Below are positions 1-64,000 of a stretch of 64,000 nucleotides of DNA, piece by piece. Under the pieces are notes generated by a model. That model had not been told where the DNA came from. It did no database searches and was given only the letters and a program-made list of their open reading frames with translations. Where the stretch lies: the NCBI RefSeq assembly GCF_000981585.1, contig NZ_LN831776.1, positions 1,379,001 through 1,443,000 on the forward strand, in the 5' to 3' direction. This DNA is from Paenibacillus riograndensis SBR5. GTDB lineage: Bacteria; Bacillota; Bacilli; Paenibacillales; Paenibacillaceae. The translations under genes were made by a program, and so were the position numbers. Within the stretch, counting starts at the first letter, position 1. The number at the start of each line of letters is the position of its first letter.

Positions 1-1
1 T

Positions 2-1033
2 AAGGAAAAGAAGGAAAACTTCAAGAATGAGCCTGTGGGCACCGGACCTTATGTGTTCAAGGAATGGAAGCACAACGATTCCATTACACTGGACAAGAAC
101 CCTAACTATTGGAAAGAGGGACTTCCTAAGCTGAGCAAAATCATCGTTCGCTCAATTCCGGACAACTCGGCACGCTTCAACGCCCTGCAGAACGGCGAGA
201 TTGATCTGATGGAGGATCTGAGCCCGGATGATCTGTCCACGCTTGAAGGCAACACTGGGCTGCAGAAGATTGAACGTCCGCCGTTCAATGTGTCTTACCT
301 CGGCTTCAACCTCAAACAGAAACCTTTTGACAATGTAAAAGTAAGACAGGCGCTGAACTATGCTGTCAATAAACAAGCTATTATCGATGCCTTCTTCTCG
401 GGCCAGGCCACTGCCGCTGTAAACCCGATGCCTCCATCACTGTGGGGCTACAACGATGCTGTGAAGGATTATGAATACGATCTGGATAAAGCCAAGGCAC
501 TTCTGGCCGAAGCCGGATATCCTGAGGGTCTCCCGGACCCGGTAACCCTGTATGCCATGCCTGTATCCCGTCCTTACATGCCTGACGGCAAGAAGGTTGC
601 TGAAGCGATCCAAGCGGATTGGGAAAAAATCGGCGTAAAAACCGTTATTGAATCGCCGGAATGGGCGACTTATCTCGATGATACCAAAGCCGGAGAAAAA
701 GATGATATCTACATGCTCGGCTGGACGGGCGACAATGGAGATCCGGATAACTTCCTCTACACCCTCCTGGATAAGGATGCTATTCCGGGAAACAACCGCA
801 GCTTCTACGTAAATGAAAAACTGCATACCCTCCTGATCAATGCCCAGAAGGAAACGGATCAGGCCAAGCGTTCCGATCTGTACAAGCAAGCCCAGGAAAT
901 TATCAAAGCGGACGCGCCTTGGATTCCACTGGTGCACACTACTCCGCTGCTGGCTGCAAAAGCAAACCTGAAAGGGTATGTTCCAGGTCCGACAGGTACG
1001 GAATATTATAGCGAAATTTACTTCGAACAGTAG
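2..1033 (+). CDS. Peptide ABC transporter substrate-binding protein, 3' part
   Basis: This is the C-terminal 343 residues of an extracellular solute-binding protein of family 5 (DppA/OppA type), which captures peptides for ABC import. The frame is open to the left edge of the window, so the true start lies outside; the GTG at 35 is internal. Family features seen are VGTGPYVFKEW near the left edge, the stretch VKVRQALNYAVNKQAI, and the late LYKQAQEIIKADAPWIPLVH. It is followed by two permeases in the same orientation with only 11 bp before the first, so it is the first component of a dpp/opp-type operon. The ATPase genes are not in view. Ligand specificity cannot be read from sequence alone. 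Confidence 0.93.
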   Translation, partial: KEKKENFKNEPVGTGPYVFKEWKHNDSITLDKNPNYWKEGLPKLSKIIVRSIPDNSARFNALQNGEIDLMEDLSPDDLSTLEGNTGLQKIERPPFNVSYLGFNLKQKPFDNVKVRQALNYAVNKQAIIDAFFSGQATAAVNPMPPSLWGYNDAVKDYEYDLDKAKALLAEAGYPEGLPDPVTLYAMPVSRPYMPDGKKVAEAIQADWEKIGVKTVIESPEWATYLDDTKAGEKDDIYMLGWTGDNGDPDNFLYTLLDKDAIPGNNRSFYVNEKLHTLLINAQKETDQAKRSDLYKQAQEIIKADAPWIPLVHTTPLLAAKANLKGYVPGPTGTEYYSEIYFEQ

Positions 1034-1044
1034 GTGAGCCGAAT

Positions 1045-2049
1045 TTGAACTCCTACCTATTAAAACGCATCATGGTATTGGTCCCTGTGCTGATCGGGAT
1101 GACAATTATTGTTTTTTCCATTATTCATGCGATACCGGGTGATCCGGCAGAGACGATTCTGGGCCAAAAAGCTACAGAGCAGTCCAAGCAGGCGCTGCGG
1201 GAGCAGCTTGGACTGGACAAGCCATGGCTGCAGCAGTATTTCAATTATATGGGTGATTTGCTGCAAGGTGATCTGGGAACCTCAATCCGCACCAAAACGC
1301 CGATTGCCAAAGAAATAATGCCTTACCTTGCCGCGACTCTGGAGCTGACGGCAGCCGCTATGCTGTTTGCCGCGTTTGTAGGTGTCAATGCGGGGATTCT
1401 GAGCGCTTGGCGGCAAAATTCATGGTTCGACTATACGGCGATGATTATTGCACTTGTTGGCGTCTCCATGCCGATCTTCTGGCTGGGGCTGATGGAGCAG
1501 CTGCTGTTCGCGCTGAAGCTGCATTGGCTTCCATCCATAGGGAGGATGGACCAGCGCCATCCGGTGGAGAGCATTACCAATCTCTATGTGATTGATACGA
1601 TTATTGCTGGACAGTGGGGACAGTTGTGGACGGTAATCAAGCATTTAATCCTGCCAAGCATCGCGCTCGGAACCATCCCGATGGCGATTATTGCCCGGAT
1701 GACCCGTTCCAGCATGCTGGAGGTTATGAATTCCGACTATATCCGTACGGCAAAAGCCAAAGGCATGCCGCAATTCCTGGTCGTGTACAAACATGCGCTC
1801 AAGAACGCGCTGATTCCTGTACTGACGGTAGTGGGCTTGCAGACAGGCGCTCTTCTTGGCGGAGCCGTGCTGACTGAGACGATTTTTGCTTGGCCGGGCG
1901 TGGGGAGATATATATATGAAGCGATCAGTTCCCGTGACTACCCGGTGATCCAGACGGGGATTCTGATCATTGCCTTTATTTTTGTTGTGATCAATCTGCT
2001 TGTGGATCTGCTCTACGCCGCTATCGATCCGCGCATCAATTACAAGTGA
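1045..2049 (+). CDS. Peptide ABC transporter permease, DppB type
   Basis: This is an inner-membrane permease of the binding-protein-dependent family, 334 residues, the usual DppB/OppB length. It has an N-terminal membrane segment (about residues 9-30), then the short extracellular region with DPAETILGQKATEQ and LGLDKPWLQQY typical of DppB, then five more membrane segments. The EAA loop reads YIRTAKAKGMPQFLVVYKHA. The start is TTG with AGGTGAG six bases upstream; that Shine-Dalgarno overlaps the stop region of the binding-protein gene. It pairs with the following DppC-type permease to form the pore for peptide uptake. The next gene begins 11 bp after its stop. Confidence 0.93.
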   Translation: MNSYLLKRIMVLVPVLIGMTIIVFSIIHAIPGDPAETILGQKATEQSKQALREQLGLDKPWLQQYFNYMGDLLQGDLGTSIRTKTPIAKEIMPYLAATLELTAAAMLFAAFVGVNAGILSAWRQNSWFDYTAMIIALVGVSMPIFWLGLMEQLLFALKLHWLPSIGRMDQRHPVESITNLYVIDTIIAGQWGQLWTVIKHLILPSIALGTIPMAIIARMTRSSMLEVMNSDYIRTAKAKGMPQFLVVYKHALKNALIPVLTVVGLQTGALLGGAVLTETIFAWPGVGRYIYEAISSRDYPVIQTGILIIAFIFVVINLLVDLLYAAIDPRINYK

Positions 2050-2060
2050 GGGGTGAACCT

Positions 2061-2954
2061 ATGGGACAGGTATCAATGAATGTAACGCCCCAGAGTGTAC
2101 CTGCCGACAAGGTCTCCGGACCTTGGCGCGATGCGTGGAAGGCCTTCCGCAGGAACAAGACGGCTATGCTCGGGTTATGCATTATCGTGTTTTTTGTGCT
2201 GGTCGCTCTGCTGGCGCCGCTTATTGCCCCCTATGGATTCAAGGAGCAGGAGCTGGTCAACCGGCTGAAAGCGCCGTCAGCCGCTCATTGGTTCGGCACG
2301 GATGATCTGGGAAGAGATATGTTCACCCGTATCATTTATGGAGCGCGCATCTCGCTCTGGGTCGGTTTCTTTGCCGTCATCGGATCTATTATTGCAGGTA
2401 CATTTCTCGGCATCCTGGCGGGGTTCTACGGCAAATGGATTGATATGCTGATTTCGCGCCTGTTCGATATTCTGCTTGCTTTTCCGAGTATTCTGCTGGC
2501 GATTGCTATCGTGGCAATTCTGGGGCCCTCCCTGCAGAATGCGCTGTACGCCATTGCTATCGTAAACATCCCAACGTACGGCCGGCTTGTGCGGGCGAAG
2601 GTGCTCTCCCTGAAGTCGGAGGAGTACATTACGGCGGCAAGAGCCATCGGGATGACCAACACCCGTATTCTGCTTACCCATATCCTGCCGAACAGCCTGA
2701 CGCCGATTATTGTACAGGGCACACTCGGCATCGCCACGGCCATAATTGAAGCAGCCGCACTTGGCTTCCTTGGCCTCGGCGCCCAGCCGCCGGACCCGGA
2801 ATGGGGCAAGATGCTCTCCGATTCACGGCAGTTTATTCAGAAGGCTCCTTGGACAGTGGTGTTCCCGGGGCTGTCCATTATGCTGACTGTCCTGGGCTTT
2901 AACCTCATGGGAGACGGCCTGCGGGATGTGCTTGATCCACGGATGAAGAATTAA
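2061..2954 (+). CDS. Peptide ABC transporter permease, DppC type
   Basis: This is the second permease of the peptide importer, 297 residues. The N-terminus carries the OppC_N segment (PWRDAWKAFRRNKTAMLGL followed by a membrane helix), then HWFGTDDLGRDMFTRIIYGAR, a DppC hallmark, and an EAA loop YITAARAIGMTNTRILLTH. The C-terminus DGLRDVLDPRMKN is diagnostic for this family. An upstream in-frame GTG at 2046 would overlap the preceding stop codon; I prefer ATG 2061 because GAGGGGTG sits five bases before it. A clear terminator follows, so this is the last gene of the operon in this window. Confidence 0.94.
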   Translation: MGQVSMNVTPQSVPADKVSGPWRDAWKAFRRNKTAMLGLCIIVFFVLVALLAPLIAPYGFKEQELVNRLKAPSAAHWFGTDDLGRDMFTRIIYGARISLWVGFFAVIGSIIAGTFLGILAGFYGKWIDMLISRLFDILLAFPSILLAIAIVAILGPSLQNALYAIAIVNIPTYGRLVRAKVLSLKSEEYITAARAIGMTNTRILLTHILPNSLTPIIVQGTLGIATAIIEAAALGFLGLGAQPPDPEWGKMLSDSRQFIQKAPWTVVFPGLSIMLTVLGFNLMGDGLRDVLDPRMKN

Positions 2955-2964
2955 GGTGTTCCCA

Positions 2965-3010
2965 AAAGTCCTTTTGGCATTCGCGTGATGCCTAAAGGAC
3001 TTTCTTTTGT
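2965..3010 (+). terminator. Rho-independent terminator after the peptide permease operon
   Basis: A 16-bp stem (2965-2980 with 2988-3003, one mismatch) closes a 7-nt loop and runs into a T-rich tail. It ends the peptide transporter operon. Confidence 0.9.
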
Positions 3011-3075
3011 TAGATAGAAAATTAGACATTTATGCCGCCCATTTTTATCTAAGCATATCGCATATTAACTTCGGA

Positions 3076-3125
3076 TATTAACTATACATAACTAAATATA
3101 AACAAACATAACCAAACGTATAGTA
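3076..3125 (+). promoter_or_regulatory. Phased 10-bp repeats upstream of modA, candidate operator
   Basis: Five consecutive 10-bp units are visible: TATTAACTAT, ACATAACTAA, ATATAAACAA, ACATAACCAA and ACGTATAGTA; a further related ATATTAACT lies at 3062. One unit per helical turn puts all copies on one DNA face, as expected for cooperative binding of a regulator. The array ends just before the probable promoter of modA. The best local candidate ligand is the regulator encoded at 6592-7587. Function is inferred. Confidence 0.5.
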
Positions 3126-3140
3126 AAACAAAAAAGGATA

Positions 3141-3149
3141 TGCTAGAAT
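3141..3149 (+). promoter_or_regulatory. Extended -10 promoter element of modA
   Basis: TGCTAGAAT is a good extended -10 (TGn plus TAGAAT) about 40 bases before the modA start. The -35 position 17 bp upstream (TAGTAA) is weak, which fits a promoter controlled through the adjacent repeat array. Confidence 0.45.
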
Positions 3150-3190
3150 ATCACCTGAATATACAAGATACATAAATGGGAGGAATGGGA

Positions 3191-3970
3191 ATGTTCAAGA
3201 AATTAGCAGTGGTTATCATGGCTGCGCTGTTGGCAGTGGGTCTGTCAGCAATGCCTGAGAAGCAGGTGCAGGCGGCCAGCAAGACGGAGATTATGGTGTC
3301 TGCCGCGGCGAGCCTGCAGGACAGTCTTGATAAGATTGCCGTCCTCTATGAGAAGCAGCATCCTGATATTGATCTTGTCTTCAACTACGGCGCTTCTGGT
3401 ACTCTGCAAAAACAGATTGAGCAAGGCGCACCTGCTGACCTGTTCTTCTCGGCAGGTGACAAGCAAATGACTGCTCTGGTCGATGGAGGACTTGTTTCTG
3501 ACCATAAAGAGCTATTGAAGAATCAGCTGGTGCTGGTTGTTCCTTCGGACTCCAAAGCTTCCATTACAGCCATTACACAGCTTACGGATAAAGGCTTCAA
3601 GAAAGTGGCTGTCGGACAGCCCGAATCGGTTCCGGCCGGCCAATATGCGCAGCAGTCATTGACAGCGAAGAAGGTATGGGATAAGCTGCAAAGCAAGCTG
3701 GTATTTGCCAAGGACGTGCGCCAGGTGCTTTCTTATGTAGAAACAGGGAATGCCGATGCCGGATTCGTCTACAAAACAGATGCCCTTACTTCCAGCAAGG
3801 TGAAGATTGCCCTTACTGTGGGTGCCCATGTACACAAAGCGATCAATTATCCGGTCGGGATCGTGAAGGATTCCAAGCATACGGCGGAGGCCAAAGCTTT
3901 TTACAGCTACGTGCAAACGAAGGCAGCAAGCGATATCTTTACAAGCTATGGATTTAAGCTTGCTGAATAA
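3191..3970 (+). CDS. modA: Molybdate ABC transporter substrate-binding protein
   Basis: ModA binds molybdate (and often tungstate) outside the membrane and delivers it to the ModB permease. The 259-residue product starts with a signal peptide (MFKKLAVVIMAALLAVGLSA) and reads VSAAASLQDSLDKIA, the ModA N-terminal motif, then FNYGASGTLQKQIEQGAPADLFFSA and the late YVETGNADAGFVYKTDA. In-frame ATGs exist at 3176 and 3185, but GGGAGG at 3178-3183 is placed correctly only for ATG 3191. There is no obvious lipobox cysteine, so it may be released or anchored another way. modB follows 19 bp later, so the two are co-transcribed. Confidence 0.95.
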   Translation: MFKKLAVVIMAALLAVGLSAMPEKQVQAASKTEIMVSAAASLQDSLDKIAVLYEKQHPDIDLVFNYGASGTLQKQIEQGAPADLFFSAGDKQMTALVDGGLVSDHKELLKNQLVLVVPSDSKASITAITQLTDKGFKKVAVGQPESVPAGQYAQQSLTAKKVWDKLQSKLVFAKDVRQVLSYVETGNADAGFVYKTDALTSSKVKIALTVGAHVHKAINYPVGIVKDSKHTAEAKAFYSYVQTKAASDIFTSYGFKLAE

Positions 3971-3989
3971 ATCAACGGGGTGAACCGGG

Positions 3990-4652
3990 ATGGAGATCAA
4001 TTGGACCGATTTTTTCGCCCCGGTCTGGCTTTCGGTCAAGATCTCAGTCATAACCAGCATCATTGTTTTCCTGCTGGCGACCCTGGCAGCCAAGGCGATG
4101 GCGGGCCGGAGGTTTCCGGGCTACAGCCTGGTTGAAACGGTGCTGCTGCTCCCGCTGGTACTGCCGCCAACCGTGGTCGGATTTGTGCTGCTGGTGATTC
4201 TGGGCCGGCGGAGCTGGATCGGGAAGCTGTACGAGCAATTTACGGAGCATACGATCCTGTTCACCTGGGGGGCGGCAGTTATTGCTGCAGTTGTGGTTGC
4301 TTTCCCTCTCGTATACCGCACAGTGAAGGCGGGCTTTGAAGGTGTGGAGAAGGATCTGGAGGATGCAGCACGCGCACAGGGAGCCAGCGAGCTTCAGGTG
4401 CTTGCGTATGTAACGCTCCCGTTGGCGGGCCGTTCGCTGGCGGCCGGTTACGTGCTCGGATTCGCCCGCGGGCTGGGTGAATTCGGAGCCACCATTATGG
4501 TGGCCGGTAATATTCCCGGCCGGACGCAGACCGTCCCCACCGCTATTTACGTGGCCGTCGATGGCGGCAACATGACGCTGGCCTGGCTGTGGGTGTGTTC
4601 AATTATTGCCATCTCCGCACTCATGCTGATGTTCGTCAACCGCCGTTCCTGA
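3990..4652 (+). CDS. modB: Molybdate ABC transporter permease
   Basis: ModB is the membrane channel of the molybdate importer; 220 residues with about five membrane segments. The motif DLEDAARAQGASELQVLAYVTLPL is the ABC-contacting EAA loop, and GFARGLGEFGATIMVAGNIPG is highly characteristic of ModB. The start is ATG with GGGGTGA upstream. No modC ATPase follows: a terminator and an unrelated ECF sigma gene come next, so the ATPase must be encoded elsewhere or shared with another importer. Confidence 0.95.
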   Translation: MEINWTDFFAPVWLSVKISVITSIIVFLLATLAAKAMAGRRFPGYSLVETVLLLPLVLPPTVVGFVLLVILGRRSWIGKLYEQFTEHTILFTWGAAVIAAVVVAFPLVYRTVKAGFEGVEKDLEDAARAQGASELQVLAYVTLPLAGRSLAAGYVLGFARGLGEFGATIMVAGNIPGRTQTVPTAIYVAVDGGNMTLAWLWVCSIIAISALMLMFVNRRS

Positions 4653-4692
4653 TTGTGGACTAATCCGGGATATATCTGTTTCAGCATAAGGA

Positions 4693-4731
4693 GCAGGACT
4701 CAGGCATTGGAAGACCTGAGTCCTGCTTTTT
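4693..4731 (+). terminator. Terminator after modB
   Basis: A perfect 12-bp stem (4693-4704 with 4715-4726), 10-nt loop and a T-run end the modAB transcript. Confidence 0.9.
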
Positions 4732-4823
4732 GCTGTGTTATCTATGTATGCCGGATTTTGTGAATTTTCGAACAAAGGTCCGGTTTCCTTCGTAATGTGA
4801 TATGAAAGGGCGGGCAGAGGAAA

Positions 4824-5393
4824 ATGGTCACTGATAAGCAGCTCATCGAAGGATACCGGACAGGCAGGCGGGAAATGCTCGAACTACTGGTAGAGAGATA
4901 CAAGGATGACTTGTACCGGTTCTGCCGCCACCTCACCCTAAATGCCCTGGAAGCGGAGGATTTGTTTCAGGAGGTGTGGGTGCGGGTAATCCGCAAGCTG
5001 GATCGTTACGATCCGGAGCGGTCTTTTAAGGCATGGCTGTTTCAGGTGACCCTGAATATGTACCGGGACAGCTACCGGAAATGGAAAAAGCTTTATGAAC
5101 GTCTTACCGGAGAAGCATCCTGCCGTGTTCCGCTTCTTGAGCTCCGGGACGGGGCGCCGCTGACGGAGGAGCAAATCCTGCGCAATGAAAGGTATGCCCG
5201 CTTGGAAGAAGGACTCTGCAAGCTGCCAAAGCGGTATTTGAGCCCGCTGGTGCTCTACTATTATGAGGAATTTAGTTATGAGGAGATCGGGAAAATGCTG
5301 GATATTCCAATAGGGACGGTCAAATCGAGGCTGAATCAGGGCAAAAAGCTGCTGCAGAAGGCTGTGGAGCCATGGAGGGAGGAGTACCGGTGA
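4824..5393 (+). CDS. ECF-type RNA polymerase sigma factor
   Basis: A 189-residue sigma-70 family protein of the extracytoplasmic-function group. Region 2 is visible at residues about 10-75 (LVERYKDDLYRFCRHL, AEDLFQEVWVRVIRKL, FKAWLFQVTLNMYRDSYRK) and region 4 at about 130-180 (YLSPLVLYYYEEFSYEEIGKMLDIPIGTVKSRL), joined by a short linker. It directs transcription of a stress regulon, unidentified here. It is the first gene of a four-gene operon with small membrane proteins and a lipoprotein. Upstream, GAAC at 4770 and CGTA at 4791, 17 bases apart, could be an autoregulatory ECF promoter; this is weak evidence. Confidence 0.93.
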   Translation: MVTDKQLIEGYRTGRREMLELLVERYKDDLYRFCRHLTLNALEAEDLFQEVWVRVIRKLDRYDPERSFKAWLFQVTLNMYRDSYRKWKKLYERLTGEASCRVPLLELRDGAPLTEEQILRNERYARLEEGLCKLPKRYLSPLVLYYYEEFSYEEIGKMLDIPIGTVKSRLNQGKKLLQKAVEPWREEYR

Positions 5394-5710
5394 AAGAAAC
5401 GGAACGTGAAGAAGAGCAGGAGAAGCTGCTGCGGGAGTATTATAGCGAATTGATGGCGGCTCCAGCGGGACTGCAGGCGGCAACCTTGCGGCGGATTCGC
5501 AGGAAAGAGGACATGAGTAAAACGGCTGCGGCTCTGGCGGTATTGAGTGCACTGGTTCTGCTGCTGTTGTGGGGATGTCTGCTGAGCGGCCCGATACCCC
5601 TGCTCTGGAAGCTGACGCTTCTGCTCTCCTGTGGTGCAGCTCCGGCTGTTGCAGCAGGGGTAGTTGTGCTGTATATATCCGGCAGAGAAGCAGAAAGTAC
5701 GCAAAGCTAA
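5390..5710 (+). CDS. Small two-helix membrane protein, possible anti-sigma partner
   Basis: A 106-residue protein with a charged cytoplasmic N-terminus (KETEREEEQEKLLREYYSEL, then LQAATLRRIRRKEDM) and two membrane helices at about residues 43-65 and 72-95. The GTG start overlaps the sigma factor stop by four bases and has GGGAGGAG in front; an upstream in-frame ATG at 5372 inside the sigma gene lacks such a site. Translational coupling to the sigma gene and the membrane topology suggest an anti-sigma factor that holds the ECF sigma at the membrane. No zinc-binding anti-sigma motif is present, so this is inference from position. Confidence 0.6.
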   Translation: MKETEREEEQEKLLREYYSELMAAPAGLQAATLRRIRRKEDMSKTAAALAVLSALVLLLLWGCLLSGPIPLLWKLTLLLSCGAAPAVAAGVVVLYISGREAESTQS

Positions 5711-5754
5711 TCGGAACGTGGAGAAGAGGTGTGCAAAGGGGGAAGGGGGATGAA

Positions 5755-6138
5755 ATGAGGAACTTCAAATACTTGGGCATGCTGGTATTCTGGATCATTA
5801 CATCTGGCATGCTGATTTTTCTGGCTGTGGCAGGCTACTGGATGATTCCTTATATGGCTGATATGTTCAACGAGGACCGGGTCTGGTTTACCATAACGGC
5901 GCTGGCAGTGCTGCTGTTTATGGGGTTATACGTGACTTTGGGAGTGTTTATTTACAAGGATTCTTCGCGCAAAAAGATGAACACATGGCTGTGGTTGACC
6001 GCTGTCTTCTATATTCCTAATTTTATGGGGGTTGTGCTGTATTTTTATGCCCGGCGGCGGCATAAGATTCCGGCTGCAAATGATATGCACACACAAATAT
6101 GCCCGCATTGCGGACATATTATACATGCTGGGGAGTGA
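5755..6138 (+). CDS. Membrane protein with C-terminal zinc-ribbon knuckle
   Basis: A 127-residue protein with three hydrophobic helices (about residues 8-30, 44-65 and 76-98) and a tail ending CPHCGHII, one CxxC zinc knuckle. The third helix region, TWLWLTAVFYIPNFMGVVLY followed by FYARRR, resembles the PLDc_N membrane module. ATG 5755 is chosen because GGAAGGGGGA lies just before it; the frame is open further upstream without a good ribosome site. It sits third in the ECF sigma operon. Its function is not known; a role in signal detection at the membrane is possible. Confidence 0.6.
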   Translation: MRNFKYLGMLVFWIITSGMLIFLAVAGYWMIPYMADMFNEDRVWFTITALAVLLFMGLYVTLGVFIYKDSSRKKMNTWLWLTAVFYIPNFMGVVLYFYARRRHKIPAANDMHTQICPHCGHIIHAGE

Positions 6139-6144
6139 ACGGGG

Positions 6145-6546
6145 ATGGATAAACAATGGCGGAAACGGCTTCTGCTGGCACTAATAGGCGGATCTTTGCT
6201 GCTGCTTGCGGGATGCGAGAAGCAAGTGATGTACGTCGGTTCCAGCACACCGCATCAAATGAAGGCTTCTTATTGGCTGCTGTCCGGTACCGAGAAGAAA
6301 ACGCTGAAGCTTAAAAAAGGAGATACACTTTATCTGAGCTATGCCTCCAAAGTAGAGAAGGGCGAGCTGTCGATGAAGCTGTATGATCCTGACCATAAGC
6401 TGTTTAAGGAGCTGGAGACGAACAAGAAAGGCGAGGAAGAAGTGGAGATACAGCAAACCGGCTCCTACAAGCTGGAGGTTGTAGGAGCCGGTGCGAAAGG
6501 AAGCTATAAGGTCAGCTATAAAACAAAAAAAGAGGGTTCCGGGTAA
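6145..6546 (+). CDS. Small putative lipoprotein in the ECF operon
   Basis: A 133-residue protein with a type II signal peptide and lipobox LLAGC at about residues 20-24, so the mature protein should be lipid-anchored outside the membrane. The mature part is lysine-rich (KKTLKLKKGDTLYLSYASK) and looks like a small beta-sandwich. It follows the zinc-knuckle membrane protein by six bases and is probably the last gene of the ECF sigma operon. No specific family was recognised. It converges on the regulator gene on the other strand. Confidence 0.65.
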   Translation: MDKQWRKRLLLALIGGSLLLLAGCEKQVMYVGSSTPHQMKASYWLLSGTEKKTLKLKKGDTLYLSYASKVEKGELSMKLYDPDHKLFKELETNKKGEEEVEIQQTGSYKLEVVGAGAKGSYKVSYKTKKEGSG

Positions 6547-6591
6547 GCAGAGACGAAAAGGCGCAGGAAGAGGCTTGGGCCGCGTTAGAGC

Positions 6592-7587
6592 TCAAGTCTC
6601 GTAAATGACCGTGCCGGTCTCGCTAAGGTCATAGCCATGAATGGAGCTGAGCTCGTTCTGAAAGGCTGCTGAGCGCAAAATATCAAGAACTGTCCTGATC
6701 AATGTTTCATGCCCCGGTTTCTTAAGCATCACCAGATCGTACCGTTCCTGAATGAGCGGGATGAAATCAACGCCGTCAATAATTTTGGCGGCTTTTTCTG
6801 TGCCGATGCCCACATCGGCTTCTCCCCGGGCCACTCTGCCGGCTATGGCCAAATGGCTGTTCTCTTCGACAGCATACCCGCTGATTTGTGAGGCGGGAAT
6901 GCCATGCAGGCGCAACTGCTCGTCGAGCAGCACCCGTGCCCCCGCCCCGCGTTCCCGGTTGATTATCCGGATTCCGCTCTGCTTCAGGTCGGACCAGCTG
7001 CGGATTCCCTGCGGATTGCCCTTCTGCACATAGAAGCCTGCACTGCGCGTCAGCATATGCACTACGATATATGAAAAGCCAACCAGCAGTCTGCGGATAT
7101 AGGGCAGGTTGTACTCCCCGCTGTCCCCGTCCAGCAGATGGGTGCTGACAATGTCGGATTCCCCGTGGTACATCGCGATCAGGCTGTCCAGACTTCCGGC
7201 ATACGACCGCAGCGGACGGAAGGAAGTCTCGCTTCGCTCCAGATGCGTAGCCAGTAAATCCAGCGACATATCCTGACCGGTGATCACCACATTATCGGTG
7301 GCGGCTTTGCCGGGTTGGGCCGGCAGCTGCGGATGCTGCGGATGCAGGGCGGATGGGGGGATGAACAGGGGAGTTTCCGCTGGCGCTGAGACTGGCGGGA
7401 TACTCCCGGAGATGCCGCTGCGCGAATGCTGCTTGTACGCCTCCAGATCGGAAAGATCCACGCGCATCTGCTTGCCTACCCGGTAGGAGGGCAGTTCCCC
7501 TTTTTTAATCAGATCATATACCTTAAGTTTGGATATCTTTAATAACCGGGCGATTTCTTCGGTCGTATAGGAAGTATTCTCGGACAT
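6592..7587 (-). CDS. Excisionase-type HTH regulator with periplasmic-binding-like domain
   Basis: A 331-residue one-component regulator. Residues about 5-50 (YTTEEIARLLKISKLKVYDL, then GELPSYRVGKQMRVDLSDLEAY) form the MerR/excisionase-type DNA-binding domain. A proline-rich linker follows, then a domain like ModA-type binding proteins (PBP_like): VVITGQDMSLDLLATHLE, then a stretch on GESDIVSTHLLDGDSGEYNLP and RERGAGARVLLDEQLRLHG. This architecture is used in other bacteria for molybdate sensing. ATG 7587 has TAGGAGG nine bases before it, so the longer reading is rejected. With modAB 2 kb away it is a good candidate regulator of molybdate uptake; ligand is inferred. Confidence 0.8.
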   Translation of the reverse strand: MSENTSYTTEEIARLLKISKLKVYDLIKKGELPSYRVGKQMRVDLSDLEAYKQHSRSGISGSIPPVSAPAETPLFIPPSALHPQHPQLPAQPGKAATDNVVITGQDMSLDLLATHLERSETSFRPLRSYAGSLDSLIAMYHGESDIVSTHLLDGDSGEYNLPYIRRLLVGFSYIVVHMLTRSAGFYVQKGNPQGIRSWSDLKQSGIRIINRERGAGARVLLDEQLRLHGIPASQISGYAVEENSHLAIAGRVARGEADVGIGTEKAAKIIDGVDFIPLIQERYDLVMLKKPGHETLIRTVLDILRSAAFQNELSSIHGYDLSETGTVIYET

Positions 7588-7709
7588 GGTAAAGCCTCCT
7601 AAGGGATGAACTGCGGCAGTTCTCAAAATAACGCTATGATAGCTCAAGACTAACCTATTTTAAGATGCTGCGCAATTAAAGAACACCGGAGGCAGAGCGG
7701 AAGAGCGCT

Positions 7710-8474
7710 CTAAAAAGCCAAGTTTCTCCTATTCTTGGCCTGCTGCGCATCAGAGAGCCTGATCAATTCGGAAACGGTCACGAACCGGAAGCCCCGCTTC
7801 TGCAGCTCAGGCAGGATAATTTTCAGCGCCTCGCGGGTTTGCGATTGGCCGTGAACATGGTCATGGAACAGCACGATATCCCCGTTCCGCGCATTCCGGA
7901 TGACACGGCTGGAGATGCTGTATACGCCAGGGCGGTTCCAGTCGCGTGTATCCTGATGCCATGACCATAGCACAGGCTTAAGTCCCATGCTGTTGGAGAC
8001 ATCGACCAGGGTCTCGTCGTACATGCCTCCCGGCGGTCTGAACAGGCTGCTGTGCCTGCCGGATACCTTTATAATCTCCTTCTCCGTCAGCTCCAGCTCC
8101 TCTTGAATCTGCTGCTCGGAGACCGGCTTTTTGAAATAGACATGATTATAGGTATGATTGGCCAGTTCATGTCCTTCCGTGATCACCCTCCGGGCTACGT
8201 CAGGGTAGGCGGCGATCCGTTTTCCGATGGCGAAGAAGGTGCACTTGGCGTTGTACTGCTGCAGCACATCCAGAATCTGATCCGTCTCTGAGGGATCGGG
8301 ACCGTCGTCGAACGTGAGCGCAATCACCTTTTGGGTAGTCGGCACCTCCCAGATCATCTCGCCTCTTTGCTCGTAATAATTGCGGTCTTTGACATTGGGG
8401 CTGCCCAGTGCAGGGCTTGCCGCGGCAAATACTAATGCTGCTGCAACTGCAGCGGTTCTCCAGACGGATTTCAT
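7710..8474 (-). CDS. Secreted polysaccharide deacetylase (NodB domain)
   Basis: A 254-residue carbohydrate esterase family 4 protein that removes acetyl groups from cell-wall glycan or related polymers. It has a signal peptide (MKSVWRTAAVAAALVFAAAS). The metal and catalytic motifs are complete: TFDDGPDP (motif 1), HTYNH (motif 2), FRPPGGMYDE (motif 3), WSWHQDTRDW (motif 4) and IVLFHDHV (motif 5). Length and layout fit PdaA/PdaB-like sporulation deacetylases, but the exact role (spore cortex or vegetative wall) cannot be decided. The ribosome site before the ATG is weak. It stands alone on the minus strand, divergent from dgt. Confidence 0.92.
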   Translation of the reverse strand: MKSVWRTAAVAAALVFAAASPALGSPNVKDRNYYEQRGEMIWEVPTTQKVIALTFDDGPDPSETDQILDVLQQYNAKCTFFAIGKRIAAYPDVARRVITEGHELANHTYNHVYFKKPVSEQQIQEELELTEKEIIKVSGRHSSLFRPPGGMYDETLVDVSNSMGLKPVLWSWHQDTRDWNRPGVYSISSRVIRNARNGDIVLFHDHVHGQSQTREALKIILPELQKRGFRFVTVSELIRLSDAQQAKNRRNLAF

Positions 8475-8665
8475 TGATTTTCAGGTCCATTCCGCGCTGT
8501 ATCGGGGTACAGGTTATTTGGATTACTCTGCTTAGAATGCGTCAGCGGCTATATGAAATATTCATTTTTGGCAGGTGTCCGCTTATTTCTATTTTAGAGT
8601 GAAAGTTCCGGGGAAAATGACTATAATGAAGTACTAAATACAGATCAAGGATAGGGGCAGCGGAT

Positions 8666-10075
8666 ATGACACTTATTGAAAAAAGAGAACACCGGCAATA
8701 TCCGGAGATCACCCGACTGGAAACCTCTAGAGCCGCATATGAACGCGATTATTCGCGTCTGATCCATTCGCCGACCTTTCGCCGGCTGCAAGGCAAATCC
8801 CAGGTGTTCGGCGCAGGCACCGGCGATTATTACCGGACGCGTCTGACCCATTCATTGGAAGTGGCGCAGATTGCCCGTGAAGCGGCCAAAAGCCTGCTGC
8901 GCGCCTACCCGGAGGTTGAAACGGGACAAGCGGAGAATCCGGGGCTGGTCATTGATCCGGAGGTGGTGGAATGTGCAGCCATTGCCCATGACTTCGGCCA
9001 CCCGCCGTTCGGCCACAAGGGAGAAGAAGTGCTGGACAGCATTCTGGAGCGGCTTGTGGTGAAGAAGACGGCAGAGGCGGTGCAAAAGTCCGGCGCAGGC
9101 CCGGTGCAGCAGCAGACGATCCGTGAGAATATGAGGCGGAAGTATGAGCATTTTGAAGGCAATGCCCACAATTTCCGGCTGATCATGTTCCTGGAGAAAC
9201 GCGAGAATATCGACGGGCTGAACCTCTCGGATGCGGTGCTGCTGGGCATTAATAAGTATCCGTTTCCCGGTACGGTATTAAAAAAGGGGATGTATCTGCA
9301 CGAATGGAACTACATTTCAGACATCCGCAGCCAGTGGGGGATTCCGGATGGGAAGAAAACGCTGGAAGCCCAACTGATGGATCTCTGTGATGATATCGCG
9401 TATTCCGCGCATGATCTGGAGGATGGCATTAAGGCCGGTAAAATCGAGGTGCATGAGCACTTCATGCATGATGCGTATATCCAGCGGCTGATCGTAGAGA
9501 AGATTACTACCCTGGAGGATGCCTTCTGGACCGGATGGAAGGAAGCTGACATACACATCAAGGTTGAAGAGGTGCTGAGCTCCTTCCTGCACGTATGGAT
9601 GGAGAAAATGCCTACCTGCGAGAACGATTATTCCCGCACCCGCCGGGAGGTTAAGGCTTATTGGGTCAGCACCTTTGTTGCCAGCCTAGGTGTCATTGCG
9701 GACGGGAACTGGAAGAAGGTTACCTTCATTAAAGACGGCCAGGAGGATGAGGATATGCTGCGGACGGTCAGTGTGCTCAAAAGCTTCGCCTGGGTCACGA
9801 TGATCCGTGATTTGCGGGTGCAGCGGCTGCAGAAACGCAGCGAGTGGATTCTGCGCCGTTTATGGGAGGCATTCCTCGACCCGGAAACCTCACGGGCCAT
9901 TATTCCCAGCGATTGGCTGCAGCGCTTTGAGAAGGATCAGCGGCAGGTCAAGCCGATCTGGACATGGGAGCATATGGTGATTGATTATATCGCCGGGATG
10001 ACGGATGCTTTTGCCGAGAAAATTTACAATGAGCTGTACGGCCTGAAGGTCGGCTCCATATATGATCTGGACTAG
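8666..10075 (+). CDS. dgt: Deoxyguanosinetriphosphate triphosphohydrolase (dGTPase)
   Basis: A 469-residue HD-superfamily enzyme that hydrolyses dGTP to deoxyguanosine and triphosphate, controlling dNTP pools. The N-terminus carries FRRLQGKSQVFGAGTGDYY followed by RTRLTHSLEVAQI, and the metal-binding HD pair is in AIAHDFGHPPFGHKGEEVL. The later stretch LMDLCDDIAYSAHDLEDGI supplies the distal metal-binding aspartate. Length is typical for the long dGTPase type. It is monocistronic as far as can be seen, with a long non-coding region after it. Confidence 0.95.
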   Translation: MTLIEKREHRQYPEITRLETSRAAYERDYSRLIHSPTFRRLQGKSQVFGAGTGDYYRTRLTHSLEVAQIAREAAKSLLRAYPEVETGQAENPGLVIDPEVVECAAIAHDFGHPPFGHKGEEVLDSILERLVVKKTAEAVQKSGAGPVQQQTIRENMRRKYEHFEGNAHNFRLIMFLEKRENIDGLNLSDAVLLGINKYPFPGTVLKKGMYLHEWNYISDIRSQWGIPDGKKTLEAQLMDLCDDIAYSAHDLEDGIKAGKIEVHEHFMHDAYIQRLIVEKITTLEDAFWTGWKEADIHIKVEEVLSSFLHVWMEKMPTCENDYSRTRREVKAYWVSTFVASLGVIADGNWKKVTFIKDGQEDEDMLRTVSVLKSFAWVTMIRDLRVQRLQKRSEWILRRLWEAFLDPETSRAIIPSDWLQRFEKDQRQVKPIWTWEHMVIDYIAGMTDAFAEKIYNELYGLKVGSIYDLD

Positions 10076-10584
10076 AAAAATATCGTAAGCCGCGCCTGGA
10101 ATAAAGGGGAAAGGACAAATAGAGGCCTCAGTCCGCATAACCTGCTGAACCGCTTGAATCGGCAAAATAAAGGCTCTCCTGTCCGCATCAGCTGGCGGAT
10201 CGGTCTTGAAGAATAAAGACTCCCCTGCCCGCATCAGCTTCGGATCGATCTTGAAGAGGCCAAGCGGTAGCAGGGCTTTTTATTGTCCTGTCTTATGATT
10301 TATGGTCTTTAGTTTGGAATTCTGGTGTTAATTTGCTCTATTTTGTTATTATTTTGTTATTTATATTTGTAGGAATGGTACATAAGCTTCATGAAACCTT
10401 GTTAACAGAAAATGCATAGAATGATCCTTGGAATTATTGAGTTTTATCCAAATGTCCCGCGTTAGTACTTTTTTTGTTCAACAAATGAAATATGAAAAAT
10501 TTAATAATAAATGTATTTTTGTTATTGTTTATTTGCGTATATGATGCTAATATTGCCAATGTAGTTATTGTATTTCTTTGCATT
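10076..10584. other. Intergenic region with a 46-bp direct repeat and AT-rich promoter region
   Basis: No gene is visible. Two related units at 10166-10211 and 10212-10258 share AATAAAG, CTCCTG/CCCCTG, CCGCATCAGCT and GGATCG-TCTTGAAG; a third relative occurs at 59863-59920. After them the sequence becomes AT-rich and leads into the regulatory region of the mannanase gene. Confidence 0.6.
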
Positions 10585-10598
10585 TGAAAGCACTTACA
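10585..10598 (+). promoter_or_regulatory. cre-like site (CcpA operator) before the mannanase gene
   Basis: TGAAAGCACTTACA matches the catabolite-responsive element consensus TGWAANCGNTNWCA at all but one defined position (A for the central G). It lies 21 bases before the start codon, where CcpA binding would block expression. Carbon catabolite repression of a mannan-degrading enzyme is expected biologically. The site is predicted only. Confidence 0.55.
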
Positions 10599-10619
10599 CT
10601 TACTAAGGAGGATGATTGG

Positions 10620-13600
10620 ATGAAGCGGTTCAAAAAAGGGCTCACCACGCTCCTGACCACCATCATGCTTGTTTCGACGGCGGCACCTGCGCTTGCTTAC
10701 GTCAGGCAAGATGATCGTTTGAGTACGCACTGGGCGAAGGACAGCATTGCCAAGTGGCAGGGGAACGGAGTGATTCAGGGTTATCCTGACGGTTCGTTCA
10801 GACCCGACAACAAGGTAACACGTGCGGAGCTGGCCAGCATGGTGAATAAACTGTTCGGCTTCAGTGCTGCAGCGGAGGCCTCTTTTGCAGATGTGCCGGC
10901 CGGGGCCTGGTACGCCAAGGATCTGTCGGTTGCCAAGCAGGCCGGCTATTATAAAGGCTTCCCGGACAACAAAGCGAAAGCGGATACACAAGTCACCCGC
11001 CAGGATGCGGCCGCCTTGCTGGCAGCGGTTTTTTCGCTTGAACCAAGAGCGGGAGCGGCTTCGGCTTCATTCACGGACAATGCCGCTATCAGCAGCTATG
11101 CCAAGGAAGCCGTCCAGGCGCTGCAGGGGACGCTCCAGGGTTACCCGGATGGCAGCTTCCGCCCGGACAGTCCGGTTACCAGAGCGGAGACAGTCAGCAT
11201 CATCGACAGGCTGGTCAGCCGCTACTATCACACGGCCGGGACTGCTGACGGGGGAACGGTACAGGGCAACGTACTGGTCAACCATACCGGAGTTATTCTT
11301 AAAGACAACGTAATATCGGGCAATTTGTATTTGGCCCCTGGAATCGGCAGCGGGGAGGCCACTCTGGAGAAGGTAACGGTGCAGGGTGACATGTATATTG
11401 CCGGGGGCGGGGAACATTCCATTCATATGAAGGATGCCAAGCTTGCACTCGTTGTTGTCAACCGCCCGGAAGGTAAGGTGCGGGTCGCTGGCGAGGGTGC
11501 TACAGCTATCAGGCGGATGGAAATTGAAAGCGCTTCGATAATTGAAACGGATGCGGATGCAGTGATTTCCGAGGTTGTAACCGGCGCTGGTGCCGCCGGG
11601 ACCTCTATTGTGGGCAAGGGTACGATCAGCAGGCTGGCTGTCCGTTCAGGACCGGTTGTTCTGAACGGACAGCCTCTTGCTGCCGGAACTTATATTGTGA
11701 AAGGCGGAGCGGCATCGCCATGGACTGCAGCTGGAAGCACTCCGGTTCCAAGCCACCCGGCGTCCACACCTGCGCCCGGCAGCGGCAGCGGAGGAACAGA
11801 ACCGACGGCTACCCCTTCTCCCGGCAGCGGTAACGGAGGAACAGAACCAACAGCGACCCCTGTTCCCAGCAGTGGCAATGGAGGAACTGAACCGACCCCG
11901 CGGGTCGTGAATCTCGCGGATGCTGACGCGTCGTCTGCTACCCGGTCGCTGTTCGTCTACCTGGACGACATCCGGGGCAGAGGCACGCTTTTCGGGCAGC
12001 AGCACGCAACGGACGAAGGTCAATCGATCACAAAGCGTGATGGGACCGAATCCGATGTAAAAAATGCCGTTGGTGCGCATCCGGCCCTGTTCGGCTGGGA
12101 TACGCTCAGCCTGGAAGGTAAAGAAAAGCCAGGTGTGGCGGGAGATGTGTATGCCAGTATTGATAACCTCGCTGCCAGCATGAAACATGCTTATGAAGCG
12201 GGCGGTGTGCTGACACTAAGCGCCCATATGCCTAACTTTGTGACCGGCGGCGATTTCTATGATCTCAAGGGCTCTGTCGTCTCGCATATCCTCCCCGGCG
12301 GCGACAAGCATGGCGAGTTCAACACCTTCCTGGATAATATCGCGCTGTTTGCGAACAGTCTGAAGGATGACGGCGGCCGTTCCATTCCGGTTATATTCCG
12401 CCCGTTTCATGAACAGAGCGGCAGCTGGTTCTGGTGGGGGCGTGCTTTTACAACAGAAGACCAGTATAAAGAGTTATTCCGGTACACTGTAGAATACCTG
12501 CGGGATATTAAGAATGTGCACAACTTCCTGTACGCGTATTCTCCAGGCGGCGGATTTGGCACAAGTGGGCAGCAGTATCTTGAAACCTATCCGGGCGATG
12601 ATTATGTAGATATTCTGGGCTTTGACAGTTACTACAACGGGGAAGGGCAAAGCTGGTTCGACGGCGTCGCAACAGAAGCCGCAACCCTCTCAAAGATTGC
12701 CGATGCAAAACACAAGATTGCGGCACTGACCGAATTCGGTTATCAGAACATGAAAGTGGCGGGCAACTCCACGCCGGACTTCTACACCCGTCTCGCCTCA
12801 GCACTGAAATCCAATCCGGACGCCAAAAGAATGGCCTTCATGCTGACTTGGGCCGACTTTACCCCAAGCGAGAACTCTTATGTTCCCTATCCGCTCGCTT
12901 CCGGGCAGGAGCATCAGATGATGGCTGACTTTAAGTCCTTCTTCGACGATCCGTATACCCTGTTCAGCGGAGAAATCAACGGAGCTTACACACAAGCTGT
13001 TGACACTGCCGGGGAGCAGCCTTTCATGCACATCGCTTCTCCGACCAATCAGGCTATAGTGATGGAAGGCACAACCCTGATCCGTGTCCGCGTCCTGAAC
13101 GGGTCACCGGCAAAAGTGGTGTACACGGTGGGTGAATCGGCCCTGGAAACGCCGCTCGTGCTGGACCCGGAAACAGGATTTTATGTGGCGGGCTGGTCGC
13201 CGGATGCAAAGCTGAACGGCAAAATTGCGGCGGTAACGGTGAAGGTATACGGTGAAGACGGGACTGTATTATTAGAGCAGACGAACTCCGTTTTTGTAAA
13301 AATCAGCGAAGTGCTGCTGGGAGCCTATACGTTCGACAATGGCATTGAGGGCGTCCAGAACAACGGCGGCTATCAAGCGGCAGTGGACTCCATCGAGCCG
13401 GGGCAGTTCAACGGCAGCGGCGTACTGAAGGTCAATGCAAGCGGGATGAACCCTGCCGATACATGGCAGGAGCTTAAGCTGGAGCTTAAGAATGCGAAGT
13501 CGGTTATAGACAGCGTCTACCTGACAGAGGCGACGCGCGTGAAGCTTGATGTATGGATGCCGGTCACCGCGCAGCCGGAGAACGGAAATGCAAGTCTGCA

Positions 13601-14867
13601 GGCTGTCGTGCAGCTGCCTCCGGATTGGAACGGCAAGTATGGAATCGGAACGACTCAGATTTCTTTTGCCGATCTGCCGAAGGAAACCATTGACGGCGTG
13701 GAGTATGTGCATTTCACACCGGCAATCGATATGACTAACGCGGCAGCGCTCCTGGCAGCTGACGATATTGCAGTATCCATTGTGGGCAGCGGACTGGCAA
13801 GCGGCAGCATTCCGGTGTATATCGACAATATCGGATTATACAGCACTTACGTGGAAACGGGCTCTGACCCGGCCGTGGTCGACGATTTCGAGAGCTATCT
13901 GGGCAGTGACGAGGCGCTGAACACGAAATTTGTCCATGCGGGAGGCGATGCGACGGAAACGGCGCTTGATGCGAACAAACATGGCGGCAGCTACGGCATG
14001 AAGTATACCTATACACTGGGCGCGAGCGGATATGCCGGCGTGACCAAGGCACTTAATGTAGACTGGTCCGGCTTCAATGCACTGCAATTCTGGTATAAGC
14101 CGGATGCCAAGGGGCAGAAGCTGGTAATACAGATTAATGCAGGCGGGAGCACTTACGAGTACTATCCCGACACTGCTACTGAGCAGGCGGCACTTGTGAC
14201 TGCAAAGTTTAGTGAATTCGTCCCGGCCAATGGCGCAACAGGAACGCTGACCAAGACCAATCTGAAGGACGTTCAAAAGTTCTCGATCTACACCAATGCC
14301 AAGCCGGACAGCATGCAGCTGACATCTTCGATGTACTTTGACGACATCAAGGCGGTCAATGATCCCGGTGCCGGAACCGTTCCGGGAGGAAACGACGGCG
14401 GGGGGACTGCTCCCGGGACGCTGTTTGATTTCGAAGGTTCTCTGCAAGGCTGGACATTCGGAACGAATACTATGGGGGCAAGCGGATTAGGCCCGGCAAC
14501 TGACGGCGGCAAGGGGGTGCTGAGCGCGGACTATCCGCTTGAAACAGCGGCAGCAAATGTTTTTGACCTGAATTTTGTAGGCGATGAGGATCTGAGCAGC
14601 GGCAGCACACTGAAACTCCATGTCCGGGTTACTGCGGGAACCGTCAAAGGCAAAGTGTTCCTGAAAAGCGGGGCGGACTGGAATTGGGCCAACACAGAGG
14701 AAGTGACCTTGACCGATCAATATCAATGGATTTCGCTTGATCTGAACGGTTTTGACTGGACGGGAAAAGTCAAGATCGATAAAACTATGGTTCGCGCCAT
14801 GGGCTTGGAAATCTATTCTTCAGACCGTGCGGCTACAGTATATATTGACGATGTAATTTTGGAATAG
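10620..14867 (+). CDS. S-layer-anchored GH26 beta-mannanase with several carbohydrate-binding modules
   Basis: A 1415-residue secreted enzyme for hydrolysis of beta-1,4-mannan. In order: signal peptide ending about ALA-Y; three SLH domains to about residue 200 (WAKDSIAKWQGNGVIQGYPD; later YPDGSFRPDSPVTRAETVSI) for binding cell-wall polymer; a beta-rich region; a linker with three near-identical GSGNGGTEPT units (about 380-430); the GH26 catalytic domain (about 435-780) with acid/base E598 in RPFHEQSGSW and nucleophile E705 in ALTEFGYQ; a beta-sandwich; then CBM27-like, CBM11/CIA30-like and a last CBM-like module. ATG 10620 has AAGGAGG eight bases upstream; an earlier TTG does not. CBM family numbers are by resemblance. 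Confidence 0.9.
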   Translation: MKRFKKGLTTLLTTIMLVSTAAPALAYVRQDDRLSTHWAKDSIAKWQGNGVIQGYPDGSFRPDNKVTRAELASMVNKLFGFSAAAEASFADVPAGAWYAKDLSVAKQAGYYKGFPDNKAKADTQVTRQDAAALLAAVFSLEPRAGAASASFTDNAAISSYAKEAVQALQGTLQGYPDGSFRPDSPVTRAETVSIIDRLVSRYYHTAGTADGGTVQGNVLVNHTGVILKDNVISGNLYLAPGIGSGEATLEKVTVQGDMYIAGGGEHSIHMKDAKLALVVVNRPEGKVRVAGEGATAIRRMEIESASIIETDADAVISEVVTGAGAAGTSIVGKGTISRLAVRSGPVVLNGQPLAAGTYIVKGGAASPWTAAGSTPVPSHPASTPAPGSGSGGTEPTATPSPGSGNGGTEPTATPVPSSGNGGTEPTPRVVNLADADASSATRSLFVYLDDIRGRGTLFGQQHATDEGQSITKRDGTESDVKNAVGAHPALFGWDTLSLEGKEKPGVAGDVYASIDNLAASMKHAYEAGGVLTLSAHMPNFVTGGDFYDLKGSVVSHILPGGDKHGEFNTFLDNIALFANSLKDDGGRSIPVIFRPFHEQSGSWFWWGRAFTTEDQYKELFRYTVEYLRDIKNVHNFLYAYSPGGGFGTSGQQYLETYPGDDYVDILGFDSYYNGEGQSWFDGVATEAATLSKIADAKHKIAALTEFGYQNMKVAGNSTPDFYTRLASALKSNPDAKRMAFMLTWADFTPSENSYVPYPLASGQEHQMMADFKSFFDDPYTLFSGEINGAYTQAVDTAGEQPFMHIASPTNQAIVMEGTTLIRVRVLNGSPAKVVYTVGESALETPLVLDPETGFYVAGWSPDAKLNGKIAAVTVKVYGEDGTVLLEQTNSVFVKISEVLLGAYTFDNGIEGVQNNGGYQAAVDSIEPGQFNGSGVLKVNASGMNPADTWQELKLELKNAKSVIDSVYLTEATRVKLDVWMPVTAQPENGNASLQAVVQLPPDWNGKYGIGTTQISFADLPKETIDGVEYVHFTPAIDMTNAAALLAADDIAVSIVGSGLASGSIPVYIDNIGLYSTYVETGSDPAVVDDFESYLGSDEALNTKFVHAGGDATETALDANKHGGSYGMKYTYTLGASGYAGVTKALNVDWSGFNALQFWYKPDAKGQKLVIQINAGGSTYEYYPDTATEQAALVTAKFSEFVPANGATGTLTKTNLKDVQKFSIYTNAKPDSMQLTSSMYFDDIKAVNDPGAGTVPGGNDGGGTAPGTLFDFEGSLQGWTFGTNTMGASGLGPATDGGKGVLSADYPLETAAANVFDLNFVGDEDLSSGSTLKLHVRVTAGTVKGKVFLKSGADWNWANTEEVTLTDQYQWISLDLNGFDWTGKVKIDKTMVRAMGLEIYSSDRAATVYIDDVILE

Positions 14868-14962
14868 CTGTTGAAAGAACATAAAGTATTAGACTGAACA
14901 GCAATCTATGAGAAACCGGGCCTGCGTTTGGATGATAAAATGCAGACAAAAGGAGGCTGCAT

Positions 14963-15514
14963 ATGGGACAAGTAATCCTGATGATGAATGTGACACTGGA
15001 CGGTTGCTGTGACCACACGCAGGTAATTGCGGATGAGGAGCTCCACCAGTATACAGTGGACCTGATGGACCAGTCCGCTGGTCTGCTTTTCGGACGTAAA
15101 ATCTACCAGCTGATGGAAAGTGCCTGGCCAGCCATTGCCAGCAGCGGCGACGGACCTCAATTCATGGTCGACTTCGCACGCAAGCTCGATCGGAAACCTA
15201 AGTACGTCTTCTCGCGGACGCTGGATCACGTGTCGTGGCAGAACTCTTTCTTGTTGAAGGGGCCTGTTTCCGAAGAGGTGCCACGGCTTACGGCAGAAGG
15301 GAAGAACCTAGTCGTTAACGGCGGTCCCGGCCTCGGTTCCACCCTGGCACAGCTAGGCTTGGTGGATGAGTATCACTTCCTGGTACAGCCTATCGTTGCC
15401 GGACGTGGCCCCCGATTATTGGGAGGAGTTCTTGACCGACTGAATCTGAAGCTGGCCGAGACCAGACCCTTTGGCTCCGGCGTCGTGGTGCTCCGTTACA
15501 CACCCGTTCGTTAA
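14963..15514 (+). CDS. Dihydrofolate reductase family protein (RibD C-terminal type)
   Basis: A 183-residue NADPH-dependent reductase of the RibD_C/DHFR-like superfamily. The N-terminus MGQVILMMNVTLDG, then GLLFGRKIYQLM, NLVVNGGPGLGSTLAQLGLV and DEYHFLVQPIVAGRGPRLL are family landmarks. The substrate is not known for this branch, which is often called YyaP/YqjY-like. An AGGAGG site precedes the ATG. It stands alone, 95 bp after the mannanase, with its own terminator about 100 bp downstream. Confidence 0.85.
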   Translation: MGQVILMMNVTLDGCCDHTQVIADEELHQYTVDLMDQSAGLLFGRKIYQLMESAWPAIASSGDGPQFMVDFARKLDRKPKYVFSRTLDHVSWQNSFLLKGPVSEEVPRLTAEGKNLVVNGGPGLGSTLAQLGLVDEYHFLVQPIVAGRGPRLLGGVLDRLNLKLAETRPFGSGVVVLRYTPVR

Positions 15515-15615
15515 CTGCTTGGCTGATCCACCGAGGCTTTTTTGCGCTGTTGTTTTTCAATTCCTGAAGATTTTCAAACTCTGAAGCTACCCCTTAACTT
15601 TTTGCCTGCATTACA

Positions 15616-15642
15616 CCCCGTGCGGCCGCACGGGGGTTTTTT
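15616..15642 (+). terminator. Terminator after the DHFR-like gene
   Basis: An 8-bp GC-rich stem (CCCCGTGC / GCACGGGG) with a 4-nt loop is followed by GTTTTTT. Confidence 0.85.
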
Positions 15643-15798
15643 GTTGTCTGGGAAATTACGATTTCCCTTCTTTGTGGATATGAATATGTACAACGTTGGG
15701 GATGAGTCTACGTGAATTTAGTGAATTCACCCAAAGAGGTGGAGATTAGTCGGATTCGACCGCCTTTTTCCACCCGGTGCTGGCGGAGAAGCAGGTGA

Positions 15799-15897
15799 GC
15801 AGGGCTATCGGGTAAGCAGAGTTATCAGGTAAGCAGAGTTATCAGGTAAGCGGAGTTATTGTGTGAGCAGAGTTATCAGGTAAGCAGGGCTATAGAG
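15799..15897. repeat. 17-bp tandem repeat array
   Basis: About six head-to-tail units of 17 bp with core GCAGAGTTATCAGGTAA; the second, third and fifth units are identical and others differ at a few bases. Each unit carries in-frame stops, so it is non-coding. The array abuts the dispersed repeat that follows. Confidence 0.9.
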
Positions 15898-16140
15898 ATT
15901 GTACTAGTAATCCGTAGTCTTCACGTGGGATAACCACAATGGACTCTTTGCATGACTGCACTTCGTGCAATAGAATTCTTATTGTTCTGCGTTGAACCGC
16001 TCTCTGCTGTATTTTGTGCAATAGATTTTCGGATATCGAGCCCAAAACAGCTTTTCCAGCGGATTCTAATGTACAGAGTGCAATTGATGGAGCTTTTCGA
16101 CTGATTTACGGGTTATTCTGCTGTAGAGAATGCAATAGAC
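15891..16140. repeat. Dispersed intergenic repeat, module A, copy 1
   Basis: About 250 bp that recurs at 43072-43319 with roughly 85-90% identity by eye. Internally it holds four TGCAATAGA (one TGCAATTGA) boxes at 15966, 16017, 16079 and 16131, spaced 51, 62 and 52 bp. It contains no usable reading frame and no transposase. Confidence 0.9.
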
Positions 16141-16293
16141 ATTCATGCCGCCCATTGGCGGCACTTCAGACGATGAAATTTCGGAGAAGGCCCTCAATTG
16201 GGCTTCGCCAAATTCGAGGCTTCCATAACAATGTCGTATGAATCGGACATCGTTATTTCAGGATAGAATGCGAGTTTCTGACCGTTCAAATAT

Positions 16294-16478
16294 TTAGCTG
16301 GAAAAAGGGAACCTATTTCTCCTCCAAATCAACAAATGAGAGATTGAAGTGGAAAAAGGAAACTTAATTGGGCCATATTCCTTCGTCAGGAGCGAAATGA
16401 GCTGAATTAGTTAACCTTTTTCCACTTCACCTGTGGAGAATAGGATAACTGAGCAAATTAGTGATCCTTTTTCCACTT
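16294..16478. repeat. Nested inverted repeats of an AAGTGGAAAAAGG motif
   Basis: Two forward copies (about 16294 and 16347) face two inverted copies (16405 and 16456). The inner pair covers about 23 bp each, AAGTGGAAAAAGG followed by an AACTTAATT-like end, with a 35-nt gap, and could fold back. A related CCTTTTTCCAC lies near 15766. No gene is present. Confidence 0.75.
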
Positions 16479-16519
16479 GGAATTGCCGAACGGTCCATAC
16501 AGGGTTCCTCCAGGCAGCG

Positions 16520-16576
16520 CTAAACTGAAATCCAAAACGGTTACTTTATCCTGTCAACGCCGGCGTAGCTGTTTTG
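16520..16576. repeat. Dispersed intergenic repeat, module B, copy 1 (hairpin)
   Basis: The segment starts CTAAACTG and forms a 10-bp stem CAAAACGGTT (16533-16542) with AGCTGTTTTG (16567-16576) around a 24-nt loop. A second copy lies at 43422-43479 with a 25-nt loop. Two pairs that are Watson-Crick in copy 2 are wobble pairs here, so the fold is kept. Confidence 0.8.
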
Positions 16577-16616
16577 TTCTGGCATTAGCCGGTTGAGTAT
16601 GCGAAGCGTGCGAAAC

Positions 16617-16676
16617 AAAAAACCACCTGCTGCGAGTGGTGTAGTGATGCTTATAGCAAAAAACCACCTGGTGCGA
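16617..16676. repeat. Direct repeat at the left end of the IS200 remnant
   Basis: AAAAAACCACCTGCTGCGA (16617-16635) and AAAAAACCACCTGGTGCGA (16658-16676) are 41 bp apart, just before the transposase remnant. They may be left-end sequences of the insertion element or a duplication of them. Confidence 0.5.
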
Positions 16677-16729
16677 TCATTATAATAGGAGTGTTCAAGC
16701 TGCTATGTCTAACGAAAGGAGAAGGTGTT

Positions 16730-17045
16730 GTGGCACAAGCCAGAGAAGGCATGGCACAACCCAAATGGATGTGCAAGTACCATATCGTACTCACCCCAAA
16801 GTATAGACGAAAGGTGGTCTACAATTCATACAAAGAAAGTATCCGAGATATCCTAAGCAGCTCTGTGGCTGCAAAGGAGTAGAGATTATCAAAGGGGACC
16901 TCATGCCCGATCATATTCATAGGTTGTTGAGTATTTCACCGAAAATGAGCGTCCCGAGTTTTATTGGGTATCTGAAAGGGAAAAGTGTGCTTATGATCTT
17001 CGATAAGCATGCAAACTTGGAGTACGGGTGGTTATGGTTTGGATC
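16730..17045 (+). pseudogene. Frameshifted, 3'-truncated IS200 (TnpA, Y1/HUH) transposase
   Basis: The first frame gives MAQAREGMAQPKWMCKYHIV and LTPKYRRKVVYNSYKESI, the N-terminus of IS200-family TnpA, and ends at a stop at 16880. Shifting frame near 16855 restores KQLCGCKGVEIIKGDLMPDH and then SVPSFIGYLKGKSVLMIFDK, with the HUH histidines in DHIH. Similarity stops at about HANLEYG; the expected region with the catalytic tyrosine (GYYVSTVG in intact relatives) is missing and replaced by the hairpin array. A GTG start with AAAGGAGAAGG upstream is preserved. One base deletion plus the truncation make it inactive. Confidence 0.9.
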
Positions 17046-17072
17046 GTCCCAAGGACGAATCTGTACGAAAAC

Positions 17073-17293
17073 AACGGCAGAAATGCCGTTGATGGAGCGC
17101 CCCGGTCAGTATGCTCTGAAACAACGGCAGAAATGCCGTTGTTGAACCGCCCTTGGTCAGTTTCCGCCGAAGTAACGGCAGAAATGCCGTTGTTGAACCG
17201 CCCTTGGTCAGTATGCGCCGAAGTAACGGCAGAAATGCCGTTATTGAACCGCCCTTGGTCAGTATGCGCCGAAGTAACGGCAGAAACGCCGTT
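17073..17293. repeat. Array of five GAAA-loop hairpins with a 51-bp period
   Basis: AACGGCA-GAAA-TGCCGTT (7-bp stem, GAAA loop) occurs at 17073, 17123, 17174, 17225 and 17276, spacing 50, 51, 51, 51. The spacers share GTTGAACCGCCCTTGGTCAGTATGCGCCGAAGT-like sequence in parts. The fifth copy has A-CGCCGTT. The array replaces the 3' end of the IS200 transposase remnant and stops about 30 bp before the next gene end. Confidence 0.92.
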
Positions 17294-17325
17294 ATTGAAG
17301 CACTGGCCGTCAAGCGTCCCTCTGC

Positions 17326-18282
17326 TTAATACTGGCGGCTGTAGTCTACGAGATTACGTGAAGGAGTCCCAGATTTCAAATAAGATTTCATATTTTCTGT
17401 AAAAATCTCAACTACCCGGTCGGCATAACGGTCAGTGACCCCGGCACAGTGCGGCGTGATGACGACCTGCTCCATTCCCCACAGCGGATGGTCTTCCGGC
17501 AGCGGCTCCGTCTCAAACACATCCAGACCGGCGCCGGCCAAATGTCCGCTGTTCAGGGCATCCATCAGAGCTTGGGTATCGGTTGTAGCCCCGCGGCCGA
17601 TATTGATATAATAGGAGCCCTGCTTACAGGCTGCAAAAATATCCGCGCCAAACATAAGCCGTGTCTCATCAGTAAGCGGCAGGGTGTTGATCAGGAAATC
17701 CCCCTGGCTCACAGCATCCTGAAGCCGGTCCGTGGTATAGACCTCATCGAAGCCTTCCACCGGCTTGCCGGAGCGGCTTACACCTATGGTTGTCATCCGG
17801 AAGGCTTTGGCGATTCTGGCCGTTTCGCTGCCGATGGAGCCGGTACCGGCAATGACGGCGGTTTTGCCGGTCAGCTCGCTCTCGCTGCCTTCGGAGTGCC
17901 ACCTGCGGTTCAACTGGTTGCGCACAGCTGTATGCAGATTCCGGGTGAAGAGCAGCATGAAGCCGAAGATTACCGCTGTAATCGGTTCAGCGTGCACACC
18001 GCTGGCGTTGGTTAACAGAATTCCTTTGTTCTCCATGGCTGCCAGAGGAAGCTTCTCCACTCCAGCCGACCAGGCCTGTACCCAGCGCAGCGGAGATTCG
18101 GCGCTCAGCAGCGTATCGCTAATCCCCTTGCCCCAGCCGATGACAATTTCGGCTTCGGCGAGCTGTGCAAGGTCAGGTGCCTTGCCGTCACCCAGGGTCA
18201 GTGTATAGCCTGGAGCGGCGTCACGGATTAAGTCCTGCTGCCGGTGTGATAGTTTCTGCAAACAAACGATGGATTTCGTCAA
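17326..18282 (-). CDS. D-2-hydroxyacid dehydrogenase family protein
   Basis: A 318-residue NAD(P)-dependent oxidoreductase of the D-isomer 2-hydroxyacid dehydrogenase family. The nucleotide-binding motif is TAVIAGTGSIGSETARIAKA, and the catalytic arginine, glutamate and histidine are in NIGRGATTDTQAL, LDVFETEPLPEDHPLW and VVITPHCAG. The substrate cannot be told; close relatives act on phosphoglycerate, glyoxylate or hydroxypyruvate. I choose the TTG at 18282 because GGAGGG lies eight bases upstream; the frame continues upstream without a site. It is divergent from thpR. Confidence 0.9.
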   Translation of the reverse strand: MTKSIVCLQKLSHRQQDLIRDAAPGYTLTLGDGKAPDLAQLAEAEIVIGWGKGISDTLLSAESPLRWVQAWSAGVEKLPLAAMENKGILLTNASGVHAEPITAVIFGFMLLFTRNLHTAVRNQLNRRWHSEGSESELTGKTAVIAGTGSIGSETARIAKAFRMTTIGVSRSGKPVEGFDEVYTTDRLQDAVSQGDFLINTLPLTDETRLMFGADIFAACKQGSYYINIGRGATTDTQALMDALNSGHLAGAGLDVFETEPLPEDHPLWGMEQVVITPHCAGVTDRYADRVVEIFTENMKSYLKSGTPSRNLVDYSRQY

Positions 18283-18371
18283 TAGGATTCCCTCCGTAAT
18301 ATTATTTAATAGAGCTGGCTGATTCCGTATAGAATAAGGATAACAAATCTGCCCTGAAAGGTGAAATTGAA

Positions 18372-18977
18372 ATGGAACGTAAGGTGTCTGAAGCCGCAAG
18401 GGAGCGGCTGTTCATTGCGCTAAAGCTTCCTTTTGCGCTGTGTGAAAAATTGGAAAAAGAACGCAGCGTGTTGTCGGGCAAACTGAATTTTGCCAAATGG
18501 ACACATTCTGAGGATTATCACATTACCCTGCAATTTCTCGGAGATACCCCGAAACGTTCGATTCCCGGCCTGCTCGAAGCTTTGAAGGAGATCCCCGCAG
18601 CCTGCCAGCCTTTTCAATTGCAGCTTTCGGAGTGGGGGGTTTTTGGGCGTCCGGAGTCGCCAAAGGTGCTCTGGGCGGGGGTTTCAGGTGAAATGGAAAA
18701 GCTGAAGGATCTTCAAAAGCGTGTGATTTCCGTTACCCGTCCTCTTGGCTTCATCCCCGAAACGAGAGAGTTTAAACCTCATCTTACCTTGGCCCGCAAA
18801 TACCGGAATGAGCTGCCTTTCAGTCTGGAAAAACTTGCTCTTTTACGGGCTGAAGAGGCCTTGGGAGAGGAAAAAACTGGCATCGCGGACTGGACGGTAG
18901 ACGGTTTTGTGGTGTATGCTACCAGGATGCATGCCATTCCTATGTATGAAATGATCGAAAAATTTACATTTTTCTGA
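18372..18977 (+). CDS. thpR: RNA 2',3'-cyclic phosphodiesterase
   Basis: A 201-residue 2H phosphoesterase of the ThpR/LigT family, which opens 2',3'-cyclic phosphates on RNA ends. The two HxTx catalytic motifs are HITLQFLGDT (about residue 54) and HLTLARKY (about residue 136). RLFIALKLP near the N-terminus is typical. An AAAGGTGA site precedes the ATG. It is probably transcribed alone; the next gene has its own AGGAGG site 80 bp later. Confidence 0.92.
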   Translation: MERKVSEAARERLFIALKLPFALCEKLEKERSVLSGKLNFAKWTHSEDYHITLQFLGDTPKRSIPGLLEALKEIPAACQPFQLQLSEWGVFGRPESPKVLWAGVSGEMEKLKDLQKRVISVTRPLGFIPETREFKPHLTLARKYRNELPFSLEKLALLRAEEALGEEKTGIADWTVDGFVVYATRMHAIPMYEMIEKFTFF

Positions 18978-19059
18978 TAGAAAATCGGCAAGAAAGTTTT
19001 CAAAGCTTCCATTTTCGGTTACATACAATAGGAGTGTGCCGTAAAATAGGAGGTAAATA

Positions 19060-19953
19060 ATGGTAATTTTCAAACAAAACCGCTGTATTGCGCTGCTTGT
19101 TGGCGTTATTCTAGTGTGTTTCTCTGCGATAAGCCTGATGGGCCTTGAAGGTCCTGCCAAGGGCAAAGATACAGTACAAATGAATCCGTTGCAGCCGAAC
19201 GCTCACGCATCTGACCGGACAAGCTCCAGTCAAGCCTCGGCAGCTTCACTGAGGACCAAAAGTTCCTCGGGACCCATGCTCTACACCACAGCCGCCTATC
19301 TGGTCCAAACCCAGAAGATCAGGCAAACCGCAGAATGGAGCAGTCTGGATAGACTGAAGCCCCAAGGCGCAGCCGCCAAGACTGATATTCTCCGGCAAAA
19401 GGCAGTTGTGGTGAAGTCAACTCCGCCCGTGGCGCAGCAAGCGGCCAAGACGGCGGCGGCTAAGGGGAGCCAGACCGTAATTACGAAAAAAACGGCAATT
19501 CAGCAACATCCCCCCACACAATTGTTCTTCTCTCGGACAAAGCTATTAAGCCAGGATCAGCGGGATCAAGCGACCTGGACCTACGCGGTATCCGAAGGAG
19601 ACCTGCTACTGCTGCAAAAAATCGTTATGGCAGAAGCAGAAGGCGAACCGTACCAGGGCAAAGTGGCAGTCGCCAACGTTGTTCTGAACCGGCTGCGGTC
19701 AGCCAATTTTCCCGACACCATACATGATGTGATCTATCAGAAGAGTCAATTCAGTCCTGTGGCCAACGGGCGTCTTAAGCGTGTGAAGCCAAACGCGGAC
19801 TCGATCAAAGCCGTAACCGCCGCACTCTCCGGAATCAAAGCGGTAACGGACGATACGTATTTCTTCCTGTCGCTGAAGCTTGCCCAGGATCTCACGGTAC
19901 ATCACTCCAGACAGTATGCTAAAACGATCGGCAATCATACTTTTTATAAATAA
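19060..19953 (+). CDS. Cell wall hydrolase, SleB/CwlJ (Hydrolase_2) domain
   Basis: A 297-residue secreted protein. The N-terminus is a hydrophobic signal or anchor segment (residues about 10-30), followed by a long low-complexity region rich in Ser, Ala and Lys, then the Hydrolase_2 catalytic domain from about residue 185: IVMAEAEGEPYQGKVAVANV, then FPDTIHDVIYQ and QFSPVANGRLKR. The glutamates in AEAEGE fit the catalytic position of SleB-like lytic transglycosylases that degrade spore cortex or wall peptidoglycan. AGGAGG lies seven bases before ATG. A perfect 20-bp terminator hairpin follows at 20157. Confidence 0.9.
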   Translation: MVIFKQNRCIALLVGVILVCFSAISLMGLEGPAKGKDTVQMNPLQPNAHASDRTSSSQASAASLRTKSSSGPMLYTTAAYLVQTQKIRQTAEWSSLDRLKPQGAAAKTDILRQKAVVVKSTPPVAQQAAKTAAAKGSQTVITKKTAIQQHPPTQLFFSRTKLLSQDQRDQATWTYAVSEGDLLLLQKIVMAEAEGEPYQGKVAVANVVLNRLRSANFPDTIHDVIYQKSQFSPVANGRLKRVKPNADSIKAVTAALSGIKAVTDDTYFFLSLKLAQDLTVHHSRQYAKTIGNHTFYK

Positions 19954-20156
19954 ATGGACTGGCTGCCTCATAAGCCGGCCACCTATATAACGGAAAAACC
20001 TGCGCTTGTGGCAGTATTATACCTGCGCATATCCGCCATCCCGGCGGGCTTGAAGAAGCCCTATGGAGGGTTCTGCTGAAGTATCTGTCAGGCGCTGTCA
20101 GGCGCGGCTTAACCTGAGCGGATAGAAGGAGGCGGCATCAAGCCGCCTGTATTAGC

Positions 20157-20202
20157 AAGCAAAAACGGTACCGGCCTGTGATGGCCGGTACCGTTTTTGC
20201 TT
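20157..20202. terminator. Strong bidirectional terminator
   Basis: A perfect 20-bp stem (20157-20176 with 20183-20202) and 6-nt loop, with T-runs usable in both directions, separates the convergent hydrolase and glycosyltransferase genes. A smaller GGCGGC/GCCGCC hairpin lies just upstream at about 20130-20146. Confidence 0.92.
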
Positions 20203-20224
20203 GGACTGCAGAAGTTGTCTTCTT

Positions 20225-21436
20225 TTAAGGAGTAATATATACCGCTTCTTCATTCCGCGGCTGGGCTGCGGCAGCGGCGGCTACAGCCGCCAGTGAGCCG
20301 CGAGGCTCCGGAGACGTTCCGCCTGGCTTGCCCAGCAGCTGCAGTACGGTGGATGCGCAGTGGCTTGGCTGCTGGCGGTCCGGGGCGATCCGGCGTCTGC
20401 GCAGCTCCTCCAGGCCTGCGTATTCACGCAGCAGCAGTGAGAACCATTTGTCCACCACATCCGAATCCAGCTCTTCAGCCAGCCCCAGTTCTACGAAGTA
20501 TTGGCAATTCTTCTCCTCCTGGCCGGGAATGGCGCTGTAAAAAAGCATCGGAATGCCCTTGGCCTGGCCTTCCGTACAAGTCATTCCGCCAGGTTTGGTA
20601 ATCAGCAGATCGGAGGCGTCCATCAGCTTGTTAATCTCGCTGGTGTACCCCAGAATCTTTACGTTGGGATGATTCAGGAGCGGATTGGCCCGCATTTTGG
20701 CTACGAGCTTTTCGTTGCTGCCCATGCAGAAAACCAGCTGAATATCATCCATCCGCGCAGTGAGCGAGTCCATAACTTCCTTCCCGAACATGAGCCCCCA
20801 GCCGCCGCCCATAATCAGTACTGTAGGGATATCGGCCAGTCCCAGTTCCTTGCGGAGCAGCCTTTTGTTCGAACGCTCCCAGAATTTGGGGTGCAAGGGG
20901 ATACCGGTAACCGCTACTTTTTCCGGGGACACGCCGCGTCCGGTGAGAATCGCCTTGACCCGGGAAGTGGACACCAGGTAGCGGTTCGCTTCGTCATTAA
21001 TCCAGCTTCCGTGTGCATCATAATCTGTAATCAGCGTATACATAGGCACATCCAGACCCTGACGTTTCAACCGGGAAATGACCGCAGCTGGAAGAGGGTG
21101 CGTACAAATAATCAGATCGGGCTTAAGCTGCTCAATGACCTGTGAGGCATGTGTATAAAAAATCCGGTGAAGCGCCAGCTTGGTCAACCGGTTCAGAGAT
21201 TTATGATATTGGGTCTTATACATCATGCCGACCAGCTTCGGCTGGCTGCTGACTGTTTTGCGGTAAGCTGAAAGAATCCAGGGAGCGACCGTAGGGTTAA
21301 GGAATTTGCCAAGCTCAATCACCCTGCACTGCACATCCGGGCTAAGCCGTTTTAATCCTTCGGCCAGAGCATAGGCTGCCCCTGTATGGCCCGTACCGAA
21401 GCCTTCCGAAAACAGCAGTACTCTTTTCTTTCGCAT
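20225..21436 (-). CDS. MGDG synthase-family glycosyltransferase
   Basis: A 403-residue glycosyltransferase like the processive diacylglycerol glucosyltransferase UgtP. The N-terminal acceptor domain shows LLFSEGFGTGHTGAAYALAE, and the donor domain shows VLIMGGGWGLMFG, and LITKPGGMTCTEGQAKGIPM for the sugar nucleotide. It probably adds sugars to diacylglycerol to make glycolipids or lipoteichoic acid anchors at the membrane; the exact sugar is not known. The C-terminus is Ala-rich (SLAAVAAAAAAQPRN). The start has AGCAGGTGA upstream. Two TATAATGT boxes on the minus strand lie in the upstream region (21485-21521). Confidence 0.9.
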   Translation of the reverse strand: MRKKRVLLFSEGFGTGHTGAAYALAEGLKRLSPDVQCRVIELGKFLNPTVAPWILSAYRKTVSSQPKLVGMMYKTQYHKSLNRLTKLALHRIFYTHASQVIEQLKPDLIICTHPLPAAVISRLKRQGLDVPMYTLITDYDAHGSWINDEANRYLVSTSRVKAILTGRGVSPEKVAVTGIPLHPKFWERSNKRLLRKELGLADIPTVLIMGGGWGLMFGKEVMDSLTARMDDIQLVFCMGSNEKLVAKMRANPLLNHPNVKILGYTSEINKLMDASDLLITKPGGMTCTEGQAKGIPMLFYSAIPGQEEKNCQYFVELGLAEELDSDVVDKWFSLLLREYAGLEELRRRRIAPDRQQPSHCASTVLQLLGKPGGTSPEPRGSLAAVAAAAAAQPRNEEAVYITP

Positions 21437-21629
21437 AAGTTCACCTGCTACTTTCTTTCATGGGTAGGATAAATCTTCTCTTACATTATACTAGGGAAAT
21501 TGCTTCTTTTCTCACATTATACAAATAAGACGTAAATAGAAAGTTAAAACCCTGCAAAAATAAAAAAATAAAGATTGCGCCCAAGTATTGCAAACGCGGA
21601 GGCAAAGTGATAAAGTGGGTATTGACCGA

Positions 21630-21653
21630 TTGACCGAAATGGTAAAACAGTCA
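21630..21653 (+). promoter_or_regulatory. TetR-type operator in front of the tetR gene
   Basis: A 24-bp element starting TTGACC and ending CAGTCA, with inverted TGAC/GTCA ends, lies 45 bases before the regulator start. It matches the element at 22337-22360 at 20 of 24 positions, the expected layout for autoregulation. Confidence 0.7.
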
Positions 21654-21697
21654 TATTGCAGTGGCTGCACAAATTCAGAAAGAGAGGAAGTGCGCAG

Positions 21698-22273
21698 GTG
21701 GCTGTGGTAGATCGAAGGCAGCAGGTACTCCAGGCAGCGACCAAGTCTTTTTCATTATTTGGCTACAAGGCGACTACAATGGACCAGGTCGCTAAGATCG
21801 CCAATGTCGGCAAAGGAACCATCTACACCTTTTTTACGAACAAGGAACAGTTGTTTGATGAGATTCTCCGTGATGTCATAATGGATATGAAGTTGATCGC
21901 TGAGCGGGAAATCAAGCGGGAACGGTCTTTTTTTGACAATCTGCACCATGTTCTGGATGCCCTGCTGGAATTCCGCAGTGAACATGAGTTGTTCATCAAG
22001 CTGTCCCAGGAAAGCCGTGATTTCGGAACCCCACAGGCTAATGAAGGACTCGACAAGATTGAGAACGTCGTATTGGAATACTTGGAGCGGGAGGTGGAGC
22101 ATGCGATAACCCAGGGGGAAGTCAAGCCCTGTGAACCCAAGATTGTATCGCTGGTGATGTTCAGATTGTATATTGTGCTTACAGCTGAACTGAGCAGTGT
22201 ACATGTCCCCTTAACGAAGGAGCAGATCAAATCCTATTTTCATCTGTTTCTGGCAGAGGGGCTTGCAGAGTAG
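21698..22273 (+). CDS. TetR-family transcriptional regulator
   Basis: A 191-residue TetR repressor. The N-terminal HTH is at about residues 5-50 (RQQVLQAATKSFSLFGYKAT, then TMDQVAKIANVGKGTIYTFF), followed by an all-helical ligand domain with no recognisable ligand. GTG 21698 has AGAGAGGAAG seven bases upstream; a TTG at 21656 is less likely since it overlaps the operator region. It sits directly upstream of the YhgE gene, and both have the same 24-bp operator, so it should repress itself and yhgE. The signal may be a membrane or lipid stress compound. Confidence 0.93.
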   Translation: MAVVDRRQQVLQAATKSFSLFGYKATTMDQVAKIANVGKGTIYTFFTNKEQLFDEILRDVIMDMKLIAEREIKRERSFFDNLHHVLDALLEFRSEHELFIKLSQESRDFGTPQANEGLDKIENVVLEYLEREVEHAITQGEVKPCEPKIVSLVMFRLYIVLTAELSSVHVPLTKEQIKSYFHLFLAEGLAE

Positions 22274-22336
22274 CTTCATCACTTGTGAAACGGGCAGCTT
22301 CAACCGACTCCGGGAGGAGTTTTTATTTGCTCTCAG

Positions 22337-22360
22337 TTGACCAAATGGGTAAATCAGTCA
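22337..22360 (+). promoter_or_regulatory. TetR-type operator in front of the yhgE gene
   Basis: Second copy of the 24-bp element (TTGACC ... GGTAAA ... CAGTCA), 94 bases before the yhgE start. Identity to the first copy is 20 of 24. Confidence 0.7.
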
Positions 22361-22453
22361 CTCGGTGTTACTGCAAGTTTTCAAAAGAACCGCATTCTTA
22401 AAACAGTTTATAGCATTTTAAAGAGAGCATATGATCAGAAGGAGAGAACCAGA

Positions 22454-24808
22454 ATGAAATCTTTATCCGTATTTGCCAAGGACCTGGGCGCAGCGCTCAA
22501 GAAACCCAAGGTGCTGATTCCTATGTTTGTCGTCCTGTTCATTCCGGTGCTATACAGCGGATTGTTCCTGAAGGCATTCTGGGACCCGTACGGCAAAATG
22601 AATGAGCTGCCTGTCGCAGTAGTCAATGAAGATAAAGGTGCCGACTATGAAGGCACGAAGCTTGCAGCAGGGAATGACCTGGTGACAGAGCTGAAGAAGA
22701 CCGACGGGTTCAAATGGAACTTTGTAACCCGGGCGCAGGCTGAGGCCGGATTGAAGGATAACACCTACTATATGGCTATCGTGGTTCCGGAAGATTTCTC
22801 CGAGAGTGCCACCACCCTGCTGGAAGCAGACCCGAAGCCAGCCAAAATTATTTATGAGCCGAATGAAGGCTACAACTTTCTGGCCGGTCAAATCGGCGGT
22901 ACGGCTGTAAAAGATATCAAGACTAAAGTATCCGCCAAAATTACCGAAGCTTATACCACTTCTGTTTTTGACAAAATCAAAACTATCGGAAGCGGCCTTG
23001 GCGAAGCGGGAGACGGTGCCACCAAGATTGCGGACGGCGCCTCCAAGCTGGATGACGGTGCGCTCAAGCTGAAAGATAATCTGGTTGTGCTGACCGAAGG
23101 TACCGGCAAGCTGCTGGATGGTGCAGGCCCGCTGACAAAGGGTGTGGCGGATCTGAACACCGGTGCTGCTGCATTACATACAGGCAGCAGCACGCTTGCG
23201 GGCGGACTCCAGCAGCTGTCCGCAGCGCATAAGCAGCTCCAGGACGGCGTATCCCAGACGGCAGCAGGCAGCAAACAGCTGAATGCCGGATTACAGAAGA
23301 CTGCAGCCGGAGCAGCCGCGCTGCAAGCAGGCACGAAGTCTGCGGTGGATGGAACGGCTAAGCTTCAAGCCGGTACCCAGTCCGTTGTTGACGGCAGTGC
23401 AAAGCTTGCCGCAGGACTTACCTCTTCCGTGGACGGCAGCGCCAAGCTGGCAGCCGGACTTCAGGCTTCGAAGGATGGCAGCGCGAAGACCAGCGCAGGC
23501 GCTAAAGCGGTAGCGGATGGCCTGCAGCAGCTGGCCAAATCGAATCCGCAGCTGGCGGCAAGCCCGGATGTGCAGAAGCTGCTGGCGGCAAGCGCCGCAG
23601 TTGCCCAAGGCACCGCACAGCTGGATCAGAGCCAGCAGCAGCTCCTTGAGGGCGCAACTGCGCTGCACAGCGGCCAGGAGCAGCTGGTGCAAGGGGCGAA
23701 CCAACTGCACGCCGGATCGCAGCAGCTGGATGCCGGTGTGACCCAGCTGCATGACGGCGCGCAGCAATTGAATGCCGGCAGCACACAGCTGCTGGATGGA
23801 CAAAAGCAGCTCCTGGCCGGAGCCGGAGCGCTGGAAACCGGCGGCAGCAAGCTGGCCGCAGGCATGAAGCAGTTCGGCGCGAAGCTGAGCGAAGCTGCAG
23901 CAGGCGGCGCCAAGCTGGCCGACGGCAGCAAAACGCTTGAAGCCGGAACAACAAAGCTGCTGGCCGGAGCCGGACAGCTGAGCAGCGGCCTCAGCTCTGT
24001 AGCAGACGGCTCGAAGAAGCTCAGCGATGGAGCCGGACAGCTTAAAGATGGACTGGATGACCTGAAGAGCGGCTCCGGCGAGCTGGCAACGAAGCTCGGC
24101 GATGCCGCTGCACAGACCAGCTCGGTGAACTCAAGCGATAAGCTTGTATCTATGTTCGCCCAGCCGGTACAGATTGAAGAGCAAAAAGTGAGTGCGGTGC
24201 CGAACTACGGCACAGGCTTTGCCCCGTACTTCCTGTCTCTAGGTTTGTTCGTTGGCGCATTGATCTGCACCCTGGTGATTCCGATGCGCGACTCTGAGGT
24301 TATCGGCGCAAGCCGGTTCAACCGCTTCATCAGCCGCACGCTTACCTTCTCGATGATGAGTGTGCTCCAGTCCTTGATGGCTGCCATTATTGTTCTGTAT
24401 GGACTGGGCCTGAATGTACAGAATGTCCCGCTGTTCTTTGCCTTTACCTTCATTACAAGCATCGCCTTTATGTGGATGATCCAGGCCATTGTTACCTGGT
24501 TGGATCAGCCTGGACGGTTCGTTGTTATTGTTATACTGATCTTCCAGTTGACCACAAGCGCAGGAACCTTCCCGCTTGAGCTGATCCCGTCCTGGATGAA
24601 ATTCTTCAACCCGCTGCTGCCTATGACCTACAGTGTTAAAGGCTTCAAGGCTGTAATTTCCACCGGCGATTTCAGCGCAATGTGGAGCGACGCCGGCCTG
24701 CTGGCCATTTACGGAGTCGTATTCCTGGCCTTTACCTTCACCTACTTCATGACCCGTGACCGGGATAGTGAAGTCGCCGTGAAGAATGAACAAGTATTGA
24801 CTGTATAA
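22454..24808 (+). CDS. YhgE/Pip family membrane protein
   Basis: A 784-residue protein of the YhgE/phage infection protein (Pip) family. One membrane helix near residues 18-40 is followed by a conserved extracellular domain (VAVVNEDKGADYEG, then AIVVPEDFSESATTLL), a long region of 14-residue tandem repeats (LQAGTKSAVDGTAK-like, about residues 285-360) with two-heptad spacing predicted to form a coiled coil, and at the C-terminus five membrane helices of the ABC-2 type. The role is membrane-associated, proposed in export of lipid or cell-surface material; Pip in Lactococcus is a phage receptor. ATG 22454 has AAGGAGAG in front; the open frame continues upstream through the operator. Confidence 0.92.
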   Translation: MKSLSVFAKDLGAALKKPKVLIPMFVVLFIPVLYSGLFLKAFWDPYGKMNELPVAVVNEDKGADYEGTKLAAGNDLVTELKKTDGFKWNFVTRAQAEAGLKDNTYYMAIVVPEDFSESATTLLEADPKPAKIIYEPNEGYNFLAGQIGGTAVKDIKTKVSAKITEAYTTSVFDKIKTIGSGLGEAGDGATKIADGASKLDDGALKLKDNLVVLTEGTGKLLDGAGPLTKGVADLNTGAAALHTGSSTLAGGLQQLSAAHKQLQDGVSQTAAGSKQLNAGLQKTAAGAAALQAGTKSAVDGTAKLQAGTQSVVDGSAKLAAGLTSSVDGSAKLAAGLQASKDGSAKTSAGAKAVADGLQQLAKSNPQLAASPDVQKLLAASAAVAQGTAQLDQSQQQLLEGATALHSGQEQLVQGANQLHAGSQQLDAGVTQLHDGAQQLNAGSTQLLDGQKQLLAGAGALETGGSKLAAGMKQFGAKLSEAAAGGAKLADGSKTLEAGTTKLLAGAGQLSSGLSSVADGSKKLSDGAGQLKDGLDDLKSGSGELATKLGDAAAQTSSVNSSDKLVSMFAQPVQIEEQKVSAVPNYGTGFAPYFLSLGLFVGALICTLVIPMRDSEVIGASRFNRFISRTLTFSMMSVLQSLMAAIIVLYGLGLNVQNVPLFFAFTFITSIAFMWMIQAIVTWLDQPGRFVVIVILIFQLTTSAGTFPLELIPSWMKFFNPLLPMTYSVKGFKAVISTGDFSAMWSDAGLLAIYGVVFLAFTFTYFMTRDRDSEVAVKNEQVLTV

Positions 24809-24849
24809 CAGCAAGCTGTTTACAGGAAAAACAAACTTCAGAAAAAACA

Positions 24850-24882
24850 AACAAGAGCGCTCCGTTCCGGGGCGCTTTTGTT
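24850..24882 (+). terminator. Terminator after yhgE
   Basis: AACAAGAGCGC-type 14-bp stem with one mismatch, loop of five, and a T-rich right arm (GCGCTTTTGTT). Confidence 0.8.
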
Positions 24883-24888
24883 ATGTTC

Positions 24889-25261
24889 TGGGGGGAATGG
24901 ACACAGAAGGCGCTTTTTTGCCAAAAAGGCTGCATATCACAATGATGCGGACACAGTATCCGTTATATCGTTCTAAAAAGTGCCATGAATGTGTCAGGAA
25001 AATGAATGCAGCGTTTTCATTGAATAAGTTCTTATTCGTTGTCGATGCATATTTATGCATAACTAAGATTTTTTACGCTTCTATTCACTAAAGCTGTAAC
25101 GCAAAAGCATTTGTTAATCAAGCTCATAAAAAGTTTAAATTGCGCTCATGTCAGGTCGATGATAAAATAATATAACCAATCTGTCTTGAATATTTATTAA
25201 GAATTCCCTCTGAAAATTTTTCCTGAAATCCGTCTACTTTATAATAGAAAGGTTGCGTACA
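24889..25261 (+). promoter_or_regulatory. gltB upstream region with two 16-bp palindromes
   Basis: GAATAAGTTCTTATTC (25022-25037) and ATGCATATTTATGCAT (25045-25060) are each 7-bp inverted repeats around TT, with centres 23 bp apart, about 200 bp before gltB. They look like operator sites. No canonical GlnR/TnrA box (TGTNAN7TNACA) was found. A TATAAT at 25240-25245 is very close to the start codon. No gene is seen. Confidence 0.5.
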
Positions 25262-28200
25262 ATGAGACACACTGAACTGCCCGCCAAACAGGGCCTGTAC
25301 GATCCCCAATTCGAAAAGGATGCCTGCGGGATGGGGTTTGTCGCCCATATCAAAGGCAAGCCGTCCCATGATATTGTAAGTAACGCTTTGACTATGCTCT
25401 TCAACATGGAGCATCGGGGAGGCCAGGGAGCAGAACCAAACTCAGGTGACGGAGCCGGCATTATGCTGCAGATTCCGCACCGCTTCTTTGCCGGAGAAGC
25501 CAGCAAGCTTGGCTTTGAACTGCCTGAGCCGGGGTATTATGGCGTGGGGATGATCTTTTTGTCTCACAACGAGGAGATCCGGGCCCGCCATGAAGCGCTT
25601 CTCAGCGGGATTATTGCTGAGGAAGGCCAGCAGGTGCTCGGCTACCGCGATGTACCTACCTTTGACGAGATGCTGGGCAAGACGGCCAAGGCGGCCAAGC
25701 CTTATGTGCGCCAGGTATTTATCGGACGCTCCGAAGGCATTAAGGATGATCTGGCGTTTGAACGGAAGCTGTATGTCATCCGCAAACGCGCCGAGCTCTC
25801 CATCCGCTACGGCGGGGCAGAAGAGAGTGAATCCTTCTATGTGCCTAGCATGTCCTGTCGAAAGATCGTATACAAAGGCATGCTGACTACTGCACAGGTA
25901 GGACAGTTCTATCTGGATCTGCAGGATGAGAAGCTGGAATCGGCGATTGCGCTCGTTCACTCCCGGTTCAGCACCAACACGTTCCCGAGCTGGGAACGCG
26001 CGCATCCTTACCGTTTCATGATTCACAACGGCGAAATTAATACTCTGCGCGGCAACGTGAACTGGATGCATGCGCGCCAGTCGCTGTTCAAGAGTGAAGT
26101 GTTCGGGGAAGACCTGGGCAAGATCAAGCCGGTAGTGAATCCTGACGGCTCCGATACGGCCATGTTCGACAATACATTCGAGTTCCTGTACCTCAGCGGA
26201 CGCTCCCTGCCGCATGTGGCCATGATGATGGTCCCTGAGCCATGGAGCAACCATGACAGCATGGACGAGAAGAAGAAGGCATTCTATGAATACCACAGCA
26301 CGCTGATGGAGCCGTGGGATGGACCGGCCGCAATGGGCTTCACCGATGGCGTTCAGATCGGTGCGATCCTTGACCGCAACGGCCTGCGCCCGGCGCGTTA
26401 TTATGTAACCAAAGATGATCTGATTATTCTATCCTCGGAAGCAGGCGTGCTTGATATCCCTGCTGAGGACGTACTATACAAAGACCGTTTGAGACCAGGA
26501 CGCATGCTGCTGGTGGACACGAAGGAAGGCCGGATCATTTCCGACGAAGAGGTCAAAGCCGCTATCGCTTCCGAGCAGCCATACCGCCAGTGGCTGGATG
26601 AGCACCTGATCGGCCTCGACGAGCTTCCTGATGCGCCGGAGCTGCCGAATCCGAAGCATGACAATGTGCAGCAGCTGCAGCAGTCCTTCGGATATACCTT
26701 TGAGGATCTGCGCAAGGTTCTGGAGCCTATGGCCTCCACCGGTGCTGAGGCTGTCGGCTCGATGGGCTATGATGCCCCGTTGGCCGTTCTGTCGGACCGG
26801 CCACAGCGTCTTTATAACTATTTTAAACAAATGTTCGCCCAGGTAACCAATCCGCCGATCGATGCGATTCGTGAAGAACTGGTTACTTCCACGGCTACAA
26901 CCATCGGACCTGAGCGCAACCTGCTCAAGCCGGAACCGGAAAGCTGCCGGCAGATTTCACTGGATTCACCAATCCTGTCCAATGAGGACTTCGCGAAAAT
27001 CCGCCATGTCCGCCGTGCAGGGTTCAAGTCGATGTCAATTCCGATTCTGTTCCCGGCTGAGCTTGGAGCGGAAGGGCTGCGCATCGCTCTGGAGCGGATG
27101 AATGAAGCTGCTGACCGCGTCATGGCCAAAGGACATAACATTCTGATTCTGTCCGACCGCGGCGTAGACCGTGAGAATGCTGCTATTCCCGCACTGCTGG
27201 CCGTTTCGAGCCTGCATCACCACCTGATCCGCTCGGGAACGCGCACCAAGGTCAGCATCCTGCTGGAGTCCGGTGAACCGCGTGAAGTACATCATTATGC
27301 GCTGCTGCTTGGCTATGGGGTAAGCGCGGTTAACCCGTATCTCGCTTTCGAGAGTCTCGACGACATGATTGGCCAAGGCCTGCTGCGCGGAATCTCGCAT
27401 GAGAAGGCTGTGAAGAATTATATAAAAGCTGCGACAAAGAGTGTAGTAAAAATACTGTCCAAAATGGGCATCTCGACGATTCAATCCTACCGCGGTGCAC
27501 AGATTTTTGAAGCTGTAGGCCTGAATGCGGAATTCGTGGACCGTTACTTCACCTGGACGCCTTCCCGCATTGGCGGCATCGGCCTGGAAGAAGTGGCAGC
27601 GGAGTCGCTTGCGCACCATTACCGGGCCTTCACAGACAAGGACGGCAATGACAAGGTGCTCGATTCCGGCGGTGAATACCAGTGGCGGAGCGACGGGGAA
27701 GAGCATCTGTTCAACCCGCAGACCATTCATCTGCTGCAGCACTCCGTGCGGAGCGGCGATTACGGGCTGTACAAGAAGTATGCTGCACTGGTGCAGGGCG
27801 AAAGCGAAAAGCATCAGACCCTGCGTTCCATGCTCCAGTTCAAGCCTGTAAATGCACCGGTTCCGCTGGATGAGGTTGAATCTGCAGAATCGATCATGAA
27901 ACGGTTCAAAACCGGCGCTATGTCCTTCGGCTCGATCAGCAAGGAAGCGCATGAGACGCTGGCGATTGCTATGAACCGCATCGGGGGCAAGAGCAATACC
28001 GGTGAAGGCGGAGAAGATCCGGCCCGCTTTACTCCGGACAGCAATGGCGATTCCCGCCGCAGTGCGATCAAGCAGGTGGCATCGGGACGGTTCGGGGTGA
28101 CCTCGAATTATCTGGTGAACGCCGACGAGATTCAGATCAAGATGGCGCAGGGCGCGAAGCCGGGTGAAGGCGGACAGCTTCCGGGCCGCAAGGTATATCC

Positions 28201-29857
28201 TTGGGTAGCCGAAGTGCGCGGCTCCACAGCGGGTGTAGGTCTGATCTCCCCGCCGCCGCATCACGATATCTACTCCATTGAGGATCTGGCTGAGCTGATC
28301 TACGATCTGAAGAATGCCAATCCCCGTGCGAACATTAATGTTAAGCTCGTGTCTGAGGTCGGTGTCGGAACGATTGCCGCCGGGGTAGCCAAAGGCCGTG
28401 CCGATATCATCCTGATCAGCGGCTACGATGGCGGTACCGGCGCATCGCCGATGAACTCCATCCGCCATGCCGGTCTGCCTTGGGAGCTGGGGCTGGCCGA
28501 AACCCATCAGACATTGATGCTGAACAATCTGCGCGACCGTGTTGTACTCGAAACAGACGGCAAGATGCTCAGCGGACGCGACCTCGCTGTTGCTGTGCTG
28601 CTGGGTGCTGAAGAATACGGATTTGCCACTGCGCCGCTTGTAGCGGTGGGCTGTATCATGATGCGGGTATGTCAAATGGACACCTGTCCGGTTGGCGTAG
28701 CCACACAGAATCCGGAGCTTCGCAAGAACTTCACCGGTGATCCGCAGCATGTCGTGAACTTCATGACCTTTGTGGCACAGGATCTCCGTGAGATTATGGC
28801 GGAGCTTGGTTTCCGCACCATCGAAGAAATGGTTGGCCGCACCGATTGCCTGGATGCCGTGAAAGCCTCCAGCCATTGGAAGAAGAAAGGCGTCGACCTG
28901 AGCAGCCTGCTGCACACCCCGGCTATGCCGGAAGGAAGCACGCGCTTCAACAGTAAGCGCCAGAATCACGGCCTCGAAGAAACACTGGATGTGTCGAAGC
29001 TGCTGGACCTGGCCGCACCGGCTCTGGAATCCGGCACTGGGGTTGAAGCTTCCCTGCCGATCACGAACGTCAACCGCGCGGTTGGTACGATCCTGGGCAG
29101 TGAGCTGACACGCAAATACGGTGCTGCTGGCCTCCCGGATGATACAATCCGTCTTCACTTCACCGGTTCGGCGGGACAGAGTCTGGGCGCATTTGTGCCG
29201 AAGGGAATCACCATCACCGTTGAAGGCGACTCCAATGACTATGTCGGCAAAGGGCTTTCCGGCGGGAAGCTGATCATTAAGCCATCCGCCCAGGCGACTT
29301 TTGCTGCTGAGGACAATATCATCATCGGGAACACGGCGCTGTACGGGGCTACCAGTGGTGAGGCTTATATCAGCGGCATTGCCGGAGAACGGTTCGCTGT
29401 CCGCAACTCCGGAGCAAACGTGGTGGTTGAAGGTGTAGGCGACCATGGCTGTGAATACATGACCGGCGGCCGTGTGGTTGTGCTTGGCGCGACCGGACGC
29501 AACTTTGCGGCAGGCATGTCGGGCGGTATCGCTTACGTATACGATCTGGACAATACGTTCATCAAGCGCTGCAACCTGGAAATGGTGCTTCTGGAGCGCG
29601 TAGAGGAGCCGGAGGAAATTGCCGAGCTTCAGGGTCTGATTACGCGGCATACCGCGCTTACCGGCAGCAATGCCGGACAACGCATCCTCGATGCATGGGA
29701 TGAGGCCCTGCCGAAATTTGTCCGTGTTATTCCGAAGGATTACAAACGGATGATGGAGCAGATCCGCAAGGTGGAACAGACCGGCTTGACCGGCGAAGCC
29801 GCCCTGATGGCTGCGTTCGAAGCGAATATGCGCGAGCTTGCCCGTGTTGGCGGCTAA
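25262..29857 (+). CDS. gltB: Glutamate synthase large subunit
   Basis: A 1531-residue glutamate synthase alpha chain, which makes two glutamates from glutamine and 2-oxoglutarate. Domains in order: class II glutamine amidotransferase with Cys22 in EKDACGMGF (a propeptide is expected to be removed), central domain, FMN-binding synthase domain ([36 protein letters not shown]), iron-sulfur cysteines in [19 protein letters not shown], and C-terminal GXGXG beta-helix ([20 protein letters not shown]). ATG 25262 has AGAAAGG nine bases upstream; the TTG at 25253 is too close to it. No gltD follows; a terminator does. The NADPH-binding small subunit must be elsewhere, or the enzyme works differently. 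Confidence 0.97.
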
Positions 29858-29898
29858 CCGCCCTTATAATGCAAACAGCTATCTTGGCTGGCTGATCT

Positions 29899-29944
29899 AA
29901 AGGGACAACATCCCCTCCTTAACCGGAGGGACGTTGTCCCTTTT
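29899..29944 (+). terminator. Terminator after gltB
   Basis: AAGGGACAAC pairs with GTTGTCCCTT, with a further inner CCCTCC/GGAGGG helix, and a T-run follows. Confidence 0.88.
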
Positions 29945-30049
29945 ACTATTGCTGCACTTTTTTCCGGTTTTCAGGAAAAAGGGAAGTTGTGGTAGAATAA
30001 AAAAAGTGGACTGAAAATTTTTGGTACTTTAAAAGGTGTAAGTAATGGA

Positions 30050-30169
30050 GGGGAAGTTTGGAACTGAAGGAGCGATAGCGACCGCCTTTGTCTCCGGATG
30101 TTATCCGCTAACAGCGATATAATCAAAAACATCTGGAGACAACAGCGGCCGGAAGTCCAAACATTCCCC
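30050..30169. ncRNA. 120-nt highly base-paired element before an ABC exporter operon
   Basis: The element folds end to end: GGGGAA with TTCCCC and GTTTGGA with TCCAAAC (30050-30062 and 30155-30169), CCGC with GCGG (30082-30085/30145-30148), a 15-bp helix (30088-30102/30128-30142, one G-U pair) and an apical CGCT-AAC-AGCG hairpin. It has no reading frame and ends 71 bases before the ATPase start. It could be a structured leader RNA or a palindromic mobile repeat; sequence alone does not decide. Confidence 0.5.
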
Positions 30170-30240
30170 GCAGTTACGGCTAGCCACCGAATAGGAGCCT
30201 TAGATTTTTCAGGCACTTTTACAAGAAAGGAAGTGAGACC

Positions 30241-31167
30241 ATGCCGAACACGGCAGAAGTGGTGAAGCCCGTCGCCAGTCTTATGGGTGTAACCAAAAAA
30301 ATCGGCAGCAAGACGCTGGTCAGCGACTTGACGCTTGATATCCCGCCCGGACAAATCTTTGGATTCCTCGGGCCGAATGGTGCCGGCAAAACAACCACCA
30401 TTCGCATGATGGTCGGACTGATCTCGATCAGCCGCGGGGATATCCTGATTTGCGGCCGCAGCATTAAAGATCATTTTGAAGAAGCTGTGGCGAATATAGG
30501 AGCGATCGTAGAGAATCCGGAGATGTACAAGTTCCTGACCGGATACCAGAATCTGCGCCAATACGCGCGTATGGTTCCCGGTGTGAATAAGAAGCGGATT
30601 CATGAGGTTGTAGAGCTGGTCGGGCTGGGACAGCGGATTCATGACAAGGTGAAAACCTATTCGCTGGGAATGCGCCAGCGGCTGGGGGTAGCCCAGGCGC
30701 TGCTGCACCGTCCGAAGCTCCTGATTCTGGATGAGCCGACGAACGGCCTTGATCCGCAGGGGATTCGCGAGCTGCGTGATTATTTGCGCCGATTGTGCCA
30801 GGAAGAGGGAACTACGGTGTTCGTCTCCAGCCATCTGTTGTCCGAGATGGAGCTGATGTGTGACTCGGTGGCGATCATCCAGAACGGCAAACTGATTGAC
30901 GTGAAGCAGCTCAAAGCAGTAGGGGCTGAAATACTGCCTGACGGCGAGACGCTGTTTGAGGTTAGTGATCCTGAAGCGGCGCTGGCCCTGCTGGGGACCG
31001 GGGTGCTGAAGGATGGGGGCGTTGCCGTCGCAGCGGACCGCGAAGTCATCGCAGAGCTGAATGCGAAGCTGGTAACGGGCGGAATTAAGGTCTACGGTAT
31101 TCGGGTGCTGTCCCGTTCACTGGAGGATCAATTCCTGGAAATCACCGGAGGTGAAGGCATTGGGTAA
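30241..31167 (+). CDS. ABC transporter ATP-binding protein
   Basis: A 308-residue ATPase subunit of an ABC-2 type exporter. Walker A is GPNGAGKTT, the signature is YSLGMRQRLGVA, Walker B is LLILDEPTNGLDP, and the H-loop is in VFVSSHLLSEME. The C-terminal part resembles BcrA/YhcH-type subunits used for antimicrobial peptide resistance, but substrate is unknown. GGAAGTGA lies before the ATG. The permease gene overlaps its end by eight bases, so they form one operon, preceded by the 120-nt paired element. Confidence 0.95.
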   Translation: MPNTAEVVKPVASLMGVTKKIGSKTLVSDLTLDIPPGQIFGFLGPNGAGKTTTIRMMVGLISISRGDILICGRSIKDHFEEAVANIGAIVENPEMYKFLTGYQNLRQYARMVPGVNKKRIHEVVELVGLGQRIHDKVKTYSLGMRQRLGVAQALLHRPKLLILDEPTNGLDPQGIRELRDYLRRLCQEEGTTVFVSSHLLSEMELMCDSVAIIQNGKLIDVKQLKAVGAEILPDGETLFEVSDPEAALALLGTGVLKDGGVAVAADREVIAELNAKLVTGGIKVYGIRVLSRSLEDQFLEITGGEGIG

Positions 31168-31945
31168 TTTCGCGGCTCTCATACATAATGAGAACGTCAA
31201 AATCTACAGTCGTATACGCACATGGATTATGCTGATTATTCTGGCGGTGATGAGCGCGCTGTTTCCGGCATTGTTCTACTATACCAGCAGCGATCCCTCC
31301 ACAACAGAACTGTGGAACAGCTTCCAGACGACCGTGAGTGTTTCTTTCTTCCTGAATACGATCTTTACTGTGGTGATCGCTTCCGACTCCGTGGCGGGCG
31401 AATTTTCCTGGGGAACGATTAAGCTGCTGCTGATCCGCCCTTGGAGCCGTTCCAAAATACTGCTGTCCAAATATATTTCCCTGATCCTGTTCAGCCTGCT
31501 GAGCACTGCTGTGCTGATCGTTTTCGGATATGTGTCGGCGATGATATTCTCGTCTTCGTCCGGACTTGGAGGAGCTTCCGTCTCGGATTGGAGTCCGGCA
31601 GAGTATACATTCCTGGGCATCCTGTGCAGCTATGCCGAGCTGTTTGTCACCGCTGCGCTGGCCTTCATGGTTTCCAGTGTGTTCCGTGCAAGCGGGCTGG
31701 CTATCGGATTGTCGCTGTTCATTATGTTCGCCAAGGATATTATCGCGGCAATCTTCAGCCCTGAGCGTTACGAGTGGGCCAAATACCTGATCTTCACCCA
31801 CATGGATCTGCATGGCTATTTGCTGACAGACAAGGGTCCAGGCGGGTCCACGCTGGGATTCGCTCTCGTGGTGCTCGCTGTCTATTATCTGATATTCATG
31901 CTGGTGTCATGGATTGTATTCCGTAAAAGAGACGTTGCCGCGTAG
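31160..31945 (+). CDS. ABC transporter permease (ABC-2 type)
   Basis: A 261-residue membrane protein with six predicted helices, beginning GNFAALIHNENVKIYSRIRT, a layout typical of BcrB-like permeases. The start is TTG 31160, because the GGAGGTGA site at 31145-31152 fits it; a GTG at 31151 lies inside that site. It is partner to the ATPase just upstream. An intrinsic terminator is not obvious; it converges on the bactofilin gene. Confidence 0.88.
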   Translation: MGNFAALIHNENVKIYSRIRTWIMLIILAVMSALFPALFYYTSSDPSTTELWNSFQTTVSVSFFLNTIFTVVIASDSVAGEFSWGTIKLLLIRPWSRSKILLSKYISLILFSLLSTAVLIVFGYVSAMIFSSSSGLGGASVSDWSPAEYTFLGILCSYAELFVTAALAFMVSSVFRASGLAIGLSLFIMFAKDIIAAIFSPERYEWAKYLIFTHMDLHGYLLTDKGPGGSTLGFALVVLAVYYLIFMLVSWIVFRKRDVAA

Positions 31946-32016
31946 CCCGGGCTGATTCCGCATCAGCCTGCTTCAAGGCGTTTTGTGCCAATATAACAAT
32001 GGACATGCTCCTGCGG

Positions 32017-32457
32017 CTAAGCCGTTTCTGCTTGTTTGGAGCTGCGTTTGCCGGCTTTGTCCGCATGTTCTTTTTTCTGAAGTCCGCCTGCTTTTTCTGT
32101 GGCGGGCTCTTCGGCCATGGCAACGGAGCCGTTGAGCACACTGCCCTCCATGATGCTTAAGCTGCCGGCCAGAATATTGCCATGCAGCTGTCCGGTGTCT
32201 GTCATCATCAGCCGCTGGTCCGCAATCACATCCCCGTAGACCTTGCCTGCAATGATGATATCCTGTGCCCTGATACTGGAGCGGACGGTTCCCTGCTCAC
32301 CGACGGTAACCGTTCCCTGGCAGTTGATTTCTCCGCTGAAGTTGCCCTCGATCCGTAAATTGGTGTCGCAGTTCAACTTCCCCTCCAAAGTTCCGCCGTG
32401 CCCGATTAAGGAGTCGGTGGACTTTACTGGCATTTGCAGTTTATTTTTCCCCCACAT
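32017..32457 (-). CDS. Bactofilin (polymer-forming cytoskeletal protein)
   Basis: A 146-residue bactofilin that builds filaments from a beta-helical core. The central domain is seen as TLEGKLNCDTNLRIEGNFSG, then INCQGTVTVGEQGTVRSSI and MMTDTGQLHGNILAGSLSIM, with short disordered ends. The C-terminal tail is Lys-rich. The start ATG has GAAGGAGGATGAG upstream. It lies 36 bp after the M23 peptidase gene on the same strand, a common pairing in which bactofilin positions the wall hydrolase. Confidence 0.92.
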   Translation of the reverse strand: MWGKNKLQMPVKSTDSLIGHGGTLEGKLNCDTNLRIEGNFSGEINCQGTVTVGEQGTVRSSIRAQDIIIAGKVYGDVIADQRLMMTDTGQLHGNILAGSLSIMEGSVLNGSVAMAEEPATEKAGGLQKKEHADKAGKRSSKQAETA

Positions 32458-32493
32458 GCTCTCATCCTCCTTCAATTTATTCCAGTTCCCGGC

Positions 32494-33690
32494 TTATGGC
32501 TGTACATAACCCAAGGGATTGACCGGCTTGTTTTGTTTGACTACCTGAAAATGAAGATGCGGTCCTGTGCTGCGTCCGGTGTTGCCGAGCAGGGCGATCT
32601 TCTGGCCCTTGCTGACCTTGGTGCCCGGGGCAACAAGCATTGTGTTCAAATGCATGTACCAGGTCTCCAGTCCGTTGTCATGCTGGAGAATAATATATTT
32701 GCCGCGTGCGCCCATTTGCTCGGCGGCAGTGACAACACCATCCATTGCTGCATAAATAGGATCACCGATGCTGCCGGCAATATCAATTCCGGAATGATAG
32801 GCTGCTACTCCCTTAAAAGGGTCAGAACGGTAGCCGAAGCTGGAGGTAATAACCTTGGATTGTGTAGGCCAGAGGACGGCCGGTGCCAGCCGGGCTTTTT
32901 CGGCGCGTGCCTGTTTGGCCTGCAGGTCGGCTTTGGCGGTATTTGCCTTTTTAGCTTCTGTAATGGTTGAAGTGATACTGCTCATCATTTCATCCAGCAT
33001 GCTGCGGATTTCCTCATAGTCATCCTTCGTCTCCCGTACCAGCGCCAGGGGATCATTCTGGTAGACCGCGATATATTCTCCGCCGACCTGCGGAGTGACC
33101 GCGCCGTCAAGCGCAGCCGGCATCGCTTCCAGCCGGAACTGCACGGCGGACAGCACGGGAGCGGCAGAGGCGGGAGAGACGGCAATAAGCGGACTGCCGG
33201 GTAAGCCTGTCAGACTGGATGGTGCCGCTGCAGCCGCAGAGGCTTCAGGCAGGTTGCCTGCGGAGGCGGAGGTCTTGGAGGCAGAGGTTTCTTTCTTGCT
33301 GCCGGAGGCTGCACTGCTGTCTTTGTCAATAAGCGACTGGAGCTGCTGCTCCAATTCGCTGACACTTTTCAGCTTCTCTTTGATCTGGTCTGCTTCCTCC
33401 GATAGCTCGGTTACCTGACTGCGGAGCTGCAGCAGGGCTTTATCCTTATCGGCAACCTTCATTTCCATCCGCAAATTGGTCAGGGACAGTGCCGCAGCTT
33501 CCGCTTCCAGCTCGGATATGGAGCGGGAGGCATGAAAATGCATGGAGGTGACCAGACTGGAGAGAGAAAGGGCCGCTGCGGCCGGCAGCACCAGAGCGAG
33601 CGGTTTGGATAGCTGAAGCTGTCTTACCGGACGCCCGGCTTCGCGGACAACGAGCAGCGTGATCCGGTTATGATCGGGCTGTTTCTTCAT
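32494..33690 (-). CDS. M23 family metallopeptidase with coiled coil
   Basis: A 398-residue cell-wall endopeptidase. After a short cytoplasmic tail, one membrane helix is at about residues 25-50 (LALVLPAAAALSLSSLVTS), followed by a coiled coil at about 60-130 (EAAALSLTNLRMEMKVADKD), a Ser/Ala-rich linker, a second helical region, and the LytM domain at about 285-398. The zinc ligands are intact: the H and D of YHSGIDIA and HLHF at the end. ATG 33690 has GAAGGAGA in front; the longer frame does not. Operon with bactofilin. Confidence 0.93.
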   Translation of the reverse strand: MKKQPDHNRITLLVVREAGRPVRQLQLSKPLALVLPAAAALSLSSLVTSMHFHASRSISELEAEAAALSLTNLRMEMKVADKDKALLQLRSQVTELSEEADQIKEKLKSVSELEQQLQSLIDKDSSAASGSKKETSASKTSASAGNLPEASAAAAAPSSLTGLPGSPLIAVSPASAAPVLSAVQFRLEAMPAALDGAVTPQVGGEYIAVYQNDPLALVRETKDDYEEIRSMLDEMMSSITSTITEAKKANTAKADLQAKQARAEKARLAPAVLWPTQSKVITSSFGYRSDPFKGVAAYHSGIDIAGSIGDPIYAAMDGVVTAAEQMGARGKYIILQHDNGLETWYMHLNTMLVAPGTKVSKGQKIALLGNTGRSTGPHLHFQVVKQNKPVNPLGYVQP

Positions 33691-33957
33691 AGCTTCTCCT
33701 TCCTGCGGCTCGTGCAGCCGCCTTGTGTTCACTAAGGCCTTTTGTGACGCTGGCTTATCCGAATCGTCCTACTACTCTATGTATTCCATCTTTGTAGGGA
33801 ACATGACAACGGTTTGCTTGAATAAAGAAGGAGATTTCAGGCAAAAGCTGTACTAGAATCGGCCTGAATTCACAGGCGGGAGCATGGATTTTCCAGAGGG
33901 GAAGCCGGAATGTAACGGGCGGTGGCCTACTATAAAAAATACCTGGAGGGTGAAGGA

Positions 33958-35388
33958 TTGAAAATATTTGCGTTCATTCTATGTCTTTTTATTCTACAGC
34001 TTGCTGTCATCCTTCTGCTTGAATTCCGCCGCCCGCAAAGAGCTTTGGCCTGGTTGTTTATTGCCTTCTGCTGTCCGCCGGCCGGTCTGCTGTTCTATTA
34101 TTTTTTTGGCCGGGATTACTGGCAGAGCCGCAAGCTGCACAAAAGATGCATTTCGTTGTTTCGGGAAATCCGCGCCCATCTGTCCGGTAAAATAAAGCTT
34201 GTAGCAGATGCGGCAGATAGCGGAAATCCGCATTTTGCAGATCACAAAGAACTGCTGCACCTGCTCTCCAGGCTGTCCGAGCTTCCGGTCACCGGCCGGA
34301 ATAAGTGCCAAGTGCTGTTCGACGGGCGGGAAGCCTTTGAGGCAATGCTGGATGCCATGGAAGCGGCGCGGGATAACATCCATATGGAATTCTATATTTT
34401 CCGCGATGATGAGATCGGAGAACGGTTTCAGGACGTTATGATCCGCAAATCGCGCCAGGGGGTGAGGGTACGTCTGCTCTGTGATGGTCTCGGCAGTCAT
34501 AAGCTGGGCCGGAGATTTATTCGCACGCTGAGAAATGCCGGAGTGGAGGTTCATTTCTTCCTGCCCCCGCTCATCTCCCTGCTGGACCGCCGGTTCAACT
34601 TCCGCAATCACCGGAAAATCATTGTGGTCGACGGGCGTGTAGGGTTCACCGGAGGCTTAAATATAGGGGATGATTATCTGGGAAAAGATCCGAAGCTGGG
34701 ATATTGGCGGGATACCCATCTGCGTCTGGAGGGGGATGCGGTCTACAGTCTGCAGTATATTTTTCTGAAGGACTGGCGTCTGGCAACGGGTGAGGGGATG
34801 AACCATCCCCGGTTTTTTCCGGCGCATAAATGCACTGATCAAGAGGCTGTTCTGATGGTTGCCAGTGGACCGGACGGGGCGCTGGATGCCTCGCAGGAGA
34901 TGTATTTTGCGTCAATTGTGGCGGCCAAGCAGCGGATATGGATTACCTCACCTTATTTTATTCCCGATCCTACGATCTGCCGGGCGTTAAAAAACGCAGT
35001 GCTGAGCGGTGTGGATGTGCGGATTATCATTCCGGCTATACCGGACAACAGGCTGGTGTATTATGCTTCTCTATCATACCTGGAAAATCTGCAGGACGCC
35101 GGAGTGAAATTTTACCGCTATCAGAAAGGGTTTATGCATGCCAAGGTGATGATTATCGATGATCTGCTGGGGACGGTGGGCAGTGCCAATCTGGATATGC
35201 GCAGCTTTTACTCCAATTTTGAGCTGACAGCAGTCCTGCTTAGACCGGAGGTGATTGCCGGGCTGGCAGCCAGTGTTGAACAGGATTTGCAGCACAGCGA
35301 ATTTATTGAGCCGGTAATCTTCCGAAGAAGAGGAAATCATGTCAAGCTCATAGAAAGTCTTTGTCAGCTGTTATCGCCGCTTTTATGA
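33958..35388 (+). CDS. cls: Cardiolipin synthase (phospholipase D family)
   Basis: A 476-residue membrane enzyme that joins two phosphatidylglycerol molecules to cardiolipin. Two N-terminal membrane helices (residues 1-60; FILCLFILQLAVILLLEFRR) precede two phospholipase D domains: the first HKD-type motif is RNHRKIIVVDGRVGFTGGLN and the second is FMHAKVMIIDDLLGTVGSAN. Both are complete. TTG 33958 has GGAGGGTGA five bases upstream; a GTG at 33922 has no such site. The gene is divergent from the M23 gene and is followed by YitT. Confidence 0.93.
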   Translation: MKIFAFILCLFILQLAVILLLEFRRPQRALAWLFIAFCCPPAGLLFYYFFGRDYWQSRKLHKRCISLFREIRAHLSGKIKLVADAADSGNPHFADHKELLHLLSRLSELPVTGRNKCQVLFDGREAFEAMLDAMEAARDNIHMEFYIFRDDEIGERFQDVMIRKSRQGVRVRLLCDGLGSHKLGRRFIRTLRNAGVEVHFFLPPLISLLDRRFNFRNHRKIIVVDGRVGFTGGLNIGDDYLGKDPKLGYWRDTHLRLEGDAVYSLQYIFLKDWRLATGEGMNHPRFFPAHKCTDQEAVLMVASGPDGALDASQEMYFASIVAAKQRIWITSPYFIPDPTICRALKNAVLSGVDVRIIIPAIPDNRLVYYASLSYLENLQDAGVKFYRYQKGFMHAKVMIIDDLLGTVGSANLDMRSFYSNFELTAVLLRPEVIAGLAASVEQDLQHSEFIEPVIFRRRGNHVKLIESLCQLLSPLL

Positions 35389-35510
35389 CAGATTAAGTGA
35401 GATAAACCTGTGTTTTCGAAGGTTCTAACATGTTCCATCCGTAAATGTCCCCTTTTTATGATATAATAAAGGTATAAGGCTTTAATTATACTTTTTATAG
35501 GGGGAGTTCT

Positions 35511-36419
35511 ATGACTGTAAGCCAGAAAATATTCTCGAATGAGGAGCAGAAAAAGCCTCAGAAATCAGAAGCCTTTAAGCGGGCCAGGCTGATCCAACGG
35601 ATCGTAATGATGGTGCTTGGAGCCGCGATGATGTCTGTAGCGCTGGAAATCTTCCTTGTTCCCAATCAACTGATTGACGGCGGAATTACCGGTATTTCCA
35701 TTATGATATCCCATATTTTTCATATTCCCCTGGGGATTATATTGACGCTGCTTAACTTGCCGTTCCTTATCATCGGCTATAAGCAGATTGGTAAAACCTT
35801 TGCCTTATCCACTCTGTTTGCTGTAGTCCTGATGTCCATTGGCACTCAGCTGCTGCATCCTGTTGCCCCGCTGACCGGCGAACCGCTGCTGGCTGCAGTG
35901 TTTGGAGGCGTTATTCTGGGTGTGGGTGTGGGTCTTGTGGTGAGGTACGGAGGATCGCTGGATGGAACAGAAATTGTCGCGATTCTAGTTTCGAAGAAGC
36001 TCCCCTTCTCCGTAGGTGAAGTAGTCATGTTCTTCAACCTTTTTATTCTTTCCGGCGCAGGCTTTGTGTTCGGCTGGAATAATGCGATGTTCTCATTGAT
36101 TGCGTACTATATTGCTTTTAAGGTGATTGATGTTACGCTTGAGGGTCTGGATCAATCGAAATCGGTATGGATTATCAGCGATAAATTCCGTGATATCGGG
36201 GAAGCGCTGACGGAGCGTCTCGGACGCGGTGTTACTTATCTGGATGGGGAAGGCGGTTTCTCCGGCGATAACAAGAAGGTTATATTTGTAGTCATTACCC
36301 GTTTGGAAGAAGCGAAGCTTAAATCCATCGTTGAGGATTGGGATTCCGACGCATTTATTGCCATCGGCAATATCCACGATGTGAAGGGCGGCCGTTTCAA
36401 GAAAAAAGCAATCCATTAG
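35511..36419 (+). CDS. YitT family membrane protein (DUF2179)
   Basis: A 302-residue protein with five or six N-terminal membrane helices (about 30-215) and a C-terminal cytoplasmic DUF2179 domain (GRGVTYLDGEGGFSGDNKKV; VVITRLEEAKLKSIVED). ALEIFLVPNQLIDGGITGIS is a hallmark of the family. The role is not established. AGGGGGAG precedes the ATG. A terminator hairpin follows at 36554. Confidence 0.9.
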   Translation: MTVSQKIFSNEEQKKPQKSEAFKRARLIQRIVMMVLGAAMMSVALEIFLVPNQLIDGGITGISIMISHIFHIPLGIILTLLNLPFLIIGYKQIGKTFALSTLFAVVLMSIGTQLLHPVAPLTGEPLLAAVFGGVILGVGVGLVVRYGGSLDGTEIVAILVSKKLPFSVGEVVMFFNLFILSGAGFVFGWNNAMFSLIAYYIAFKVIDVTLEGLDQSKSVWIISDKFRDIGEALTERLGRGVTYLDGEGGFSGDNKKVIFVVITRLEEAKLKSIVEDWDSDAFIAIGNIHDVKGGRFKKKAIH

Positions 36420-36553
36420 CAGCACCCGTAACAAGGGGAGCACTGACCGAAGGAAGGTATATTTACGAACATCAGAGTAACCATTTCGGCGTCTTTATCA
36501 AGCGTCGCCGTATTCTCATATATAATACCTTCTGTCCATACCATGGACGCCTG

Positions 36554-36590
36554 ATAAGCCCGCAGCCTGGATAGGCATCTGCGGGCTTAT
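36554..36590. terminator. Bidirectional terminator between yitT-like gene and ligD-type gene
   Basis: A perfect 12-bp stem (ATAAGCCCGCAG with CTGCGGGCTTAT) and 13-nt loop lie between two convergent genes. Confidence 0.82.
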
Positions 36591-36603
36591 TGCTTGTTCC
36601 GGG

Positions 36604-37488
36604 TCAAGGAAGTTTGGGGATCAGAGCCTCCACCGGCTGCGGCGGCACCTTGGCGATCAGATCGCCCATGATGCTCAGGCGTTCCTCAATGTTGAGCAGA
36701 TGGAAATCGGCAGGCGAAACATTGTGCTGAACCTCTTCCCACAAAAGAGGAGTGGAGACGGTAGCCAGCGGCCGGGCACGGGGCGTGTACGGAGCGGCGA
36801 GCGTTTTGCCCCCGTAATGCTGAAGGTAATCAAAATAAATTTTGTCGCCCCGGTTCTTCTTCAACCGCTCCAGCGTGAACAGATCGGGACGTTTCTCAGT
36901 TACATACCTGCCGACAAAATGCCCGATCCGGCGCAGGCCATCGAAAGTGACTCCGGGCCGGATCGGAACGATAATCTGCACTCCGGTTGCACCGGAGGTT
37001 TTGGGGACTGAGGCAATCCCCAATGATTGCAGTACCTCCCCTACAACAGCCGCCGCTTCCATAATCCGCGGCTCGACCTCAAGGGACGGGTCCAGGTCAA
37101 TCATCCATTCGCAGGGCAAAGTGCTGCCGACATAATGCAGTGAGGGATGAAACTCCAGCGCGGCTAAGTTCCCCAGCCAGAGCAGCTCGGGCAGTCCTTG
37201 CAGGACAATATAGGTAATGTTGTCGTGAGTTGCTGTCCGCACAAAATCCGGCAAAGGCTCCGGCGCATTTTTCTGATAAAAGGACATGCCGGGAACGCCG
37301 TGCGGATAGCGGATTACAGTCAGCAGCCGGTCACGGGAATAGCGCAGCAGATAAGGGGAGAGGGCGGCCAGCTTTTGCAGGTAAATCCGTTTGGTAATGC
37401 CCACTTCAGGCCATAACGGCTTGTCGGGATTGGTGATGATAATCTCTTGCCCATCGACGGTGATGGAGCCTTTGACGGCTGCCGGCAT
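36604..37488 (-). CDS. LigD-type primase-polymerase domain protein
   Basis: A 294-residue stand-alone polymerase domain of the LigD/PrimPol group, which adds nucleotides at broken DNA ends during non-homologous end joining. It begins after MPAAVKGSITVDGQEIIITN and shows FYQKNAPEPLPDFV, LEFHPSLHYVGSTL and the catalytic acidic pair in WMIDLDPSLEVEP, then KTSGATGVQIIVPIRPG. ATG 37488 with AAAGGTGG upstream is preferred over an upstream extension. The ligase and Ku genes lie 3 kb away on the same strand, separated by an unrelated three-gene cluster on the other strand. Confidence 0.93.
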   Translation of the reverse strand: MPAAVKGSITVDGQEIIITNPDKPLWPEVGITKRIYLQKLAALSPYLLRYSRDRLLTVIRYPHGVPGMSFYQKNAPEPLPDFVRTATHDNITYIVLQGLPELLWLGNLAALEFHPSLHYVGSTLPCEWMIDLDPSLEVEPRIMEAAAVVGEVLQSLGIASVPKTSGATGVQIIVPIRPGVTFDGLRRIGHFVGRYVTEKRPDLFTLERLKKNRGDKIYFDYLQHYGGKTLAAPYTPRARPLATVSTPLLWEEVQHNVSPADFHLLNIEERLSIMGDLIAKVPPQPVEALIPKLP

Positions 37489-37664
37489 CAGGGGAACCAC
37501 CTTTCTGTTCTGGATAGCTGCAGTTGAAGGTATTATCTGCATACCGGAGATATTCCATCCGCGCATAGGCTGCCAGGAAGCAGAAAAAAATTAGGGTACT
37601 TTGTCCCGATTCGCCATTCCCGATGCTTATAAGAGTAGGAGATGTGCGTAGAAGGGAGTGTTTT

Positions 37665-38252
37665 TTGATTTTGGACTGGATTGAACAGGCCGTTGCCCGC
37701 GTGCAGGCCGGAGAAGTGGAGCCTTACGCCCAAATTGTCGAGGCGTATCAGAAGCCGATTCACCGGTATTGCAGCCGCCTGCTGGGAAGCAGGTCCGAGG
37801 CAGAGGATGCCGTGCAGGATATCCTGGTCAAAGCCTATCTGAATATAGCAGCGTATCGCTCTGTTGCCAGCTTTTCCTCCTGGCTGTACAAGATTGCTTA
37901 TCATCACTGCCTGGACCTTATCCGCAGGCGTAAAAGGCAGCAGCGGGTGCTGCAACTGTTTCAGCCTGCACCGCCGCCGGAAAGCCCCGAGCAGCAGATG
38001 GACCGGAATATATTTAGCGAACCGCTTGCTAAGGCGCTGTCCAGGCTGAGTACTGAAGAGAGAAATCTGCTGGTTTTGCGGATTTTTGAAGAGCAGAGCT
38101 TCCCGGAAATTGCGGGGATTTTGGATAAGAATATGGAAGCGGTCAAGAAAAAATACAGGCGGACCCTCATGAAATTGGCCAAAATGATGTCAGCTCATAA
38201 AGGAGGGAGCGAATGGAACGGCAAGGGATCTCTATTGAAGAAGAAAATGTGA
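37665..38252 (+). CDS. ECF-type RNA polymerase sigma factor
   Basis: A 195-residue sigma factor with region 2 (YQKPIHRYCSRLLGSRSEAE, then DAVQDILVKAYLNI and SFSSWLYKIAYHHCLDLIRR) and region 4 (STEERNLLVLRIFEEQSFPE, then IAGILDKNMEAVKKKYRRTL). TTG 37665 has AAGGGAG six bases upstream. The following gene overlaps its 3' end by 40 bp and encodes a single-helix membrane protein, so this is a sigma/anti-sigma pair responding to an envelope signal. It lies between the NHEJ genes on the opposite strand. Confidence 0.92.
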   Translation: MILDWIEQAVARVQAGEVEPYAQIVEAYQKPIHRYCSRLLGSRSEAEDAVQDILVKAYLNIAAYRSVASFSSWLYKIAYHHCLDLIRRRKRQQRVLQLFQPAPPPESPEQQMDRNIFSEPLAKALSRLSTEERNLLVLRIFEEQSFPEIAGILDKNMEAVKKKYRRTLMKLAKMMSAHKGGSEWNGKGSLLKKKM

Positions 38253-39442
38253 AGAAGATGAGCGGAAATGAGGGTTATGATGATTTTGATGTGAAAGACC
38301 GGGTGATGTTGCGGATACGTGAAATCCATGCCAGGAATCTGTCAGAAGGTTCAGACACCGCAATTCACGGAAACTCCGTCAGTCCGCGGGTGGAGTCGGG
38401 ACCGGACCAGGAGGCCGGGCAAGGAGTAGCTGTGATGCAGCAAACCCGGTCCAGGCACCAACGGAGGAAGAAGCCGCGTTCAAGGACTAAAATTGCAGCT
38501 TCGGGAATTACTGCGGCACTCATCCTTTTAGCAGCAGGATTCGGTATATACCAGCTGGCCGCCGATTATATCCTGCCGGAAACGCCCCGCGTTGCCGTGG
38601 AAATTATTGAATCTAAGGAAGGTGCGCCTCTAACGTTGAATAACAGCACTGGTAAACAGATTCTTCAAACGGCCCGGAGTGTACAGGGAACCCTTCCTGT
38701 GCCCAGCCCTTCATCCGCTGCGGTCAAATACAACGATCTGTTGGATGCCTATAAACAGCAGGCGGAGAGTGAACTTGGCCCTGGCGAGAAGGCGGTATTT
38801 TACATCAAGGATGCCGAATTTGAGAAGCTGGCCAATGGGCTTGGAGAGAGTACAAGACTGTTCACTGTGTTCCGTCCTCTGACGTATAGCGGCTATGACG
38901 ATTTCAGCAAGGCATGGAGCGGGATTGCCCTTGCCGGAGCGCCGCTGCCTTCCAGCCTGCCTGGCGACTTTGGTTTTGCCAAGGCACAGATTATCGATGA
39001 GTCTTCCATAAATCCCGCAACTAAGGAATATCAGACTCTTTTGCAAGCGCTGAAGGCAGAAGCTGAAGCAGACAGCAGCGGAAAAAAGGTATTTGTCCGC
39101 AAGCTGGAGGGGGGCCAGGCCAATAATCTTGCCGTCACCATGGACTTACTCATAGATGGAGTCAAGCGGTCCCTTCAACTGAGGATAACTCCGCTTCTCC
39201 AGGGAAGTACCAACACAATAAATATTTTATCCGGACAGTCTGCTGAAAAATGGCTGATGGAGGGGAAAGAGGCACTCTTCATATCAGGTCTGTCATCCGG
39301 AGGAGACCGGGAAATCTGGTATACAGCCAACAGACTGATCTATTATAACGAAGCTGCCAATGCAACGTACATCTGGACCGATGCCGGAAATCCGCTGGAC
39401 AAAAGTGAATGGCAGGCGCTGGCCTCCGGTTTTATCCAATAG
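38213..39442 (+). CDS. Probable transmembrane anti-sigma factor, DUF4367-like outer domain
   Basis: A 409-residue protein with an acidic cytoplasmic N-terminus (about 1-95), one membrane helix (about 100-122, ITAALILLAAGFGIYQLAAD) and a large extracellular domain. Two related segments are seen outside: KYNDLLDAYKQQAESELGPG and later EYQTLLQALKAEAEADSSGK, the latter followed by a C-terminal region resembling DUF4367, typical of Bacillus anti-sigma proteins. ATG 38213 has AAAGGAGGGAGCG before it and overlaps the sigma gene in another frame. Overlap with the sigma gene supports the assignment; direct evidence of sigma binding is missing. Confidence 0.75.
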   Translation: MERQGISIEEENVKKMSGNEGYDDFDVKDRVMLRIREIHARNLSEGSDTAIHGNSVSPRVESGPDQEAGQGVAVMQQTRSRHQRRKKPRSRTKIAASGITAALILLAAGFGIYQLAADYILPETPRVAVEIIESKEGAPLTLNNSTGKQILQTARSVQGTLPVPSPSSAAVKYNDLLDAYKQQAESELGPGEKAVFYIKDAEFEKLANGLGESTRLFTVFRPLTYSGYDDFSKAWSGIALAGAPLPSSLPGDFGFAKAQIIDESSINPATKEYQTLLQALKAEAEADSSGKKVFVRKLEGGQANNLAVTMDLLIDGVKRSLQLRITPLLQGSTNTINILSGQSAEKWLMEGKEALFISGLSSGGDREIWYTANRLIYYNEAANATYIWTDAGNPLDKSEWQALASGFIQ

Positions 39443-39587
39443 AGGTTTGGTCAGAATCCTTACAACGTTAGATCCGGAACAATTATTTGATGGGGTGTCC
39501 CTTTTTTGTCATGAAGGGCGTTACAGATATGTAGCTACACAATACAGCATGAGGTTGCCGGAACCGTTGCGAAGGAGAGAATAAGCG

Positions 39588-40394
39588 ATGAAAATGAATG
39601 TTAAAACAGCCATTGCAGCAATGAGCGTTGTGCTGTTGATGGGAGCCGCCGACGGTGCAGCAGGGGCTGCTTCGTCATCCTCGCAGAAGAGGAGCAAGAG
39701 CACGGCACCTGTAGTGCAGATTGTCAAAACCGATCCATCCATTCAGCAGCTGCTTGACAAGGAATATGCGGTCAAACTCCAAACCGGAGAAATACGGGTG
39801 GGGTACATTAATCACGCCAAGTCCAATCCGGACGATACGCTTGATTTCAGCTACATGCCGTACAGGTTCGCGGATATCAGCGAGGCTGCCCAAAAGCAGC
39901 TGGCTTTGACAGGAAAAACACTGGAGGAACCGGGGGATTTACCGGAAGGCTTTGTGTTCCAGGAGGCCTTACTTGAGCCTTATATCCCGTTCTTCCTTGG
40001 TCCTGATTATAAGAAGCTCAAAAATCAGCTTAAAGCGGAGGCAGTAGCTTCCGGTAAAAAAGTGATCTTTAAGAAGTACAAGTGGACGAGTGGTTCGGCA
40101 ATGTTGACCTATACAAAGGGCGCGGAAAGAATCCGTTTTCACTACGGCCCTGCGGCCGTCCTTCCGGAAGGGGCAACCTATGCTATACTGCCAGGCGATG
40201 AGCCTGAGGATTTAATCATCAACGGGCGCGAGGCTGTCTATACGAAATTTGGTCCTCATCATGGCGATTTTAAGGCGGAGTTGACCTGGAGCAGCGGGGA
40301 TGGAAGCAAGGACTACAAAATTACGGTGAACAAAAACAGCAGCCTTGCCAAAGAAGATCTCGAAGCCATTGCCGCCACTCTCATTGCCCCGTAA
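39588..40394 (+). CDS. Secreted protein with DUF4367-like domain, paralogue of the anti-sigma outer domain
   Basis: A 268-residue protein with a signal peptide (MKMNVKTAIAAMSVVLLMGA, then ADGAAGA) and no later membrane helix. Its region DLPEGFVFQEALLEPYIPF, YKKLKNQLKAEAVASGKKVI and the end LAKEDLEAIAATLIAP align with the anti-sigma protein (YQTLLQALKAEAEADSSGKK; LDKSEWQALASGFIQ). It has GAAGGAGAG before the ATG. It is therefore a soluble copy of the sensor domain, in the same operon 145 bp downstream. It may compete for or present the signal; this is inference. Confidence 0.7.
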   Translation: MKMNVKTAIAAMSVVLLMGAADGAAGAASSSSQKRSKSTAPVVQIVKTDPSIQQLLDKEYAVKLQTGEIRVGYINHAKSNPDDTLDFSYMPYRFADISEAAQKQLALTGKTLEEPGDLPEGFVFQEALLEPYIPFFLGPDYKKLKNQLKAEAVASGKKVIFKKYKWTSGSAMLTYTKGAERIRFHYGPAAVLPEGATYAILPGDEPEDLIINGREAVYTKFGPHHGDFKAELTWSSGDGSKDYKITVNKNSSLAKEDLEAIAATLIAP

Positions 40395-40405
40395 AATAAA
40401 CAGAC

Positions 40406-40440
40406 AAAAGCGTTCTTCCACCAATCGGGAGAACGCTTTT
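40406..40440. terminator. Bidirectional terminator between sensor operon and ligase gene
   Basis: An 11-bp stem (AAAAGCGTTCT with AGAACGCTTTT) provides T-runs for both strands; its right end touches the stop of the ligase gene. Confidence 0.88.
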
Positions 40441-41401
40441 AGTTGACGACGGAGGCATCCCGCTGGCTCAGCAGGCAATGCTGCGGAGCCAGTTCGACTC
40501 TCGCTTGGATACTCGGATGGCGCAGCGTGCCTGAAGCATTCCATTCCAGATAATGAACCTTGAAGACAAGCTGTGGCTTGATCCAGAATGCGCCCTTGCT
40601 CCGCTCCGGCAGTTCGGCAAACGGCATAGTCTCCGAAGCCAGAGTGTGCGCCTGCTCGGTCAGGTCACGCCAGTCCTGCACGGTCATCCGGCCAGCCCCG
40701 GCATGGCCGATATAATGCAGCTTGCCCTCGTTATCGTAGAGGCCGAGCAGCACGGCATTGACTGTTCCGTCCCGGAAGGTGACGCCGCCTGCCACAGCCG
40801 TTACGTCGAAGATGATCTTCCGCTTTAGCCAGCGCTTGTCCTTGCCTCCAAGCGCATAGGTACTGCCGCTGTCCTTGCAGACAATGCCCTCAAGCCCCTG
40901 GCGCACCGCAGCGGCATACAACTCCGCCGGGTCGGCATAGCTGGGCACCGCCTGCACATGCGGATGCGGGAGCAGCATTTCGCCTAACATCTGCTGCCGT
41001 CTGGACAGCGGCTGATCCAGAAGCCATGTGCCATTACAGTATAGAATGTCAAATACCATATACAGCACGGGAACCTGCGGACTCACGGCTTTGATCGCCG
41101 CAGCATTCTTCAAGCTGTCCCGGCGCATCACCTCATGGAAGGAGGGTTTGCCGCCGCTGAGCGCAATCACTTCTCCGTCCAAAATGACCGAGCCGGCCCG
41201 GCAGTAGGCTCTGGGGTCGGCGATTTCGGGATACTGCAGGGTGCGCCGGTTGCCGCGGCGGTTAATCAGCTCCGCTTCGCTCCCGTCACAGTAAGAGAGC
41301 ATGCGCACGCCATCCCATTTAATCTGGGCAATCCACTGACCGCCCTCCGGCAGCTGCGATGCCAGCACAGGCTCGAAGGGAACAACGGGCTGCAGCTTCA
41401 T
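40439..41401 (-). CDS. ATP-dependent DNA ligase (LigD ligase-domain type)
   Basis: A 320-residue stand-alone ligase that seals DNA ends in NHEJ. The nucleotidyltransferase motifs are visible: the AMP-accepting lysine in AQIKWDGVRML (about residue 29), LDGEVIAL, LYMVFDILYCNG, LEGIVCKDSGSTYALG and RWLKRKI. An OB-fold follows (KPQLVFKVHYLEWNASGTLR). No nuclease or polymerase domain is fused, unlike many LigD proteins. The start lies three bases after the Ku stop, so translation is coupled. A weak ribosome site (GGGGGC) precedes it. Confidence 0.95.
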   Translation of the reverse strand: MKLQPVVPFEPVLASQLPEGGQWIAQIKWDGVRMLSYCDGSEAELINRRGNRRTLQYPEIADPRAYCRAGSVILDGEVIALSGGKPSFHEVMRRDSLKNAAAIKAVSPQVPVLYMVFDILYCNGTWLLDQPLSRRQQMLGEMLLPHPHVQAVPSYADPAELYAAAVRQGLEGIVCKDSGSTYALGGKDKRWLKRKIIFDVTAVAGGVTFRDGTVNAVLLGLYDNEGKLHYIGHAGAGRMTVQDWRDLTEQAHTLASETMPFAELPERSKGAFWIKPQLVFKVHYLEWNASGTLRHPSIQARVELAPQHCLLSQRDASVVN

Positions 41402-41404
41402 AAA

Positions 41405-42367
41405 TTAAGCCCCCGGCTCTTTACTCTTGGCTGTCCGCCGTTTCGGCTTGGGCGCAATGACCGGAATCGGTCCGGTAGCCTCGCTAACGACTGCTGGGCC
41501 GTCAGCAGTTTTGGCCGGTTTGGCTGCGGCTGTTTTTTTCCTGGACGCCGCGCCTTTGGTTTTGGCGGAAGCCGCAGATGGGCCGGGATCAGCAGGGATA
41601 TGCTGGACGGCTTCAATACTGGCTTGAAGCGCAGCCATCAAGTCAATTACATTGCTCTCCTGGCGGGCAGGAGCGATATGGAATTCCTCACCGGCAATTT
41701 TGTGAGTGATCAGATCAAGCATGCGCTGGCGGTAGTCATCGGTGTATTTGCCCGGCTCAAACGGGGTGGACAACTGGGAGATCAGCAGCTTAGCCATATC
41801 CAGCTCCTTGTCGTTAACGATGCCGGGCTCGGGCAGGCCTGGAACCTGGGACACAGGCCGCACCTCATCCGGGTAAAAGATGGTTTCAATGGCGAGGCAG
41901 TCAGCCAGCACGCGAATGGCGGCGAGACTGCTTTTGGAACGGATGGAGATTTTGGCGATGCCGATCTTGCCGGTCTGGCGCATTGCTTCCATCAACAGGC
42001 GGTAAGCATTGGCCCCGGCCTGATCGGGGGAAAGGTAATACGTTTTTTGGAAATAAATCGGATCGATCTCCGTCAGGTCCACGAAATCCAGAATCGCAAT
42101 GTTCTTGGTGCTCTGCTCCGTCAGCTGTTCCAGTTCTTCTTTCTCAAACAGGACAAACTTCCCCTTATCATATTCGTAGCCCTTGCCGATTTCCTCCCAC
42201 GCCACTTCCTTGTCGCAGACAGGGCATTTCCGCACATACGACAGCGGGCTGCCGCATTCTTTGTGGATGTAACGCAGCGAGATGTCTTTGTCCTCGGTAG
42301 CGGAGAACATTTTGACCGGAACATGGACCAGCCCGAAGCTGATGGCCCCTTTCCAAACGGTATGCAT
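41405..42367 (-). CDS. ku: Non-homologous end-joining protein Ku
   Basis: A 320-residue bacterial Ku that binds DNA ends as a homodimer and recruits the ligase. MHTVWKGAISFGLVHVPVKM is the diagnostic N-terminus, followed by the Ku core with RYIHKECGSPLSYVRKCPVC. The C-terminal tail is Ala/Lys-rich (SRKKTAAAKPAKTA; PKPKRRTAKSKEPGA), the part that contacts DNA and ligase in long Ku proteins. ATG 42367 has AGGAGGCG in front. It is the first gene of the ku-ligase operon and is divergent from a small acidic protein gene. Confidence 0.96.
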   Translation of the reverse strand: MHTVWKGAISFGLVHVPVKMFSATEDKDISLRYIHKECGSPLSYVRKCPVCDKEVAWEEIGKGYEYDKGKFVLFEKEELEQLTEQSTKNIAILDFVDLTEIDPIYFQKTYYLSPDQAGANAYRLLMEAMRQTGKIGIAKISIRSKSSLAAIRVLADCLAIETIFYPDEVRPVSQVPGLPEPGIVNDKELDMAKLLISQLSTPFEPGKYTDDYRQRMLDLITHKIAGEEFHIAPARQESNVIDLMAALQASIEAVQHIPADPGPSAASAKTKGAASRKKTAAAKPAKTADGPAVVSEATGPIPVIAPKPKRRTAKSKEPGA

Positions 42368-42528
42368 GATGATCGCCTCCTGATCCAAAGTTCTTTCCGC
42401 TTAGTATGGGATGACGGGGCTGTTTCTACCCTGATGCATTTTTTGCGCAGGTTGGGAAAAAATAAGCCCGGGCGTTAAGAGGAAACTGCGAATTCCCGGC
42501 AGCACTGAAACGAAGCGGAGGAGCGATA

Positions 42529-42702
42529 TTGGAAAAGGGATGGTATGACTGGAGCGACGCCTTATCGGAACAGGATATTCCGGCTGAGGTTGTGGATTGG
42601 GCAAGCATTGTAGAGCCCGGGGAAGAAGAAGCGCTGACCGAGGATTCCGGGCGGCTGGACGCCGAAGCGACGATTGGCGAACCGCCTGCTATCGAAGAGT
42701 AA
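42529..42702 (+). CDS. Small acidic protein of unknown function
   Basis: A 57-residue product read from TTG 42529 with GGAGGAG five bases upstream: it begins MEKGWYDWSDALSEQD and is strongly acidic (about 15 Glu/Asp, few basic residues). No domain was recognised. Good ribosome site, no internal stops and a separate sspH site 48 bases after its end support a real gene. It is divergent from ku; being next to it may be coincidence. Confidence 0.55.
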   Translation: MEKGWYDWSDALSEQDIPAEVVDWASIVEPGEEEALTEDSGRLDAEATIGEPPAIEE

Positions 42703-42749
42703 GGCTGCTGCTTCAGAGTGAGCTTTGTATGAAGAAAGGAGACCAAATC

Positions 42750-42935
42750 ATGGATGTACAACGGGCAAAAGCGATTTATGCCTCCAAGGATATGATTTCT
42801 GTACATCTGGACGGAGAACCTGTCTGGATAGAGCATGTAGATGCGGAAAATGGAATGGCTACAGTGCAGGTAGGTTCACGTCCGACGAATACACATACGG
42901 TGGGTGTGGAGCGTCTGGAAGAACAGGAGAGCTGA
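42750..42935 (+). CDS. sspH: Small acid-soluble spore protein, H type
   Basis: A 61-residue protein MDVQRAKAIYASKDMISVHL, then GEPVWIEHVDAENGMATVQV, matching SspH-type spore proteins. It is found in the spore core of Bacillus relatives and is normally made in the forespore under sigma-G. AAAGGAGA precedes the ATG. It indicates a spore-forming host. A terminator follows within 30 bp. Confidence 0.93.
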   Translation: MDVQRAKAIYASKDMISVHLDGEPVWIEHVDAENGMATVQVGSRPTNTHTVGVERLEEQES

Positions 42936-42962
42936 GACCGGAACCCATTCAGACCCTAAAAG

Positions 42963-42998
42963 CCGATTGAGGGGGATAACCCGTTCAATCGGTTTTTT
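42963..42998 (+). terminator. Terminator after sspH
   Basis: CCGATTGA pairs with TCAATCGG around a 14-nt loop, followed by TTTTTT. Confidence 0.85.
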
Positions 42999-43071
42999 GC
43001 TTTTTCCAACTGGCACTGGAGAAAGAAATTGGTAAGCGGCTGCCAGAGACCATTGCTATCGGGTGAGTGTT

Positions 43072-43319
43072 TATAGATTGAACTAGAAGTCTGTTGTCTT
43101 CATGTGGGGTAACCACAGTGGATTTTTTTGTTTGACTGCACTTCGTGCAATAGAATTCTTATTATTCTGCGTTGAATCGCATTCTGCTGTATTTTATGCA
43201 ATAGATTTTCTTATATCGAGCCCAAAACAGCTTTTTCAAGGGATTATAATGTACAGAGTGCAATAGATGGAGCTTTTTGACTGATTTTGGGTTATTCTGC
43301 TGCAGAGAATGCAATAGAA
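43072..43319. repeat. Dispersed intergenic repeat, module A, copy 2
   Basis: Second copy of the 250-bp element of 15891-16140. The four TGCAATAGA boxes are at 43146, 43197, 43259 and 43310, spaced 51, 62 and 51 bp, almost exactly as in copy 1. Here all four boxes are intact. No gene is present between the sspH terminator and tsaE. Confidence 0.9.
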
Positions 43320-43421
43320 TGGAATTCTGACCTGATTAGAAGAAAGAGATTCACATCGGACTCGTATCGGTAAGCGATATTACTCCTTTCGAAGCGACAT
43401 ACAGGAATCTCGAGCGCAATT

Positions 43422-43479
43422 CTAAACTGTAATCCAAAACGGCTGCCTTATTCAGTCAAGGTTCGGCCTAGCCGTTTTG
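43422..43479. repeat. Dispersed intergenic repeat, module B, copy 2 (hairpin)
   Basis: CTAAACTG start and a perfect 10-bp stem CAAAACGGCT (43435-43444) with AGCCGTTTTG (43470-43479). It follows module A by about 100 bp here and by 380 bp in copy 1, so the two modules keep order but not distance. Confidence 0.8.
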
Positions 43480-43593
43480 TGCAAATATAGAATTTATATG
43501 CTGTCCCTGTTCTTGCAGCCGAAGGCAGCAAATGAAGGACGTTGTTGCGGTAGAAGTATCATACCGATATAATTGAAATTATTGTGATGATAT

Positions 43594-43626
43594 GTCCGCT
43601 CCTGGTGCAGGGGCGTGGATTGAAAT
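43594..43626 (+). repeat. Solitary CRISPR-like repeat of type I-C form
   Basis: A 33-nt segment starts GTCCGCTCC, holds a GCTCC/GGGGC stem with one G-U pair, and ends GCGTGGATTGAAAT, the conserved 3' handle of type I-C repeats. It matches the usual 32-nt repeat length if one C of GTCC is an insertion. No second repeat or cas gene is seen within this window. It lies 20 bases before tsaE. Confidence 0.55.
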
Positions 43627-43646
43627 AAAAAGGTGGTAGTTGCAGC

Positions 43647-44138
43647 TTGAACAACATCGCTGAAACGGTGTTCACTTACCGTTCATATAGCCTGGAGGAT
43701 ACACAGCAGCTGGCGGCTGAACTGGCCGCCTCAGCAGAACCGGGCATGGTTATCGGGCTGGACGGAGATCTGGGCGCTGGAAAAACAGCGTTCTCGCAGA
43801 GCTTTGCCCGTCATTTGGGTGTACAAGGGATCGTCAGCAGCCCGACATTTACGATTATCAAGGAGTATGAAGGGCGTCTGCCGCTCTATCATATGGATGT
43901 ATACCGCATCTCGCTCCAGGAAGCGGACGAGCTGGGGCTGGATGAATATTTCTATGGGCAGGGCGTCTGCCTGGTAGAGTGGAGCCGTATTATTGCGGAT
44001 TTGATGCCGCCGCGGCTTCTCCATATCGCTATAGAAACATGCGGGCCGGAGGAACGGCTGATTACAGTGACCGGAAGCGGGGAGCCTTACGGCGGGGTGT
44101 GCCGGGCTCTGAACCAGAAGTGGGGTAATGAAAGATGA
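43647..44138 (+). CDS. tsaE: tRNA t6A modification ATPase
   Basis: A 163-residue P-loop ATPase (YdiB/TsaE) required with TsaB and TsaD to make N6-threonylcarbamoyladenosine on ANN-decoding tRNAs. Walker A is GLDGDLGAGKTAFS, and SSPTFTIIKEYEGRLPLYHM, DEYFYGQGVCLVEW are family motifs. The start is TTG with AGGTGG about 10 bases before it. It overlaps tsaB by four bases; the four-gene t6A cluster tsaE-tsaB-rimI-tsaD matches B. subtilis order. Confidence 0.94.
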   Translation: MNNIAETVFTYRSYSLEDTQQLAAELAASAEPGMVIGLDGDLGAGKTAFSQSFARHLGVQGIVSSPTFTIIKEYEGRLPLYHMDVYRISLQEADELGLDEYFYGQGVCLVEWSRIIADLMPPRLLHIAIETCGPEERLITVTGSGEPYGGVCRALNQKWGNER

Positions 44139-44974
44139 TGAAGCTAAATGTTGAGCCGCGCAAGCGGTTTTTGGCGCTGGATACATCCACAGCTATCCTT
44201 GGGGTAGCGATCACGGAAAATGGCAGGCTGCTGCATGAAACGAATGCCTCAGGGGAGCGGAACCATTCCGTGCACCTGCTGCCGATTATTGAGCAGGCGC
44301 TGCAGGCTACCGGCACAACCCCCGCCATGATCGGCGGAATTGCAGTTGGGCTGGGACCGGGTTCGTATACCGGAACGCGCATCGCCGTAACTGCTGCCAA
44401 GACGCTGGCGTGGGCCTGGAAGGTGCCGGTAGCCGGCATCTCCACCCTGCAGGCGCTGGCCTGGGGCGGTTTGGCTGCTGCGCTGAAGCAGCAGGTGGAA
44501 CCATCCGGCGCGGGGGAACCGGCGGAACAGGAACCGGCCGGGACTGGCCCGGACTGGATTATTCCGCTGCTGGATGCGCGCCGGGGGCAGGCCTACACCG
44601 CACTGTTCGCTGCGGACGGGGAGCATGCGCCCCGGAGACTGGAGCCGGATGCTATCCGGCTTATGGCCGACTGGGTGCTGGACCTGACGGATAGACTGAA
44701 GCAGGCGGAGGCAGAAGGCAGGAAGCCGCGCGCCATCTGGTTCGTCGGCGAAACGCTGCTGCTTGGCAGCGGCGAATCAACCGGGCTGCTGCGGGAAACA
44801 GGGAATGTTCTCGTTGTGCCCTATGAGCTGGAAGGACGCTGGGCGGGGTATTTAGGGGAAGAGCGCCTGCAAGCGGGAAACGATGATCTGCATAGTCTAA
44901 TCCCGAATTATACTCAGCTGTCCGAAGCGGAAGCCAATCTGCGCCGGAGCGGTGAAGGGGGCCTGAATCAATAA
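44135..44974 (+). CDS. tsaB: tRNA t6A modification dimerisation partner
   Basis: A 279-residue TsaB (YdiC/YeaZ), an ASKHA-fold protein that forms a complex with TsaD and TsaE. The N-terminus RFLALDTSTAILGVAITENG and VGLGPGSYTGTRIAVTAAKT are characteristic. A Gly/Pro/Glu-rich insertion at about residues 120-135 is longer than usual. ATG 44135 (or 44138) overlaps the tsaE stop; rimI begins on its stop codon, so translation is coupled throughout. Confidence 0.94.
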   Translation: MMKLNVEPRKRFLALDTSTAILGVAITENGRLLHETNASGERNHSVHLLPIIEQALQATGTTPAMIGGIAVGLGPGSYTGTRIAVTAAKTLAWAWKVPVAGISTLQALAWGGLAAALKQQVEPSGAGEPAEQEPAGTGPDWIIPLLDARRGQAYTALFAADGEHAPRRLEPDAIRLMADWVLDLTDRLKQAEAEGRKPRAIWFVGETLLLGSGESTGLLRETGNVLVVPYELEGRWAGYLGEERLQAGNDDLHSLIPNYTQLSEAEANLRRSGEGGLNQ

Positions 44975-45498
44975 TGATGGAATCGGAGCCGGTAAGGGAT
45001 CAGAGCACGGAGCTGGTGTTCCGCCTGATGAAGCTTGTAGATATTCCTGATATTCTGATTATTGAGCGGGAAGCCTTCACGATGCCTTGGACGGAGGAGG
45101 CCTTCCGCAACGAGCTGACCCACAATCATTTTGCCAAATATATGGTCATGGAGCTGCACGGGCGTATTATTGGCTATGCGGGGATGTGGGCCATTGTTGA
45201 TGAAGCCCATGTCACGAATATAGCGTTGCTTGAGGCGTACCGGGGACGCAAATGGGGCGAGAGACTGCTGGACGAGCTAATGAAGACGGCTGCTTTTTTG
45301 GGCATGAAGTCCATCACACTGGAGGTCCGGGTCTCGAATGAGGTCGCCCAGAATTTGTACCGCAAAAAAGGCTTCCGTCCGGCAGGCACCCGCAAAGGCT
45401 ATTACTCGGATAATCGCGAGGATGCGCTGATTATGTGGGCGGATCTGCCGGAATACGGGGAGCAAGGCATGATGGAAGGAAGCGTGGATCTGAAATGA
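44974..45498 (+). CDS. rimI: Ribosomal protein-alanine N-acetyltransferase
   Basis: A 174-residue GNAT acetyltransferase of the RimI family. The acetyl-CoA binding motif is in LEAYRGRKWGERLLDELMKT, and EVRVSNEVAQNLYRKKGFRPAG is typical of RimI. It acetylates the N-terminus of a ribosomal protein (S18 in E. coli). The start overlaps the tsaB stop (TAATG), and tsaD starts at its stop (ATGA). Position inside the t6A cluster matches B. subtilis ydiD. Confidence 0.92.
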   Translation: MMESEPVRDQSTELVFRLMKLVDIPDILIIEREAFTMPWTEEAFRNELTHNHFAKYMVMELHGRIIGYAGMWAIVDEAHVTNIALLEAYRGRKWGERLLDELMKTAAFLGMKSITLEVRVSNEVAQNLYRKKGFRPAGTRKGYYSDNREDALIMWADLPEYGEQGMMEGSVDLK

Positions 45499-46544
45499 AG
45501 ACCGAAACGGGTGAAGTTCAGCCTGTACTAATATTGGCAATCGAAACCAGCTGTGATGAAACTTCCGTAGCGGTGGTGAAGGACGGCTGTGAGGTGCTTT
45601 CGAACATGATCTCCAGCCAGATCGAAACCCATCGCGCGTTCGGCGGTGTTGTGCCTGAAGTGGCATCCCGCAAGCATGTAGAAGTGATTACACTGGTGAT
45701 AGAGGGGGCGCTGAAAGCGGCAGGCGTTCAGCCTGAACAGCTGACGGCCGTTGCGGTTACGCAGGGGCCCGGGCTCGTCGGAGCGCTGCTGGTCGGTGTT
45801 GTAGCTGCCAAAAGCCTGGCGCTTGCCTGGGGCAAGCCCCTGATTGGCACGCATCATATTGCCGGTCATATTTATGCCAACCGGCTGGTTAAGGAGCTGC
45901 AGTATCCCAACATGACGCTGGTTGTATCCGGCGGGCATACAGAGCTGGTCAGCATGGAACGGGAGGGCAAGTTCCGGATTATCGGCCGAACCCGCGATGA
46001 CGCTGTGGGCGAAGCCTATGACAAGGTAGCGCGGGCGCTCGGGTTCCCTTATCCGGGCGGCCCCCATGTGGACCGGCTGGCCCGCGAGGCGGAGGAAGCG
46101 GTGGCGCTTCCCCGCGTCTGGCTGGAGCCGGATTCCTATGATTTCAGCTTCAGCGGCCTGAAGTCGGCCGTGCTCAATGTGGTCAACCAGAGCAAGATGA
46201 AGGGCCTTGCGCCGGATGTGGCCGGAATAGCCCGCGGCTTCCAGGAGTCGGTTGTCGAGGTGCTGGTGGAGAAGGCGGTTCGTGCTGTAAAAGCCACCCA
46301 AGCCAAGCAGCTTCTGCTCAGCGGAGGCGTAGCCGCCAACAAGGGCCTGCGCGAGGCGCTGACCGCCCGCTGCGAGGCGGAGGGCATTGAGCTGATCATT
46401 CCGCCTCCGGTATTCTGCACCGACAATGCGGCCATGATCGGTGCGGCCGCTTACGTGAAATGGCGCCATGACGGCAGCACACCGCTGGATATGGTCGCTG
46501 ATCCGGGGTTCTCGCTGGAAAATTGGTCAGTGGAAACCTATTGA
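45495..46544 (+). CDS. tsaD: tRNA N6-adenosine threonylcarbamoyltransferase
   Basis: A 349-residue TsaD (Gcp/YdiE), which transfers the threonylcarbamoyl group to A37 of tRNA. AIETSCDETSVAVV, then SSQIETHRAFGGVVPEVASR and the iron-binding H-x-x-x-H in THHIAGHIY, plus LLLSGGVAANKGLRE, identify it. The ATG overlaps the rimI stop by four bases; a longer in-frame reading from 45435 lies in rimI. The stop codon overlaps the -35 of the leuA T-box promoter. Confidence 0.96.
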   Translation: MKTETGEVQPVLILAIETSCDETSVAVVKDGCEVLSNMISSQIETHRAFGGVVPEVASRKHVEVITLVIEGALKAAGVQPEQLTAVAVTQGPGLVGALLVGVVAAKSLALAWGKPLIGTHHIAGHIYANRLVKELQYPNMTLVVSGGHTELVSMEREGKFRIIGRTRDDAVGEAYDKVARALGFPYPGGPHVDRLAREAEEAVALPRVWLEPDSYDFSFSGLKSAVLNVVNQSKMKGLAPDVAGIARGFQESVVEVLVEKAVRAVKATQAKQLLLSGGVAANKGLREALTARCEAEGIELIIPPPVFCTDNAAMIGAAAYVKWRHDGSTPLDMVADPGFSLENWSVETY

Positions 46545-46570
46545 CAGCTTTTGGTGATGGCGGGTATAAT
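46541..46570 (+). promoter_or_regulatory. Consensus sigma-A promoter of the leuA T-box leader
   Basis: TTGACA (46541-46546) and TATAAT (46565-46570) with an 18-bp spacer are both perfect. The -35 overlaps the tsaD stop codon. Transcription would start about 46577 and cover both T-boxes. Confidence 0.9.
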
Positions 46571-46589
46571 CAGTTCAATCATTATTAAT

Positions 46590-46958
46590 AATTTGAACAA
46601 ACGCGATGAATGGAAGCAGTAAGGAATCTCCGGGATAAGAGAACTGCGGGTGGGTGCGACGCAGCCGAAGGAGACCTGAACTCGTCCGGGAGCGGAACGG
46701 TGGAAGCAGGAGGTTCCTTCAAGGAACGCCAACCGGGGCGAAATTGCCCCCGACCTTTCGTACACCGTTACGGTTGACCTCCGTAAGAGGGTAGTCCTGC
46801 ATAGTGACGGAACAAGCGGTTGCTTCCCGTTTCCTTGCAAGGCTGTAGAGTGGATATCTTAGAACGGCTAAAGCGCTGGCTGAACCGGGATATCAACAAG
46901 AGTGGTACCGCGAAGGTGAACAGCCTGTCGTCTCTTGAATGAGACGGCAGGCTTTTTT
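46590..46958 (+). ncRNA. T-box riboswitch 1 of leuA
   Basis: A tRNA-sensing leader. The T-box AAGAGTGGTACCGCG is at 46898-46912 and the terminator is a 12-bp stem (46923-46934 with 46941-46952) followed by TTTTTT. The specifier is best read as CTC (Leu) at 46681-46683, followed by G, at the place that aligns with leader 2. Uncharged tRNA-Leu would favour readthrough into leuA. Confidence 0.93.
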
Positions 46959-46999
46959 GCGTGAATTGACAGGGCCATTGAAGAAATTAACGGATATGA

Positions 47000-47315
47000 T
47001 AGAGAACACGCGATGAACGGGAGCAGTAGATGATGAAGGTGAGCAGAGAGCTGCGGGGTGGTGCGACGCAGTCACCGGAGGCATTGAATCTCGCCCGGGA
47101 GCGGAGCGGCGGAACAGCAGGATGTATGCCGCTACGGATGTCCCCGTTACCGGACCTTCATGGAGTGCTGCCGGGCATTAGCGCCCGGCAAGCGTTCCGT
47201 GGGGAAGAGCAGGACGCAGCTTGAAGCTTTGCTGGCATAGAAGGCTGTGCGTCAAAAAGAGTGGTACCGCGGAGGGGGAACCCGCCGTCTCTTTATTTAG
47301 AGATGGCGGGTTTTT
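47000..47315 (+). ncRNA. T-box riboswitch 2 of leuA
   Basis: A second complete T-box leader with AAGAGTGGTACCGCG at 47257-47271 and a 12-bp terminator (47281-47292 with 47299-47310) plus T-run. The aligned specifier is CTC (Leu) at 47090-47092. A TTGACA at 46966 is 23 bp from the nearest TATGAT, so no good separate promoter was found and both leaders are probably in one transcript. Confidence 0.92.
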
Positions 47316-47613
47316 GCGTTGTTCAGGTGATGGCCGGATAAGGCGGCCTCATTCTGGAAAAGCGTTGGAGAGTGAAGGCCGTCTGCCAAGCTAGGCAGAC
47401 AGCCTGCTCTCCGCTTGCTGCCGGCAGCAGTGGGTGGGAATCAGCAGAGCCGCAAGTCGACGTGCGGTTCTTGTGCAAAGCGGAAACGAAGGCCAGGGAC
47501 ATAGGAGGATTGCAGCTTAAGTACACCATAATGCGGCTTATGCTTGAAGGAGCGGTTTTTGCCCGGAGCTGGGTCTGAGAAGCAATGCCACAAAACTTTC
47601 AGGAGGGTTTTCC
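47316..47613 (+). other. Leader between second T-box and leuA
   Basis: About 300 nt with no gene. Small hairpins are seen (GTCTGCC/GGCAGAC near 47386-47404; GCCGCA/TGCGGT near 47452). The purpose is unknown, and no terminator lies in it. Confidence 0.5.
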
Positions 47614-49170
47614 ATGATTATTCCGGTAAAGAAACGAATTCAGATTTTCGATACGACGCTGCGTGACGGCGAGCAGGCTCCCGGGGCCAGTCTTACTCCG
47701 GAACAAAAGATCATTCTGGCTTATAAGCTGGCCGAACTGGGCGTGGATGTGCTGGAGCCGGGGTTCCCGGTATCGAGCCCCGGGGATTTTGCTGCCGTGG
47801 AGACGATCTCCCGGAAGGTGCAGGGCGTGGAAATCTGCGGCTTTGCCCGTGCAGTCAGAGGGGATATTGATGCTGCGGTGCGGGCGACCCGGGATGCGGA
47901 GCGGCGGCGGCTTCATCTGTTCATTTCCTCCTCGGACATTCACCTGCGCCATCAGCTGCGCATGAGCCGGGCCGAGGTTGTAGCCGCCGCCCGGGAGATG
48001 ACGGCGTATGCGCGCCAATTCTGCGAGGTGGTGGAGTTCACCGCCATGGATGCCGCACGGACGGGCATCGATGACCTGATCGAAATGGTGGAGGCCGTCA
48101 TTGAGGAAGGCGCGACGATTATCAATCTGCCCGACACGGTGGGCTATGCGCTGCCGCAGGAATATGGCGAGATGTTCCGCCGGGTCCGGCAGGGGGCCAG
48201 AGGCGGCGATACCGTGAGCTATAGCGCTCACTGCCACAACGACCTGGGGCTTGCCGTGGCCAACAGTCTGGCTGCGATTGAAGGAGGGGCTACCCAGATT
48301 GAGGTGACAGTCAACGGCGTGGGGGAGCGCACCGGAAACTGTGCGCTGGAAGAGCTGGTCATGGCGCTGGAGACACGGGGGGATGCGCTTGGCGCGGAAA
48401 CCGGCATAGTGCTGGATAAGCTGTACGACACTTCGCGGATCATCAGCGGGGCCATGCATTTTCCGATTGCCTACAACAAACCGGTCGTCGGCAGAAATGC
48501 CTTCCAGCATGAATCGGGAATTCACCAGGACGGGCTGCTGAAGGACCGCAGCACCTATGAAATTATGGACCCCGAGCGGCTGGGCATTCCGCGCAGCATG
48601 ATTATTCTGGGCAAGCATTCCGGCCGCCATGCCCTGAAGGACCGGGCGGCGAAGTATGGCATTGCGCTCAGCCCCGGGGAGCTGGATGCATTGTATGAAT
48701 CCTTCAAGGAGACGGCTGACCGCCAGAAGGCAGTCAGCGACGATGAACTGCTGCGGATGGTCAGCACCACTACCGGTCAGGAAGCCAAGGTCTATGAGCT
48801 GGGCGAGGTCCAGGTACTGGCCGGCAGCGCACAGCGCCGGGTGGCCGCTGTTACGGTCCGCCACTTAAAAAGCGGCGAGGAAACTTCGCACACCAGCACC
48901 GGCAACGGGCCGCTGGAAGCGATCATAGCGGCGATCGGGCAAGGGATTGCCGAGGAGATTGCTTTTACGGGGCTGGAGCTGCATTCGCTGGGCAGCGGTG
49001 AGAACGCCCAGGCCGAGGCGGCGGTAATGGTGGAGTGGGAAGGAAATAAATTCAGGGGGACGGCTATCCATCAGGATATTGTAATGGCAGCGGGCATTGC
49101 TTATATCGCGGCCTGCAACTCGGCCCTGCTCTCCGCTGCTTCAGCTTCTCAGCCGTCATCGGCTGTATAG
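47614..49170 (+). CDS. leuA: 2-isopropylmalate synthase
   Basis: A 518-residue leucine pathway enzyme that condenses acetyl-CoA and 2-ketoisovalerate. The catalytic and metal-binding motifs are [40 protein letters not shown], and [40 protein letters not shown] follows, then the C-terminal LeuA dimer domain for leucine feedback (about 395-515). AGGAGGG precedes the ATG. Two leucine T-boxes control it. No other leu gene follows; it is monocistronic with its own terminator, and is inserted between tsaD and ydiF relative to B. subtilis. Confidence 0.95.
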
Positions 49171-49210
49171 TGCGCGAAGTGTAAATTTGCAAGGCGCTCA
49201 GGAACATCCG

Positions 49211-49258
49211 ATGGCCTGTTTTCTCCACATATTATGTGGGGGAACAGGCCATTTTTTA
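49211..49258 (+). terminator. Terminator after leuA
   Basis: ATGGCCTGTT pairs with AACAGGCCAT, with an inner CCACAT/ATGTGG helix, followed by TTTTTT. Confidence 0.88.
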
Positions 49259-49642
49259 TTGTATAGAAAATTATTCAATTTCAAGAAATGCGGAGATCCT
49301 GGAAGCCTCAGAGGATATAAGCAATGCAGGGGGGCTCCATCAGCCCATCAGCGGACTGAAGTGGACAGAGGGGACCCTATTTTGCCAAAAATCTTACTTT
49401 TTCAGTAGTTATGGACTCAGGAGTCGTTAAATCGTTCGATTGAGCCTGGAATCTTCTTTCAATAACGGCTTTCCAGTCCGCAACGGCTGCGGATCGATCG
49501 TGAAGGGAGCTCATCGTATCCGCAGAAGGACCCACACCATAATCATACGGCCTACAATTTGGGAGCGGTGGGGAATCCCTGCGGCCGTAAGTCCCGTGTT
49601 GTTATTTACCCGATAAAAAAGCAGAAGCGCCTTTTGTCAAGC
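49259..49642. other. Intergenic region between leuA terminator and DnaA-box cluster
   Basis: No gene seen. A stretch at about 49485-49510 (CGGATCGATCGTGAAG) resembles part of the 46-bp repeat at 10212. The remainder shows nothing recognisable. Confidence 0.4.
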
Positions 49643-49901
49643 TGTGGACAACGTTATCCACATATTCTGCCCGAATTGTGTAAAAACCGTGTAAAATCAG
49701 CAATAACGGCATTTTTTCAAAACCCGAAAAGGGCTGTTTACTAAGAGCCGTTTTCCTGTGATAATTGTGGATAATGTGGATAATTCGGTGGATAAAAAGT
49801 CCTTGACAAGGAAAAAGGCGATTTTACGCGTAAAAAAAGGCCCTATGGGCCTTTTTAAGCTGTGAGTTATACACGAAAACTGTGGATGGGGCTGTGGATA
49901 A
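49643..49901. promoter_or_regulatory. DnaA-box cluster
   Basis: Four perfect DnaA boxes TTATCCACA are present: 49654-49662 on the plus strand and 49766-49774, 49775-49783 (directly adjacent) and 49893-49901 on the minus strand. Near matches lie at 49643, 49787, 49867 and 49881. By chance about 0.5 perfect box is expected in a whole 64-kb window. No dnaA or dnaN is near, so this is an accessory DnaA-binding site rather than oriC. Confidence 0.8.
49834..49856. terminator. Symmetric hairpin inside the DnaA-box region
   Basis: AAAAAGGCCC and GGGCCTTTTT form a perfect 10-bp stem around TAT, with A- and T-runs on both sides. It can terminate transcription from either side, in particular that of the ABC-F gene. 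Confidence 0.75.
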
Positions 49902-49955
49902 CTATTTATGAACAAACCGGAAATTCTTAAAAAATAATTATTTAACGGATTTACA

Positions 49956-51911
49956 TTATTCGTCAGCAAGGTTTTCCCATTCGCTAAATAAATTTCCAAG
50001 CTGTTCTTTTTTGAGCTTTAGCTCACTTTCATGTTCTTGAAGTGCGACATAATCCTGAAAAACCTCGGGCCTGGTCATTTCATTCTCAATCCGGGCGATG
50101 TCTTCCTCCAGCACTGCGATATTCTCCTCGAGTTCGGAGATCCGCCGCTGGCGGTTGCGTTCCTCGCGTTTGGCCTGCTTTTCGGCTTCATAGGAGAGGG
50201 CCGCACCTTTTTCTGCCGCCGGCACTTCAGCTTCGGCATTCTTGGAGGCCTTGACAGAGGCTAGCTCCGCTTCCTCCAGGGCAATCGCCTCAAGCTCCCG
50301 CTTTTTTTCGATATAATCATCATAATTGCCCAGATATTGATCAATTCCGCCTGGATGAAGCTCCAGTACACGTTCGGCCATTTTGTTCAGGAAATAACGG
50401 TCATGGGAAATGAAGAGCAGGGTGCCTTCAAAATCAATCAGCGCCGATTCCAGCACCTCGCGGCTCATCAGATCCAGATGGTTGGTCGGCTCATCGAGAA
50501 TGAGCATGTTGGCGCCGCGCAGCATGAGCTTCGACAGCGAAACCCGGGCTTTCTCACCGCCGCTGAGCGCAGCAACCTTCTTCAGGACATCCTCGCCGCT
50601 GAACAGGAAATTGCCGAGAATCGTCCGGATTCGCGCCTCTTCCAGCATCGGATATTCACTCCACAGCTCCTCCAGCACTGTATTGCGCGGATTAAGCCGG
50701 GTCTGTTCCTGATCGTAGTAGGCGATTTTCACTTTGGTTCCCCAGTTCACGGTGCCGGTGGAAGGCTCCCGCGTACCGGTCAGGCACTGCAGCAGCGTGG
50801 ACTTGCCGATTCCGTTCGGGCCAATCAGGGCTGCCGTCTCACCCCGCCGCAGCTCAAAGGAGGCGTTCCGGAAGAGCGGCTCCGCTTTTTCGCTGAAGGC
50901 TACCGCGACATCCCGCACCTGCAGCACCTCTTTGCCGGACATGAAGTCCGGCTCGAAGGAGAAGCTGGCTTTTTTCAAATCACCCAGCGGCTTGTCGATA
51001 CGTTCCATCTTGTCCAGCGCCTTGCGCCGGCTCTGGGCCCGTTTGGTGGTGGAGGCACGCACGATATTGCGCTGCACGAAATCCTCCATCCGCGAAATCT
51101 CTTCCTGCTGCTTCTCGTACTGCTTCAGGCGGATCTCATATTCTGCGGCCTTCTGATCCACATAACGGCTGTAGTTGCCCGTGTACTTCCGGGACTGATG
51201 GCGTTCGATTTCGACGATTGTAGTCACCAGACGGTCAAGGAAGTAGCGGTCATGGGAGACGACCAGAATGCCGCCGGCATAGCTGCGCAGATAATCCTCC
51301 AGCCAGGTCAGCGTTTCAATGTCCAGATGGTTGGTCGGCTCATCCAGCATCAGCAGATCCGGAGCCTGCAGCAGAATGCGGGCCAGAGCCAGACGGGTTT
51401 TCTGGCCGCCGCTCAGCGTGGCAATCGGCGTCTCCGGCGGAAATTCGCCGAAGCCCATGCCGTGCAGAACGCTGCGGATCCGCGTATTCATCTCATAGCC
51501 GCCATGATCCTTGAACCAATCCGAACGTCTGGCGTAGCGCTCCAGCAGATCTTCATAACGCTTCGGGTCATCCGCCAGCCCAGGGTCGGCGATGTCTGCT
51601 TCGAGCTGCCGCAGCTCTGCTTCCGCTTCGATCAGCGGGCTGAATACGGCCAGCATTTCCTCTTGAATGGTCTTATCGGACTGCAGTCCGCTGTTCTGGG
51701 CCAGGTAACCAATGGTGGTTTCCTTGGATTTATGAATTTGCCCGCTGTCAAAGGACATCTCGCCGGCGAGAATCTGCAGGAAGGTCGACTTCCCGGCTCC
51801 ATTGACACCGACGAGGCCTACCCGTTCCTTCTCGTTCACCTGCAGGCTGATGCCGTCCAGCACGCTTTGTATTCCATATGACTTGGTAATTCCTGTTGCT
51901 TGAAGAAGCAT
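49956..51911 (-). CDS. ydiF: ABC-F family ATPase (YdiF type)
   Basis: A 651-residue soluble protein with two ABC domains and no membrane segment. Walker A motifs are VGVNGAGKSTFL and IGPNGIGKSTLL; signatures are LSGGQKTRLALARILL and LSGGEKARVSLSKLML; the linker between them (RNIVRASTTKRAQSRRKALD) is the ribosome-contacting P-site-like loop of ABC-F translation factors. The C-terminal extension is a coiled coil (EAEKQAKREERNRQRRISEL). It acts on ribosomes. It starts at ATG 51911 with GGAGGTTT upstream. In B. subtilis it also follows tsaD on the opposite strand. Confidence 0.94.
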   Translation of the reverse strand: MLLQATGITKSYGIQSVLDGISLQVNEKERVGLVGVNGAGKSTFLQILAGEMSFDSGQIHKSKETTIGYLAQNSGLQSDKTIQEEMLAVFSPLIEAEAELRQLEADIADPGLADDPKRYEDLLERYARRSDWFKDHGGYEMNTRIRSVLHGMGFGEFPPETPIATLSGGQKTRLALARILLQAPDLLMLDEPTNHLDIETLTWLEDYLRSYAGGILVVSHDRYFLDRLVTTIVEIERHQSRKYTGNYSRYVDQKAAEYEIRLKQYEKQQEEISRMEDFVQRNIVRASTTKRAQSRRKALDKMERIDKPLGDLKKASFSFEPDFMSGKEVLQVRDVAVAFSEKAEPLFRNASFELRRGETAALIGPNGIGKSTLLQCLTGTREPSTGTVNWGTKVKIAYYDQEQTRLNPRNTVLEELWSEYPMLEEARIRTILGNFLFSGEDVLKKVAALSGGEKARVSLSKLMLRGANMLILDEPTNHLDLMSREVLESALIDFEGTLLFISHDRYFLNKMAERVLELHPGGIDQYLGNYDDYIEKKRELEAIALEEAELASVKASKNAEAEVPAAEKGAALSYEAEKQAKREERNRQRRISELEENIAVLEEDIARIENEMTRPEVFQDYVALQEHESELKLKKEQLGNLFSEWENLADE

Positions 51912-52226
51912 ACTGATGAAACCTCCGCCCTTACATATTTCACCACGGCGTCTACCGCCCCGGTTGTACCAAAAACCTTATTCTATAGTTTACATGAAAA
52001 GCGTTTGCCGCGCGAGGGGAGCAGCCTGCATTACCTTGCTGCGATGCGTCTGGACGAAAGAATCCTTCCCCGGAGACTGCTGCACCAGCCGGGTCGTGGA
52101 CAAGACTTGCAAAGGTTCCTGTAACAGCGTGTTTTGTTCAACCTTGGCGAACATGTGAGAAGAGTGGTAAACTGAGTTTACAAACTATGATAAGCTAGGA
52201 TATAACGGAGAAGGAGGCTGCTGTCC
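51912..52226. other. Intergenic region between ydiF and fthC with a 15-bp palindrome
   Basis: No gene was found. GTAAACTGAGTTTAC (52167-52181) is a perfect 7-1-7 palindrome just before the fthC ribosome site and overlaps a TTTACA box that could be a -35 element with TATGAT/GATAAG downstream. It may be an operator. Confidence 0.5.
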
Positions 52227-52874
52227 ATGACAGGCAACCGTGCGCTGCTGGCAGCGCTTAAGCGGGAACTGCGCGCAGAGAGAGCAGCTGTCCGTGAGGG
52301 GCTTGCTGCAGATGAACGGGCATCCATGTCCGCCCGGGTCTGCAGCCATGCACTGGACTGGCTCCGGAAGGAGAAGGCTGCTTCACTGCTCGCCTATGTG
52401 CCTTTCCGTTCAGAGCTGGATTGCCGCCCGCTGATTGCCGGGGCCTGGGCGCTTGGCCGGGAGGTGCTGCTCCCCCGTGTTATTGCGGAAGCGGGAACCA
52501 TGAGCCTTCATACGGTTGGCTCCTGGGAGGAGCTTGCACCTGGAGCTTATGGCATCCTGGAGCCCTTACTCCCTGAAGGGAACGGGCAGGAGCGGGAGGT
52601 GCCCCCGGTTCCGGATGTGGTTTTTGTTCCGGGGCTCGCTTTTGACCGGCAGGGCGGGCGTCTTGGCTACGGTAAGGGCTACTATGACCGGATGCAGGCG
52701 TCCTTGAAGCAGGAGTCCGGATTTGCTCTGAAGCCTCCGGTCTGGATCGGGCTGGCTTTCAGCCAACAACTGGTGCCTGAAGTCCCGATGGATGGGCATG
52801 ATGCCTATATGGACATGCTGATTACGGAAGAGGGCATCTTTCACTGCCGGAAGGAGAACATACCATGGAATTAA
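52227..52874 (+). CDS. 5-formyltetrahydrofolate cyclo-ligase
   Basis: A 215-residue enzyme that converts 5-formyl-THF to methenyl-THF using [36 protein letters not shown], and the phosphate/folate motif [11 protein letters not shown] with [15 protein letters not shown] are family marks. GAAGGAGG precedes the ATG. It overlaps moaC by ten bases, so it is the first gene of a fthC-moaC operon, an arrangement not seen in B. subtilis. Confidence 0.94.
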
Positions 52875-53371
52875 CCCATTTTAATGAGCAGGGCAGGGCG
52901 CGCATGGTGGATGTGAGCGACAAGGAGATCACCAAGCGGACAGCCGCCGCGCGCAGCAGCGTAGAGATGGCTCCCGGAACGCTCGCAGCGATCAAGGCGG
53001 GCCGGATCGGCAAAGGCGATGTGCTTGCTGTTGCCCAGGTTGCCGGAATCATGGCGGCCAAAAAAACCGCGGACTGGATTCCCATGTGCCATCCGCTGCC
53101 GCTTACCGGCATTGATATCCGTTTTTGGGATAACAGCGAAGACCGGCTATATATAGAAGCAACCGTCAAAACAACCGGCAAAACCGGGGTGGAGATGGAG
53201 GCGCTGACCGCCGTATCGGCAGCCGCGCTGACGGTATACGACATGTGCAAGGCACTGCAGAAGGATATGATTATCGGGCCCACGCTGCTCGTACAGAAGA
53301 GCGGAGGCAAAACGGGGGATTACGCGCTGGAGGAATCAGGACACCAAGATGCGGGTGGAAGCGCTGAGTAA
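52865..53371 (+). CDS. moaC: Cyclic pyranopterin monophosphate synthase
   Basis: A 168-residue MoaC, which makes cyclic pyranopterin monophosphate in molybdenum cofactor synthesis together with Moa[34 protein letters not shown] and [20 protein letters not shown] contain the conserved histidines and glutamate. AAGGAGA precedes the ATG. The moaB gene follows 53 bp later with its own strong site. In B. subtilis moaC also stands next to ydiF. Confidence 0.95.
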
Positions 53372-53424
53372 AGGCCGTGAAGACGGCCGCCTATACATAG
53401 CATAGCGAGAAGGAGGGACAACCT

Positions 53425-53910
53425 ATGGCGTGGAAAACAGCAATCCTGACGGCCAGCGATAAAGGGGCCAGAGGCGAACGGGAAGACACGAGCGCCCAGG
53501 TTATTCGGGAACTGGTGGAAGAGGAGCTAGGCGGCGAGATCGTTGAATATCGGATCGTGCCGGATGAACAGGATGAGATTATTGCCGCACTGATTGAACT
53601 GACGGATTATTTCCAGGCGGATCTGGTGCTGACTACGGGCGGCACCGATCTGGCGATTCGTGATGTTACGCCTGAGGCGACCCGTCGTGTCATTGAACGG
53701 GAGGTGCCCGGGCTCTCCGAGGCCATGCGGAGTACGGTAATGCAGAAGAACCGTGCAGTGATGCTGTTCCGGGGCATCTGCGGCATTCGCGGAAGAACGC
53801 TGATTGTGAACCTGCCCGGCACACCCAAGGGAGTGCATGAGAATCTGGCAGCAATTATGGATCAACTGCCGGAAGCATTGCTCATGGTAACCGGCCAATA
53901 CCGGCAATAA
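53425..53910 (+). CDS. moaB: Molybdenum cofactor biosynthesis protein MoaB/MogA family
   Basis: A 161-residue MoCF_biosynth domain protein that adenylylates molybdopterin. The conserved LVLTTGGTDLAIRDVTPEA and IVNLPGTPKGVHENL motifs are present, and the length fits MoaB/MogA rather than the larger MoeA. AAGGAGGGAC precedes the ATG. It lies between moaC and tatA where B. subtilis has the redox regulator gene rex. It fits the other molybdenum genes in this window. Confidence 0.92.
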   Translation: MAWKTAILTASDKGARGEREDTSAQVIRELVEEELGGEIVEYRIVPDEQDEIIAALIELTDYFQADLVLTTGGTDLAIRDVTPEATRRVIEREVPGLSEAMRSTVMQKNRAVMLFRGICGIRGRTLIVNLPGTPKGVHENLAAIMDQLPEALLMVTGQYRQ

Positions 53911-54041
53911 TTTCTTCTATGCCCAGTAAGGTCACCAGGAATCGTCATGGATCTCTGATGGATGTGTGACATAAGTTATGGTATTATTAATTTATTGTTA
54001 ACGATATCATGGACGGACAGAGTGACAAGGAGGAATAAACT

Positions 54042-54284
54042 ATGCTAAGTGGTATTGGTGCTCCCGGAATTATTTTGTTAGTCATCCTGGCGCTGCTGCT
54101 CTTTGGTCCCAATAAGCTTCCTGAACTGGGCCGGGCCGTCGGGCGTACCTTCCGTGAATTTAAGGACGGGGCGCGGGAAATCATCAATGACCCGGAACCC
54201 GCTAAGAAAAGCGAAGCTCCGGCAGCGGCAGCCCCGCAGACTATGACAGCAGATCTTCCGCAGGACAGACGTCTGCCGGAATAA
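54042..54284 (+). CDS. tatA: Twin-arginine translocase subunit TatA
   Basis: An 80-residue TatA/E protein that forms the pore for export of folded proteins. One membrane helix (residues 6-22, GIILLVILALLLFGPNKLPE), then the amphipathic helix (GRAVGRTFREFKDGAREIIN) and a polar tail. AAGGAGGAA precedes the ATG. tatC follows after about 108 bp; a possible weak attenuator hairpin with a T-run lies between. Confidence 0.95.
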   Translation: MLSGIGAPGIILLVILALLLFGPNKLPELGRAVGRTFREFKDGAREIINDPEPAKKSEAPAAAAPQTMTADLPQDRRLPE

Positions 54285-54304
54285 AATCATCTTTTCACGC
54301 GGGG

Positions 54305-54350
54305 GCGTTTCTCTCAGTGCTGTTTCAGGCTGGGCGGCGCCCCTTTTTTG
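54305..54350 (+). terminator. Possible terminator or attenuator between tatA and tatC
   Basis: A GGGGCG/CGCCCC stem around a long (about 30-nt) loop is followed by TTTTTT. The long loop makes it weak; it could let tatA be made in excess over tatC, which is the known stoichiometry. Confidence 0.4.
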
Positions 54351-54392
54351 AAATACGGCTCTTCATACATAAGTCATCGGGTGGTGTCAGTC

Positions 54393-55166
54393 ATGTCTCT
54401 GGAAGCGGAAGAAATGTCAGTGGTGGATCATCTTACCGAACTGCGCAGACGGATTATCTATGTGCTGGTTGTATTCGTTGCCGGCCTCGTTGCCGGCTTA
54501 TTCGTTGCCAAACCAATCTATCTCTACCTGATTCACGCAGATATGGCCCAGGGCTTCGTGCTGCATGCCTTCTCCTTCTGGGACGGCATCGGGATGTATG
54601 TGAAGATCGCCATGGCTGTTTCGCTGGCCGTATCGGTCCCGTTTATTGTCTATCAGCTGTGGGCATTCATCAGTCCCGGACTCCGGCCGGTGGAGCGGAG
54701 CGCCGCACTGCGTTATGTGCCTTATGTGTTTGTCCTTTTTATACTCGGCATCGCGTTTGCCTATTATATTGTATTCCCCATGGCCCTGTCGTTCACGATT
54801 ACAATAACCCGCAGCATGGGGCTGGAAGAGACTTATGGCATTGCGCAGTACTTCAGCTTCATGTTCAGTCTGGTCATCCCGCTGGCGCTGCTGTTTGAGC
54901 TTCCGCTTGTCGTTATGTTTCTGACCAAGCTGAGAATTCTTAATCCGCTGCGCCTGCGTAAGATGCGCCGATACGCTTATTTCGCGCTTGTCTTTATCGC
55001 CGTGGTCATCACGCCGCCGGATTTCATCTCGGACTTTCTCGTCACCATTCCACTTCTGATTCTCTACGAATTCAGTGTATTTCTGTCGTCTTTCGTCTAC
55101 CGCAAGCAGCTTGCCATGGACCGTGAGCTGGAGGCCCGTTACGTCAGGAAAGAGGAGTCCCGGTAG
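54393..55166 (+). CDS. tatC: Twin-arginine translocase subunit TatC
   Basis: A 257-residue TatC, the receptor for RR signal peptides, with six membrane helices. MSVVDHLTELRRRIIYVLVV is diagnostic at the N-terminus, and FISPGLRPVERSAALRYVPY is characteristic of Gram-positive TatC. I use ATG 54393 (GGTGGTG ahead), but ATG 54414 directly at MSVVDHL is equally possible. It completes a minimal TatAC system. Confidence 0.93.
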   Translation: MSLEAEEMSVVDHLTELRRRIIYVLVVFVAGLVAGLFVAKPIYLYLIHADMAQGFVLHAFSFWDGIGMYVKIAMAVSLAVSVPFIVYQLWAFISPGLRPVERSAALRYVPYVFVLFILGIAFAYYIVFPMALSFTITITRSMGLEETYGIAQYFSFMFSLVIPLALLFELPLVVMFLTKLRILNPLRLRKMRRYAYFALVFIAVVITPPDFISDFLVTIPLLILYEFSVFLSSFVYRKQLAMDRELEARYVRKEESR

Positions 55167-55295
55167 GGAACCGGAAAACGTGAACCGGAAGGGCATATTC
55201 TGCCCTCCGGTGGACAGAATGTAAGAGAGTGCGGGGCAGACAAGCCCACAAACCATATTTTTCCCAAAAACAAATACGATTTTACGTAAAAGGAC

Positions 55296-55324
55296 TTGAA
55301 ATCCGCCTTCAAGTTGAGTATCAT
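55296..55324 (+). promoter_or_regulatory. Sigma-A promoter of groESL
   Basis: TTGAAA (55296-55301) and TATCAT (55319-55324) with a 17-bp spacer lie directly before the CIRCE element. Confidence 0.82.
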
Positions 55325-55335
55325 AAAAATTGTTG

Positions 55336-55362
55336 TTAGCACTACACAGCGTTGAGTGCTAA
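55336..55362 (+). promoter_or_regulatory. CIRCE element (HrcA operator)
   Basis: TTAGCACTA-N9-GAGTGCTAA differs from the CIRCE consensus at one base. It sits just after the -10, so HrcA binding would block initiation and heat would relieve it. A 140-nt leader then separates it from groES. Confidence 0.95.
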
Positions 55363-55505
55363 CAGTGCTGAGAAAGAGGCCATCGCCGGTATATGACGGT
55401 CCGGAGGTCCTGTTTTTCAGAGCTGCCGCCGAAGCTTTAGTCTTCACCGGTATCCCATCTATGTTTTCAAGCAAAACAACATATTTCAAAGGAGGCTATT
55501 TTTTC

Positions 55506-55787
55506 ATGATCAAACCACTAGGTGAACGCGTGTTGGTAGAACCAAGCGAGCAAGAGCAAACCACTTCTTTCGGGATTGTGCTGCCGGACTCTTCCAAAGA
55601 GAAGCCGCAGGAAGGCAGAATTATCGCTGTAGGCAGCGGTGCCCTGAAAGACGGAGTGCGTGTTCCGCTTGAAGTTAAAGAAGGCGACCGTGTGCTGTTC
55701 TCGAAATATGCCGGAACTGAAATTAAATACGAAGGCAAAGAATATCTGATTATGAAAGAAAGCGACATTCACGCGATTCTCGACTAA
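55506..55787 (+). CDS. groES: Co-chaperonin GroES
   Basis: A 93-residue GroES, the lid of the GroEL chamber. [20 protein letters not shown], then the mobile loop [20 protein letters not shown] and the final [14 protein letters not shown] are as in other bacteria. AAAGGAGG precedes the ATG by ten bases; the frame continues upstream through the leader but has no site. groEL follows 67 bp downstream. Confidence 0.97.
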
Positions 55788-55839
55788 TCAGTAAGCCTTT
55801 CATAAGTGATAACCGAATTATACTTACACCAAAATTTAG

Positions 55840-57483
<1,644 letters not shown>

Positions 57484-57510
57484 TAAGGCGATAAGCCCGT
57501 ATACATCCAA

Positions 57511-57565
57511 GTGAACAAGAGGCCTCACATCAGTTCTCCGAACTTTTGTGAGGCCTCTTGTTCAC
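57511..57565. terminator. 19-bp inverted repeat after groEL
   Basis: A perfect 19-bp stem (57511-57529 with 57547-57565). It lacks a following T-run, so termination is likely but not certain. Confidence 0.65.
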
Positions 57566-57603
57566 TACTGGTAAAACTCCCCTAGAGCATGGGGAGAGGC
57601 CTT

Positions 57604-57663
57604 GAACACAAACAACGCCCTTTCACATTCCTATTGGGATGCGAAAGGGCGTTGTTTGTGTTC
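57604..57663. terminator. 21-bp inverted repeat before the amt gene end
   Basis: A perfect 21-bp stem (57604-57624 with 57643-57663), extended by an inner CATTCC/GGGATG helix. It lies downstream of the amt stop on the minus strand and probably ends its transcript. Confidence 0.7.
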
Positions 57664-57702
57664 TCCTTGCAAAGGAAGCCTGGTTTAGATGAACGGTGTC
57701 CT

Positions 57703-59004
57703 TTATCTTCTTGAGTTACTGCCGGAGACCATGTCGTCTTCCGCCAGGTAGTGATCTTCAAGCTCAATAAATTCGGCTGAACGGTGCGCGGCAATCATGC
57801 CGTGATAGCTGATATCGAGGCCGATTTCTTCCTCTTCCTCGCTGGACCGTACCTGAACCAGCTTCCCAATCAGCTTCAGCCCGCACCAGGTAGTTGCAAA
57901 ACCCCAGGCTGCCAATGTGACAAGCCCAAGGATTTGCACCCCGAGTTGGTGCCAGCCTCCACCATAGAGCAGTCCGCCGTCGGTAGCGAACAAGCCTACG
58001 GCTACGGTTCCCCAGGCGCCAGATACGGCATGTACCGGAAAGGCTCCCACTGGATCATCGATGCGGCGGGCTTCCAGCCAGTTGGTAGCCGCCATCATGA
58101 GCAGACCGGAGACGGCGCCAATCAGGATGGCCGCGCCGTCACTGACAAAGGCGCAGCCGGCAGTAATACCAACCAGACCGGCAAGAGAACCGTTAATTAC
58201 GGAGGGTGCGTCTGAACGCTTGTAACGGAATAAGGTGTAGATCAGTGTGATCCCGCCGCCTGCTGCCGCTGAGAGCATGGTCGTAATCGCAATGTGTCCG
58301 ATCCGGGCATCGGTAGCACTTAAGGTGCTGCCTGCATTAAAGCCGAACCAGCCGAACCAGAGCAGGAAGGCGCCCACTGAAGCCAGCGGCAGATTGCTCG
58401 GAAGGGCAACGGTGCTGTTCCCGGCCTGATTGAATTTACCTTTTCTTGGGCCGATGACAATTGCTGCCGCCAGTGCCGAGAATCCTCCAAGGGCATGAAT
58501 AACGGCTGAACCTGCGAAGTCCTGCAGGCCCAATTGGCTAAGCCAGCCGCCGCCCCAGGCCCAGTGGCCACCCAGGGGATAGATCAGGCCGGTCATGAAT
58601 ATGACGTACAGCAGATAAGCGCGGAAGTTGATCCGTTCAGCAACCGCCCCTGATACGATGGAGATAACAGCAATGGTAAAAGCCGCCTGGAACAGCCAGA
58701 AGGTATCCACCGAGATGGTGAAATGAAGATTGGAGAGATCACCGCCAAGCATAAATCCGCTGGTGCCTACCAACCCGCCGGCATCTTTTCCGTACATCAG
58801 CCCAAATCCGAAAATATAAAAAATCAGCGTTCCTATAGTGATATCGGCGAATACTTTCATGATAATGTTCACACTGTTTTTATATCTTACAAAACCGGCC
58901 TCCAGCAGAGCGAAACCGCCCTCCATCAGCAAAATCATAGCGGCGCTCAATACAACCCAAATCGTATCTACTCCACCGCCAAGGGACTCCAGCGTCACAT
59001 TCAT
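57703..59004 (-). CDS. amt: Ammonium transporter
   Basis: A 433-residue Amt/Rh channel for ammonium with eleven membrane helices. VWVVLSAAMILLMEGGFALL-like N-terminal helix (here TIWVVLSAAMILLMEGGFAL), the pore-histidine segments GGHWAWGGGWLSQLGL and ASVGAFLLWFGWFGFNAGST, and HAVSGAWGTVAVGLFATDGG identify it. The C-terminal 45-residue tail is acidic (SSEEEEEIGLDISYHGMIAA). The start follows the upstream gene by two bases; GGAGG is 11 bases away. No PII (glnK) gene is adjacent; instead an unknown coiled-coil gene precedes it. Confidence 0.95.
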   Translation of the reverse strand: MNVTLESLGGGVDTIWVVLSAAMILLMEGGFALLEAGFVRYKNSVNIIMKVFADITIGTLIFYIFGFGLMYGKDAGGLVGTSGFMLGGDLSNLHFTISVDTFWLFQAAFTIAVISIVSGAVAERINFRAYLLYVIFMTGLIYPLGGHWAWGGGWLSQLGLQDFAGSAVIHALGGFSALAAAIVIGPRKGKFNQAGNSTVALPSNLPLASVGAFLLWFGWFGFNAGSTLSATDARIGHIAITTMLSAAAGGGITLIYTLFRYKRSDAPSVINGSLAGLVGITAGCAFVSDGAAILIGAVSGLLMMAATNWLEARRIDDPVGAFPVHAVSGAWGTVAVGLFATDGGLLYGGGWHQLGVQILGLVTLAAWGFATTWCGLKLIGKLVQVRSSEEEEEIGLDISYHGMIAAHRSAEFIELEDHYLAEDDMVSGSNSRR

Positions 59005-59006
59005 TT

Positions 59007-59414
59007 CTATAATGCCTCCATGCCCTTAATGAATTTAATCTCTCTTATGATTTCAGGTGACAGCGGGATCTCTTCCGTTACGGGATGAGTGCCGAGCAGC
59101 AGCAGGACCTGATCCAATTCCTGTATGCTTCTTTTAATGCTGTCTATTTGTTTGAACCGGTCTTTTACATGAACTATATATTCTACGGCTGTGTGATGGC
59201 TCGCCGGATGCCCTGCAAACCATTTACGGATGGGGGAGAGGGATTGGTACATGGCCTCTTCTGCCCGCCTTTTTTGTTCATATTTGTTGATTTTATCCTT
59301 AATCCCCTCGATTTCTTCCTCTTTTCTGGCCTTGAGGCGCTCGATGAGGTGTCTTATCTCCTCTGTAGACAGACGATAAACAACATTATGGTATACTTCA
59401 TCCACAATAATCAT
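59007..59414 (-). CDS. Coiled-coil protein of unknown function upstream of amt
   Basis: A 135-residue soluble protein. MIIVDEVYHNVVYRLSTEEI at the N-terminus is followed by a basic/acidic coiled coil (HLIERLKARKEEEIEGIKDK) and helices to the end, ending EIREIKFIKGMEAL. ATG 59414 has AAGGAGAT upstream; the upstream part of the frame lies across the promoter. It sits where glnK is in most amt operons, and has the operon's promoter. No family was recognised, so function is unknown. Confidence 0.7.
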   Translation of the reverse strand: MIIVDEVYHNVVYRLSTEEIRHLIERLKARKEEEIEGIKDKINKYEQKRRAEEAMYQSLSPIRKWFAGHPASHHTAVEYIVHVKDRFKQIDSIKRSIQELDQVLLLLGTHPVTEEIPLSPEIIREIKFIKGMEAL

Positions 59415-59447
59415 GTCAGATCTCCTTACATGAAAAGTCATAGACTG

Positions 59448-59476
59448 ATTATATGGACAATGTAAATACAAGTCAA
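59448..59476 (-). promoter_or_regulatory. Sigma-A promoter of the coiled-coil gene/amt operon
   Basis: On the minus strand TTGACT (59476-59471) and TATAAT (59453-59448) are separated by exactly 17 bp. No canonical GlnR/TnrA box overlaps it; a TGTA-TT-TACA palindrome lies in the spacer. Confidence 0.75.
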
Positions 59477-59671
59477 TAGGTTTTTACGTCCAAGCGGCGC
59501 GACGGGCGTTTTGGCGTTGTTCAGATTTTCAGAAGCTGTAGGCTGTCCCTGCCCGGAACGATAAAGGGTGGATGAGATTAAGATCTGAATCTCCCGGATG
59601 GATTTTCTTTTAGATGGAAAAGTGTATATTATGTTACAAGGAGACTTTTCTTATTAGAAAGGATGATGATT

Positions 59672-59857
59672 ATGACCTATTCACAGATCTCCCGCAACTC
59701 GGGCAGTGTCACCGATATGTTCTATCTGGAACAGCAAATTAAAACAGTAAAAAAAGAAATGAAACGGGCAGAAGCCGCGGGGCTGCAGGAGCTGCAGGAT
59801 CAATTGAGCCGCAGGCTCGCTGAACTGGAAACCGAACTGGATAAGCTTGGGGATTAA
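59672..59857 (+). CDS. Small coiled-coil protein
   Basis: A 61-residue protein MTYSQISRNSGSVTDMFYLE, then a heptad-rich helix KTVKKEMKRAEAAGLQELQD and LSRRLAELETELDKLGD. AAAGGA lies eight bases before ATG 59672; earlier ATGs at 59663 and 59666 overlap that site. Function is unknown. It is followed by a hairpin with a T-run. Confidence 0.6.
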   Translation: MTYSQISRNSGSVTDMFYLEQQIKTVKKEMKRAEAAGLQELQDQLSRRLAELETELDKLGD

Positions 59858-59862
59858 AGAAA

Positions 59863-59920
59863 AGAATAAGGGATCTCCTGTCCGCATCCGTGGCGGATAG
59901 CTTTCCTATCCCCTTTTTCA
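59863..59920 (+). terminator. Terminator formed from a dispersed 46-bp repeat relative
   Basis: AAGGGAT and ATCCCCTTTTT enclose a TCCGC/GCGGA hairpin. The part CTCCTGTCCGCATC is shared with the repeats after dgt (10166-10258), so this terminator and those repeats belong to one sequence family. Confidence 0.65.
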
Positions 59921-59923
59921 CAG

Positions 59924-61216
59924 TTACCCGGGACATGGCTGTCTTTCAATGCCAAACAGCACCCATTCGATCTGGAAGAAACTATGGTCATATGAAATAT
60001 CGAGCAGCCCGTTCCGTTCCCCGATGGTTTTCTGGATGTTTTTGAGTCCGATGCCATGCGCCCTGTGATCGGACTTTGCCGACCGGATTCCGCCGGAAGG
60101 GGTGGTCTGTATGGGCTGAACGTATGGATTCCGGATTCGCATAAACAGGCTTTCGTTCAGATAATGCATATGTATGGAAATCTGCCGCTCAGGCGCCGGG
60201 CCTGTGATCCCCTGGCAGGCTTCTATGGCATTATCGAGGGCATTCCCGAGAATCACACAAAGAGCCGTAGTGTCCAGGGCAAGCTGCGGAGGGATATTCA
60301 GCTCCAGCGTGAAAGTAATCCCATAGCGGGCGGCTTCCTGCATTTTGTAATTGATCATCGAGTCAATGACCAGGTTTCCGGTATTGCAGTTCCCGGTTGG
60401 GGACTCAACCCGGCAGAGCAGGGTGTCCAGCTCCTGCGCCGTTGCGGCCGCTTCACCAGAGCTGAGTTTCACGCGCAAGCCAAGCAGGATATGCTTGAAG
60501 TCATGCTGAAACTTGAAGCTGTCCTCCTGCATGCTCCGGATCAGATGATACTGATTGAGGTAATAGGTATTCTGCTGCTCCAGCAGGATCCGTCTGCTGC
60601 GCTCGGCTTGTGCGTGCAGAATCCGGTCGCTCAGTACATAAATGAGCAGGTTGATGGCCAGCAGCAAGGAGGGAACCACCGGGAACAGCTGCGGGTAGCT
60701 GCGAAAGAACAGGCTGTTGGACAACTGCAGCAGCGTTGCAATACTCAGCAGCGGCACCAGAAACAGGAGGCACCAGTACCAGCCGGCCAGCATGCCGTTT
60801 CCGTCCCCTGTGGCAATCCGCAGCACCAGGAAGACGAGCAGGAGCATCAACAGCTTGGAGAGGATCAGATTCGCCAGGTACCCTATATCTGTAAAGGCGA
60901 AAGGGAGCACTGTGTCGCTAAGAAACAGGAGGGCAGCCATGAAAAACGCACTGTACCCCTTCCATCTGAGGTCTCCGGCATAGAGCAGCGATAACAGGAT
61001 GATAAGGCCGGTATTCAGGAGGATCAGCAGGATATCCGGCAGTGGACTGTGATGCAGGCCTATATGGCAGGTGGTATATAGGAGGTAGAGCAGGACAAGT
61101 CTGCTTCTCCGTTCTATCCGGCAGGCAAAGCAGCGACTGAAGAAATAATGAAAGGTTAACGGAATCAGAGGGAAGGTGATGAGGTACAGCAGTTCCTCGC
61201 GCAGCAAAGTGTTCAA
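59924..61216 (-). CDS. Sensor histidine kinase, GHKL (AgrC-like) type
   Basis: A 430-residue membrane sensor with six predicted helices in residues 1-200, then the phospho-acceptor histidine region (FKFQHDFKHILLGLRVKLSS, about residue 245) and a HATPase domain (LGNALDNAIEACQGI; AHGIGLKNIQKTIGERNGLL). The N-terminal architecture is typical of peptide-sensing AgrC/ComD kinases. The TTG start overlaps the response regulator stop by four bases and has GGGGGAA upstream. It is the second gene of the pair. No peptide gene was found. Confidence 0.92.
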   Translation of the reverse strand: MNTLLREELLYLITFPLIPLTFHYFFSRCFACRIERRSRLVLLYLLYTTCHIGLHHSPLPDILLILLNTGLIILLSLLYAGDLRWKGYSAFFMAALLFLSDTVLPFAFTDIGYLANLILSKLLMLLLVFLVLRIATGDGNGMLAGWYWCLLFLVPLLSIATLLQLSNSLFFRSYPQLFPVVPSLLLAINLLIYVLSDRILHAQAERSRRILLEQQNTYYLNQYHLIRSMQEDSFKFQHDFKHILLGLRVKLSSGEAAATAQELDTLLCRVESPTGNCNTGNLVIDSMINYKMQEAARYGITFTLELNIPPQLALDTTALCVILGNALDNAIEACQGITGPAPERQISIHMHYLNESLFMRIRNPYVQPIQTTPSGGIRSAKSDHRAHGIGLKNIQKTIGERNGLLDISYDHSFFQIEWVLFGIERQPCPG

Positions 61217-61947
61217 GCGAGATTCCCCCTGAATTTCATGTAGGCCTTCCGCACAGGAATGCTGTTCTTCTCACTGACCGGAAGCTCGTCGCCGGTGATG
61301 AGCACGATTCTCCGGGCGCTTATTTCTTTCACGCTGTAAAAGTTAACAATGTAAGACTGGTGTATGCGGATAAAATAGCCTGAAGGCAGCTTTCGGGCTT
61401 CTTCGCCTAGTGTGCCGTAATACTGGATCTCCCCATCCCTGGTCATGAGGGAGATACGCCGGATACGGCTCTCCAGATAGTGAATGTCCCGGAGGGGAAC
61501 CAGCCTTTCCTTCCCTTTCAGTTGTACCGGCAGAAAATGCTGCTTGCCCTGCTGCCGGATGCGTATTGCTTTTTGCACAGCAGGGATCAGCTTGTCCAAC
61601 AAGGACTTCTGACCGACAGGCTTCTTGATGAATCCGGAAGGCCGGACGTCGAACAATTGGAGATGATACTGCTCATAGCTGGAGATATAAAAGAGCTGTG
61701 CCGGATCGTTGGCATCATCCGCGCGCAGCACATGCCCCGCCATAATGCCATCCATTCCCCCCATCTCAATGTCCATAAAAATAATATCGAATATGCTGCC
61801 CTGCCCCAAAGCCTCGACAAACCGCTCTGCAGAAAAGTAAACCGACATATCAATCTTTTCGGAAAAACGCTCACGGTTATCCAGAATCAGGCTCTCCACC
61901 AGCCCCGCAGAGCGCGGGTCATCGTCGCAAATGGCGATATGAATCAT
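61213..61947 (-). CDS. Response regulator, LytTR family
   Basis: A 244-residue regulator with an N-terminal receiver domain (IHIAICDDDPRSAGLVESLI; phospho-acceptor D in IIFMDIEMGGMDG at about residue 57) and a C-terminal LytTR DNA-binding domain (VPLRDIHYLESRIRRISLMT; YFIRIHQSYIVNFYSVKEIS). ATG 61947 is preceded by GGAAAGTGAG. It is divergent from an ABC transporter operon and probably controls it. Possible direct repeats ACGGTTCAT and ATGGTCAT lie in the shared promoter region near 62048-62065. Confidence 0.92.
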   Translation of the reverse strand: MIHIAICDDDPRSAGLVESLILDNRERFSEKIDMSVYFSAERFVEALGQGSIFDIIFMDIEMGGMDGIMAGHVLRADDANDPAQLFYISSYEQYHLQLFDVRPSGFIKKPVGQKSLLDKLIPAVQKAIRIRQQGKQHFLPVQLKGKERLVPLRDIHYLESRIRRISLMTRDGEIQYYGTLGEEARKLPSGYFIRIHQSYIVNFYSVKEISARRIVLITGDELPVSEKNSIPVRKAYMKFRGNLA

Positions 61948-62100
61948 AGGTTCACTCACTTTCCTGATGTATTGCTCTATTATACATTTATTCCCTAAAT
62001 ACGACAGTAACCCTCGTATATTGAACAATTCAAAGTCCGGCGCGGACGGTTCATGATATGGTCATTCCGCAGATAATTAATGATCAGAGGAGTGTTCCGG

Positions 62101-63021
62101 TTGAAACCAGCGGTTTTTGAGGCAAGGCATGTAAGCAAGCAATACAGGTCAGGTTTCGCTTTGCAGGGGCTTGATATGAAGATTATGGAGGGGGATATTT
62201 ACGGGTTCGTCGGTGAAAATGGAGCCGGTAAAACTACGCTGATGAAAATTATTGGCGGGCTTGTACAGCCGACAGACGGCAGGATTCTGCTGTTCGGACA
62301 GCAGGGCAAAAAGGAGCTGTGCGCGGCCAGACGGCGGGTAGGTTTTCTGATTGACATGCCGGCTCTGTATCCGCATATGAGCGCTGAAGAGAATCTGACA
62401 TTTTATCATCATGTTCTTGGCATCAGGAATCCCAAAAGAATCGGTGAAGCGCTGCAGGCAGTTGCTCTAACGGATACTGGTAATAAGAGGACCTCGGAAT
62501 ATTCGCTGGGGATGCGGCAGCGGCTGGGATTGGCGGTTGCTCTTCTGGGCAGTCCGCAGCTGCTTGTACTTGATGAGCCGATTAACGGGCTTGATCCTGC
62601 GGGGATTGTGGATATGCGGCATATTCTGGAGCGTCTGGCGAAGGAGGAGGGGGTTACCATACTGATCTCCAGTCATATTCTTGGTGAGCTGCAGCTGCTC
62701 GCTACCCGATACGGATTTATTCATAAAGGGAGGCTGGTGCAAGAGATTGCTGCCGGGGAATTGCTGCAATCCGCCCAAGCTATGATCTGTATTGCTGCTC
62801 CGAATGCGGAAAGTACCGCCGAACTGCTGAAGCAGAGGCTGCAAATCCCGGACATTTCCGTCAACACCGCTGGAGAGCTGCAGATTCCCAAATCGAGTGT
62901 GGATCTGGAGCGGCTGATGGCTGTGCTTTTGCAGGAGGGGATTCCTGTAGAAGGGTTCAATCTGTCCGCGCCAAATCTGGAGCACTATTATATGGATTTG
63001 ATCGGGGGCGTGAAACGATGA
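62101..63021 (+). CDS. ABC transporter ATP-binding protein
   Basis: A 306-residue ATPase of the BcrA type. Walker A is GENGAGKTTLM, signature YSLGMRQRLGLAV, Walker B LLVLDEPINGLDP, and the H-loop ILISSHILGELQ. A TTG start has GAGGAGTG in front; an upstream ATG at 62080 lacks a site. Bacitracin/lantibiotic-type exporters have this subunit, and the neighbouring kinase/regulator pair supports regulated export or resistance. It overlaps the permease by four bases. Confidence 0.93.
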   Translation: MKPAVFEARHVSKQYRSGFALQGLDMKIMEGDIYGFVGENGAGKTTLMKIIGGLVQPTDGRILLFGQQGKKELCAARRRVGFLIDMPALYPHMSAEENLTFYHHVLGIRNPKRIGEALQAVALTDTGNKRTSEYSLGMRQRLGLAVALLGSPQLLVLDEPINGLDPAGIVDMRHILERLAKEEGVTILISSHILGELQLLATRYGFIHKGRLVQEIAAGELLQSAQAMICIAAPNAESTAELLKQRLQIPDISVNTAGELQIPKSSVDLERLMAVLLQEGIPVEGFNLSAPNLEHYYMDLIGGVKR

Positions 63022-63815
63022 GAAACTTCCTTCAGGCCGAGATTTATTTTCTGCGGAAAGATGCGGCGTTTAAGAGCATTACCGTGCTGTTCGCGCTCGC
63101 CAGCCTTGGACTGGCGGTGTTTCTTGGAAGCAAGGGGGGCTATGCTCTAGACAGTCCTGCTCAGCCCATGCGGATTGCATCGTCCTTTTCCTTGTTCCTC
63201 TATCTGGTCATTCCGATGTTCGCATGTTTTTTTATCACAGAGGGGTTCGAGCATGGCTCGGTGCAGAATATAATCGCTTCAGGGTTGAGCAGAGCAGGAT
63301 ATTTTCTGGGGAAATACCTGCTGGGGATGCTGGTGATTCTGTGGTGGCTGCTGGAGTTTTACGGAGGTTTTCTGATCGTGTCTCTGTCTGCGGCGCTGAT
63401 CACCGGCTCTCCCGTTGGTCATGAGACAACAATTGAAGATCTGACAGCCTCTGTGCGGGTTTTCGGGTTAAACCTCCTGTATCTGGCTGCTTATTCCGCT
63501 GTTGTGATGATGCTGGGAGTCATGATCCGCAAGGCGGCTTCCGCCATAGTGGCGGCTTTTTTCTTTGTATTTGGTAATTTTCTGCTTACAGGTTACCTTC
63601 AGGGAACGTCTTCGGCGTTTCTGCGGCTGCTGTCCGACCATGCGCTGATGACGCAGATTATGAAATTTTCCGGGATGTACGTGGAGCACTCGAAGGTTAT
63701 TCTGCTGTCAGGTACAAGTGACTACGTCCGGGCGGTGCTTATTCCGGCTATTATAATCATAGTTTGTCTGACAGCTGCCCTGCTTTCTTTGGAAAAAAGA
63801 GATATTCATATATAA
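63018..63815 (+). CDS. ABC transporter permease (ABC-2 type)
   Basis: A 265-residue membrane protein with six helices, starting RNFLQAEIYFLRKDAAFKSI. The ATG overlaps the ATPase stop (ATGA), and the two clearly form one transporter. The substrate is unknown. msrA follows 30 bp later with its own GAGGAGG site. Confidence 0.88.
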   Translation: MRNFLQAEIYFLRKDAAFKSITVLFALASLGLAVFLGSKGGYALDSPAQPMRIASSFSLFLYLVIPMFACFFITEGFEHGSVQNIIASGLSRAGYFLGKYLLGMLVILWWLLEFYGGFLIVSLSAALITGSPVGHETTIEDLTASVRVFGLNLLYLAAYSAVVMMLGVMIRKAASAIVAAFFFVFGNFLLTGYLQGTSSAFLRLLSDHALMTQIMKFSGMYVEHSKVILLSGTSDYVRAVLIPAIIIIVCLTAALLSLEKRDIHI

Positions 63816-63845
63816 TAGGGACAATTCACAGAGGAGGTGTTCCGG

Positions 63846-64000
63846 TTGAACGAAAAGAACAGAACGGAGCTCGCCACCTTTGCGGGCGGCTGCTTTTGGT
63901 GTATGGTCAAGCCTTTTGACGAGCTGCCGGGAATTGTCTCTGTGGTATCCGGGTATACGGGCGGCCATACGGAGAATCCGACCTACGAGGAAGTGGGGAC
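63846..64000 (+). CDS. msrA: Peptide-methionine (S)-S-oxide reductase, 5' part
   Basis: The first about 51 residues of MsrA, which repairs oxidised methionine. The catalytic cysteine is in [12 protein letters not shown] (GCFWC motif), followed by [16 protein letters not shown], typical of MsrA. TTG start with GAGGAGGTG upstream. The gene is cut by the right edge of the window. Confidence 0.92.

Follow-up and report, generated by a model that had tools for sequence, protein, structure and literature searches.

A conserved array of DnaA boxes between leuA and ydiF in Paenibacillus riograndensis SBR5, probable counterpart of the Bacillus subtilis gcp-ydiF cluster

Bacillus subtilis is said to be without Hda, SeqA, IHF and datA (PMC13220808), and how bacteria like it keep DnaA in check at the origin is still an unsettled matter. 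DnaA-box clusters outside oriC in B. subtilis are usually seen as DnaA sponges of weak individual effect. A dense group of DnaA boxes at positions 49643-49901 of a 64,000-nucleotide stretch of the Paenibacillus riograndensis SBR5 chromosome (the window) raises the question of what such a group does, and how far it is shared.

The array and its surroundings

A first-pass annotation, made from the letters alone, had described four perfect and four near-matching boxes in 260 bp, two of them adjacent. A motif scan bore this out: 49643-49901 is filled by four perfect DnaA boxes and no fewer than four imperfect ones. Boxes were named A to I from the ydiF side. Perfect matches to TTATCCACA are A (49893..49901, minus strand), E (49775..49783, minus), F (49766..49774, minus, abutting E at a spacing of 9 bp) and H (49654..49662, plus, inverted). 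One-mismatch sites are D (49787..49795, minus, TTATCCACC), which opens a triplet with E, 12 bp away, and F, and I (49643..49651, minus, TTGTCCACA); leaving position 5 free adds C (49867..49875, plus, inverted, TTATACACG) and G (49677..49685, minus, TTTTACACA). These four are weak, as is B (49881..49889, minus, CCATCCACA), which has two mismatches. At 49832..49856 lies a short G+C stem with A and T tracts on both sides, terminator-like in form; it was not called by an intrinsic-terminator scan, which reported only another site, at 50012. The sequence CTTGACA (49635..49641, minus) follows box I after one base.

The earlier expectation of about 0.5 perfect box per window was fair. The genome (7.92 Mb, one contig) holds 116 perfect boxes against 48 copies of the reversed control motif, or 0.9 against 0.4 per 64 kb. 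The whole window has 25 sites with at most one mismatch, compared with a mean of 10.1 and a maximum of 20 in 100 shuffles. By a Poisson estimate, about 2e-7 groups of four perfect boxes in 248 bp would be expected genome-wide, and no second four-box group within 250 bp was found among the 100 perfect boxes listed of the 116. Exact TTATNCACA pairs no more than 30 bp apart occur in direct order at 13 places (this cluster and a dispersed repeat included), in convergent order at one (oriC) and in divergent order at one (upstream of tadA).

The gene order is tsaD (gcp; 45435..46544, plus; TIGR03723), leuA (47614..49170, plus; TIGR00973), the cluster, and ydiF (49956..51911, minus; NF000355, an ABC-F protein assigned as YdiF by place and similarity). 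Thus leuA ends at 49170 and the ydiF stop is at 49956, and the interval 49171-49955 is bounded by convergent 3' ends. This is the order given in the first-pass annotation, which described the B. subtilis neighbours with leuA inserted; in other families these neighbours flank the cluster with leuA absent. Also as annotated, the array is away from oriC with no initiation gene near: the contig starts with dnaA (base 1), 1.43 Mb or 18% of the chromosome away, and unlike an oriC the cluster adjoins neither dnaA nor dnaN. With several boxes within about 300 bp outside oriC, the array has the form of a B. subtilis-type DnaA-box cluster (DBC), one member of a kind already known.

Distance from dnaA was determined in 21 single-contig genomes and ranged from 0.075 to 0.247 of the chromosome (median 0.159; two positions approximate), with the cluster on one arm in 17 and on the other in 4. 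Two genomes of the genus carry it on the other arm, at almost equal distance (0.171 and 0.178). One genome without a cluster has tsaD at 0.255.

Other DnaA boxes in this chromosome were also noted. The dispersed repeat is intergenic, with three DnaA-like boxes one after another at spacings of 11 and 12 bp. It has 10 copies (at most three mismatches; e.g. G000:C1 194755-194786, 1133627-1133658, 6718851-6718882 and 7528952-7528983, L145-L149), all reverse below half of the contig and all forward above it, which is one orientation relative to replication. One copy lies directly after a group II intron end, and among 30 genomes searched the repeat was found in this genome and its closest relative (G015, 9 copies) only. 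Upstream of tadA (NF008113) a second cluster (G000:C1:94282-94364, L144) packs five boxes, three of them exact TTATNCACA, into 83 bp and faces an opposite-strand ORF. Perfect boxes also show a strand bias along the replication arms. Among the 100 listed out of 116, the reverse strand has 53 of the 64 below 3.96 Mb and the forward strand 30 of the 36 above that point; a possible reason is codon use (GTG GAT AAR in genes transcribed with the fork).

Conservation in the genus and distribution by tsaD

YdiF was located in 40 genomes. Of the 25 genomes of the genus (this one included) 24 were readable, ydiF being cut in G023. The first-pass annotation had staked its proposal on enrichment in sister species, and in all 24 the array follows the ydiF stop with its boxes in unchanged order and orientation. 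In the genus alignment the gaps A-B (12 bp), B-C (14), D-E (12), E-F (9) and H-I (11) are invariant; G-H is 23 bp in 23 genomes and 22 in one, C-D is 79-81 bp, and F-G is 89-90 bp in 22 and 79 in two. Mean top-base share is 94% for box columns, 83% for the hairpin, which is kept in the alignment, and 61% for spacers. Box F is perfect in 22 of the 24 genomes, H in 23 and A in 12, with TTATNCACA at A in 23.

Weak boxes D, C and I stay weak across the 24 genomes. Box D reads TTATCCAC and then C, T or G in every one, the final base of C is never A, and position 3 of I is G in 23. More than one mismatch was seen in B in 11 genomes, making it the least certain box, and in C in two, A in one and G in one. 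CTTGACA is present in 24/24, with no strong enrichment in other families.

Distribution was assessed by a rule, set after the first loci had been viewed, that called a cluster where five or more boxes (position 5 free, up to one mismatch), two or more of them exact, fell in 300 bp. TsaD was located in 151 sampled Bacilli and the 1 kb after the tsaD stop evaluated in 130; the 21 left out comprised 3 of the genus, 16 from four crowded genera, 1 at a contig end and 1 without a listed match. Six relatives from the order were added, giving 136, and another, with an interval of 37 bp only, was skipped. Clusters no more than 1 kb past the tsaD stop were found in 68/130 Bacilli and 5/6 order relatives, that is in 73/136 genomes, related to each other as sampled, and in 30 of 44 families. 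Twenty permuted control motifs gave 0 clusters each in the Bacilli set. Under looser to stricter rules the real motif gave 82, 79, 75, 73 and 65, compared with control means of 0.5, 0.1, 0, 0 and 0.

In eight more Paenibacillaceae among the 130 the cluster stands on the ydiF side, bringing the total to 76/130, and in seven of these eight leuA lies between tsaD and the cluster. The remaining 54/130 have no cluster by the rule within 1 kb of tsaD. All evaluated members were negative in 13 families (f14, f20, f25, f26, f28, f31, f34, f35, f36, f41, f42, f44 and f46), and family f6 has no positive at tsaD, the cluster being on the ydiF side instead. Order relatives judged at ydiF only had five boxes, two exact (G034), and four boxes, two exact (G037); the ydiF flanks of G025, G030, G032, G033 and G036, the ydiF side alone examined, had no cluster.

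Positional conservation, as proposed in the first-pass annotation, stands in 76/130 Bacilli and in 10 of 20 genomes of other classes, but the constant neighbour outside the Paenibacillaceae is the tsaD 3' end and not ydiF. In many Bacilli 2-4 kb of other sequence separates ydiF from the cluster, and since the cluster remains at tsaD, tsaD is the anchor. Among 80 Bacillaceae loci, tsaD and ydiF are less than 1.5 kb apart in 70. These 70 intervals hold 604 boxes (282 exact) in 28.6 kb, and the sequence outside them 815 (70 exact) in 722 kb, an 18.7-fold difference in density for all boxes and 102-fold for exact ones. The best 300-bp window reaches at least five boxes inside the interval in 67/70 and outside it in 1/70. 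Separately, in 42 of 79 Bacillaceae contigs the sequence breaks off 3.0-3.9 kb from ydiF, on the far side of tsaD, as would be expected of an assembly-breaking repeat upstream of the tsaD operon.

Outside Bacilli, in the phylum's other classes, TsaD was located in 59 genomes, of which 20 were taken with preference for good matches and long contigs. Ten satisfied the rule and ten did not; 40 control motifs gave 0/800. Boxes in G236 and G237 start 694 and 366 bp beyond tsaD, past an open frame. In the class of G244, 8 genomes were readable, two of them among the 20; 7 satisfied the rule and the eighth had 8 boxes, 1 exact. The next gene in the other-class genomes, judged by eye from translations, varies (lgt-like, radical-SAM-like, LytR-CpsA-Psr-like and others), with none dnaA-like. 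As it is absent near tsaD in 54/130 Bacilli and 10/20 other-class genomes, the cluster is not essential everywhere.

Shared polarity and spacing

Spacings between boxes were compared over 31 families (77 genomes) with 60 null runs. Same-strand spacings of 9 and 12 bp reached 22.9 and 21.1 family equivalents (null maxima 12.7 and 10.5), same-strand 21 bp reached 15.3 (null maximum 9.0) and opposed pairs at 23 bp 8.7 (3.9). The 11-bp same-strand spacing was not enriched in these families (5.7 against a null mean of 7.5). In the 31 families 200 boxes lie along the ydiF strand and 54 against it.

All triplets with spacings of 9-25 bp were scanned in 170 flanks outside the genus (seven genomes give two flanks), allowing at most two mismatches in the first box and one in the others. 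The core triplet of boxes D, E and F, 12 then 9 bp, was found in 50/170 flanks; the runner-up, 9 then 12 bp, was found in 19, and the median of spacings with hits was 2. On the opposite strand the 12-9 triplet was found 0 times in these flanks. By group, it occurred in 29/137 Bacilli flanks and so is not universal, in 14/26 other-class flanks, 8 of the 14 being from one class, and in 7/7 Paenibacillaceae or order loci read from ydiF. The first box was imperfect in 49/50 hits and, when held to one mismatch, perfect in 1/33; the second box was exact (position 5 free) in 27/50 and the third in 39/50. The first-box defect depends on lineage, being TTATCAACA or TTATTAACA in 12/14 other-class hits and TTATCCACT or TTATCCACC in 6/7 Paenibacillaceae or order loci. 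No such triplet was found in the dnaA region of P. riograndensis or in the tadA cluster. A search of 42 families for a partner-protein motif common to them gave only A/T tracts and weak 7-base words.

Probable function and alternatives

The first-pass annotation had named a B. subtilis cluster between gcp and ydiF, and correctly so: Table 1 of PMC4447404 lists a region "downstream of gcp; downstream of ydiF", among the best DnaA-bound regions in vitro, with 10 sites. Its apparent Kd is 0.15 μM for ATP-DnaA and 0.33 μM for ADP-DnaA, and 16-fold more of its DNA was recovered with ATP-DnaA at 55 nM. Deletion of six clusters outside oriC in B. subtilis led to early initiation (PMC5295017, PMC13220808), which was partly relieved by one cluster (PMC5295017). 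The B. subtilis and P. riograndensis clusters are alike in their tsaD and ydiF neighbours, convergent 3' ends and about ten boxes, and differ in the leuA gene that separates tsaD from the cluster here. Further features of the genus array are the D-E-F triplet (12, 9), H and I as an inverted pair, and CTTGACA; a relative in the B. subtilis group (L166) has same-strand spacings of 43, 9 and 22 bp instead. The B. subtilis genome is about 4.2 Mb. At that size, the binding summit given in PMC4447404 is at 0.15 of the chromosome from oriC, similar to 0.18 here.

From these likenesses the element is, with reasonable confidence, the Paenibacillaceae counterpart of the B. subtilis gcp-ydiF cluster, an ordered DnaA-binding array outside oriC that probably restrains initiation. 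High-affinity binding, preference for ATP-DnaA and early initiation upon six-cluster deletion are known from B. subtilis only; for P. riograndensis we infer DnaA binding, loading of strong boxes first and an effect on timing. In the proposed model, strong boxes A, E, F and H would load DnaA first, and weak boxes B, C, D, G and I would be occupied only at high levels of ATP-DnaA, by way of contacts that depend on the constant spacing. Because the site is only 18% of the chromosome from oriC it would be copied early, its dosage would double soon after initiation, and the doubled site would draw DnaA from the new origins.

A role as a DnaA reservoir would be in keeping with the usual view of these clusters. 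The constancy of the spacing suggests that the array is not just a sponge; plain titration needs no such constancy. Simple titration is also spoken against by the finding, noted in PMC13220808, that about 10-fold DnaA overproduction gave no over-initiation. Since position, polarity, spacing and imperfect boxes are kept while spacers diverge, the comparison of genomes points to selection acting on a DnaA-DNA assembly. In the simplest account the site would work as in B. subtilis, retaining DnaA and holding initiation back, and its constant geometry suggests that the assembly itself matters.

A defined assembly could also act as datA or DARS does in Escherichia coli, its geometry making bound DnaA hydrolyse or exchange nucleotide and so shifting the ratio of ATP-DnaA to ADP-DnaA. 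Order, polarity and spacing are kept, weak boxes too, as for an assembly of defined shape, and according to PMC4585315 datA is spacing-sensitive and the relative distances of datA and the DARS sites from oriC are conserved. The array resembles datA as a set of intergenic DnaA boxes outside oriC at a conserved distance, and DARS1 and DARS2 as a DnaA-box array, likewise with a conserved distance from oriC. However, datA requires IHF, and no second motif common to families was found here; IHF and Hda are said to be missing from B. subtilis (PMC13220808). DARS1 and DARS2 reactivate DnaA and favour initiation, whereas the B. subtilis clusters are negative in effect as a group (PMC5295017). No sequence relation to datA is claimed, and this mode of action is judged unlikely, though it is the best of the alternatives. 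Since no partner motif common to the families was found, DnaA alone may suffice without a partner protein.

That the array lets DnaA control transcription of a gene next to it, in the manner of B. subtilis sda, is quite improbable. Some B. subtilis clusters do affect promoters (PMC4447404), the next gene in other classes often points away from the cluster, and a conserved TTGACA stands by box I. Against this, the array is bordered by 3' ends, as it is in most Bacilli whose tsaD and ydiF adjoin, the other-class next gene varies, and no -10 element consistently follows CTTGACA or TTGACA in the 24 genus genomes, so that TTGACA was rejected as a promoter. Because the array is flanked by 3' ends or by genes that vary, control of a local promoter is unlikely and was rejected, as was a partner motif common to families. 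Other candidates tried in the interval and rejected were an antisense RNA (two sub-threshold Rfam matches only) and small ORFs (no Pfam match for the three tested).

That the site is a cryptic origin of replication or the relic of one, a reading also rejected, is more improbable still. Many boxes do lie beside an AT-rich stretch (27% G+C, 49900-49999); however, that stretch is poorly conserved in the genus, and dnaA is 1.43 Mb off. The organism's own oriC, whose boxes share the consensus of the array, has dnaA and dnaN adjacent and no D-E-F triplet. Chance or base composition can be set aside as negligible on the controls, as single such sites are common in AT-rich DNA but permuted motifs give no cluster and the boxes are kept while spacers diverge.

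The B. subtilis genes ywlC and trmE encode TsaC and MnmE. Several DnaA clusters lie by tRNA-modification genes, at tsaD, trmE and ywlC in B. subtilis (PMC4447404) and at tadA here, which may be coincidence. The retention of the tsaD cluster by one gene over several classes suggests that it is the old one among the known clusters, whereas in P. riograndensis the mnmE-jag gap (L077, G000:C1:7916277-7916386; genes named by eye), where B. subtilis has its trmE cluster, holds 0 boxes.

Titles and abstracts searched gave no published report of the cluster outside B. subtilis, the key Okumura 2012 study being beyond the reach of the search; within that search, neither its spread over Bacilli and other classes nor the triplet that lineages share nor the conservation of the weak box was found in print. 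A bolder reading, offered tentatively and at rather less than even confidence, is of an ancient, phylum-wide DnaA-control element at the tsaD 3' end, with a weak-strong-strong triplet (12 then 9 bp), the first box kept imperfect and polarity constant relative to tsaD from Paenibacillaceae to other classes. Such an element would be a Gram-positive counterpart of datA and DARS, an ordered ATP-DnaA sensor and not a sponge, vertically inherited while neighbour genes changed.

Anchoring by one gene over several classes, with fixed polarity and spacing and imperfect boxes, is hard to fit to a plain sponge, and these conserved features are the ones to alter in a test. Matching rows of boxes by the same gene in distant members of the phylum suggest an old and widely shared control point of replication.
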